Under the pieces are notes generated by a model. The model saw nothing but the letters and a program-made list of their open reading frames with translations. It did not search any database and was not told the DNA's origin. Positions 1 through 40,354 of a stretch of 40,354 nucleotides of DNA are shown in pieces (position 1 is the stretch's first letter; each line of letters begins with the position of its first letter). The DNA is from Microcoleus sp. GA_180221_E-2-1-MAG-45_12 (lineage in GTDB: Bacteria; Cyanobacteriota; Cyanobacteriia; Cyanobacteriales; JAAUUE01), in NCBI GenBank assembly GCA_020692245.1, contig JAIMKT010000034.1:1-40354 (forward strand), read 5' to 3'. A program made the translations under genes and the position numbers.

Positions 1-2
1 AA

Positions 3-833
3 GAATTTCTCCTCAATCCCTACCGCTCCAATCTCCACCTCCAAGTCCAAACCCTCTGGACTCCCCGGGGACGCAGGGACAAAACCTTGCAATTTATCAA
101 AACCCAAGGGCAGAAATCCGGCTTAGTTTATGTACGTTCTCGTCGGGATAGTGAAGAATTGAGCCAATGGTTCCAAGATTTGGGGTACAAAGCCCATCCA
201 TACCATGCTGGACTGGGGGCAACTCAACGCCGCTCGATCGAGACCCAATGGCTGACAGATAAAATTCAATTTGTAGTATGTACCAGTGCCTTTGGCATGG
301 GGATTAATAAGCCTGATGTCCGGTGGGTAGTGCATTATCAAGCTCCGCAACTCCTTTCGGAATACATCCAAGAAGTGGGGCGGGGTGGTCGGGATGGCAA
401 ACCTGCTCAGGCTCTAACTTTGGTAAGTGAACCCACGGGCTGGTTAGAACCAAGTGATAAACAACGTCAAGAATTTTTTGCGGCTCAAACCCAGAAGCAA
501 TACCAAAAAGCCGCCCAGTTTGCCCAAAAGTTACCCCTGACGGGATCGATCGCCGCCGTCACCAAGGGAAATCCAGAAGGAGCGATCGCCCTCGGTCTCC
601 TCCACAGCATCGGCGATCTAACTTGGCAAGACCCCTTCACCTACCAACGCCAAACCAAAATCAACCCCCAAGCATGGCAGCAACTCCAACAAACCCAGCA
701 ACAAATCCCCCTGCTCATGCAGCGATACCTAAGAATCAAAACCTGTCGTTGGCAATTTCTCCTTGAAAACTTCGGCTTCGATCGAGATGCTCAGGGAATG
801 CGGTGTGGGCATTGTGATAATTGTCGGAAGTAG
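3..833 (+). CDS. recQ: RecQ-family ATP-dependent DNA helicase, C-terminal part (5' end outside window)
   Basis: RecQ helicases unwind DNA 3'-5' in recombination and replication-fork repair. The frame is open from base 3, so the gene starts upstream; the TTG at 87 is internal, because coding-like sequence (NPYRSNLHLQVQ) precedes it. Visible parts are helicase domain 2, with the region ending in the arginine-finger motif QEVGRGGRDG, followed by a RecQ zinc-binding region ending in CGHCDNC just before the stop. There is no HRDC domain after the zinc region, so this is a short cyanobacterial-type RecQ. The N-terminal Walker A and DEAH motifs lie outside the window. The TAG stop is embedded in the start of a GGAGGT decamer array. 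The family call is secure; assignment as the main RecQ is likely. Confidence 0.9.
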   Translation, partial: EFLLNPYRSNLHLQVQTLWTPRGRRDKTLQFIKTQGQKSGLVYVRSRRDSEELSQWFQDLGYKAHPYHAGLGATQRRSIETQWLTDKIQFVVCTSAFGMGINKPDVRWVVHYQAPQLLSEYIQEVGRGGRDGKPAQALTLVSEPTGWLEPSDKQRQEFFAAQTQKQYQKAAQFAQKLPLTGSIAAVTKGNPEGAIALGLLHSIGDLTWQDPFTYQRQTKINPQAWQQLQQTQQQIPLLMQRYLRIKTCRWQFLLENFGFDRDAQGMRCGHCDNCRK

Positions 834-896
834 AGGAGGTACAGGGAGGTATAGGGAGGTATAGGGAGGTAAGGGGAGGTACAGGAGGTGAAGGGG
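834..896. repeat. GGAGGT decamer tandem array, copy 1
   Basis: About five to six imperfect 10-bp units, consensus AYAGGGAGGT, start at the recQ stop codon. Related arrays lie at 4023-4104 and 27862-27918, both next to a gene edge. Each GGAGGT unit matches a Shine-Dalgarno core, and its complement matches the 3' tail of 16S rRNA. Confidence 0.85.
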
Positions 897-901
897 TTAG
901 G

Positions 902-921
902 CAAGGGGCTTAAGCCCCTTG
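902..921. repeat. Dispersed 20-bp perfect palindrome, copy 1
   Basis: CAAGGGGCTTAAGCCCCTTG is a perfect palindrome lying between the convergent ends of recQ and the acetamidase gene. An identical copy is at 37504-37523. It could form a hairpin at the ends of both transcripts, but no T-run follows it, so it is called a repeat and not a terminator. Confidence 0.85.
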
Positions 922-984
922 TTCATAGGTTGGTGAGTGTTCTGAGGAGTCGCTCTTGATTTTAGAGTTGTGGCACTAGATACC

Positions 985-2310
985 TTAACTTCTGACCCAG
1001 ATAGACTTAGGCATCAGGCAATGTATATTTTTCGCTCCCGGCTCTAGTTTGCCGATCCTTGCATCCATCGCTAAACTGGCTAGGGAATAGGCATCAAGGG
1101 GAGCGAGTCCCTTCAGGGTCTGCATTCTTTCAATTAGACTCATGGCTGCCATGTTCATAGCCTGCATTGAATCACCATCGATCGCATGGGTGACATAACT
1201 ATCGGTGGTGTCGCTGGTAGGATTGGGGGCAAGGATTGGGGTTGGTTGCTTCGGTAGCATACAATAGACCCCTTTCAGTTGGTTGACCACTTCTGCTACT
1301 CGACAATCACCGTAGTTTGCCATGTATTGACGAGCTTCAGTGCTGCTTAAGCCTTTAGATTCTGCCAGGAATTTGAGAGTTTCTTCTTCCAGAATATCGA
1401 TCGCAATATTCATGTCTCGATCGTAACCCATCGTGATCCAATGAGTATCCGATTCAATCCGCGGCCAAGTCAGGCGTTTACCCTTAATTACTTCTACAGT
1501 TAGGTTCAGCTCGTTAAAGGCAGACTCGATCGCTGTTAAGTTAATCTCACCATTACCTTGCACCGCATGGGAATCCCCAGACCACAACAAAGCCCCATCC
1601 ACAAACACTGGTAAATAAATCGTTGTGCCTTCTACGAGTTCTCTACAGTCAAGGTTTCCACCAAATGGCCCCGGGGGTACGGTGCTGTATTGTCCACTTT
1701 CAGCCCTCGCCACCCCAAGAATACCGGGAAATGGGCGTACAGGTAATTCAATCCCCGGCAAAAATTCTGTAACACCGCGCTTCAGGTCAAGGAAGAAATG
1801 CTTAACTTGGGGTTCGGGGAAGCTAGTTGGGAATTGTCCTAGGGCGAGATTGCCCGGCAGGTTCCAGTTGGAGCCATAGGTGCGAGGCACAATCCGATTA
1901 ATTTTGACTTTGAGAGTATCTCCGGGTGCTGCACCCTCGACAAAGATCGGCCCTGTAATCGTATGGGGTCCACGACCGGGATTATTTACCCGCAGTCTAG
2001 TAATCTCTTCGATCGATACCCCCGGCAAAACTTGATTTAGGGAAGCCATCATGGTTTCCATCACAACGGTGTCACCCGATTTGATCCGAGCGCGGGGTGG
2101 CTCTGCATTATTAAACCAACCCCATTGAACTGTCTCATCATTGGCTGGCAGTAGGTACACACCACCCTGATACTGCCCCACATACCCTTCCTGTAAAGCT
2201 GCCATTTCTGGTCGATTGGTTGGAGTTTGAGCAGTCCCTTTATTTGGTAACAGGGCAGCAGTCGCCGCAGCTACAGTTCCACCCAGAAGAAAATCACGTC
2301 GATTCGGCAT
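985..2310 (-). CDS. Acetamidase/formamidase family protein with Tat signal
   Basis: The 441-residue protein belongs to the FmdA/AmdA family, which hydrolyses short-chain amides such as formamide or acetamide to the acid and ammonia. The N-terminus carries a twin-arginine-type signal (RRDFLLGG followed by an alanine-rich hydrophobic stretch and a TAQT cleavage-like site), so export to the periplasm is likely. The body shows family features: NNPGRGPHTITGPIFVEGAAPGD, split around residues 108-130, and SGDSHAVQGNGEINLTAIE near the middle. It ends convergently with recQ and is divergent from the LapA-domain gene, so it is probably monocistronic. An exported member suggests amide scavenging from outside the cytoplasm (inference). 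The exact substrate cannot be read from the sequence. Confidence 0.85.
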   Translation of the reverse strand: MPNRRDFLLGGTVAAATAALLPNKGTAQTPTNRPEMAALQEGYVGQYQGGVYLLPANDETVQWGWFNNAEPPRARIKSGDTVVMETMMASLNQVLPGVSIEEITRLRVNNPGRGPHTITGPIFVEGAAPGDTLKVKINRIVPRTYGSNWNLPGNLALGQFPTSFPEPQVKHFFLDLKRGVTEFLPGIELPVRPFPGILGVARAESGQYSTVPPGPFGGNLDCRELVEGTTIYLPVFVDGALLWSGDSHAVQGNGEINLTAIESAFNELNLTVEVIKGKRLTWPRIESDTHWITMGYDRDMNIAIDILEEETLKFLAESKGLSSTEARQYMANYGDCRVAEVVNQLKGVYCMLPKQPTPILAPNPTSDTTDSYVTHAIDGDSMQAMNMAAMSLIERMQTLKGLAPLDAYSLASLAMDARIGKLEPGAKNIHCLMPKSIWVRS

Positions 2311-2608
2311 AGCTTGCTTTTTTATGGTAAATGTCTGTAATCCCCTGATTTGTCTAGATCAGAGCAAAGACATTATTTAGGTTTATTCTTGGGAAATTTG
2401 TTATCTAAAATACAAATAGATTAAAAAAAGAATAAATACTTACTATATGCCTATAGCTTATGAATGATAGATATTGAGCCTAATTGGCTCTGTTAATACC
2501 TAAAAAAAGATTGACCTGATGGCTTTTATTCAAAGTGGAGTTGATTTTTGCTGTGGCTTTTGCCCTAGGATATTACTGTTATGTTTTGTGGGATATTTTG
2601 GGAGATAG

Positions 2609-2974
2609 ATGGTTATGCGAGCAATCAATTTTTTGTTTATTTTTGCCTTTTGTTTAGCCCTGGCTTTGTTTAGCCTAGAGAATACAGAACCAGTATTAAT
2701 TCATATTGTGGAAGGGGTGGAAGTGCAAGCGCCTTTGTCGATCGAGCTAATTTTGACCTTGGGGCTGGGGGCAGTGCTGGCGTGGATGTTTGGGATTTGG
2801 AATCGGTTGCTGCGCCAGTTGGAGTATCGCAAGCAGGTACGGCAGATGCAAAATAAAGATGAACGGATTGATGAATTAGAAAAAAATCTTGATAAATATA
2901 AAGCAATTACCGAAAGTCAATCTCTGGCAGTAGCTAGTGAAACCATTAAGCCAGAAGAGTCGGCAGTATCTTAG
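2609..2974 (+). CDS. LapA-domain (DUF1049) membrane protein
   Basis: This 121-residue protein has two predicted transmembrane segments (about residues 4-22 and 42-62) separated by a short loop with SLENTEPVLIHI, the usual LapA/DUF1049 signature. A charged coiled-coil tail (RKQVRQMQNKDERIDELEKNLDKY) follows. In enterobacteria LapA helps control lipopolysaccharide assembly through LapB/FtsH; in cyanobacteria the role is not established. The ATG at 2609 has a good Shine-Dalgarno sequence (GGGAG, 5 nt upstream). An alternative ATG lies two codons downstream. scpA begins 111 bp downstream on the same strand. Confidence 0.8.
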   Translation: MVMRAINFLFIFAFCLALALFSLENTEPVLIHIVEGVEVQAPLSIELILTLGLGAVLAWMFGIWNRLLRQLEYRKQVRQMQNKDERIDELEKNLDKYKAITESQSLAVASETIKPEESAVS

Positions 2975-3085
2975 AGTATCTCAACATTGGTAGAGTAAGC
3001 CTTTGTAGTAACGACTTTAGTCGCTCTTAATCACTCTTAGTCACTTTTAGTCAATGCTTTTGGCGTTATCAATCATGAGTTCACC

Positions 3086-3898
3086 ATGACTTCAGCCCAA
3101 GAAACTATTGCAGAATTGATCGATCTGGCTCAACAGGGAGAAATTGATCCTTGGGACGTGCAGGTGATTGATATTATCGATCGCTACCTCAGTGAGTTGG
3201 CGTTTCAATCTGATCCCGATCTCTCAGAGTCTGGACAGGCTTTTTTGTGGGCTTCCATGTTGGTCTTGCTCAAGGCAGAAACCCTAGAAGCGGAAGAAGT
3301 CCTTGAAGAGTTGCCACCACCGGAAGAACTAGATTTAGATTTTAGCCGCCACTACTCCCCCCAATACCTAGAGCGCCATATCCGGCTCCGGGCTGTCCCA
3401 CCGACCCTCCAGAAACGCCCCGTCACCTTACAGGATTTGATTATTCAACTCCAAGAGATTCAAGCAGAGATGGATACCAAAATTTCCATCCCCCGCCGCC
3501 GTCCACCCACAAAAGGCACTCTCAAAGCTGCCCTAGAATTAGCCCATCAAGAAAACCTCACCGAAACGGCGATCGCCCTCGAAGCCCTTTTGCAGTCATG
3601 GTGGCGATCGCATCCCGATCAGGAATTTATTAATCTTGATGATCTGGTACAACTATGGAGAGAGCATCAACTAGAACTATCTTTGGGGAATTTAGGTAAT
3701 TCTTTAGGAAATTCTGCAACCCACACCAGCGAAAATAGCGATCGAGTAGCCATCTTCTGGGCCTTACTGCTCCTGACTTCCCAGTCTCAAGTAGAGTTAT
3801 TTCAAACAGATTTTTATCAAGAACTCCAAATTCGCCCCTGTTCCCCCGCTATTGCCCACGAAAAGAGTGTAGAACATCTACAAATAGCCTCTCAATAA
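3086..3898 (+). CDS. scpA: Segregation and condensation protein A
   Basis: ScpA is the kleisin subunit of the bacterial SMC condensin; it bridges the SMC heads with ScpB. The 270-residue protein has the N-terminal kleisin motif LIDLAQQGEIDPWDVQVIDI followed by the helix FLWASMLVLLKAETL that contacts the SMC neck. The C-terminus holds a winged-helix-like region (VAIFWALLLLTSQSQVELFQTDFYQELQI, split here around residues 222-250). Length and order fit cyanobacterial ScpA. No scpB or smc is adjacent. The ATG at 3086 gives the expected family start. Confidence 0.9.
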   Translation: MTSAQETIAELIDLAQQGEIDPWDVQVIDIIDRYLSELAFQSDPDLSESGQAFLWASMLVLLKAETLEAEEVLEELPPPEELDLDFSRHYSPQYLERHIRLRAVPPTLQKRPVTLQDLIIQLQEIQAEMDTKISIPRRRPPTKGTLKAALELAHQENLTETAIALEALLQSWWRSHPDQEFINLDDLVQLWREHQLELSLGNLGNSLGNSATHTSENSDRVAIFWALLLLTSQSQVELFQTDFYQELQIRPCSPAIAHEKSVEHLQIASQ

Positions 3899-3928
3899 TC
3901 CCCGATAATTATCAATAAATCCTCATAA

Positions 3929-3946
3929 GGCGCAAAGCCTTGCGCC
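3929..3946. repeat. Dispersed palindromic element (GGCGCAA...TTGCGCC), copy 1
   Basis: An inverted repeat with 7-bp arms lies after scpA and is followed by CCCTACAA. The core GCAAAGCCTTGC plus CCCTACAA recurs at 29264-29287 after purM, so this is a dispersed intergenic repeat found downstream of genes. It may fold in transcripts, but no T-tract follows directly. Confidence 0.7.
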
Positions 3947-4022
3947 CCTACAAAACACCCTATTTGTATCAGGCATTGAGTGAAATAGTATAAATACCTC
4001 TTAACTATCCCTCAATTCTCTC

Positions 4023-4104
4023 TTACCTCTCTCTATTTCTTGCTACCTCCTCTACCTCCCTGTACCTTCCCTTACCTCCTTTACCTCCTTTACCTCCTCC
4101 CCCC
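4023..4104. repeat. GGAGGT decamer array, copy 2 (CCTCC orientation, ending at a start codon)
   Basis: On the plus strand this reads as repeated TACCTCCTTT or TACCTCCCTG units and ends in CCTCCCCCCATG, where ATG is the start of the glycosyltransferase gene. The mRNA leader would therefore carry anti-Shine-Dalgarno-like CCTCCTTT units and no Shine-Dalgarno sequence. The array before the nucleoside hydrolase (27862-27918) ends in the same way. Confidence 0.85.
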
Positions 4105-5067
4105 ATGCCCCCCACCATCTCCGTAATCATCCCTGTCCACAACGGTGAGCGAGATTTACTTGATCTTTGGTCGTGCTTGCGATCGCAAACCATTGACCCT
4201 TTGCAGGTGGAGTATTTAATTGTGGATAACCAGAGTCTCGATCGCACCCCAGAGATTCTTCAAGAAATTCTCCAAAAAATCACTCAAGGAAGTAACCCCC
4301 CAAATATTACAATCCTCCAAGCTCCAGATATCCAGAGTGCCTACGCAGCGAGAAATGTGGGGATCAAAGCCGCTAGGGGCGAAATTATTGTATTTACCGA
4401 TGTTGATTGTCGTCCCCAGCCCGATTGGTTGGAGCAGTTAATCCTGCCCTTCCAGAATCCGCAAGTGCATCTAGTCATGGGCGAAATTACTGGGTTAGTT
4501 AGCCAAAATTGGTTAGAAATCTACGCCGAGCAAGCTCACGTTCTCTCCCAGAGTCACACCCTCAACCATGAGTTTTTACCCTACGGACAAACGGCAAATT
4601 TGGCAGTGCGGAAGGCTGTGCTTCGGGAAGTGGGTTTATTTCGCCCCTACCTAACTACTGGGGGAGATGCGGATCTGTGTTGGCGGGTTCAGGGCAAATT
4701 TCCCAATTGTTGGCAGTTTCAACCGGGGGCGATCGTCCAGCATCGGCATCGATCGACCCTCAAGGAATTTTATAACCAATGGTATAAATACGGCTGCTCT
4801 AACTACTATCTCCATCAACTCTACGGAGTCAGCCTGATGCGGCAGTTTAGCTGGCAAGAATACCTCTACCGTTGCTCCCGGTGGCTCGGCTGGGAACTTC
4901 CCCGGAAACTAGGGCGGGGAAAATTGGGTATAGATGCAACTGGATGGGCGGAACTGTGGTCAACGCCTCTGGGTTTGTTCAGCACTTGGGCAAGGTTTCA
5001 GGGGCAAAAATCCTCTAAAAAATCTTCTAAAATTCCACCTAGGTTGGCAGAAATAGAATGGCTGTAG
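4105..5067 (+). CDS. Glycosyltransferase family 2 protein
   Basis: This 320-residue protein has a GT-A fold N-terminus: TISVIIPVHNGERDL at residues 3-17, the nucleotide-binding region YLIVDNQSLDRT, and the DxD metal-binding motif in FTDVDCRP near residue 92. The later region GGDADLCWRVQ is the acceptor/base region typical of GT2 enzymes, and HRHR follows. It transfers sugar from an NDP-sugar, probably to a cell-surface glycan or lipid carrier; the substrate is unknown. There is no transmembrane domain, so it is cytosolic or peripheral. The start fits the family although no Shine-Dalgarno sequence precedes it: the leader is a CCTCC-rich repeat array. It converges with the GAF gene at 5076 with only 8 bp between them. 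Confidence 0.85.
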   Translation: MPPTISVIIPVHNGERDLLDLWSCLRSQTIDPLQVEYLIVDNQSLDRTPEILQEILQKITQGSNPPNITILQAPDIQSAYAARNVGIKAARGEIIVFTDVDCRPQPDWLEQLILPFQNPQVHLVMGEITGLVSQNWLEIYAEQAHVLSQSHTLNHEFLPYGQTANLAVRKAVLREVGLFRPYLTTGGDADLCWRVQGKFPNCWQFQPGAIVQHRHRSTLKEFYNQWYKYGCSNYYLHQLYGVSLMRQFSWQEYLYRCSRWLGWELPRKLGRGKLGIDATGWAELWSTPLGLFSTWARFQGQKSSKKSSKIPPRLAEIEWL

Positions 5068-5075
5068 GTTTTCTC

Positions 5076-5672
5076 CTAGCTCTGGCAAATTGAGGGAGCT
5101 TCGGCTAGGGTTTTAGCAATTTCTTGCATCAAAATAATTTCATCCTTTGTCCAGAAATGGGTCGATCGACAGTGATGAGCCACTAACAATCCCCACAATC
5201 CTTTGTTTGTTAATACCGGAACAACTAAATTAGCTTTGACTTGCATTCCTCGCAGAAATTCCTGATGGCAGGGATGAAGGGGTTCTACTTCAATATTTGC
5301 CATAGCCCTCACCCGTCCGGCAAGATAAAGCTCTGCATACTCTGCATTGAAGCAATCATCCGCCCCAGTGGATCCCAGAATAGAAAATTCTTCTGTTGAT
5401 AAAGATTCTAGGGTGACTTGCCCCCGCCATTGACTGTAGAAATAGTAAAGAACTACTCGATCGACCTGAAGATAGTTGCGAAGTCTGGTGATGGATTGAG
5501 CTACAAGGGTATCTCTTTCAATAATTTTGGCGAGGCGATCGGCTATTCGCTTGACGCTGTGGTGGTAATCTTGATGATTGATTTGAGAATTAGCTTGAGG
5601 ATTGATTTGAGGATTGGCTCGATCGTCAGGAGGTTTGGGGGTATTTTGATGAAAATCCATAAACTTCAGCAT
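5076..5672 (-). CDS. Stand-alone GAF protein with DXCF-type cyanobacteriochrome motifs
   Basis: The 198-residue protein has a disordered Asn/Gln-rich N-terminus (residues 8-36, low complexity PQINPQANSQ), a helix, and one GAF domain from about residue 55 to 190. The GAF domain carries both signature cysteines of a DXCF cyanobacteriochrome: D105-D106-C107-F108, and the canonical bilin-binding C135-H136 in PCHQEFL. The family signatures VKANLVVPVL and LWGLLVAHHC follow. In that family both cysteines can bond a phycocyanobilin or phycoviolobilin, giving violet/blue-to-green/teal photoswitching. No kinase, GGDEF or methyl-accepting output domain is present, so it would have to act through a partner protein. 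It is the last gene of the minus-strand run that includes the STAND protein. The family call comes from motifs; chromophore binding is inferred. Confidence 0.75.
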   Translation of the reverse strand: MLKFMDFHQNTPKPPDDRANPQINPQANSQINHQDYHHSVKRIADRLAKIIERDTLVAQSITRLRNYLQVDRVVLYYFYSQWRGQVTLESLSTEEFSILGSTGADDCFNAEYAELYLAGRVRAMANIEVEPLHPCHQEFLRGMQVKANLVVPVLTNKGLWGLLVAHHCRSTHFWTKDEIILMQEIAKTLAEAPSICQS

Positions 5673-5719
5673 AACAAATAAATTCGATATGTAAAATCAG
5701 TTTGCCAAGATTCTAGCCT

Positions 5720-5878
5720 CTAATTATCCAAAGAAAAAGGTGTAATTGTTGCTTGAATTTCTGCACCAGTTAACTGTTCTGCTAATTTTAGTATCAAACC
5801 CTCAAGCCCAGGTAAGAATGTAGGCGGAAGACGAACATGGAGTTGGATTACAATCACTGTCTCGCCGGGTATGGACAT
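5720..5878 (-). CDS. Small hypothetical ORF between the STAND-WD40 and GAF genes
   Basis: The ATG at 5878 opens a 52-residue frame (MSIPGETVIVIQLHVRLPPT...) ending in a TAG at 5722-5720. The frame stays open upstream to overlap the TGA of the STAND-WD40 gene, so a CTG start at about 5923 would give 67 residues beginning LIFEVHLGYC. The sequence alternates like a beta-beta-alpha-beta unit (VIVIQLHVRLP, then LEGLILKLAEQL, then IQATITPF), which looks more protein-like than random. No clear Shine-Dalgarno sequence precedes the ATG, so translational coupling to the upstream gene is possible. I do not recognise the family. Confidence 0.45.
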   Translation of the reverse strand: MSIPGETVIVIQLHVRLPPTFLPGLEGLILKLAEQLTGAEIQATITPFSLDN

Positions 5879-5919
5879 CGAGAGGGGGAGCGAACAATAA
5901 CCGAGGTGAACCTCAAATA

Positions 5920-8900
5920 TCAGTGGTTGTAGTTAGTTGGGTTTGTCGAACCAAGTCGATCGCAGACCTCCGGCGACCCATTGGGATTGTGGTTTTTATA
6001 ATCTGCTAACCAAGTACAGCCTTGTCTAATTAAACTCTCTAAATTAAGATGCCACACAACTACCCGCCCACCTTGATCAGCCGATACTAGAAAGTTACCA
6101 TCTTGACTAAAACTCGCTTCAAAAATCGCTTCACTATGACTGGTACTCAGAGTAGTGATCAGATTTCCATCCAAGCGCCAAAACTTCAGGGTTTTATCCT
6201 CACTGACCGAGGCGATCGACCCGGCATCGGTTGCAAAGCCCACCCAGTTCACTGAGCCATTATGTCCCCGGAGGGTAGTGATCAAAGTTCCATCCATACT
6301 CCACAGGCGAATTGTCCCCTTATTCGTCGCCGCCGCTAGATATTTCCCATCGGCAGATATTGCCAAGTAGTTCACAGCCCCATTATTTTCTCGGAAAGTG
6401 CGGAGGAGTTGCCCATCCAAGCTCCAGATTTTTACTGTCTGGTCATCGCTGCCCGTTGCTACAAATTCTCCTCCGGGAGCAAAAGCCACTGTGTTGACAT
6501 TATCTTCATGCCCCACCAACGTATGCAGAAGGTTTCCCGTTGTATTCCAAATTTTCGCAGTTTTATCCCTGCCAGCACTGGCGATGAGGCGATCGTCCGG
6601 GGAGAAAGCCAACCCATTTACCCCGCCCTCATGGGCAGTAATCGTTTGGATCAAATCTCCCTGATCTGTCCACAGGCGAAGCGTTTGGTCATCACTGCCA
6701 CTGGCTAAAAACTTGCCATTATGGGAAAAAACTACACTGTTGATCGAGTCTGTATGGGCAACTAATTCCTTCAGGAGAGTTCCCCGAATTGACCAGAGCC
6801 GGATCAGGTGATCTTGGCTCCCGGTGGCGATCGACTCTCCCCTAGAACTGACACTGACCGCATTTACTGCCTCTGACTGGACAATCTTCTGGGTAAACTC
6901 ATTCCGCCGCCAAAACTTCACCGTACTATCTCCACTGCCACTAGCTAAAATCTGCCCATCGGGACTGAAACCCACAGCCCGGACTAGATTCCCATGCCCC
7001 CGGAAAGTATCCACCAAATTCCCCGCCAAATCCCAGACCTGCACCGTATTATCCGCATTGCCCACCGCCAGCCCTCGACTATCAGGGCGAAAGGCGACAC
7101 TCAACACCCAATCTTGGCTCACTTGCCACTCCCGACTCGGAGCCTGACTCCACGGCTGTGTAATTCCATCTCGCTGCCAGAGAAATACCTTGCCATTCGT
7201 GCCTGTCACCGCCAAAGCCTGATTATTGGGGGCAAACTTCACGCTGGTAATCACTTTATTCATATTCTCTCCCGGAGCTTGCCAAGATTGCTGCCGTTGA
7301 AAATCCCCCTTCTCATCCTGCTGCCAAAAAATCACTAAGCCATCCGCCCCTACAGAAACTAAGGTCTTGCCATCCGGGGCAAAATCTACCCCCAACACTC
7401 GATTATCATGTCCTTGCAAGGTACTAACTAATTGCCCTTGGAGATTCCAAATTTTAATAGTTTTATCCCAACTACCACTGGCGATCAACTGCCCATCGGG
7501 ACTAAAAACCACAGAACTCACTATGTCTTCATGGGTGTAGCTGCCTGCTGGAGAAGTCTTGATCTCCTCACCTGTAGGGTAGTTCCAGACCTTTACCCGG
7601 TTCCCTGTTCCAGCAGCGATGAGTTGACTATCAGGAGAAAAGCTCACACCCTCTAGTTCATCTGTTGTTCCCGTTAATTCCCGGAGTAACTTCCCTTGAA
7701 GATTCCAGACTTTTAGGGTTTTATCTCTGCTAGCCGTAGCAAGGAGTTGACCATTGGGAGAGAAAGCTAGACCCATGACCCAATCGGTGTGTCCTTCGAG
7801 ACGGTTACTTTCCCGGATTTGGTCGATCGTCTGTTGCAGCGTTGTTAGTACCCGGATCTTTGCATCTACACTAGCACCCCATTTGTCACCCCATTTATCA
7901 CCCCAAAAGCCCTCTAGCACCCGCCCCGCCTTCAGGCTTTCTACCAGAGCATCAAACTTACGATTTGAGAGGATCAAACTTTCGGCAGAAGAGACGATCG
8001 CCCCAATTTGAGCATTGGTTTCCTTCAGGGATGCTTGGATGGCAAAAACTCCGGCTAACATAGCACTGGTTAAAAATCCTAAGCCCCAGAGCCTAGCTGC
8101 CGTTAATCTTTGTTGCAGGATTTGATTAAGTTTATTTTCACTATCTTGTTGTCCTAATTTCGCTACAGTTAATTCGGCAATTAGGGCTTTTTCTCGGAGG
8201 GCAAATTCTAGCCTTTCAATGGTTTCTTGGTTGGTAATTTGACGCTGTTTATAATCTTCGATCTGGAGCTTGGTATTAACTTCTTCTCGTTGCCGAATAA
8301 ATTCTACTAAATAGTCATGGACTAACTGATACCGGGGAAAGGGAATTTCTGGCAAGAGAAATACTAAACCAGACTTTTCAAGGATTTCTAAAATTAGGTC
8401 TAAGGTGGGATAAAAGGCTCCCTGATCTAATTCTAGATCGGCAATTAATTCGAGGCGAGTTTTGAGGGGACGAATATTATTTTCTGCGGTGAGGAAATAG
8501 AGAATCTGCCAAGCCATCGCCGCATTTTCAGCACCACAATCTTGGACTACTTGTTCTAAAAATCTTTCTGCCAGCCGTTGTTTTAATCCAGATTCATGAT
8601 ACTGCTCCAGGGTAGTAATATTTTCTGACTGGACTTGAGCGCCAACTAACTGGAGTTCGATGGGGCGAATTTCTTGATTTTTTCCGGCTAATTCAGCAAC
8701 TATTTCATTAATTAAATCTGGTTCAATTTCAAAATCAGCCCGATGGGTGAGGGTAGTGACGACCGATCGAGCATCGGTAATAGAGAAGTTGCCAAGGGAA
8801 TAGCGAATCCGGCGATCGAGGATATTATTATTAATAGGATCAAGTAGTACCTGTTCACTATTGAGGAGATAATGCAAGCCATCTTCCCGTAAAGATAAAA

Positions 8901-10911
8901 TTACTTTGACATAGGAAATATTGAGACAATCCCGTAAAAATTCAAAGAAACTAGTGCGTTGTTGATTGTTAGTATTATAAAAGAAAAATTCCTCAAATTG
9001 ATCAAAGATAATAACCGTCAGGGCGTGTTGTTTTTCCTGTTGCCGGAGATGTTCTAAGATATCTACAGCAATAGTTGAATCAGGTGAATTAATATCTAGG
9101 GAAAGGGCTTTTGCTAGTTCTTTTAGCCAGTTTGTATAAACTTGAATTGGGATGGTGATGGCAACTCGATCGCCCACCCCCTGTTCTTGGAGAGTAGGAA
9201 TTAAACCCGCATGAATTAAGGAACTTTTGCCCACACCAGATTCTCCGTGGAGAACAATCAAGCGATGATCAGCCCGATTCAGACGGCTCATGATATTTTG
9301 CAGGTCTTGATAGCGACTAGACACCCGGATTTCGGCAGCGACCGTAGTTTGCAGACCATTTAAGGTGGGAAAAGACTTCCCATAAACTGGTTGGGGTTGT
9401 AATCTTCTAGCGCCAATAAAAGCCCGAAAGCCATAGAGTTGTTCTACTGATAGTTGTTGCTGTTTGATATGAAAGGCTTCTAGATAGCAACCCTGATCAA
9501 AATATAAATTTCTCAGTTGTTTAAGAATATCTAAATAGTGTTGAGGATCAGCCCGATGATCGCTGAGTTTGAGGGCTATATCTAGTTGTTTTGTGGCAAT
9601 AGTTAAATTTTGTTGGGCTTGATTTGTATTACCTAAAGCGGTGTGGGCTTTGACAATAAATAATCGATAGAGTTGCCCCAACAATAATCCTTGGAGAATT
9701 AAAGGATGCTCGGTTAAATATTCGGTGACAGGAGGAAATTCTCTAACTAAATTTTCTAAGGCTTGACTGGCTAATTTGATACTATCTTGCCAACGATTTT
9801 GGGCGATCGCCACCATTGCCAAAAAACCATAATCTTGGGCCATTTCAATAGTTTTCCCGCAGTTTTCATGGATTAATCTCGCTCGTTCTGCCAAGTCCTT
9901 AAGCGGAGTCCATGCTTGTAAATATTGGAGAATTTCACCCTGCTGACTAAGAATTTGAGATACTAATTCGGGACAATTTACTTGACTTAAATAGTTAACT
10001 GCCTGTTCCATGGCGAGCCAAGCAGATTGCCAGTGTAATTGTTTTTGAGCCTGTTGTCTTTCTGCCAAGCGACAATAGCAAAGGGCAATATTAGCTAATA
10101 CTAAACCTTGAGCTTGTTGATCATTATTTGTCTGCCAAAATTCTAGAGATAATTGATAGTGGAGAAGAGCTTGTTCTAATTCCTGTTGGCTATAGGCATT
10201 TCTGCCCAACACAAACTCTAGCTTTGCGGATAGTTCTAGGGGTAATTGATATTTATAGTCTGCTAAATCTCTAAGAGCAAAATCTAGTTCTAAAGTTTCC
10301 TCACTCAAATCTTGGATAGTTAAATACTGCTGTAATTGTTGGGGAGAATTATAAATACTATTAACTTTGACTTCGAGGAGATTAACTAATTCCAAATAGT
10401 TTAACTGGAGACTAATAGGAGTCACTGCCCAGTTATTAAAGTCTGGGGCATAACGAATTAAGCTGGTGAGGATGCGATCGTTCACCACCAAAATAATGGG
10501 AAAAGGAAATTTATTGCGAAATTCATCCCTAATTTGATTAGCAGAGGTTAATAATCCAGTTAAATCAATGACATTTTCTAACCCCAAAATAATCAAAGCA
10601 TCTGGAGAAGATTGTCCTAAATTATTTCCCGTCTTATCTGCAATATTATCTACAACATTAATTGCAATACTATCTGCAATACTAGAATAAAGACTTGTAG
10701 TTTGTGGAGGAAGATCAATTTTTAGTAAATTGTGATCAGGAGGCAGATAAATTGATAATTCTTCTAGGTATTTGTCCCGGAGTTGCTGATAGTTGCAATG
10801 CATCAAAATCAAGGAAAATTCCCCAAGAGATAGGGTAATAGCCCGGACTAAACTATTGAGGGCTTGTTGATTTTTTGCTGCTATCTCATCTAGGGAATAT
10901 GGCTCGCCCAT
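5920..10911 (-). CDS. TPR/nSTAND-type NTPase with membrane segment and 14 WD40 repeats
   Basis: This 1663-residue multidomain protein reads in order: residues 1-200, an alpha/beta region resembling an inactive P-loop domain (FSLILMHCN, then PDALIILGLENV, then RYAPDFNNW); about 215-490, helical TPR-like repeats; about 505-860, a STAND NTPase with Walker A GESGVGKSS (556-564) and Walker B TVIIFDQFEEFF; a coiled coil; one hydrophobic segment (LWGLGFLTSAMLAGVFAIQ); and 14 WD40 repeats, enough for two seven-bladed propellers, each closing with motifs such as LKVWN or IKIWN. STAND proteins are ATP-dependent switches that oligomerise when the sensor region binds a ligand. Its start overlaps the ATPase gene by 22 bp, so the two are co-translated. 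The signal and the output are unknown; defence, apoptosis-like or stress signalling are possible (inference). Confidence 0.85.
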   Translation of the reverse strand: MGEPYSLDEIAAKNQQALNSLVRAITLSLGEFSLILMHCNYQQLRDKYLEELSIYLPPDHNLLKIDLPPQTTSLYSSIADSIAINVVDNIADKTGNNLGQSSPDALIILGLENVIDLTGLLTSANQIRDEFRNKFPFPIILVVNDRILTSLIRYAPDFNNWAVTPISLQLNYLELVNLLEVKVNSIYNSPQQLQQYLTIQDLSEETLELDFALRDLADYKYQLPLELSAKLEFVLGRNAYSQQELEQALLHYQLSLEFWQTNNDQQAQGLVLANIALCYCRLAERQQAQKQLHWQSAWLAMEQAVNYLSQVNCPELVSQILSQQGEILQYLQAWTPLKDLAERARLIHENCGKTIEMAQDYGFLAMVAIAQNRWQDSIKLASQALENLVREFPPVTEYLTEHPLILQGLLLGQLYRLFIVKAHTALGNTNQAQQNLTIATKQLDIALKLSDHRADPQHYLDILKQLRNLYFDQGCYLEAFHIKQQQLSVEQLYGFRAFIGARRLQPQPVYGKSFPTLNGLQTTVAAEIRVSSRYQDLQNIMSRLNRADHRLIVLHGESGVGKSSLIHAGLIPTLQEQGVGDRVAITIPIQVYTNWLKELAKALSLDINSPDSTIAVDILEHLRQQEKQHALTVIIFDQFEEFFFYNTNNQQRTSFFEFLRDCLNISYVKVILSLREDGLHYLLNSEQVLLDPINNNILDRRIRYSLGNFSITDARSVVTTLTHRADFEIEPDLINEIVAELAGKNQEIRPIELQLVGAQVQSENITTLEQYHESGLKQRLAERFLEQVVQDCGAENAAMAWQILYFLTAENNIRPLKTRLELIADLELDQGAFYPTLDLILEILEKSGLVFLLPEIPFPRYQLVHDYLVEFIRQREEVNTKLQIEDYKQRQITNQETIERLEFALREKALIAELTVAKLGQQDSENKLNQILQQRLTAARLWGLGFLTSAMLAGVFAIQASLKETNAQIGAIVSSAESLILSNRKFDALVESLKAGRVLEGFWGDKWGDKWGASVDAKIRVLTTLQQTIDQIRESNRLEGHTDWVMGLAFSPNGQLLATASRDKTLKVWNLQGKLLRELTGTTDELEGVSFSPDSQLIAAGTGNRVKVWNYPTGEEIKTSPAGSYTHEDIVSSVVFSPDGQLIASGSWDKTIKIWNLQGQLVSTLQGHDNRVLGVDFAPDGKTLVSVGADGLVIFWQQDEKGDFQRQQSWQAPGENMNKVITSVKFAPNNQALAVTGTNGKVFLWQRDGITQPWSQAPSREWQVSQDWVLSVAFRPDSRGLAVGNADNTVQVWDLAGNLVDTFRGHGNLVRAVGFSPDGQILASGSGDSTVKFWRRNEFTQKIVQSEAVNAVSVSSRGESIATGSQDHLIRLWSIRGTLLKELVAHTDSINSVVFSHNGKFLASGSDDQTLRLWTDQGDLIQTITAHEGGVNGLAFSPDDRLIASAGRDKTAKIWNTTGNLLHTLVGHEDNVNTVAFAPGGEFVATGSDDQTVKIWSLDGQLLRTFRENNGAVNYLAISADGKYLAAATNKGTIRLWSMDGTLITTLRGHNGSVNWVGFATDAGSIASVSEDKTLKFWRLDGNLITTLSTSHSEAIFEASFSQDGNFLVSADQGGRVVVWHLNLESLIRQGCTWLADYKNHNPNGSPEVCDRLGSTNPTNYNH

Positions 10912-12221
10912 AACTGAAATTGTTTGGTTTCTTCCAAGGCAGGATTGAGACTATACCAACAACCTTGCTGGTCTCGGTACTCGAATACTAGCATACTCTT
11001 CAGGAGGGTTTGATATTCTTCATCGCCTTTGACTGTCTGTTCTTGGACTACTTGAAATAATAAATCCCACTCTTGATTATCGATGGGCGAAACGAGAAAA
11101 TCCCGGCGTTGTCTGATGGCAGTTTCTAGGCACTCCCTGGAGATGGGCGGATCTTCCTGCCGGAGACAGTCGTAGAGCAAGCCCAATAAATTCCGTAGAT
11201 GACCGCCGCTAATTTGGCAGAGGCGATCGAGGGTATCGAGACTATCAAATACCTCTGGGACTAAATTTAATCTTTCGGCAACGGTGGCATCGGGAAAAGC
11301 TCTGGAAAGCACTAGATGGCGGAGCAGATTCAATCCGGGTTGATAAAACTGTCCATTCCTCGATCGTACCTGTACCATGGGCAGCACTTGAGGAATTAGA
11401 CCACCCCCCAAACGATTTTTCAAGGTTTCGGCATCGTTACAAAAAGCCAAAGCGAGGGGAATGGTATAGACAATATGGCAGGCTAGTTGCCGGAGTTCAT
11501 CACCCCGATCAATAAATAAATATTCTGGTTGCGATCGTCCAGAGGGCAGGAGTCGATAGGTAATGCGATCGAGGTTATCTACAATTACCACCAAACCCGA
11601 TTTCCCTCGGCGTTTCAGTTCGGCTTGGACGGGTTTAATTAATTCTGTGTTAATGGCAGCCAGAATATTGCTAGTTCTGGGTTCGAGGTATTCCCTCAGG
11701 CGGCGGCGGACTTGGGGCGATTCCTTGGTACGGGCGTGAATCTTGGCAATGCCTAGGGATATTTCGGCTTCGGCATTGAGTTCTATGGGGGTTTGCAAAA
11801 ATTGCCCGATATCTTGAAATAGGCGGGTAAACAGTCCGGGTTGCAGCTTGATTTTAATCCCGGCTAGGGTTTCACTCACCTGCCAAGCGATCGCCAGCAA
11901 AATATCCGTAATATCTACGTCTGCCACATCAAGGTACTGGCTAGATTCAAAATAAACCACTACAAAGCCCTGCTGCTCTAGCTCTGCCTGCAATCGCAAT
12001 AGTTCTGTAGATTTCCCCGCCCCAATATGTCCGGTGAATAGCTGACAGGTGGGTTCATCGGGGGAGATTGTGGTAATTGTGCGCTTGAGGGCATCGATCA
12101 TCTTCCCGCCCCGGACTGTGGAGAGGTCTATATAATATTTCCGGTCTTCTTCAATACTGACAACGAGAGGTTTACTGGGATTGCAAGCCTTGTAGAATTT
12201 ATTTAGATCGATCGCTCCCAT
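10890..12221 (-). CDS. P-loop ATPase paired with the STAND-WD40 protein
   Basis: The 443-residue AAA/KAP-like ATPase has Walker A GHIGAGKST (64-72) and Walker B LVVIVDNLDRI (210-220). After these come a long helical region with SGGHLRNLLGLLYDCL (sensor-2-like, around residue 340) and a C-terminal domain that may be a winged helix. It lacks transmembrane segments. Its last 22 bp overlap the start of the STAND-WD40 gene (CCCTAGATG region), which implies a fixed stoichiometric partnership. Domain order resembles ATPases in bacterial signalling or antiviral NTPase pairs, but no nuclease, TIR, protease or other effector domain is visible here. The specific function is unknown. Its expression probably begins in the short AT-rich gap upstream (12222-12293). 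Confidence 0.8.
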   Translation of the reverse strand: MGAIDLNKFYKACNPSKPLVVSIEEDRKYYIDLSTVRGGKMIDALKRTITTISPDEPTCQLFTGHIGAGKSTELLRLQAELEQQGFVVVYFESSQYLDVADVDITDILLAIAWQVSETLAGIKIKLQPGLFTRLFQDIGQFLQTPIELNAEAEISLGIAKIHARTKESPQVRRRLREYLEPRTSNILAAINTELIKPVQAELKRRGKSGLVVIVDNLDRITYRLLPSGRSQPEYLFIDRGDELRQLACHIVYTIPLALAFCNDAETLKNRLGGGLIPQVLPMVQVRSRNGQFYQPGLNLLRHLVLSRAFPDATVAERLNLVPEVFDSLDTLDRLCQISGGHLRNLLGLLYDCLRQEDPPISRECLETAIRQRRDFLVSPIDNQEWDLLFQVVQEQTVKGDEEYQTLLKSMLVFEYRDQQGCWYSLNPALEETKQFQLWASHIP

Positions 12222-12293
12222 AGTTGCACCTCAGAGTTTTTAGCCGCCACCCCGAATTTTTTTATTCTTAGTTAATATTACTAAGCATTATTA

Positions 12294-12677
12294 CTAAGCA
12301 TCACAGATTCCCAACAGGCGACATTCTCTTTGTCGATCGTTCCTAGCTGCCGTGAGCCAATGAAAAGAGCTAGTCAGAGAATTAGTTAAAGAGTTAGTTA
12401 AAGAACTAGTGGCAGAATTAATCTGGGGACTAGACTGTACAGAACTGCCAAGATCATGATTAGATTCTACTCCGGGGCTACTAGATATTTGGGCTGTCCC
12501 GGTTATGGCTGCTGGATCAGTGATCACCATACTACCTAAGTTTATCTCGCCAAAAGTATTTTCTGGAAGCATCGGTTGTGAGGGCAGAGTGCCTAACTGA
12601 GAGCCGAGAACCGAGCCGACCGCAGGTAAAAGTAGTAATCCCCTAGTTAAAGATTCTTTGGTTAAAGATTTCTGCAT
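12294..12677 (-). CDS. Hypothetical small exported Ser/Thr-rich protein
   Basis: A 127-residue protein of unknown family. The N-terminus has a basic start followed by a hydrophobic stretch (LLLLPAVGSVLGSQLG), which may be a signal peptide. The C-terminal half is low complexity, with SLTNSLTNSLTSS from a 12-bp direct repeat in the DNA (about 12385-12420), and the protein ends with two cysteines (ECRLLGIC). It sits between the smt operon and the ATPase gene on the same strand. Compositional bias makes family assignment impossible, and it may be poorly conserved. Confidence 0.55.
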   Translation of the reverse strand: MQKSLTKESLTRGLLLLPAVGSVLGSQLGTLPSQPMLPENTFGEINLGSMVITDPAAITGTAQISSSPGVESNHDLGSSVQSSPQINSATSSLTNSLTNSLTSSFHWLTAARNDRQRECRLLGICDA

Positions 12678-12806
12678 AAAATAACAACTCCGATCGAAGA
12701 GTGATGATTGATGGGAGAGATTATGAGTCTTACTTCTCTCTACTCTACTTTTCAGGGGTTGTTGAGGTGATCAGGATTAAATTTCAGGATTAAGCGAATT
12801 GAGTAT

Positions 12807-13244
12807 CTATTCTCGATCGTCCCTTGGCTCTTCCAAATGCTCGGCGATCGCTTGATAAAAACTGAGGACATGGTGATCCTTCAAACTATAGAAAACGTGC
12901 CTTCCCTGTTTGCGGAAATTGACTAAACGAATGGCTCGGAGGGTGCGTAATTGGTGGGACACTGCGGATTCATTCATAGCCAAAGTAATTGCCAGATCAC
13001 CCACACACATTTCCCCTGTGGCTAATACCGACAAAATTCTTAGACGGTTGGTATCCGCCAAAAAGTTCATAAATTCCGCCATTCCCTGAGCTTTTTCGAC
13101 TGAGAGAAGTTGCGATCGAACTGGTGACAGTTTATCCAACTCGGCGTGATTGTGGGTTTCTTCACAGCAGAGTTCTTGATGTTCAGACTTGAGATCAGCC
13201 CTGAGATCAGACTTGATAATAGTTTCTTCTGGAAAATCTGGCAT
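12807..13244 (-). CDS. smtB: ArsR/SmtB-family metal-sensing repressor
   Basis: The protein resembles SmtB/ZiaR, which release DNA on zinc binding. The best start is the ATG at 13244 (145 residues). A longer frame to 13361 would overlap the metallothionein gene and adds residues unlike the family. The winged helix includes NESAVSHQLRTLRAIRLV. Both classic metal sites are visible: alpha-5 (D123, H125, H136, E139, in DHHVLSFYQAIAEHLEE) and the alpha-3N site (C80 and D83 in CVGD, with N-terminal C26, C27, H31, H33). It lies 43 bp after the metallothionein on the same strand, so it probably forms an operon with it and represses itself through the operator at 13595-13614. Confidence 0.9.
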   Translation of the reverse strand: MPDFPEETIIKSDLRADLKSEHQELCCEETHNHAELDKLSPVRSQLLSVEKAQGMAEFMNFLADTNRLRILSVLATGEMCVGDLAITLAMNESAVSHQLRTLRAIRLVNFRKQGRHVFYSLKDHHVLSFYQAIAEHLEEPRDDRE

Positions 13245-13287
13245 GGATAAACTGTACCTTAAATTGCTGGGATAGCTGGAGAGTTGC

Positions 13288-13455
13288 TTATTTATTACAG
13301 CCACAGCCCGTATGTCCACAACCTTGACCCGCCGGATGACCATTAGCGCAGGCTTCTCCACAGTAGGGTTTTTCGTCTTTCATCACCGCACTGGAGAGGG
13401 AGACAATACACAGACAAGATTCGCAAGCACATTTCATTTGGGTAACGCTAGTCAT
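13288..13455 (-). CDS. smtA: SmtA-type bacterial metallothionein
   Basis: This 55-residue ORF begins MTSVTQMKCACESCLCIVSL and ends GCGHTGCGCNK. Nine cysteines (positions 9, 11, 14, 16, 32, 36, 46, 51, 53) and histidines 40 and 48 follow the spacing of Synechococcus SmtA, which holds four zinc ions in a Zn4Cys9His2 cluster; here the second histidine is one position earlier because of a one-residue deletion. Its function is sequestration of zinc (and cadmium or copper) in the cytoplasm. It lies directly upstream of smtB and downstream of an SmtB-type operator. In the frame of the longer regulator ORF this DNA also reads as an N-terminal extension of smtB, so the metallothionein is easily missed. 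Confidence 0.95.
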   Translation of the reverse strand: MTSVTQMKCACESCLCIVSLSSAVMKDEKPYCGEACANGHPAGQGCGHTGCGCNK

Positions 13456-13586
13456 AGATTTGCTCCTTGTTGATTTTGGTTAGATATAAATTTGGTTAAA
13501 TGTTCTGGGGTATTTCTGAAAGGGAAAATCTTAAATTGCCTTCTCAAGTTACCTTTTCAAACTACCTTGGAACAATCTCTATGCTT

Positions 13587-13614
13587 ATCATAACATATGA
13601 ACAGTTATTCATAT
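13587..13614 (-). promoter_or_regulatory. SmtB-type operator and putative -10 of the smtA-smtB operon
   Basis: Positions 13595-13614 read ATATGAACAGTTATTCATAT, an inverted repeat (arms ATATGAA/TTCATAT, 6-nt centre) matching the SmtB/ZiaR operator core TGAACA..TATTCA. On the minus strand a -10-like TATGAT (13592-13587) follows immediately, so repressor binding would cover the -35/-10 spacer. The smtA start is about 130 bp downstream. Confidence 0.85.
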
Positions 13615-13762
13615 AAATAGGTATTGAAAATTTTTCAGTGATTTCCAGTGATTTGAGGAAAAAAAATAACACATCGATCGAGCCGGGGTGCTATCTAAAA
13701 ATCAAGTAGGGCGATCGATAGTCGTTTAATATTAAAAATTATTGAATCTCAAACTAAAAGTC

Positions 13763-14140
13763 ATGACTAAAATAATTGAATCTCAAATTATCGATGCTGA
13801 AGAACGGCTCAAACAGGCAATGCTTGCTTCTGATGTCAGCGTTTTGGATAAACTACTGGCTCCTGAAATTATCATCACTAATCATTTTGGACAATTGATG
13901 AGCAAAGATGATGATTTAGGCGCTCACAAATCTGGTTTGATCAAAATACAGGAGTTAACCCCTTCGGAACGACAAATACAAATTCAGGGAGAGGTGGCGA
14001 TCGTGTCTGTCCGTATGCAAATAGTGGGTACTTATGACGGCAACCCTGCCAATGGGGATTTTCGATTTACAAGGGTTTGGGCTATCTCTGGGAGTGGGAC
14101 TTACCATATCATCGCTGCCCATATCGGCATGGTGTCTTGA
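13763..14140 (+). CDS. NTF2-like / DUF4440-type protein
   Basis: A 125-residue protein from the ATG at 13763; a TTG start at 13742 would add seven residues, but the ATG fits better. The pattern ESQIIDAEERLKQAMLASDVSVLDKLLAPEIIITN, split around residues 4-38, followed by SKDDDLGAHKSG and beta strands VAIVSVRMQIVGTY and YHIIAAHIGMVS is that of SnoaL/DUF4440 cone-shaped NTF2-like proteins. These are mostly of unknown role; some bind or isomerise small molecules. No partner is obvious. The 5' flank holds a near-repeat of TTGAATCTCAAA (about 13742 and 13774). Confidence 0.7.
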   Translation: MTKIIESQIIDAEERLKQAMLASDVSVLDKLLAPEIIITNHFGQLMSKDDDLGAHKSGLIKIQELTPSERQIQIQGEVAIVSVRMQIVGTYDGNPANGDFRFTRVWAISGSGTYHIIAAHIGMVS

Positions 14141-14275
14141 TTTGGTGTTTTAATTAGAGGAAATCTTTATCTCAGGCAGTCAACCCAAAAATAGTCAGTA
14201 CATATGATTCAAAATGAGAATTATTGATTCTCTTAGCTGTTTTTTATTATCAGAAATTATTATCAGAGGATTAAG

Positions 14276-14500
14276 ATGTGGAAGGTTAATATTAATTGCG
14301 ATCAGGAAGTATGGAAGCTCTACGGCGCTGATTTCAAGAAAATGATAGCTAGTTATCCCTACGAATTAATTGGATCAAAAAAGCTACCGGATGGTAGCCG
14401 CATTATGTCCTATAAAGTTGACGAAATTAGCGAGGTGGAATCTTTTCAGGAAGAATGTGCCAAATTTGCTGGATTTATCACAGATTTTGAATCTTTATAG
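14276..14500 (+). CDS. Small hypothetical protein
   Basis: A 74-residue ORF beginning MWKVNINCDQEVWKLYGADF with a good Shine-Dalgarno sequence (GAGGA, 5 nt upstream). It is acidic and compact with an alternating beta/alpha pattern. I do not recognise the family. It lies 135 bp after the NTF2-like gene, probably under its own promoter, and converges with infB. Confidence 0.6.
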   Translation: MWKVNINCDQEVWKLYGADFKKMIASYPYELIGSKKLPDGSRIMSYKVDEISEVESFQEECAKFAGFITDFESL

Positions 14501-14663
14501 ATTGCCTAAATTTTAGATAAGATAGACAAGGATGATGCTCAGAGTAGTGGCCAGCTTTACGCGATCGCGCCATCCGTAAGTCTGGGTGTTCACTATGGTC
14601 TGGAGTAGTTTGGCTAGAAATATGCAAAGTTGATTGAGATTGATTCAGCGATAAATCAAGTAG

Positions 14664-14680
14664 GGTGGGCAATGCCCACC
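14664..14680. repeat. GGTGGGC...GCCCACC dispersed palindrome
   Basis: TAGGGTGGGCAATGCCCACC is an inverted repeat with 7-bp arms, in the convergent gap between the 74-residue ORF and infB. Similar GTAGGGTGGGC elements are common intergenic palindromes in cyanobacterial genomes (general knowledge). Only one copy was seen in this window. Confidence 0.6.
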
Positions 14681-14708
14681 TTAACCCACCTAGCAGATTC
14701 TTCGTTGG

Positions 14709-17700
14709 TTAGTTGGGAGAGAGAGTCCGGCGCTTGGCAACCATGCGGAAAGCATCGATCGTGTCGCCGACTACCCAGTCATTAAAGCGATCGATACCGA
14801 TCCCGCACTCATACCCAGTATTGACTTCCTTCGCATCATCCTTCATCCGTTTTAGGGAATCCAAATTGCCTTCATAGACCAGTTGATTGCCTCGGCGGAC
14901 TCGGACACTACAGTTACGAGCTACCTTGCCAGAAAGGACATAACACCCTGCAACGGCATTGCGTCCAACAGTAAATACCACCCGGACTTCGGCTTGTCCT
15001 AGGGTTTCTTCCACCTGTTCTGGTTCGAGCAATCCTTCCATGGCTCCTTGGATATCGTCGAGGAGTTTGTAAATAATACTGTACTCCCGGACATCTACCC
15101 CTAGCTGTTCGATCGCCTGTCGAGCAGAACCTACTGGGGAAGTATTGAAACCAATCACCACCGCTCCACTAGCTGCGGCTAGGTCAATATCCGTTTGGGT
15201 AATTTCTCCTGCCGTTGCCAACAGTACCCGAATTTGGACTTCGTTCTGGGGTAGCTGTTGAATCGAGCCAAGAATAGCTTCCACCGAACCTTGGACATCG
15301 GCTTTGAGGATCAAGTTGAGTTCCTTGAGTTCCCCTTCCGCCGCCTTGGCAGAGAGACTGTTGAGAGTTACCCGGCGAGAAGCCATTTGTTGTTGCAGTC
15401 TGGTTTCCCGTTGAGTTTCACCCCGTTGATCGGCGATCGCTCTAGCATCTTTTTCACTCTCGAAGACTTCAAATTCATCCCCTGCTGCTGGGACATCACT
15501 GAGACCCAAGAGTTCCACCGCAAAGGAAGGACCCGCATCCTTAACTGGTTCGCCTCGATCGTCCACCATAGCCCGGACTTTCCCAAATACAGAACCCGCC
15601 ACTAAGCTATCGCCCAAGCGCAAGGTACCATTTTGGATCAAGAGCGTCGCCACAGGGCCTTTATTTTTATCTAGGTTCGCTTCAATGACCGTTCCCCTAG
15701 CAAGACGTTCTGGGTTAGCAACCAGTTCTTCCACATCGGCAACTAGCAGGATCATCTCTAAGAGGGTATCCAGATTTTCGCCCTTGATGGCACTGACAGG
15801 AACCATGATCGTATCACCACCCCATTCTTCCGGTTGCAAGCCTCGATCGGTCAACTCCTGTTTTACCCGGTCTGGTTGCGCCCCGACTTTATCAACCTTG
15901 TTGATCGCCACAATAATCGGTACTCCGGCAGCCTTGGCGTGACTGATCGCCTCAATGGTTTGGGGTTGGACACCATCATCGGCAGCAACTACCAGAATGG
16001 CAATATCCGTTACCCTGGTGCCTCTAGCCCGCATCGCTGTAAAGGCTTCGTGTCCGGGAGTATCGAGGAAGACCACCTGTTGCATCTTGCCTTCATGCTC
16101 CACATCCACATGGTAAGCCCCGATATGCTGGGTAATTCCCCCCGCTTCTCCCTGGGCAACCTTGGTCGATCGAATCGCATCCAGGAGCGTAGTTTTCCCG
16201 TGGTCTACGTGACCCATGATCGTCACCACAGGCGGACGACGTTGGAGACTTTCTAGATCGCTGACTTCGATCATCTCCGTTACCTTCGTAGCGGGAGCCG
16301 TGACCACTGCCATATCGACAATGACCCCAAATTCTTCCGCCACCATCTTGGCTGTATCTAGCTCTAGGGTCTGGGTAATACTAATGGCAATGCCCTTGAA
16401 GAAGAGATTTTTGATGATCTCAGTCTCTGGCACATTGATCATAGTAGCGAGATCCCGGACAGTTAGAGAACCAGAAAGGGTTGCAAATTCTGCTGGCTGG
16501 TCGTTTTTCTTGTCTTGACGGCGCTCCCGTGGTTCAGCCTTGCGGTCTGTTTTCAGGGTTGGTTTTTTCTTAGTCGCCACAGCGATCGGGGCGCTAGGAC
16601 TGCTATTTTCTGATTTGGGACGGGGAGGACGAGCCACTGATAGGCTAACTACCATTGGTGTATCGCCACCTTCTAGATCATCTAGATCGTCATCATCATC
16701 TTCTTCAAAGGCATCCTGCAAACGGCGCTTTGCCTTGGTTTTCTTGGCATTTTCCTTTTCTTCTTCCTCTTCTTCCCACTGTTTTTTCTTGCCCACCATC
16801 TTGGGAGGCAGGGGACGTTTGAGATTGAGACTAGGGGATGGTTCACCACCAACCTTAGCAGCAGTAGGATCGGCTTCGCTGGGCTGGGGGCGACGTTGGG
16901 GGCGTTGGAGTTCCAAGACTGGACGAGTCACCTTGGCAGCTTCTCCTTCTCCCCGGTTCGGACGATTGGGGCTGAGTTTTTCGCCGCTTCGTGGTCTGGC
17001 TTCCGAAGACTTGGGTTTAATTTCTTCACTGCCCTTGCGTTTGAGAACTGGACGCTCAAAGTTATTGGTAGGGATCGATCGTTCTCTTGGTGGTGCTTCT
17101 AGCACAGGGACTGCCGGGGCATTGAGGGTAGGGGGAGGAGCTAGTTTCTCAGTATGGCTAGGGCTGGGTTGATTGGGTTCCTCCACAGCTTGATTACTTG
17201 GCTGATTGATAGCTTGACTAGTTACCTGATTAGCTACCTGATTAGCTGCCTGACTAGCTGGTGGAGTTGGTGGGAGAGCAGTTTTTTCCCCTTGTCCATT
17301 TTGTCCAGATAGCGGTTCAGGCTGTCCAGATGGTGTCGATAGAGTCTGGGGAGACTCGGCAACTGGGTTAGGTTGAGTAGATGGGAGAGATTCTACCGGA
17401 GACTCAAGAGCCGCAGATTGCTCTGGGAGGTTTGCCGGGGGCGATTCTAAACGGTTGGGGGGATTGATCTGAGGTTTCAATTCTGGAGCAGTGGGGGTAG
17501 AGGATGACTGGGGGCGATTTTTGGGGTCAATATCTTTTCTAAGGCGCACTTCGACAATTTGGGGTTTTTTTTCTAGAATTGGGCTGGGTGTAAGTTTGTT
17601 TCTAGAATCATTTTTGTCGGCGATCGGCCGCTTGCGGAGTTTGCCTACTGCTTTTTGGGCAGCCTCCCGGATACGATCGGCATCAGATTCAGAAATGGTG

Positions 17701-17813
17701 CTACTGTGGCTTTTGACGGCGATGTGCAGTTGCTCACAAATATTCAATATGTCCTTGTTGTCCAAGTTCAATTCCCGCGATAAATCGTAAATTCTTACTT
17801 TTATATTATTCAT
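14709..17813 (-). CDS. infB: Translation initiation factor IF-2
   Basis: IF-2 is the GTPase that brings initiator fMet-tRNA to the 30S subunit. The 1034-residue protein has the N-terminal IF2-N helix ([20 protein letters not shown]), a long Pro/Ala/Gln-rich and then acidic linker (about residues 90-400, including a Glu run near 347 and an Asp run near 372), and the second IF2-N domain near 445-500. The GTPase domain follows, with G1 GHVDHGKT (534-541), DTPGHEA and NKVDK, then the beta-barrel and C2 domains. The length fits cyanobacterial IF-2. The linker [13 protein letters not shown] comes from a DNA microsatellite at about 17190-17260, so length variation is likely there. The usual nusA partner is not adjacent upstream. 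Confidence 0.97.
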
Positions 17814-18184
17814 CCACTGTCCCCCGTTTTACTAAGCAATTGTTATTAATTCATAGTCACCTGTTAGCTGAGATTATGATTATGGTATCGTTACTTCCCT
17901 GCTACCCTAGCCTCAACTTCCTACTGGTCAGAACTCTAAGAGTTGTTAACCCAAGAAATTACAGTTAGGGAAACTGGAAAGTTAGCAAAATTTTTACCTC
18001 AAGGTAAGACCTTTACTTTTATATCTTAACTACTGGTTGGCACTAATTTCGGAGAGCTTAAGGATTTCCCCTGAAATTGCCTAAGGTTTTTTGGGGATCA
18101 CTTAATTTGAGGTAATTAGTCTGGGTAGCTAATCTGGTAGTTAATCTCCAGAAGTATCAGTTTAGATCATTGCTACCTGAGAGA
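17814..18184. other. Intergenic gap between putA and infB (no gene seen)
   Basis: 371 bp with stop codons in all frames. It should contain the infB promoter and leader. I saw no clear tRNA, riboswitch or strong terminator; a weak CCCC/GGGG pairing with a long loop lies near 18070-18100. Confidence 0.6.
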
Positions 18185-21157
18185 TTATTCGGCTCCTTCG
18201 ATCGGGGCAAAGCCTTGACGCTGGATATTTTCGGTGATTACCCTTGGTTCGAGGAACTGCAAGAGATAATCAGGCCCCCCAGCCTTGGAACCAACTCCAG
18301 AGAGCTTGAAACCACCAAAGGGCTGGCGAGAGACGATCGCCCCCGTAATATTCCGGTTGATATAGAGATTACCCACTTCAAAATTCGCCGTCGCCTGATC
18401 AATGTGGGAAGGAGTGCGGGAGTAGAGTCCCCCGGTGAGGGCAAAGTCCGTATTGTTGGCAACTTCCAGAGCTTCAGCAAAATTCTGCACCCGAATCACG
18501 GCGAGGACGGGGCCAAAAATTTCCTCTTGGGCAATGCGGGCTTGGGGGGAAACTTCGCTGAAAATTACTGGAGCCACAAAATAACCGGGGACGGGGCTGG
18601 GCATTTCTAGGGCAACTTGAGCTTCAGTTTTGCCGATCGCGATGTATTCCTGCATTTTTGCCTGAGCCGTAGCATCGATCACGGGGCCGACCTTGGTGCT
18701 GGGTAATTCCGCCGCTCCCACATTTAAGCTTTGGGTTGCCTCTACCAATCTCTCTAGGAAAGTGTTGTAGATACTATCAAGGACGATCGCCCGGGAACAT
18801 GCCGAGCATTTTTGTCCACTATAACCAAAGGCTGACTGGACAACCCCTTGCACCGCTTGGTCAAGATCAGCACTGTCATCAATGATGATGGCATTTTTGC
18901 CCCCCATTTCCGCAATTACCCGTTTCAGGTGTTTCTGTCCCGGTTGTAGCACCGCCGCTTCTGCATAGATCCGACAACCTACGGCTTGGGAACCAGTGAA
19001 GGCAATTAAATGGGTATCCCGATGTTTCACCAAGTAGGCTCCCACATCCCCGCCAATCCCCGGCATATACTGGAAAACGCCCTTGGGGATCCCCGCTTCG
19101 AGGAGAATTTCCGTAAATTTGGCAGCAATTACTGAAGAAGTTTCCGCAGGCTTGAGGAGGGTGCAATTTCCAGCCACTAGAGCCGCTACGGTCATACCCA
19201 CAGCGATCGCTAAAGGGAAATTCCAAGGGGCAATCACCACAGCAATTCCTCTGGGTTGATAGATATAGCGGTTGGTTTCTCCGGCAATATCGTAGGCAAT
19301 CCCTGAATCTAGGCGCTCCATTTCCTCGGCGTAGTAGTTACAGAAATCGATCGCTTCTGATACTTCCCCATCGGCTTCCCGCACTGGTTTCCCAACTTCC
19401 AAAACCATCCATGCTGAGAGTTCGGCCCGGCGATCGGTCATGAGTTGAGCTGCCCGGCGGAGGATTGCTGCCCGTTCAGTGACTGGAGTATTTTTCCAAG
19501 CTGGGAAGGCTGCCTTTGCTGCCACCATCGCCTGTTCTGCCTGCTCAATGCTCAATAACCCCACCTTACCGATGACCTCGCTGGGGTTGGAGGGGTTCAC
19601 GGATTCCACCACATTTAAGGTGTTGCGGTATTCCCCGTTAATTAGGGGGAGGTAAGTTTTGCCCAGTTGTTCCCGCACGTACTGGAAAGCCTGTTCCGAT
19701 CGATTGCGTTCCGTCAAAATTGAATAATCCGTATCTTCAGCATTGGCAAACTGTTGAGGGTTCCGGCTTAAATCTGCTTTACCATTAGCCACTGGGGGAG
19801 CCAGTAATTCCTCGATCGGCCGCTCTTCGAGATTTTGCCGCAGGAAGGAACTATTGGCTGTATTTTCCAACAGACGACGGATCAGGTACGCCATGCCGGG
19901 GATCAAATCACCGTAGGGGCAATAGACCCGCACCCGGTAGCCTTTGTTGACGATCGCCTTAGCTAGTTGATCACCCATGCCGTAGAGAACCTGCATTTCA
20001 AAACTCCGCCGGGGAATTTGCAAAGATTCTGCGATCGCCATCGCCTTAGCCTGAGAACGCACATTATGGCTACCAATGGCAACATAAACCGCTTGGTGAT
20101 TTTCTAGTAAGAGTTGGGTAATGCGTTCAAAGTTGAGATCCGTTTCTGCCTTGTCGTTATACACAGGTTGCGCCCAATCTTTTTGCAAAACCTTAATGGT
20201 TTCCTGATCCCAGTAGGCACCCTTTACTAGGCGGATGGTCACGGGAGTCCCCCGGTGTTTTGCCCAAGTAATCAAATCTGTCGCATCTTGGTAAGAATCC
20301 CGGAGGTAGGCTTGGACGGTGAGACCAATATCTGAACGTTGCCGAAACTCTGGCTCTAGGAGTAATTCCTTAAGGATTTTTAGGGTCGTGTCCTTAAAAG
20401 CGTACTGCTCCATGTCAAAATGCACCGCCGCCCCCAATTCCGCTGCCTTGCGTAACAGAATCCGGATGCGATCGCCCACCTTCTCTTGACTGCCCCGTTC
20501 ATTGAGGGGATCAAACTGGGAATAAAACGCCGTCAGCTTCACCGATACCTGCACCTTGGCTAGGTCTTCCTCTCCGGCTTTGTCTACGGCGGGCACTAAA
20601 CCCCAATTTTTGGCAGCTTGGGTGAGTTGGGTAATCATATCAAGGTAGCGATCGAGGTAAGATTGAGCCTCGGTTTCGGTAATGACCGCTTCCCCCAACA
20701 AATCTAGGGTAAACCCCATTTTATCCTTACGGAGTTTCTCAATATTCCGCACCGCCTGCTGGATATTCTCCCCGGCAATATATTTTTTAGCTAGGGTTTC
20801 CACCGCAGTAGAGACGGTTGTGGCTGCAACTTGGGCGGGCATAGAATCCGCTTGGGTATAGTTCAAAATTCCCTTCAGCGCCGAGGGCAATTCCACCTGA
20901 GCTACCCCCAGATATTCCTGCAAATGCCGAGCAATTTCTGCCTTAGTTTTCAGAGCTGGTAAGGAATCAATAAACCGGAATAGTTGTACCCGCAAGCCGG
21001 GGTTGCTCATTGTCCAACCCAGCAATTTATCATCTAAGCGCATCTGGTCTTGCATCTGGGCAAAAAAGTTGCGTTTCTCTCTCGTCGCTTGCAATAGTTC
21101 CTTGGCAATGTCTTGGGTCTTGGCTTCGTAGGAACTGACGGACACTTGTACAACCAC
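18185..21157 (-). CDS. putA: Bifunctional proline dehydrogenase / 1-pyrroline-5-carboxylate dehydrogenase
   Basis: The 990-residue protein oxidises proline to glutamate in two steps. The N-terminal half is a FAD-dependent proline dehydrogenase barrel (KVQVSVKLTAFYSQFDPLNE, then FDMEQYAFKDTTL, TIRLVKGAYWDQET and SHNVRS). The C-terminal half is an NAD-dependent aldehyde dehydrogenase (PWNFPLAIAVG, FTGSQAVG, the general base glutamate in VIAEMGGKNA, and the catalytic cysteine in GQKCSACSRA). No ribbon-helix-helix DNA-binding domain is present at the N-terminus, so it is the non-regulatory, short PutA type. It supplies reducing power and glutamate during proline use. It is probably transcribed alone. 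Confidence 0.95.
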   Translation of the reverse strand: MVVQVSVSSYEAKTQDIAKELLQATREKRNFFAQMQDQMRLDDKLLGWTMSNPGLRVQLFRFIDSLPALKTKAEIARHLQEYLGVAQVELPSALKGILNYTQADSMPAQVAATTVSTAVETLAKKYIAGENIQQAVRNIEKLRKDKMGFTLDLLGEAVITETEAQSYLDRYLDMITQLTQAAKNWGLVPAVDKAGEEDLAKVQVSVKLTAFYSQFDPLNERGSQEKVGDRIRILLRKAAELGAAVHFDMEQYAFKDTTLKILKELLLEPEFRQRSDIGLTVQAYLRDSYQDATDLITWAKHRGTPVTIRLVKGAYWDQETIKVLQKDWAQPVYNDKAETDLNFERITQLLLENHQAVYVAIGSHNVRSQAKAMAIAESLQIPRRSFEMQVLYGMGDQLAKAIVNKGYRVRVYCPYGDLIPGMAYLIRRLLENTANSSFLRQNLEERPIEELLAPPVANGKADLSRNPQQFANAEDTDYSILTERNRSEQAFQYVREQLGKTYLPLINGEYRNTLNVVESVNPSNPSEVIGKVGLLSIEQAEQAMVAAKAAFPAWKNTPVTERAAILRRAAQLMTDRRAELSAWMVLEVGKPVREADGEVSEAIDFCNYYAEEMERLDSGIAYDIAGETNRYIYQPRGIAVVIAPWNFPLAIAVGMTVAALVAGNCTLLKPAETSSVIAAKFTEILLEAGIPKGVFQYMPGIGGDVGAYLVKHRDTHLIAFTGSQAVGCRIYAEAAVLQPGQKHLKRVIAEMGGKNAIIIDDSADLDQAVQGVVQSAFGYSGQKCSACSRAIVLDSIYNTFLERLVEATQSLNVGAAELPSTKVGPVIDATAQAKMQEYIAIGKTEAQVALEMPSPVPGYFVAPVIFSEVSPQARIAQEEIFGPVLAVIRVQNFAEALEVANNTDFALTGGLYSRTPSHIDQATANFEVGNLYINRNITGAIVSRQPFGGFKLSGVGSKAGGPDYLLQFLEPRVITENIQRQGFAPIEGAE

Positions 21158-21251
21158 GGTAGTCTCTCTCTGTATTTCAATACTTGCGGGTATTTCCCCT
21201 AGATTAAGATTCTACCGAATTTTTGCCGATCGTGGGCAGAGAGAATATGAG

Positions 21252-22118
21252 TTAGCCAATATCCCAACTCAGCCACTGAGAGTTATTTAGATCGTTATTC
21301 AAATTATTTAGATTATTGAGGGGATTATTTAGATTATTGAGGGGATTAATAGTCTTGTTTTGTAGTTTCTGCTCGACGATCGCTTGAATGCCACTAAAAA
21401 TTAGGTCTGGATCAACAACTAGTTGCCCTGACCAAGCGGGATCTAGTCCTTGGAGATATTTTTCAATGATCGGGGCATCACCACCAGTGAGGACAACTTT
21501 GCTTTCGGGGAATTGTTGCTGCCAATCTTGGACGAAATCTCGGACTCCCGCCAAGAGGGTATAAACTACACCACTGCGAATGGCTTCGATCGTACTCCGA
21601 CCCCACCGACTCGGTACATCAATGCGACTCCTGCCCAAAAAAGGTAAAGCCGCAGTTCCCCCCACCAGCGATCGCAACTGGAGATCCAAACCCGGTAAAA
21701 TCGCCCCACCAACCATCTCAAACTCTGGCTTCGCAATGCCTCCGGTAAAAGTCAACGCCGTACCCCCATCCACCACGAGGGCAGGGACATCCCATTTGTT
21801 GAGGGCTGCATAAACTGCCAAGGCTCGATCGACTCCCAAACTAGAATACATCCCGGCTAACGGTACATCATCAAGAACAATCTCCCGGCTATTGGGATAT
21901 TTGCGCCAGATCTGGGTTTGTTGGGGAACCACAGAGGCAAAAAATAGGGGAATCTCTGGGGACTCTTTGCTGGGAGCTTCGAGGGGCAGAAACTGTTGCC
22001 AAGGATAGGTTTGCATTTCTAAGGAGTGGGGTGTATCCCACCTGTTGACGAGGGCCTGATTGCGGAAGTAGGCCCAGTGCGATCGAGAATTTCCAATTAC
22101 CAATCCTAACCAATCCAT
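21252..22118 (-). CDS. coaX: Type III pantothenate kinase
   Basis: CoaX phosphorylates pantothenate in the first step of coenzyme A synthesis. The 288-residue protein has the family phosphate-binding N-terminus (WLGLVIGNSRSHWAYF, with the usual Asp-Gly-Asn replaced by Gly-Asn), the motif VDGGTALTF, and GGAILPGLDLQLRSL, followed by the C-terminal LTGGDA. The C-terminus has an Asn/Leu-rich extension (NPLNNLNNPLNNLNN) encoded by two exact 21-bp repeats at 21303-21344, outside the usual fold. It probably stands alone between putA and the protease gene. Confidence 0.85.
   Translation of the reverse strand: MDWLGLVIGNSRSHWAYFRNQALVNRWDTPHSLEMQTYPWQQFLPLEAPSKESPEIPLFFASVVPQQTQIWRKYPNSREIVLDDVPLAGMYSSLGVDRALAVYAALNKWDVPALVVDGGTALTFTGGIAKPEFEMVGGAILPGLDLQLRSLVGGTAALPFLGRSRIDVPSRWGRSTIEAIRSGVVYTLLAGVRDFVQDWQQQFPESKVVLTGGDAPIIEKYLQGLDPAWSGQLVVDPDLIFSGIQAIVEQKLQNKTINPLNNLNNPLNNLNNLNNDLNNSQWLSWDIG
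21303..21344. repeat. Two tandem 21-bp repeats inside coaX
   Basis: ATTATTTAGATTATTGAGGGG occurs twice in succession and adds seven residues (PLNNLNN) each to the coaX C-terminus. It preserves the reading frame, so copy-number change would leave the kinase core intact. Confidence 0.9.
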
Positions 22119-22580
22119 CGCTTACCATCCCTTGACTAGTAGAAAATACTGATTAATGACTCTGCCGTGACTATGACATAAAAATCTTTACCTACAAATA
22201 TTTACTGACTCCTTCAAGGCAAATCAGTAACAATTTGTCATTTCATCAGAGTAGTAAGGATAAACACTATTTTTACTCAACCAGACTATTTTCCTAGGTT
22301 GCTGCTCACCAAACTACATCTCCAACGTCAAGGAATTAACAGGTTTTCTCCTGACGCAGCTTTCATGACCAAGGCTGTGTATGTATTTCCCTCAAAATTG
22401 CACCCCAAACAGCCCAATGCGTAGATATTTACAACTGAATTATTCCCCAACTATAGCAGTCTCTGGGGATTTACGGAACAACTGGGGGGTGTTAACCCTA
22501 GGGCTGCTTGGAGTAATTAGGAGTAAGCCCTGTACGCCAGGGAATTTTGGCAATCTCCAGAAGTCTGAGCAACTTAAAAT
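22119..22580. other. Intergenic gap between the protease gene and coaX (no gene seen)
   Basis: 462 bp. The frame at 22381-22584 (+) has no Shine-Dalgarno sequence or family match. A possible stem CGTCA-GGA with TCC-TGACG lies near 22329-22360, but no terminator T-tract follows. It should hold the coaX promoter. Confidence 0.5.
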
Positions 22581-23777
22581 CTAAGAGATAGATTTGGCTA
22601 GGGCTAGAAGTTGAAACCCTTGGGGATAGACACCTTCAGTTTTGATGCGCTTAATATCGGCTTCGGAAATGGGGAGGCTGAGTTTGGTAGCGATCGCCCG
22701 GACGACATCACCTCGATCGATAATTCCGGCTACAGTTTCGGCGGGAGAAAGGATCGTAATAAAATCTAACTGCTTTTCCTCTAGGGTATTAATCACCGTG
22801 ACGAGGGCAGATTTTTCTGGCAGGGTCGGAATTTCTGTCAGGGGACGGACTATATCTCCTAGGGTCTGCACATCCCATTGACTCCGCTCAATAACTTGCA
22901 GGGCATCAACAGGTACCAGACCCCGGTAACGACCATCGGCGGTAGCGTAGTAGGGAAAAGATTTGTGGACATCGCTGAGGATATATTCTTCCGCAAAACT
23001 CCGTAGGGTCAGGTGGGCATCCACCACTCGAAAATCCCTGGTCATGGTTTCGGCGGCGGTAATTTGTTGGATAGCTTGCTGGAGAGATGTCACTTTGCTG
23101 TAGGAGTCGGCATTGCGGTAGATGAATAGACCAATCAGGGAAAGCCAGATAGAACCGATTTGTCCAGTGATCAACAATAAGCTCAAACCAAAGGCAATCC
23201 CCAATCCTCCCAGAAACTTGCCACAATTGGCTGCCCAACGCACTGCCTTGAAGCGATCGCCCGTCACTTGCCACACGAGAGCCTTGAGTACCTGTCCACC
23301 ATCAAGGGGTAGCCCCGGAATCATGTTAAACACCGCTAAGACTAAATTAATTCTGCTCAAATCTGCCGCCAGCAATTCTAGCACCGTATCTGTAGGTAAG
23401 AATTGGGCGATCGCTGCAAAAATGGCAAACAAAGCCAGACTAACCGTAGGTCCAGCAATGGCAACTCCAAAGGCTCCGAGGGGAGTTTTTGACTCTCGAT
23501 CGATCGCTGCTACTCCCCCAAACAAAAACAGCGTAATTGAGTTAACCTTGATTCCCTGCCGCAGAGCCACTAAACTATGACCCAACTCGTGGAGCAGCAC
23601 CGAGCCAAACAGCAACAACGCCATCACAAACCCCGCCACCCAAGAAATACTGCCAAATCGGGGCAGAAAATCTAGAGCATTGATGATGGTGACGAAAATA
23701 ACCACAAAGAACCACGAAGGATCTAAAAATAGGGGTATCCCAAAAAGATTGCCCACCCGCCAGTTATTTTGCTGCAT
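22581..23777 (-). CDS. Site-2 protease (M50) with CBS domains
   Basis: This 398-residue integral membrane zinc metalloprotease has the HExxH motif in LLHELGHSLVAL (around residue 63-67) and the third ligand in NMIPGLPLDGGQVL. A C-terminal pair of CBS-like domains follows (residues about 235-380). The N-terminus WRVGNLFGIPLFLDPSWFF is typical of the SpoIVFB-like cyanobacterial subgroup. Such proteases cleave transmembrane substrates inside the bilayer, often anti-sigma factors or transcription regulators; the CBS pair probably binds adenine nucleotides and gates activity (family knowledge). The substrate is unknown. No signalling partner is adjacent. Confidence 0.9.
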   Translation of the reverse strand: MQQNNWRVGNLFGIPLFLDPSWFFVVIFVTIINALDFLPRFGSISWVAGFVMALLLFGSVLLHELGHSLVALRQGIKVNSITLFLFGGVAAIDRESKTPLGAFGVAIAGPTVSLALFAIFAAIAQFLPTDTVLELLAADLSRINLVLAVFNMIPGLPLDGGQVLKALVWQVTGDRFKAVRWAANCGKFLGGLGIAFGLSLLLITGQIGSIWLSLIGLFIYRNADSYSKVTSLQQAIQQITAAETMTRDFRVVDAHLTLRSFAEEYILSDVHKSFPYYATADGRYRGLVPVDALQVIERSQWDVQTLGDIVRPLTEIPTLPEKSALVTVINTLEEKQLDFITILSPAETVAGIIDRGDVVRAIATKLSLPISEADIKRIKTEGVYPQGFQLLALAKSIS

Positions 23778-23890
23778 TAGTTTGAGTCCTGAGATTGAAT
23801 CCTAGCTTTGTTCTATCTCTAGGATAAACTATTTACCCAGTCTGCCTAAATTAAAAGTTTGCTTTGCTCTGCCAAAATTTACTGCAAACC

Positions 23891-24694
23891 CTACCGAAAT
23901 CTTTGTTTGTTGCCTTGATAGCGGAGGGATTCGGCAATCAGCGCAATCAAGCCAGAACCGAGAATTAATAAGACACTCAGGGCATTGATATCTGGTTTTA
24001 CTCCCGTGCGAATCCGGCTAAAAATTTCCATGGGTAAGGTGTTGGAACCCGCCCCCGCCGTGAAGCTAGAAATCAAAAAATCATCCATGCTCAATACAAA
24101 AGCAAGGAGACATCCGGCAATGATTGCAGGGCTAAGTTCTGGTAAAAGTACCTTGATAAAGGCTTGGGTCGGAGTGGCTCCCAAATCTAGGGCGGCTTCT
24201 TCTAGATGGGGATCGAGGGAAGTGAGGCGAGAACCTACGACTACAGCGACGTAAGCCAAACAAAATACTACGTGGGCAGCGATGATTGTCCCCAAGCTCA
24301 GGGGTAGCCCCACCACGGCTAAAAATACTAGGGTCGCCACTGCCATGGCAATATCTGGTACCACCACAGGCAAAATGCTCACACCCCGGTAGAGTTTTCT
24401 GCCCCAAAATTTATATTTGGCTAGACCCACAGCCATCATGGTTCCCAGCACTGCGGAAATGGCAACAGCAGCGATCGCCACTACTAGACTATTTTGCAGG
24501 GTCGCCAACAACCTACTATCACTAAGTAATCTTTCGTACCATTTCAGGGTGAAGCCAGACCATTGGGCGCTGTAGGCAGAGTCATTGAAGCTATAGAAAC
24601 CAAGGACGGCGATCGGCAGGTACATATAACCAAACATCACCAAAGTAAAAATACTCTGCCAAGAAAAAATGGCTTTGAGGAAAGATGGTTGCAT
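23891..24694 (-). CDS. potC: Spermidine/putrescine-type ABC transporter permease
   Basis: The 267-residue inner-membrane permease has about six transmembrane segments. It carries the EAA loop that docks with the ATPase (EEAALDLGATPTQAFIKVLLPEL), and SMDDFLISSFTAGAGSNTLPM, which is typical of PotC/PotI proteins. Together with PotA (ATPase), PotB (permease) and PotD (binding protein) it would import polyamines, but no such genes lie in this window. It starts 31 bp after the cyanoexosortase stop on the same strand, an unusual pairing. The symbol follows family resemblance; another substrate of the same class is possible. Confidence 0.8.
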   Translation of the reverse strand: MQPSFLKAIFSWQSIFTLVMFGYMYLPIAVLGFYSFNDSAYSAQWSGFTLKWYERLLSDSRLLATLQNSLVVAIAAVAISAVLGTMMAVGLAKYKFWGRKLYRGVSILPVVVPDIAMAVATLVFLAVVGLPLSLGTIIAAHVVFCLAYVAVVVGSRLTSLDPHLEEAALDLGATPTQAFIKVLLPELSPAIIAGCLLAFVLSMDDFLISSFTAGAGSNTLPMEIFSRIRTGVKPDINALSVLLILGSGLIALIAESLRYQGNKQRFR

Positions 24695-24725
24695 AAAGTA
24701 AAGTTAGGGATTTTTGATGATCCAG

Positions 24726-25604
24726 TTATTCTGGAGCCGGGGAGTTCGCTGAGTAATCTCGCAAAATTAGTATCTTACATACTAGACCCCAAATCAGGAC
24801 TGCCAAAACCGGAAAAAAGAAACCGCCCTGTCCTGTGTGCCAGTAGCTAAAAACGGCGGGATAGGGGACGATCGCAGCCAAGAGAGCTACCCGAATCCCA
24901 TTAATAATATAGGCAATCACCACTGCTACCACGGGAATGATCAATTTTTGACGGCGGTTAGTGGGTAATAAAAAAATTCCGGCGATCGACAATACCCACA
25001 ATTGCAACATGATATCTACCCCGGCACAGTCCCGCGCCACAATCACAGAATTACTCGCCGTAGGCAGGGCAGCACCAATGGTCAGGAGAATTTCCTGTTG
25101 CAGAGAACCAAGGCGAGCATCGAAACCCAGACTTTGCAGCAAGAAATGGGAGAGGTTAGCAGTCATAGCTTCCCAATCTGCCAAGCGATGAACTAATCCG
25201 GGAGGCAGGGCGGTGAGGAGAGTGAGGGCTAATTCTTGTTTGTATCGTTGTATTCCCCCAATTCCTGCCGTTATTAAACCCAAACCTAGGCAAATCAAAA
25301 AGGGGGTGAATCTAATAAATGTGTGATAACCAGTTAGGGAGAGACTTACTAGGAGGACGATCGCCACAATTCCCCAACCCAGAATATTTGACCCAGTATT
25401 TGCCCAGCGTGAATTTTCTTCTAGGGGCTGCTGTCTTTTTTCCCGCACCAACAACCCGCAAACAAACCACACGAGAATACTGCCATTAATCAGATTAGAA
25501 TCATCGGGCTGACGCAAGACTAGAAAAATATGGACAGCAACTAGTAGGGCTGCAAGGGTAAGTAATCCATAAAGTTTCCGGGCTGAGGTTTTTGTTTGTG
25601 CCAT
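24726..25604 (-). CDS. Cyanoexosortase (exosortase family transpeptidase/protease)
   Basis: The 292-residue multi-pass membrane protein has the exosortase active-site residues in order: Cys193 in VARDCAGVD, Arg238 in NGIRVAL and His256 in YWHTGQGG. Exosortases cleave PEP-CTERM sorting tails at the outer face of the cytoplasmic membrane. A PEP-CTERM-like protein is encoded just upstream (25822-26415). The system-associated accessory gene usually seen beside cyanoexosortase is not recognised here; potC follows 31 bp downstream. The eight or so hydrophobic segments fit the family. Confidence 0.85.
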   Translation of the reverse strand: MAQTKTSARKLYGLLTLAALLVAVHIFLVLRQPDDSNLINGSILVWFVCGLLVREKRQQPLEENSRWANTGSNILGWGIVAIVLLVSLSLTGYHTFIRFTPFLICLGLGLITAGIGGIQRYKQELALTLLTALPPGLVHRLADWEAMTANLSHFLLQSLGFDARLGSLQQEILLTIGAALPTASNSVIVARDCAGVDIMLQLWVLSIAGIFLLPTNRRQKLIIPVVAVVIAYIINGIRVALLAAIVPYPAVFSYWHTGQGGFFFPVLAVLIWGLVCKILILRDYSANSPAPE

Positions 25605-25821
25605 CTTTAAGTTGTCGATCGAAAGGAAAATTACCCCAGTTTTTTGATCCAGCTACTATGCCGCCAAATCTGGAGCGAGATAACGCCTGCAATACCAAAA
25701 TATCTGTTTTAAGTTGGGGCTGGGTTGATCAATAATTTACCTCTATGCCCGCACATTTTAATTGGATACTCTCAAGTTTGGTTAGTAGAAATTATTAGTT
25801 ATGAACTTTTTTTGGCTTTCT

Positions 25822-26415
25822 CTACAAGTAAGCAACTCCCAAGCTCAAAGTAGCTAATAAGAAAGCTAAGGGGGAAGAGTTCTCAGGTACAGAAGGAGGC
25901 TCTTCTGGAGTAGCTTTATCAAGCTCTAAGGTTACATTCCCTCTACCTCCACTAGTTCCGTTCCGCAAGACGAAATCAAAGATTCCGGGATCTCCAAAGA
26001 AAAATCCATCGTTTACAGTAAAAATTCCACCATTATTTCCCGGATCAACCATTGCTCCAAATTGAGTAGGTATTCCATTCTCAAAATATAAAGTTGGATT
26101 GTCAGGAAAACCAGCAACATCTTGAGCAGTATAAGTAACAAGATTTAAACCTGTAGCAAAGTCCAGAAACCTAAAGTTAAAAGATAGTAGTCCTGGGATA
26201 GCAAGATCGCTAATGGTCATGGCTTCCGTACCTACTTTAGTTAAATGTGTATCATCGTATGAGAAATCGCCAGTATAAATACCAGCAAAGTCGCCATGAC
26301 TTACGTCAACCTTGATCGTGCCTGTGAGTGTAGCTGCCATAGCTGGGTTTCCTCCTTGCGTGGATATTAGATATGTTCCAAGGATAGCAGCCAGTCCATA
26401 TTTCAGTGTATTCAT
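25822..26415 (-). CDS. PEP-CTERM-like exported protein, tail interrupted by an amber codon
   Basis: A 197-residue secreted protein. It has an N-terminal signal peptide (KYGLAAILGTYLIS, ending near PAMAA) and a beta-rich body of unknown function. The C-terminus is arranged like a sorting signal: PSVPENSSP, then a hydrophobic stretch (LAFLLATLSLGVAYL). The motif is VPEN instead of VPEP, and the expected basic cluster is absent because a TAG stop (25824-25822) falls immediately before it; reading through gives RKPKK and then a new stop. It is probably the local substrate of the adjacent cyanoexosortase, but sorting may be impaired. Function of the mature protein is unknown. Confidence 0.75.
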   Translation of the reverse strand: MNTLKYGLAAILGTYLISTQGGNPAMAATLTGTIKVDVSHGDFAGIYTGDFSYDDTHLTKVGTEAMTISDLAIPGLLSFNFRFLDFATGLNLVTYTAQDVAGFPDNPTLYFENGIPTQFGAMVDPGNNGGIFTVNDGFFFGDPGIFDFVLRNGTSGGRGNVTLELDKATPEEPPSVPENSSPLAFLLATLSLGVAYL

Positions 26416-26853
26416 GAGATTGTTCCCGCCTTAAAAGGCTATGCCTAGGGCTGTAGGTTTATTCCCGTTTTAAGTAATTAGCTAAAATAACATCTTTGAA
26501 TAGATAGTAGTACTACCATAGTTTATTTTAAACCGTAGATTTACCTAATTTATCAATCAGAGTTAATATATATTTTGGAAATCTTCCTATCTCTATCTTT
26601 ATATCGCTCTAGCAGAAAAGAACAAGGAAAATAATTTCATGCTTCCGTCTTACTATGCAAAATATCTTATATCTCTATTTCTTTCTTGTAGAGCTAAGTA
26701 TATATTTTCCTAAACCATGAATTACCGTTCTCGATTTTCTCCACAGACGACTTATCTCCAAACCTAATACAGCCGATAAGGAGGCAAAGAGAGAAGAGTC
26801 TAGCCCATATTAAGTGTATTTATTATTGCTTGAAGTGAGAATTTTGATTTCTC
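26416..26853. other. AT-rich intergenic gap with a possible PEP-CTERM tail remnant
   Basis: 438 bp between the nucleoside hydrolase and the PEP-CTERM-like gene. The minus-strand frame 26803-26694 reads LDSSLFASLSAVLGLEISRL then WRKSR without a start codon and with a stop just upstream. The rest shows no gene; it should hold the promoter of the exported protein. Confidence 0.4.
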
Positions 26854-27861
26854 TTAAAGTATTGAGGTACTACTTGTCAGTAAATATTTTAAGTCTTCTA
26901 ATAATGCTGCTAGGAGGGAAGTAGAGTCTACTTGAGTGGCAATAAAAGCATTGGGGTCGGTTTTGGGGAAGTGGCGACGATCGCGCAGAGTTTTGCCTTG
27001 GGTAAACTTACTAACAGTTTCTATTTCGACTCTGGCTCTTTGTAACCACAGAGTTTCTGGGTAGAACAGGTAGGCGATCGTGGCAGCATCGTGCATGAGA
27101 CAGCCTTCCACCCCCTTAGTTTCCCGGTGAGCGAGGTTAGTTTGAAACATAAACTGCCCCAACTGCTGAATAAATAGAGCCAACTTACTAGCTTTAGAGG
27201 TTTTGGTAATATAGGTCAACATCGCTGGAGTCAAAACTAATTGGTTGGTGACATCCATGGGCAGCACGACAATTTGTTCATGGCTGGCGAAAACCGTAGC
27301 CGCAGCTTGGGGATCAAAGGCAATATTAAACTCTGCCTCTGGGGTGACATTGCCCGGACAATCAAAGGCTCCTCCCATAATCACGATCGACCTCGCCTGC
27401 CTCAGAATCCCCGGTTTTTTAATTTCCGCCGTTGCCAAATTTGTCAAAGGGCCGATCGCCACCAAATCAATTTCCCCCGGAAACTGGGATAGCTGCTCAA
27501 TAATAATTTCATCCGCCCGGCGAGCTTGGGCAAAAATATCTTTCTCTGGTTGCGTCACCTCTGGCAGACTATCGGATAAATTTCCCATGCCATCCTGTCC
27601 ATGAATGTGGGCAGCATCACGAATATTCCCGGCAATTCTAGAGGTCGATCGACCAACTTCTATGCCTGTAATATTTAATAATCTAAGAATTTTGTGGGCA
27701 GCCCGAAAGGTTGATTCTGCGGTTACATTACCACCGACAGTAGTAATAGCTGCAATTTCTGCAATGCCTTGAAGAGATAGGCTAATCAACCAGAGAAGCG
27801 CAAAAATATCGTCTGCGCCGGGGTCAGTATCGAGAATAACTTTGGTGGTTTTGGAGGACAT
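26854..27861 (-). CDS. Nucleoside hydrolase (IunH family)
   Basis: The 335-residue enzyme cleaves the N-glycosidic bond of ribonucleosides to free base and ribose in purine or pyrimidine salvage. The N-terminus VILDTDPGADDIFAL is the calcium-binding DTDPGxDD signature at residues 12-19. Later family segments are VAIGPLTNLA, IVIMGGAF and a C-terminal HDAATIAYL that supplies further active-site residues. Specificity (inosine/uridine or purine) cannot be read. The start codon follows directly on the decamer array at 27862-27918, ending CCTCCTCCCCCCATG, with no Shine-Dalgarno sequence. Confidence 0.9.
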   Translation of the reverse strand: MSSKTTKVILDTDPGADDIFALLWLISLSLQGIAEIAAITTVGGNVTAESTFRAAHKILRLLNITGIEVGRSTSRIAGNIRDAAHIHGQDGMGNLSDSLPEVTQPEKDIFAQARRADEIIIEQLSQFPGEIDLVAIGPLTNLATAEIKKPGILRQARSIVIMGGAFDCPGNVTPEAEFNIAFDPQAAATVFASHEQIVVLPMDVTNQLVLTPAMLTYITKTSKASKLALFIQQLGQFMFQTNLAHRETKGVEGCLMHDAATIAYLFYPETLWLQRARVEIETVSKFTQGKTLRDRRHFPKTDPNAFIATQVDSTSLLAALLEDLKYLLTSSTSIL

Positions 27862-27918
27862 GGGGGGAGGAGGAGGTAAAGAAGGTAAGGGGAGGTACAG
27901 GAAGGTACAGGGAGGTAA
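27862..27918. repeat. GGAGGT decamer array, copy 3 (abuts the nucleoside hydrolase start codon)
   Basis: On the plus strand: GGAGGTAAAGAAGGTAAGGG, then GGAGGTACAGGAAGGTACAG and GGAGGTAAAG. In the direction of the hydrolase gene it reads CCTCC units and ends at CCCCCCATG, exactly as at 4093-4107. Confidence 0.85.
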
Positions 27919-28220
27919 AGAAGCTGAGTTTTGAAGTTTCGGCTTTAGGAGTTTTAGATTGGAGAAATTATTTGAGAAGTTTAGATTTTAGTGGTTGGGA
28001 AATAGGGAGTATTGGAGTTTGAGAATACTTCTAATGATATTACTCTGGTGACACTTAGTTCTATCTACTGGTTAGTTCTCGTCAGTGCTAGGCGGTTCTA
28101 ACTAGAAAATTGTTGACCTAATTGGCTTTTGGGAATCTCCGGTAATTATTTGGTTATGCCTCAGAAACTAGTGATCTGCTATATTGGGCTAACTAGGAAA
28201 GTAGCAAAAGTAAAATATTC
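27919..28220. other. Divergent promoter region of the nucleoside hydrolase and purM (no gene seen)
   Basis: About 300 bp without a convincing ORF. It must hold the divergent promoters of the two flanking genes. No strong palindrome or riboswitch was recognised. Confidence 0.5.
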
Positions 28221-29252
28221 ATGACGGATTACAAGGCGGCTGGGGTTGATATTGAGAAGGGTCGGGTTTTTGTAGAGCAGATCAAAAATTTGGTGGCGAG
28301 CACCCTCCGTCCAGAGGTTTTGGGGGGCTTGGGGGGGTTTAGTGGCTTGTTTGAACTGCCCACGGGTTATCAACAGCCAGTGCTGGTTTCGGGAACTGAT
28401 GGGGTGGGGACAAAGTTAAAGTTAGCCTTTGAACTCGATCGCCACTCGACGGTGGGCATTGACCTTGTAGCTATGTGTGTTAATGATGTGTTGACCTGCG
28501 GGGCGGAGCCGTTATTTTTCTTGGATTATCTTGCTACGGGCAAACTCAGTGTGGAGCAGTCTACCCAAGTAGTCGAAGGAATTGCCAAGGGCTGTCTGCA
28601 AGCGGGTTGTACCTTGCTGGGTGGGGAAACGGCGGAGATGCCGGGATTCTATCAAGCTGGGGAGTACGATCTGGCGGGGTTTTGTGTGGGCATTGTAGAA
28701 AAGAGTAAAATTCTTAATGGTGATCAGGTGCAGTTGGGAGATGTGGCGATCGCCCTGCCCAGTAGCGGAGTTCATAGTAATGGGTTTAGTTTAGTCAGAA
28801 AAATCGTGGCTGATAGCGGTTCTAGGTGGGATGATACCCCGGAAATCCTTCAAGGGGCGACCCTCGGCTCGGCTCTCCTCACCCCGACACAAATTTATGT
28901 AAAAGTTATCCATCAAGCTCTGCAACAGGAAATACCCATCCACGGCATGGCTCATATTACGGGCGGTGGCATTCCCGAAAACCTGCCCCGGTGCCTCAGT
29001 CCCGGTCGATCGGTAGCCATTCATCCTGATACTTGGGAAATTCCCCCTATTTTTAGTTGGCTTGCTGATACTGGAAATGTCCGTCCCCAAGAAATGTTTA
29101 ATACTTTTAATATGGGGATTGGGTTTGTGGTGATTGTTCCAGCTTCAGAATTGGATAGGAGTTTGGAGTTTTTTCAGGCTCAGGGAACCGCTGCTTGGGC
29201 GATCGGCACAGTGATTGCTGAACCAGACGGGGTAATTATGCCTTGGTTATAA
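28221..29252 (+). CDS. purM: Phosphoribosylformylglycinamidine cyclo-ligase (AIR synthetase)
   Basis: PurM converts FGAM plus ATP to AIR, the fifth step of purine synthesis. The 343-residue protein carries the family signatures [14 protein letters not shown] (nucleotide site), [25 protein letters not shown], split around residues 77-102, [13 protein letters not shown] and [13 protein letters not shown]. The length is standard. It is transcribed alone and divergently from the nucleoside hydrolase, another purine-linked gene, so the pairing may be functional (inference). Confidence 0.96.
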
Positions 29253-29263
29253 CATGTCTTGAG

Positions 29264-29287
29264 GATGCAAAGCCTTGCCCCCCTACA
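29264..29287. repeat. Dispersed palindromic element, copy 2
   Basis: GATGCAAAGCCTTGCCCCCC followed by TACA just after the purM stop. It shares the GCAAAGCCTTGC core and CCCTACAA end with 3929-3953, which follows scpA. Confidence 0.65.
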
Positions 29288-29432
29288 ATTACCTCTACAA
29301 TTAAATGTAGTTGACCAAATTAAAAATTGCGATCGTGATCTTTTCCCAGCTAAAGCTTCTTGGAACATTATTGTCTTTATTCCCATCAAAATTGATCACG
29401 AAAACTCAATCAATCTCAATTAATACCCTAGG

Positions 29433-29819
29433 ATGAAAATTATGCCCATGACATCCAATTTAGAAAATAGCAATCTAAACAATCTAGACAATCTAGCGAC
29501 TAATTCAGAGTGGTTAGTAGATTTGGAAGAAACAGAAATGGAAGTAGTTACTGGCGGACTTTTATTTAGTGGTTGGTATCAACGTTGGTTAAATAACTTC
29601 AAAGCTGGCAGATTAGATTTCTTCCGGGCGCAAAGGATGGTAGGTCGTCTTTTGAATGAAGAGGCAGCAGGCAATACCCCCACGAATAATGCGATCGGCT
29701 TCAACTGGTGGAGTACTCTATCTCCCAATGATCGGTTCCTCTGGAATGTAGGTGTAGTCCAAGCAATTAATGCCAATGTGCCGCCGACGGTGAATTATGG
29801 CTTCCGTCCCTTCGGTTAA
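29433..29819 (+). CDS. Small protein with a double-glycine-type leader
   Basis: The 128-residue protein has an acidic N-terminus that ends LEETEMEVVTGG at residues 31-42. This is the Glu/Met/Val...Gly-Gly pattern cut by C39 peptidase ABC exporters. The 86-residue remainder is Trp/Arg/Asn-rich (residues 43-128, LLFSGWYQRWLNNFKAGRLD at its start) and has no cysteine, so it is not a lanthipeptide core. The leader includes an Asn/Leu run (NSNLNNLDNLA). Cyanobacteria often encode many such leader-type peptides away from their processing genes; here no C39 transporter or modifying enzyme is adjacent. Start codons at 29433, 29442 and 29448 are all possible. Export is inferred. Confidence 0.6.
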   Translation: MKIMPMTSNLENSNLNNLDNLATNSEWLVDLEETEMEVVTGGLLFSGWYQRWLNNFKAGRLDFFRAQRMVGRLLNEEAAGNTPTNNAIGFNWWSTLSPNDRFLWNVGVVQAINANVPPTVNYGFRPFG

Positions 29820-29889
29820 GTTTGGCTAGTCTGCCTAGTTTAGATAGCATAGATAGTCTAGGATTGACCAAAGTTGCGATCGACCTAGA

Positions 29890-31062
29890 CTATAACATGA
29901 TTAATTGCTGTGTTTGGAGCGATCGAGCCACTGCCAAATCTAGCCCCAACTCCTCCACAATCTCCCCCAAATTTCGATCACCGTGACAAGCTCGTAATAA
30001 AGTTGCTTCCTCTGGTGTCAGGTGGACTACTTGATAATTGTAGTTAAAGACAGCCAGCCCATCTTCCCAACCACTGAGGCAAGGATTGCGATCGGGAATG
30101 GCAGCCCTGAGAACCTCATCTGCTGACCAGTCGGCAATTGGTAAGGGTGGACGGCTGAGGAAAAATTCATAATGGGCTACTTCGGGATCGAGGAGTTCAA
30201 TCAGGCGATAGATTTCCCACTGGTCTAAATGGTTCGATCGTTCTAGTAGCTCTGGTTTCTGGTTAAATAATCTTTCTAGCTGCCAAAACTGAGGATTGGA
30301 AAAGCCCACAAATTCTAGCCCCGAAGCAGCAATCAATTCCCGCAGAGATTCAATATTGTAGTCAATTTCTTGGGGATGGACATACATATCTGCAAAGCAT
30401 TCATCCCGTTGATTTTCTAGCGCCCAGCGTTCTTTTTCCCGTTGTAACAATCGATTGTCTTCGGGCAGAGAAGCAAAAATCTGCCGTCCCAAACTTACGC
30501 CATCCTGATAGTCCCCTCTTTTCTCGCCTTGGAGGATAGCGATCGCCTTTTGCATCAAAGTAATTTCCCACCGACCCAGCTCTCCATAGACAAAAATATG
30601 CAGCAGGCCACCGGGAGCTAGTTTCAAGGCAAGATTTTGAATGCCTTTGAGGGGATCTTCGAGATGGTGTAAAACTCCAACGCAATTAATGAGATCAAAT
30701 TCTCCCGGCAGATGCCCCACATCGTAGAGGCTCAACTGCTGAAACTCCACCCGTTCTGCTTTAGATCTGCTACACCTTTCCTTAGCTACTTGCAAAGCTC
30801 CAGAACTGATATCGATCGCCGTCACCTCAGCCAAGGGATTGAGATGAGCTAGATACTCCGTCCCCACTCCAGTGCCGCACCCAGCATCCAGAATTCGCAC
30901 ATTTTGGCGATCGGGCTTCCTTCCAGTACAAAAGTTATAAGCCGCTGACCAATTCCAACGCCAGTTATAACCGGGGGGCGGTTCGTCTAGCAGAGGTTCT
31001 GGGGGGAAGGGATAAGTATCGTAAAGGCTCTTAACAGCAGCAGTGACGTGATCAGTGTTCAT
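29890..31062 (-). CDS. Class I SAM-dependent methyltransferase
   Basis: The 390-residue protein has a Rossmann methyltransferase domain with motif I VRILDAGCGTGVGTEYLA, the acidic residue in AIDISSGAL, and motif IV-like FDLINCVGVLHHLEDP. A helical C-terminal domain of about 200 residues follows; it ends with a winged-helix-like stretch (LTPEEATLLRACHGDRNLGE). The N-terminus VKSLYDTYPFPPEPL is common in cyanobacterial enzymes of this group. The substrate is unknown. It converges with the double-glycine leader gene. Confidence 0.85.
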   Translation of the reverse strand: MNTDHVTAAVKSLYDTYPFPPEPLLDEPPPGYNWRWNWSAAYNFCTGRKPDRQNVRILDAGCGTGVGTEYLAHLNPLAEVTAIDISSGALQVAKERCSRSKAERVEFQQLSLYDVGHLPGEFDLINCVGVLHHLEDPLKGIQNLALKLAPGGLLHIFVYGELGRWEITLMQKAIAILQGEKRGDYQDGVSLGRQIFASLPEDNRLLQREKERWALENQRDECFADMYVHPQEIDYNIESLRELIAASGLEFVGFSNPQFWQLERLFNQKPELLERSNHLDQWEIYRLIELLDPEVAHYEFFLSRPPLPIADWSADEVLRAAIPDRNPCLSGWEDGLAVFNYNYQVVHLTPEEATLLRACHGDRNLGEIVEELGLDLAVARSLQTQQLIML

Positions 31063-31081
31063 TCAGTTAGCAGTTATATTT

Positions 31082-31288
31082 TTATAGGTCGGCTTTTTCT
31101 CTCTTCTGAAAAGTAATCCAGTTGAGCAAGCTCCTCTCATAATACAATCTCCCCAAACACAGAGCGAGGCAAACCTGATTGTCTAAATAATTGACCTCGT
31201 TACATAGATTTCTGAATACATTCTTGCTTTCAGTTCGTTGGGGCTTGCCATCTCGAAAAACATTGTTTATATATCTTGCCTCCTCCAT
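31082..31288 (-). CDS. Doubtful small ORF between the PIN toxin and methyltransferase genes
   Basis: A 68-residue frame (MEEARYINNVFRDGKPQRTE...) starts 5 bp after the PIN toxin stop on the same strand. Spacing suits an operon, but there is no clear Shine-Dalgarno sequence and no recognised family. It may be a degraded gene. Confidence 0.25.
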   Translation of the reverse strand: MEEARYINNVFRDGKPQRTESKNVFRNLCNEVNYLDNQVCLALCLGRLYYERSLLNWITFQKREKADL

Positions 31289-31293
31289 TTTAT

Positions 31294-31710
31294 CTACTCT
31301 AAAAAATTGGTAAGAAAATTAGTAGGAGTAAGAATTGGAATACCTCGAAATTCTTCTAGTACTACTAAATCAAGATCGCCTGAGATGATCGCTGTGGCTT
31401 TTGCTGCGATCGCTGTCCCTAAAATAATGGCATCGTCAGGATCTCGTAATTGAGGAACATTGACTGAAATTGGAATCCAATTTTCTGAAAGCTGACTTGC
31501 GGAGGTTATTAAATCTTCGGTTGTGATACCTAGCGATCGCATTCTTGACTGAAATTTCTCACGAGCCAAAACTTCTTCTAGTTCGTTCAAAATTGGCTCT
31601 GAAATGACTATTGTTACTATTCCATCCTGTGCCAAGTCAAGCAATTTTTTAGGAACTCCCCGCCATAGTAGACCAGAAATCCAGACGTTGACATCTAAAA
31701 CTATTCTCAT
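31294..31710 (-). CDS. PIN-domain toxin of a toxin-antitoxin pair
   Basis: The 138-residue PIN nuclease has the acidic metal-binding residues expected: Asp5/Asn8 region in VLDVNVWISG, the glutamate in SEPILNELEEVL, and RDPDDAIILGTA plus SGDLDL. Such toxins (TIGR00305/COG1569 group) cut RNA and stop growth when free of antitoxin. Its start overlaps the antitoxin stop by 4 bp (ATGA), giving translational coupling. Confidence 0.85.
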   Translation of the reverse strand: MRIVLDVNVWISGLLWRGVPKKLLDLAQDGIVTIVISEPILNELEEVLAREKFQSRMRSLGITTEDLITSASQLSENWIPISVNVPQLRDPDDAIILGTAIAAKATAIISGDLDLVVLEEFRGIPILTPTNFLTNFLE

Positions 31711-31988
31711 TCAGTTGTAGTCCTGCGAAGTCTTCTTGTTTCTTTCACAATCTCAGTAATTTCTGTGAGGGATGGTTGCTCTAGATCGTCTCCTTCTGAC
31801 TCAATTCTTGCCGACAAAGCCAACCAAGCCGAAGACTTTGGTATTTTTCTGAGGACTATTTCATTATTTGCCATAAAGACTTCATATCTTGCGAATGGCT
31901 CTAATTGTGCTTGCAACTCTGGGGGAAGTTCTAGCTTGCCATCAGCGGAAATACTAACTATAATGCCTGTTTCTAATGCTTGGCTCAT
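31707..31988 (-). CDS. Antitoxin, AbrB/SpoVT-like N-terminus
   Basis: The 93-residue protein has an N-terminal swapped-hairpin-like segment (IIVSISADGKLELPPELQAQ) that would bind DNA and repress the operon, and an acidic C-terminus (SLTEITEIVKETRRLRR) likely to cover the toxin. Partner of the PIN toxin by 4-bp overlap. Its initiation region (31974-32000) is a 26/27 match to that of the gene at 32944. Confidence 0.8.
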   Translation of the reverse strand: MSQALETGIIVSISADGKLELPPELQAQLEPFARYEVFMANNEIVLRKIPKSSAWLALSARIESEGDDLEQPSLTEITEIVKETRRLRRTTTE

Positions 31989-32012
31989 AATCTACACCTT
32001 TAGTTTTAATTG

Positions 32013-32318
32013 TTAGGCAGGTTGTTTGGTTTTGACAGTGACAGAGAGTTTCAATCCTAGTTGGTTTAATAATGCTACGATCGCGAGTAATTCAGTTGGT
32101 TCTTGGTTGCTAAATAGCTGAGAATACTCTTCCCAATTAAATTGATTAGAGTTCGATCGATCAGTTAAATTTTCTTGGGCTTCGGCAACATTTTTTAGGG
32201 CTAAGGCAATATGCTCAAGATCGCCGTCTTCTAGAATTACATTAAGATAAGCTGCTGCTTCTAGGGGGTCTTTTAAGGATTCAATTAGGTAGGAATGATA
32301 GCTTTTAGAGGTTGGCAC
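32013..32318 (-). CDS. Orphan addiction-module antidote (HI1420/HigA-like)
   Basis: The 101-residue protein starts with GTG at 32318, preceded by AAAGGAG at a 5-nt spacing. Its SYHSYLIESLKDPLEAAAYL followed by DGDLEHIALALKNVAEA is the addiction-module antidote family that pairs with a RelE/HigB-like (HI1419) toxin. The C-terminal helix-turn-helix (NWEEYSQLFSNQEPTELLAI) is a little degenerate. No HigB-like toxin is present. The frame continues upstream into a PIN remnant, so an automatic call would join the two as one 128-residue protein. Confidence 0.75.
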   Translation of the reverse strand: MPTSKSYHSYLIESLKDPLEAAAYLNVILEDGDLEHIALALKNVAEAQENLTDRSNSNQFNWEEYSQLFSNQEPTELLAIVALLNQLGLKLSVTVKTKQPA

Positions 32319-32399
32319 TTTTTCTCCTTTGAAAATTGATCCAGTAATGCTTTGCTTTGCAGAAATCAAAATATTTGTATCTAGAACTACTACTGGCAT
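32319..32399 (-). pseudogene. 5' remnant of a PIN-domain toxin
   Basis: The ATG at 32399 overlaps the preceding antitoxin stop (TAATG). It encodes MPVVVLDTNILISAK then SITGSIFKGEK, matching only the first beta strand of a PIN toxin; after that the antidote gene begins in the same frame. The catalytic core is missing, so the toxin should be dead. Confidence 0.7.
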
Positions 32400-32641
32400 T
32401 AACGATCCTCATGTACTAGATCATTAATAAAGTCTTCCTTTTCTTCTTCTGACATTTCATCCCAATCTTTACCACGTTCAGCCGCAGCTATTCTTGCTCC
32501 TGCTTGTCCTTCAAGGGAAAGTTCTTGCCAGCGTTGCTGTTGTTGTTCTAAAAGAAATTGAAATAGAATTTTCTGTTTTTCGTAAGGAATTTGTTTGACT
32601 AGCTCAACTACTTGATCATCACTTAAGGATAGAGTCACCAT
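32399..32641 (-). CDS. Antitoxin-like protein without intact toxin
   Basis: The 80-residue protein (LSLSDDQVVELVKQIPYEKQ, acidic end MSEEEKEDFINDLVHEDR) is of the type that precedes PIN toxins in cyanobacterial addiction modules. It has a GGAG Shine-Dalgarno sequence. Its TAATG junction leads into the PIN remnant at 32399, so it was presumably the partner of that broken toxin. Confidence 0.65.
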   Translation of the reverse strand: MVTLSLSDDQVVELVKQIPYEKQKILFQFLLEQQQQRWQELSLEGQAGARIAAAERGKDWDEMSEEEKEDFINDLVHEDR

Positions 32642-32674
32642 ATATTTTCTCCATTGTATTACTTGCTATCTAGA

Positions 32675-32944
32675 TTATTTTAGTTCACCATCAGTAATGG
32701 GATATAAATCTGGTTCATTATATAGAAAATTTAGCGATCGCCCGGATTGAGATAACTGCATAAACTCTTGAATTGCAGGTGCTGATTGTTCTAAAGATAG
32801 TGCCGATTTGACCTGTCGAGAATTATTGATCTTTTCTGCTTCTGCTTGCAAAATAGCACTCTCCAGAATTTGCCAAAGTTGATGTTTTTCTTCGAGGCTG
32901 AGGGTATTGAGGGATTCAATAACAGAGTTTAATGCTTGGCTCAT
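32675..32944 (-). CDS. Small antitoxin-like hypothetical protein
   Basis: An 89-residue protein (SLNTLSLEEKHQLWQILESA in the N-terminal helix) with the look of PIN-associated antitoxins, but no family is certain and no toxin follows it. Positions 32930-32956 nearly repeat 31974-32000, including the ATGAGCCAAGC start. It lies between hsdS and the other antitoxins. Confidence 0.5.
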   Translation of the reverse strand: MSQALNSVIESLNTLSLEEKHQLWQILESAILQAEAEKINNSRQVKSALSLEQSAPAIQEFMQLSQSGRSLNFLYNEPDLYPITDGELK

Positions 32945-32985
32945 GATCTACACCTTCATTTCTTTCGACTTATTTACTTATTTTA

Positions 32986-34374
32986 CTAACCTTCTAGCAG
33001 CCTAGTCTCAAATCTCAGTTTTGCAGCATCCCATTGGGTTTCTGCTTCGCTTCTCAGTTTTCTGGCTAGTTCTCGCCTTGTTTGAACTTCTTGGGCAATT
33101 TTTTCTTGAATGGCGATCGAAGGAATTGGCACAGGAATTTGACTAATTTCTTCAAGGTTAATATTAGCTCTAGCAACAGGACGTTTGAAAAAATCTAAGA
33201 TTAATTGACCTATAGGAGAAGATAAGAACCATCGTACATATTCAGGTAAAACACTATTATTTAATCTTACGGCTGCAATTGCCTGATTAATATTTGCAGG
33301 AGTAGATCGGTTGTAAACACCAACAGATCCGATGGTTGCTCCTACGATTGCGATGAGTAAGTCTCCGTACATAAGTTGAGATCGTCGCATTATTCCATTA
33401 TGAATCTCAGGCTTGATAAGTAGTTCATGAGTTTCTCTAACCTCACCATCTTTTGTAATCTCTCCACTCCTAACAAACGGGATTCCATCTAAATCTTCAG
33501 TGTAAGAATCTCCTCCAGCAGTAGGCGTAGTTCCTGAAAATATGTCTATTGCTAAATCTTGAAGTTTCAGAATAGGAAGTTCGTGAGTTTCCAGAAATTT
33601 AAATAATTTCCGAAAGTGAGTCTGATTTGAATAAGCATCAATTTTATTCCCAAGTTGTCCCGATCGCACTGCAAAAGTTAAGCGATCGCTCTTCTCTGGC
33701 GTAGTTAAACCAAGCTGCTCTAACAAATAATCATCCAAACTAGAAAGCAAAGCATCAGCCTCTGCTAGTTTTTGCTTCCGAGACTCCCGTGCTATCTCAA
33801 TCTCTGCAACTAATTCCCTTTGAATCTCTAAAGATGGAATGATGACTCGTATATCTCCAACTTCGGAGAAATTTACATTTAATTGAACTGCCCCATTTGC
33901 TAATCTCTGAGTTTGAAATTTTCCATACTTTGAGTTTAGAAATATAGAAAGATAATCAGAATCAATATCTTCTTTAGGTCTGATTTTTACAATTGCCTGA
34001 TTAATATTTGCTTTCTCTAATCCTTTTACAACACAGCAATTACCAATTGATCCGGCAATAGTTAGCAGGACATCATTCGGAATTACTTCAGCTCGAATCA
34101 TTCTCTGATGATCTTCAGGTGAGATATAAAGTTCATCATTTAAGTCTAGCCCATTTTCTGTAATGCTTTGACCTCTTAAATAACGAACACCTTCATCTAT
34201 ATAATTAACTCCTCCATGATCACCATTTGTAAAAGATGTAGAGAGACTTCTAAGAGCTATTATTTCTTGATTTGTTTGTGATAATTCCTGTTCTAATATT
34301 TGAAATTCTGGATTATAGTAAAAAGAATCAATTCTTCCTTTAATTTCGCCCCTTCTAATTGCAAAATATTGCAG
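32986..34374 (-). CDS. hsdS: Type I-like restriction-modification specificity subunit (no standard start codon)
   Basis: HsdS reads DNA through two target-recognition domains (TRDs). The reading frame is open from inside the upstream M gene; conventional ATG/GTG/TTG starts give only 371 residues (ATG at 34101). The true protein should begin near SLQYFAIRRGEIKGRIDSFY, a usual HsdS N-terminus, and cover about 462 residues. TRD1 (about residues 35-185) and TRD2 (about 260-430) are each followed by coiled conserved regions (IQRELVAEIEIARESRKQKL and IQEKIAQEVQTRRELARKLR). The best available start is a CTG at 34374, 18 bp after the M-gene stop; an AAG two codons upstream could be a mutated ATG. It partners the upstream methyltransferase gene. 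Confidence 0.8.
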   Translation of the reverse strand: MQYFAIRRGEIKGRIDSFYYNPEFQILEQELSQTNQEIIALRSLSTSFTNGDHGGVNYIDEGVRYLRGQSITENGLDLNDELYISPEDHQRMIRAEVIPNDVLLTIAGSIGNCCVVKGLEKANINQAIVKIRPKEDIDSDYLSIFLNSKYGKFQTQRLANGAVQLNVNFSEVGDIRVIIPSLEIQRELVAEIEIARESRKQKLAEADALLSSLDDYLLEQLGLTTPEKSDRLTFAVRSGQLGNKIDAYSNQTHFRKLFKFLETHELPILKLQDLAIDIFSGTTPTAGGDSYTEDLDGIPFVRSGEITKDGEVRETHELLIKPEIHNGIMRRSQLMYGDLLIAIVGATIGSVGVYNRSTPANINQAIAAVRLNNSVLPEYVRWFLSSPIGQLILDFFKRPVARANINLEEISQIPVPIPSIAIQEKIAQEVQTRRELARKLRSEAETQWDAAKLRFETRLLEG

Positions 34375-34391
34375 ACTCTTATTAGAGGGGC

Positions 34392-36203
34392 TTAGACGAA
34401 AAAAGGTTTTGGGTCTTTTTGGAAAGCTCGGTATTGGGTCAAAACTTCCGGTAATTGATTTTCACATTTACGCCCCGTTGCATCATAGCCAATCTTTTCG
34501 GGAGCCGCCATAAAGATCGGTTCATCATCATTGCCCACCTCATTTTGTTTCCGCTTGCGTAAAAAAACTATGCTAGATTTTACCCCAGCATTGTAATGAG
34601 TAAAAGCAGTCTGGGGCAAACTAACCACTGCTTGGAGTTGGAATCTTTCTAATAAGAAATCTCGTACATATTGCAACGAAGAATTAGTTAATACTCCATC
34701 AGGAAGCACGATCGCTGCCCGACCATCAACCTTTAGTAATTCCCAAATTCTCTCTAGAAATAAAATTTCAGTTTTTTGATTATTTCGAGGTTTCTTTTTA
34801 CCTTTAGCATCCGTAGTATTTCCCAGTTCATAACTTTCTAGATAAGGGCGCTCACTTTTAGAAACCTGTGAACCAAAGGGCGGATTAGTTAACACCAAAG
34901 TAAACCGATTTTTCCTAAAGTTTTCCTTGATTGCCGTCATCTTCTCGATACTATCCAAAGCATCCGCCCCGATCACATTTGTATGCCCATCATCATGAAT
35001 AATCATATTCATCTTGGCAACACGAGTAATCTCATCATTGATCTCAATCCCAAATAAGCGATCCTTTGCAAAATCATGCCAATGTCTATAATGCTCATTG
35101 CTTGATGGCTCGTGATATTCCGATGCTTCCTTTCGCACTGCATCAAGGGCATAGAGCAGAAATCCCCCACTGCCACAAGCTGGGTCAATTACCCAATCAT
35201 CATTAGTTGGCTGCGTCATCTCCACAGCAAACTCAATAATCTCCCTAGGTGTGAAATATTGCCCAAACTGCCCTTTGAAGAAGCTATCCATAAACTGCTC
35301 AAAAGCCAGCCCCTTAGTATCCAGATCAGTCGCATTGAGATTGATCCGTTCCATGTGAGAGACGATCGTGCGGAGGGTCTTATCATCAATTTTGATGGTT
35401 TCTGTAAATACATCAGGCTCCTTTTCCTGCTCCTGAGCATAGAGTTTTCTGATCCTCGCTCCCAAACGAGGACTAGTTTCGTGGGTCTTAATTTGAAATT
35501 CGTAGGGTTCCCCTTTTTTGCGCTTTGCCTTCTCATCCCTAATTTTGACAAATATCAGTTTACACAACTCCCCAAAAGCTGTAGGCGGAGAAAGTCTCCC
35601 ACCACCCCATAGAGATTGATGGCATTTTTTTATCGCTGTGATCAAAACTTCCTTATCCACAGGCTTAATATCTTGTTGACCACCCTTGAAATACTTATAT
35701 TCTTCCGGCTTGCCGTAGGCATGGGGTAGATCGGCGAGAATATTTTCTTCCCTCTCTAAGGCTCCATGCTTGTCGCTAAAATCAAATACACTACGGGTTA
35801 AACCCGCCACTACCATTACATACTCAGCCCGAAATTTAGCTGCTGCCCCATTCCCAAAAGCCTGCTCGATCGCCTGATTAAATTCACTATCAGTAATTCC
35901 ATCCCGCTTACATTCAATCACCGCATAGGGTCGCTTGCATTCATCATCATGGAACACTACTAGATCAGCTCGGTCAGAGGGAGTGCGATCGGGTACGGTG
36001 ATCTCAATGCCAATCCGATGAGGAGCATAACCATAAACGTAAATTAATTCTGCCCAAAACTCTGCTCGTACCTTCTCCTCCGGGTCACTGTATCTCTCAG
36101 TATGATTTTTCGCAGTGTAAATAATTTTTTGCTGTTTCCCTTCCCCGGCTAACTGGGCGTGATTATCAGCAAGAGCCATTTCTAAATAAGTCATAACCGC
36201 CAT
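34392..36203 (-). CDS. hsdM: HsdM-like N6-adenine methyltransferase with N-terminal nuclease-like domain
   Basis: The 603-residue protein begins with an HsdR-N-like segment (residues about 40-120) with PD-(D/E)xK features: helix glutamate in RAEFWAELIYVYG, the aspartate in SDRADLVVFHDD, and the Glu-x-Lys pair in YAVIECKRDG. An HsdM methyltransferase follows, with FGQYFTPREII, AdoMet motif I DPACGSGGF, and catalytic motif NPPF. In type I systems these functions are in separate R and M subunits. No hsdR lies in the window. Fusion of nuclease and methylase with a separate two-TRD S protein resembles BcgI (type IIB) organisation. The start may also be the ATG at 36194. Confidence 0.85.
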   Translation of the reverse strand: MAVMTYLEMALADNHAQLAGEGKQQKIIYTAKNHTERYSDPEEKVRAEFWAELIYVYGYAPHRIGIEITVPDRTPSDRADLVVFHDDECKRPYAVIECKRDGITDSEFNQAIEQAFGNGAAAKFRAEYVMVVAGLTRSVFDFSDKHGALEREENILADLPHAYGKPEEYKYFKGGQQDIKPVDKEVLITAIKKCHQSLWGGGRLSPPTAFGELCKLIFVKIRDEKAKRKKGEPYEFQIKTHETSPRLGARIRKLYAQEQEKEPDVFTETIKIDDKTLRTIVSHMERINLNATDLDTKGLAFEQFMDSFFKGQFGQYFTPREIIEFAVEMTQPTNDDWVIDPACGSGGFLLYALDAVRKEASEYHEPSSNEHYRHWHDFAKDRLFGIEINDEITRVAKMNMIIHDDGHTNVIGADALDSIEKMTAIKENFRKNRFTLVLTNPPFGSQVSKSERPYLESYELGNTTDAKGKKKPRNNQKTEILFLERIWELLKVDGRAAIVLPDGVLTNSSLQYVRDFLLERFQLQAVVSLPQTAFTHYNAGVKSSIVFLRKRKQNEVGNDDEPIFMAAPEKIGYDATGRKCENQLPEVLTQYRAFQKDPKPFFV

Positions 36204-36456
36204 TTTAATTTATATAATCTCTAACTTAGCAGGCGATCGTCTAGATATATTTTTTTCTGAAATTATCAAATTCCCCAGTTTGTTTATCAAAATCAGCGAT
36301 CGAACTCGTCAACCTAACTTAACCGTTCCCCTTGAAAAGATTGCCCCCTCTCCTTGATCAATCCCAGCGCATCAACTACCATACTTGATATCAATATAGC
36401 CAAAATTTAATTTCTATTTTTTCCTATTATTTTAATCCTCCTCAAAGCTCGACCCT

Positions 36457-37443
36457 ATGGATGCTCCCGAATTTCCCTACCCTGGATTAGAAAAAACTAC
36501 TCCAGAGTCCGTGCCAGCGATTCAAATTAAACAACTCCGCAAAGTTTATCGCACCGGGTTCTGGATGAATCAAACCATCGAATCCCTCAAGAGTTGTACC
36601 CTGACGGTGTATCGAGGGGAAACCTTTGGGTTGCTGGGGCAGAATGGAGCCGGGAAAACTACCCTCCTGAAAACCTTATTGGGCATTGTCCGACCTAGTG
36701 GCGGCACGGGCAAACTATTGGGGGAACCCTTGGGAAAACAGCAAGTAAAACAACGCCTTGGCTATCTCCCAGAAAATGCCTACTTTTATGATTACCTGAC
36801 AGGCTGGGAATTTTTGGAATATGCGGCAGGACTGTTTGAGATTCCCTACTCAGTGCAACGGCGGCGCATCCCCGAACTCTTGGAACTCGTGGGGCTAGAT
36901 ATTGCCACCGCCAAGAAAAAACAACTCCGCCAGTACTCCAAAGGCATGTTGCAAAGGGTCGGTATGGCGCAAGTTTTAATTAATGATCCAGAATTAATCT
37001 TCCTTGATGAACCCATGTCGGGGCTGGATCCCCTAGGGCGCTACCAACTCCGGGAGATCATTTTGTCCTTGAAGGCAGCAGGGAAGACGATTTTTTTTAA
37101 TAGCCATGTGTTGAGTGAAGTCGAGCAGATTTGCGATCGAGTCGGGATTCTCGATCGAGGCGAACTCATCTGTGAAGGAGCCTTGACTGACCTCCTCGGA
37201 GATACTGATACTTACCAAGTCCGGGGCAGGGATGGCAATCTGGAAGTTTTGCGGCGCTGGGTTCCAGACCTGAGCTTTGATGAGGAGCAATGGTTTGGGC
37301 ATCTCCAAGGCGAACCCCAAGAATTTTTGGGCAGTCTACGATTGATGGGAGCCAAATTAATTCAAATTAACCTCGCCCGTCCTACCCTAGAGGAATTTTT
37401 TGTCCAACAACTCCAACACCGAGGGATTCATCCTAGTAGTTAG
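36457..37443 (+). CDS. ABC transporter ATP-binding protein (CcmA-type)
   Basis: The 328-residue nucleotide-binding subunit has Walker A GQNGAGKTT, signature YSKGMLQRVGMAQ (SKGM in place of the canonical SGGQ, common in this exporter class), Walker B LIFLDEPMSGLDP and the H-loop in FFNSHVLSE. The last 100 residues form an extra domain. The class usually works with a separate permease for export of drugs, lipids or polysaccharides; none is adjacent, so the partner is elsewhere or unknown. Confidence 0.9.
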   Translation: MDAPEFPYPGLEKTTPESVPAIQIKQLRKVYRTGFWMNQTIESLKSCTLTVYRGETFGLLGQNGAGKTTLLKTLLGIVRPSGGTGKLLGEPLGKQQVKQRLGYLPENAYFYDYLTGWEFLEYAAGLFEIPYSVQRRRIPELLELVGLDIATAKKKQLRQYSKGMLQRVGMAQVLINDPELIFLDEPMSGLDPLGRYQLREIILSLKAAGKTIFFNSHVLSEVEQICDRVGILDRGELICEGALTDLLGDTDTYQVRGRDGNLEVLRRWVPDLSFDEEQWFGHLQGEPQEFLGSLRLMGAKLIQINLARPTLEEFFVQQLQHRGIHPSS

Positions 37444-37503
37444 ATGGCTGAGGCGATCGAGCCACCTAAGCAATAGAGTAAACCTTCTTCAGGTACAAAT
37501 AAA

Positions 37504-37523
37504 CAAGGGGCTTAAGCCCCTTG
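37504..37523. repeat. Dispersed 20-bp perfect palindrome, copy 2
   Basis: Identical to 902-921 (CAAGGGGCTTAAGCCCCTTG). It lies between the ABC ATPase stop and the tRNA gene. Confidence 0.85.
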
Positions 37524-37645
37524 CCCCAAGGATATCGATCAAGCTAGGGCAAGTAATAACAAAACTCTAGGAAAATCCTCAATTAAAAATTGTCTTGGGT
37601 ATTTATTGTTGAGCGAACTTGTGCTAACATACAAAAATGTAATCT

Positions 37646-37737
37646 GGAGAGGTGGCTGAGTGGTCGAAAGCGGCAGATTGCTAATCTGTTGTAGGAACAG
37701 TAATGCCCTACCGAGGGTTCGAATCCCTCCCTCTCCG
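37646..37737 (+). tRNA. trnS: tRNA-Ser(GCT)
   Basis: 92 nt with acceptor arm GGAGAGG/CCTCTCC, D-arm GGCTGAGTGG, anticodon GCT at 37680-37682, a long class II variable arm (near GTAGG...CCTAC), T-arm GGTTCGAATCC and a terminal discriminator G. CCA is not encoded. It decodes AGC and AGU serine codons. Confidence 0.97.
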
Positions 37738-37807
37738 TTTCTAGAAAATTAATCAGTAAAGAATAAAGCTTACAAGTAAATCCTAAGAGTGGGTCTTGAA
37801 GTCCAAA

Positions 37808-38587
37808 TTACTGGTGATGGGTGAAGCTATCAAATAACTCTGGTGGTACAACTGCTAGGGCTTGGAAAGCTGGCTTGGCAAAATAGTAGCCCTGGAATAA
37901 TTCGACTCCAAAACTTTTGAGAGTTTCCAGCTCTGCATAAGTTTCCACCCCTTCAGCAATGACCGTAATTGATAACTCGTGGCAGACTTGAATAATGCCC
38001 TTGACAATGGCTTTCCGGTTTCGATCGCAGTCAATATGCCGAATCAGAGCCATATCTAGCTTGATAATATCCGTCTGAATTTCCGCCAAAAGATTTAAGC
38101 CTGCATAACCCGCCCCAAAGTCATCGATCGCCGTCTTAAAACCCTTGGCTTTGTAATATTCAACAATTGCCCGCAGATGCGCCTTGTCTTTAATATTTTC
38201 ACCTTCAGTAATTTCAAAGATAATCTGCCCCACAGGGAACCCATAGGTTTCTGCCGCCACTAGAGTTGTCCGAATACAAAGCTCTGGGTTATACACGGCA
38301 TTGGGTAGAAAATTAATACTCAAAAATGGCTGCATTTTTAGCTTAGCTGCCAACTCGATCGCCTTGGTGCGGCAACTTTGATCAAAACGGTAGATATTTG
38401 TGTCGTTGATAGATTCAAAGATTTGAGAGGCTGGCTCTTGGTGTAAACCCCGGACGAGGGCTTCGTGGGCATAAATCGATCGGGTTGTTGTATTGACGAT
38501 CGGTTGAAAAGCCATTGTAAAATCAAATTCTAGAACTGCACCATTGGCACATTCACCACAACCTAGATTTTGATTATCTTTTGGCAT
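37808..38587 (-). CDS. EAL-domain cyclic-di-GMP phosphodiesterase
   Basis: The 259-residue protein is almost entirely one EAL domain, which hydrolyses c-di-GMP to pGpG. Catalytic residues look intact: HEALVRG, the asparagine in FLSINFLP, FEITEG, AIDDFGAGYAG (tandem Asp), KLDMAL, IAEGVE and QGYYF. A short N-terminal CGECANG segment with two cysteines precedes it. No sensor domain is present, so any input must come from a partner. Active enzyme is inferred from motifs. Confidence 0.9.
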   Translation of the reverse strand: MPKDNQNLGCGECANGAVLEFDFTMAFQPIVNTTTRSIYAHEALVRGLHQEPASQIFESINDTNIYRFDQSCRTKAIELAAKLKMQPFLSINFLPNAVYNPELCIRTTLVAAETYGFPVGQIIFEITEGENIKDKAHLRAIVEYYKAKGFKTAIDDFGAGYAGLNLLAEIQTDIIKLDMALIRHIDCDRNRKAIVKGIIQVCHELSITVIAEGVETYAELETLKSFGVELFQGYYFAKPAFQALAVVPPELFDSFTHHQ

Positions 38588-38646
38588 TTTTGATACTCTA
38601 TTTTTACTTACTTTCTACAATCACCCAGTATAACATTTTCATAAAA

Positions 38647-38680
38647 AAAGACCCCCCGTATAAACTAGGGGATCTCCAGA
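38647..38680 (-). terminator. Rho-independent terminator of the psbD-psbC transcript
   Basis: In the psbC direction the sequence forms AGATCCCC / GGGGGTCT with a loop TAGTTTATACG, followed by a run of seven T. It lies about 85 bp after the psbC stop. Confidence 0.85.
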
Positions 38681-38765
38681 ATATGAGAGCATTTGTTAGA
38701 TTTTTTACAGAAATTAATCAACAATTAATCAACAAATACTAAGTGTTAATTACTAGGTAAAATTA

Positions 38766-40151
38766 CTAGTCAATATCGGGCATAGCTAGTACAGCCTCAG
38801 TTTCTCGATCGATACCTTTCTCAAAACCAGCCACCGCAGCTCTCGCCCGACCAGCGTGCCACAGATGACCAATGAAGAAAAAGAAACCCATAATAAAGTG
38901 AAAAGAAGCCAACCAAGCACGGGGAGATACATAGTTAAAGGCGTTAACTTCTGTTGCCACCCCACCCACAGAGTTCAAAGAACCAAGGGGAGCATGGGTC
39001 ATGTATTCTGCCGCCCGGCGTGCTTGCCAAGGTTGAATATCATTGTTGATTTTGCTGAGATCCAAACCATTAGGGCCCCGGAGAGGCTCTAACCAAGGAC
39101 CTTGGAAATCCCAGAAACGCATGGTTTCACCACCAAAAATGATTTCTCCGGTGGGCGATCGCATCAAGTATTTACCAAGCCCAGTTGGACCTTGAGCAGA
39201 ACCAATATTCGCCCCTAAGCGTTGGTCACGAATCAAGAAAGTTAGAGCCTGAGCCTGAGATGCTTCAGCACCTGTTGGACCATAAAACTCGCTGGGGTAA
39301 GCAGTGTTGTTAAACCAAACAAAGCAAGCTGCAATCCAGCCCATGAGAGCCAAAGCACCCAAACTGTAGGAAAGGTAAGCTTCTCCAGACCAGATCAAGG
39401 CGCGTCTTGCCCAAGCAAAAGGCTTCGTGGCAATATGCCAAATCCCACCACCAATACAGATAAAGCCAATCCAGATGTGACCACCAATGATGTCTTCCAT
39501 ATTGTTAACGCTGACAATCCAGCCATCTCCACCAAAAGGAGATCTCAACAGGTAGCCAAAAATAATTAGGGGATTAAGAGTTGGGTTAGTAATTACTCGA
39601 ACATCACCACCACCGGGAGCCCAAGTATCATAAACACCACCAAAGAACATCGCCTTAAACACCAAAAGCAAAGCACCTAAACCAAGCAGGATCAAGTGAT
39701 AACCAATGATATTAGTCATTTGGTTTTTATCTTTCCAGTCATAACCAAAAAAGCTAGAGTACTCTTCTAGGATTTCTGGCCCACGAATAGCATGGTAGAT
39801 ACCACCAAAACCGAGAACAGCCGCAGAAATCAGGTGCAGGACACCCACCACGAAGTAAGGGAAGGTATCAATGACTTCGCCACCAGCACCAACACCCCAA
39901 CCGAGGGTAGCAACGTGGGGGATCAAAATCAGACCCTGTTCGTACATGGGCTTTTCGGGGACAAAGTGAGCGACTTCAAACAAAGTCATGGCTCCTGCCC
40001 AAAACACAATTAAGCCAGCATGGGCAACGTGAGCGCCCAAGAGCTTACCAGATAAATTAATTAACCGAGCATTACCAGCCCACCAAGCAAACCCGGAGGA
40101 TTCTTGGTCACGTCCACTGGCAATCATGGAAGTATTAAAGGTTGTTGTCAC
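38766..40151 (-). CDS. psbC: Photosystem II CP43 chlorophyll protein
   Basis: CP43 is the core antenna of photosystem II and supplies ligands to the oxygen-evolving manganese cluster. The 461-residue sequence matches the family throughout: [20 protein letters not shown], the six membrane helices with their His chlorophyll ligands, and the large lumenal loop with the conserved [10 protein letters not shown] arginine. The start is GTG at 40151, with a Shine-Dalgarno-like AAGAGG (40166-40161) nine bases upstream. The N-terminus VTTTFNTSM aligns with the usual VVTLSNTSM. Unlike most cyanobacteria, it does not overlap psbD; 89 bp separate them. Confidence 0.97.
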
Positions 40152-40160
40152 AGGGGAAAA

Positions 40161-40166
40161 CCTCTT
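40161..40166 (-). promoter_or_regulatory. Shine-Dalgarno sequence deciding the psbC GTG start
   Basis: AAGAGG, 9 nt before the GTG at 40151. It gives psbC its own initiation signal where coupling to psbD is lost. Confidence 0.6.
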
Positions 40167-40212
40167 GATTTGGTTTATTTATTAAAGGCTGGCTAGAGCA
40201 ATTCTATGCCGC

Positions 40213-40354
<142 letters not shown>

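Follow-up and report, generated by a model that had tools for sequence, protein, structure and literature searches.

The window analysed here, a stretch of 40,354 nucleotides of Microcoleus DNA, encodes on its minus strand a 198-residue protein that belongs to a family of stand-alone dual-cysteine cyanobacteriochromes (CBCRs). The family members are single-domain open reading frames (ORFs), are present as single copies, and form one monophyletic group. Work on CBCRs has dealt almost wholly with modules that form part of kinases, cyclases or chemoreceptors, and a conserved single-copy clade whose proteins end after the GAF domain indicates that a bare photosensor can be a functional unit in nature. 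We consider it reasonably probable that the window protein is a soluble single-domain CBCR of the DXCF type with a blue-type photocycle, which most likely signals by light-dependent binding of a separate partner.

The ORF begins with ATG and is uninterrupted until its stop codon, and the plus strand across the same positions is interrupted by stops. The exact start of the protein is uncertain (M1 or M5), and similarity to the ortholog in a same-genus genome begins only at residue 40. The Pfam scan of the 198 residues returns the GAF domain alone and finds no PHY or any other domain, in agreement with the original prediction that an output domain is absent. The motifs quoted in that prediction, DDCF at residues 105-108, CH at residues 135-136, ANLVVPVL and LWGLLVAH, are all found in the minus-strand protein. 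Scans for promoters and terminators around the gene stayed at chance level. The features are collected in Table 1.

Table 1. Features of the stand-alone GAF gene, in window coordinates.
Feature	Position	Strand	Basis or remark
CDS, stand-alone DXCF cyanobacteriochrome GAF protein	5076..5672	-	198 aa, stop codon included; Pfam GAF E=5.9e-18
GAF domain, residues 53-191	5100..5516	-	Pfam PF01590; AlphaFold2 core pLDDT; Foldseek CBCR GAF matches
DXCF motif D105-D106-C107-F108, second-cysteine site	5349..5360	-	Family conservation; alignment with TePixJ DPCF
C135-H136, canonical bilin-attachment Cys and next His	5265..5270	-	83/83 family members; alignment with TePixJ CH
YYFY signature Y76-Y79 (Y77 and Y79 family-specific)	5436..5447	-	Counts in family versus other CBCR GAFs
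C-terminal 24 residues past invariant W174, a short helix before the chain ends	5079..5150	-	Length conservation
Residues 1-40, variable N-terminal extension	5553..5672	-	Non-conserved; low pLDDT in residues 1-30

The top sequence matches of the protein in the PDB are bilin-binding GAF domains, nearly all of them from CBCRs or phytochromes, and include 6oap, the miRFP670nano proteins, RcaE and TePixJ. The family profile matches the TePixJ GAF domain at 5e-34, and both cysteines, in the DXCF and CH motifs, align in register with the DPCF and CH of TePixJ. An AlphaFold2 model built on the family alignment has a mean pLDDT of 84, with most of the core at 90-98, the loop bearing the DXCF motif at 69-77, and residues 1-30 at 45-60. 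The model contains a long N-terminal helix comprising residues 33-68. Foldseek searches with this model retrieve CBCR GAF structures, including 4glq, the blue form of TePixJ (TMt 0.84, rmsd 2.3). The GAF fold and both cysteines of the window protein are shown by these computations, and the Pfam assignment, the PDB and Foldseek matches, the register with TePixJ and the conservation of the cysteines within the family uphold its identification as a stand-alone dual-cysteine DXCF CBCR.

Among 60 relatives searched, orthologs with 46-88% identity, all of them short ORFs, stood apart from other CBCR GAF domains with ~44% identity or less, which lie within large ORFs. The family profile was then run over 386 genomes sampled across the cyanobacterial phylum. 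Matches at 231-294 bits were obtained in 57 of these genomes, the genome of the window counted, with one copy each; the nine best candidates per genome were scored, so that weak additional copies could escape. The open frames of all 57 matches are 165-213 aa long. The next match falls to 184 bits; its frame is 895 aa long, and those of the later matches listed are likewise larger than in the family. Named hosts are Nostoc, Anabaena, Calothrix, Rivularia, Mastigocoleus, Nodosilinea, Oscillatoriaceae, Xenococcaceae and Pseudanabaenaceae. A search for plasmid-borne family copies returned as its sole match one protein of the multidomain type at 36%. The stand-alone GAF domain, regarded at first as an oddity, is therefore a member of a widespread and always single-domain family. 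In the open literature, beyond which many CBCR papers lie, no dedicated account of stand-alone or GAF-only CBCRs as a distinct clade was found. The family is not wholly new, as single members such as the inferred ortholog alr3356 are already known. We also note multidomain CBCRs whose GAF domains carry DHCF/CH in the genome of the window (loci L004, L005 and L007), which thus possesses several dual-cysteine sensors.

The residues expected to hold the chromophore are strongly conserved among 83 distinct family members. C135, H136 and F108 are present in all 83, C107 in 82, and D105 in 71, varying in the other 12. Loss of either cysteine in close relatives had been named as evidence against the assignment; it was looked for and did not overturn the assignment, the single case being the absence of C107 from a protein of Dendronalium phyllosphericum CENA369 (L028, 6409-6948), which reads DNSF and retains C135. 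This protein represents a natural C107S variant, in which serine replaces the second cysteine. The dN/dS ratios of nine close family pairs range from 0.04 to 0.30, and the gene is under purifying selection. Two tyrosines distinguish the family from other CBCRs. Y77 is present in 58 of 59 members and in none of 52 other CBCR GAF domains, which carry Q, R or K, and Y79 in 58 of 59 members versus 3 of 52; in the wider family set each is found in 82/83. In the general scheme of phytochromes the neighbouring Y76 is the counterpart of Tyr176 of Cph1, which faces the chromophore, and Y77 and Y79 on the same strand should therefore point away from the bilin. This orientation makes a role of Y77 and Y79 as a protein interface plausible. 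The C-terminus is also fixed, with the chain ending exactly 24 residues after the invariant W174 in 48/59 members.

In a midpoint-rooted tree of 35 family members and 55 other CBCR GAF domains, one branch, with 100/100 support and a long stem (0.71), separates the family from all the others. The clade is placed beside the other GAF domains, most of them DXCF; under midpoint rooting no single sister lineage is resolved. The closest multidomain relatives are mostly of the DXCF/CH type, both cysteines being present in 49/57 non-family domains, and descent of the family from DXCF CBCRs is therefore likely.

The gene neighbourhood offers little that is common to the family. Upstream in the window and on the same strand lie a TPR/nSTAND1/WD40 gene that ends 247 bp before the GAF gene, and a P-loop NTPase gene. 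The P-loop NTPase gene overlaps the TPR/nSTAND1/WD40 gene (1663 aa) within positions 5920-12221, and paralogs of the P-loop protein are encoded at G000:C59 and G000:C100; the two genes may act together, apart from the GAF gene, as a STAND-type pair in signalling or defence. This pair was absent beside the family gene at all 59 other flanked loci. In G001, the genome from the same genus, the P-loop/STAND pair is located on contig C27, its P-loop gene being 96% identical, and the CBCR gene on contig C255. On the GAF side, homology of G001 to the window extends no further than residue 40 of the GAF gene, and on the other side it breaks off close to the STAND gene's end, a comparison limited by contig ends and by the low coverage of C255. 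On C255 (L009/L174, 1-1068) the family gene is preceded by sequence unrelated to the window, and the first 40 codons of the gene are unrelated as well; the region may have been rearranged, or this low-coverage contig may be chimeric. The adjacency to the STAND-WD40 gene remarked on in the original prediction did not recur at other family loci. We reject the idea that the GAF gene works as a unit with the STAND-WD40 gene or the P-loop gene, as the adjacency is not conserved and the genes occupy different contigs in G001; the STAND-WD40 neighbour is incidental.

Across 60 flanked family loci no general conserved neighbour or operon partner was found, only synteny at the level of lineages. In Nostocales this involves ndhH, a SAM methyltransferase and a dehydrogenase, and elsewhere purS-purQ, chlI, or an AcrB-type pump. 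ndhH is located upstream on the same strand in 18/60 loci, at a distance of 261-501 bp in eight of them. In two related genomes (L079 and L080) a multidomain CBCR gene (~1330-1350 aa) immediately precedes the stand-alone gene in the same orientation.

The ndhH synteny connects the family with Anabaena PCC 7120, in which ndhH is alr3355 (PMC8147232; PMC12923008). The gene numbered right after it, alr3356, is annotated as a CBCR GAF protein, and its product is reported to be a CBCR whose GAF domain binds a chromophore (PMC4788461). Because of this gene order alr3356 is likely the family ortholog, as judged by synteny and annotation; the window genome, unlike that of alr3356, has no ndhH neighbour. 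alr3356 is reported to be a direct target of FurA, being 3.94-fold up on furA turn-off and positive in EMSA, and pcyA and nblA also rise in the same experiment (PMC4788461). Seven blue-absorbing GAF domains in Anabaena PCC 7120 are attributed to Ma et al. 2012, as that work is cited in PMC4788461.

Typical DXCF GAF domains bind phycocyanobilin (PCB), often isomerise it to phycoviolobilin (PVB), and cycle between a blue dark state, in which the second cysteine is attached to C10, and a green photoproduct (PMC11284453). The motifs and their conservation strongly suggest that the window protein likewise binds a bilin and undergoes a blue-type photocycle. A supply of bilin is to be expected, since the genome of the window encodes a heme oxygenase and a bilin reductase of the PcyA type. 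C135 would hold PCB, possibly isomerised to PVB, and C107 would add to C10 of the bilin in the dark state to give blue absorption. Photoisomerisation between 15Z and 15E would then detach C107 and produce a green- to orange-absorbing state. The light state would in turn control binding to a separately encoded partner, as the one-domain PixD acts on PixE. Since the protein has neither an output domain nor a linked partner, the simplest model is that it binds a separate protein in a light-dependent manner, and the analogy with PixD suggests that the protein acts in trans.

Two other roles for a photoactive protein were weighed. It could serve as a light-regulated adaptor that joins multidomain CBCR or phytochrome kinases, forming a hetero-dimer through GAF helices and tuning the other sensor in place of a dedicated partner. 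The predicted N-terminal helix is of the kind that forms GAF dimers, several multidomain CBCRs are encoded in the genome of the window, and at L079 and L080 a multidomain CBCR gene lies just ahead of the stand-alone one; that arrangement, however, occurs at two related loci only, and a general linkage was not found, so we regard this role as unlikely. More doubtful still is a bilin-binding role without signalling, in which a photoactive DXCF CBCR would act as carrier, buffer or light-screen for PCB and photoconversion would be incidental. A single domain and the lack of a conserved neighbour are consistent with such a role, as are the FurA control of the inferred ortholog and the concurrent rise of pcyA and nblA (PMC4788461). 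A simple carrier would nevertheless need less than a conserved second cysteine and an entire conserved DXCF/CH pocket, and the Y77/Y79 signature, like the C-terminus of fixed length, points to a specific interface with another protein. That the gene is a decaying remnant, a functionless GAF domain severed from a larger sensor, is very improbable: the output domain is absent and the 5' end differs between two same-genus genomes, but the family is one ancient clade that is always single-domain, and the low dN/dS ratios and invariant pocket residues lead us to reject a remnant or pseudogene.

Light-dependent binding of a separate partner can be extended to the family as a whole, and here our proposal is more tentative. 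The clade might comprise dedicated, trans-only bilin photoreceptors that engage a conserved partner through the Y77/Y79 surface, a counterpart of PixD and short-LOV proteins with a possible link to iron through FurA. The family poses a defined orphan-receptor question, that of the binding partner, which the inferred ortholog makes testable in the genetically tractable Anabaena PCC 7120. It also provides a naturally small (~18-22 kDa) dual-cysteine photoswitch for tools.

The GAF domain of TePixJ, a DXCF blue/green CBCR (PDB 3vv4, 4glq and 2m7u), shares with the window protein the GAF fold and the DXCF and CH cysteines. In TePixJ, however, this GAF is one domain in a methyl-accepting chemotaxis-type protein, whereas the window protein is single-domain; TePixJ moreover does not carry the YYFY signature of the family and falls outside its clade. 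The multidomain DXCF CBCRs of the same genomes likewise share a GAF domain with DXCF and CH, at up to ~44% identity, but are always parts of larger proteins and score at most 184 bits against the family profile, compared with at least 231 for the stand-alone family. PixD (Slr1694) resembles the window protein in being a single-domain soluble photoreceptor without an output domain, and signals by light-dependent partner binding (PMC5812497): this one-domain BLUF protein, a working precedent among cyanobacteria, keeps PixE bound in darkness and lets it go under blue light (PMC5812497; PMC9090330). Unlike the window protein, PixD binds flavin and has an unrelated fold, and is a functional analogue only.
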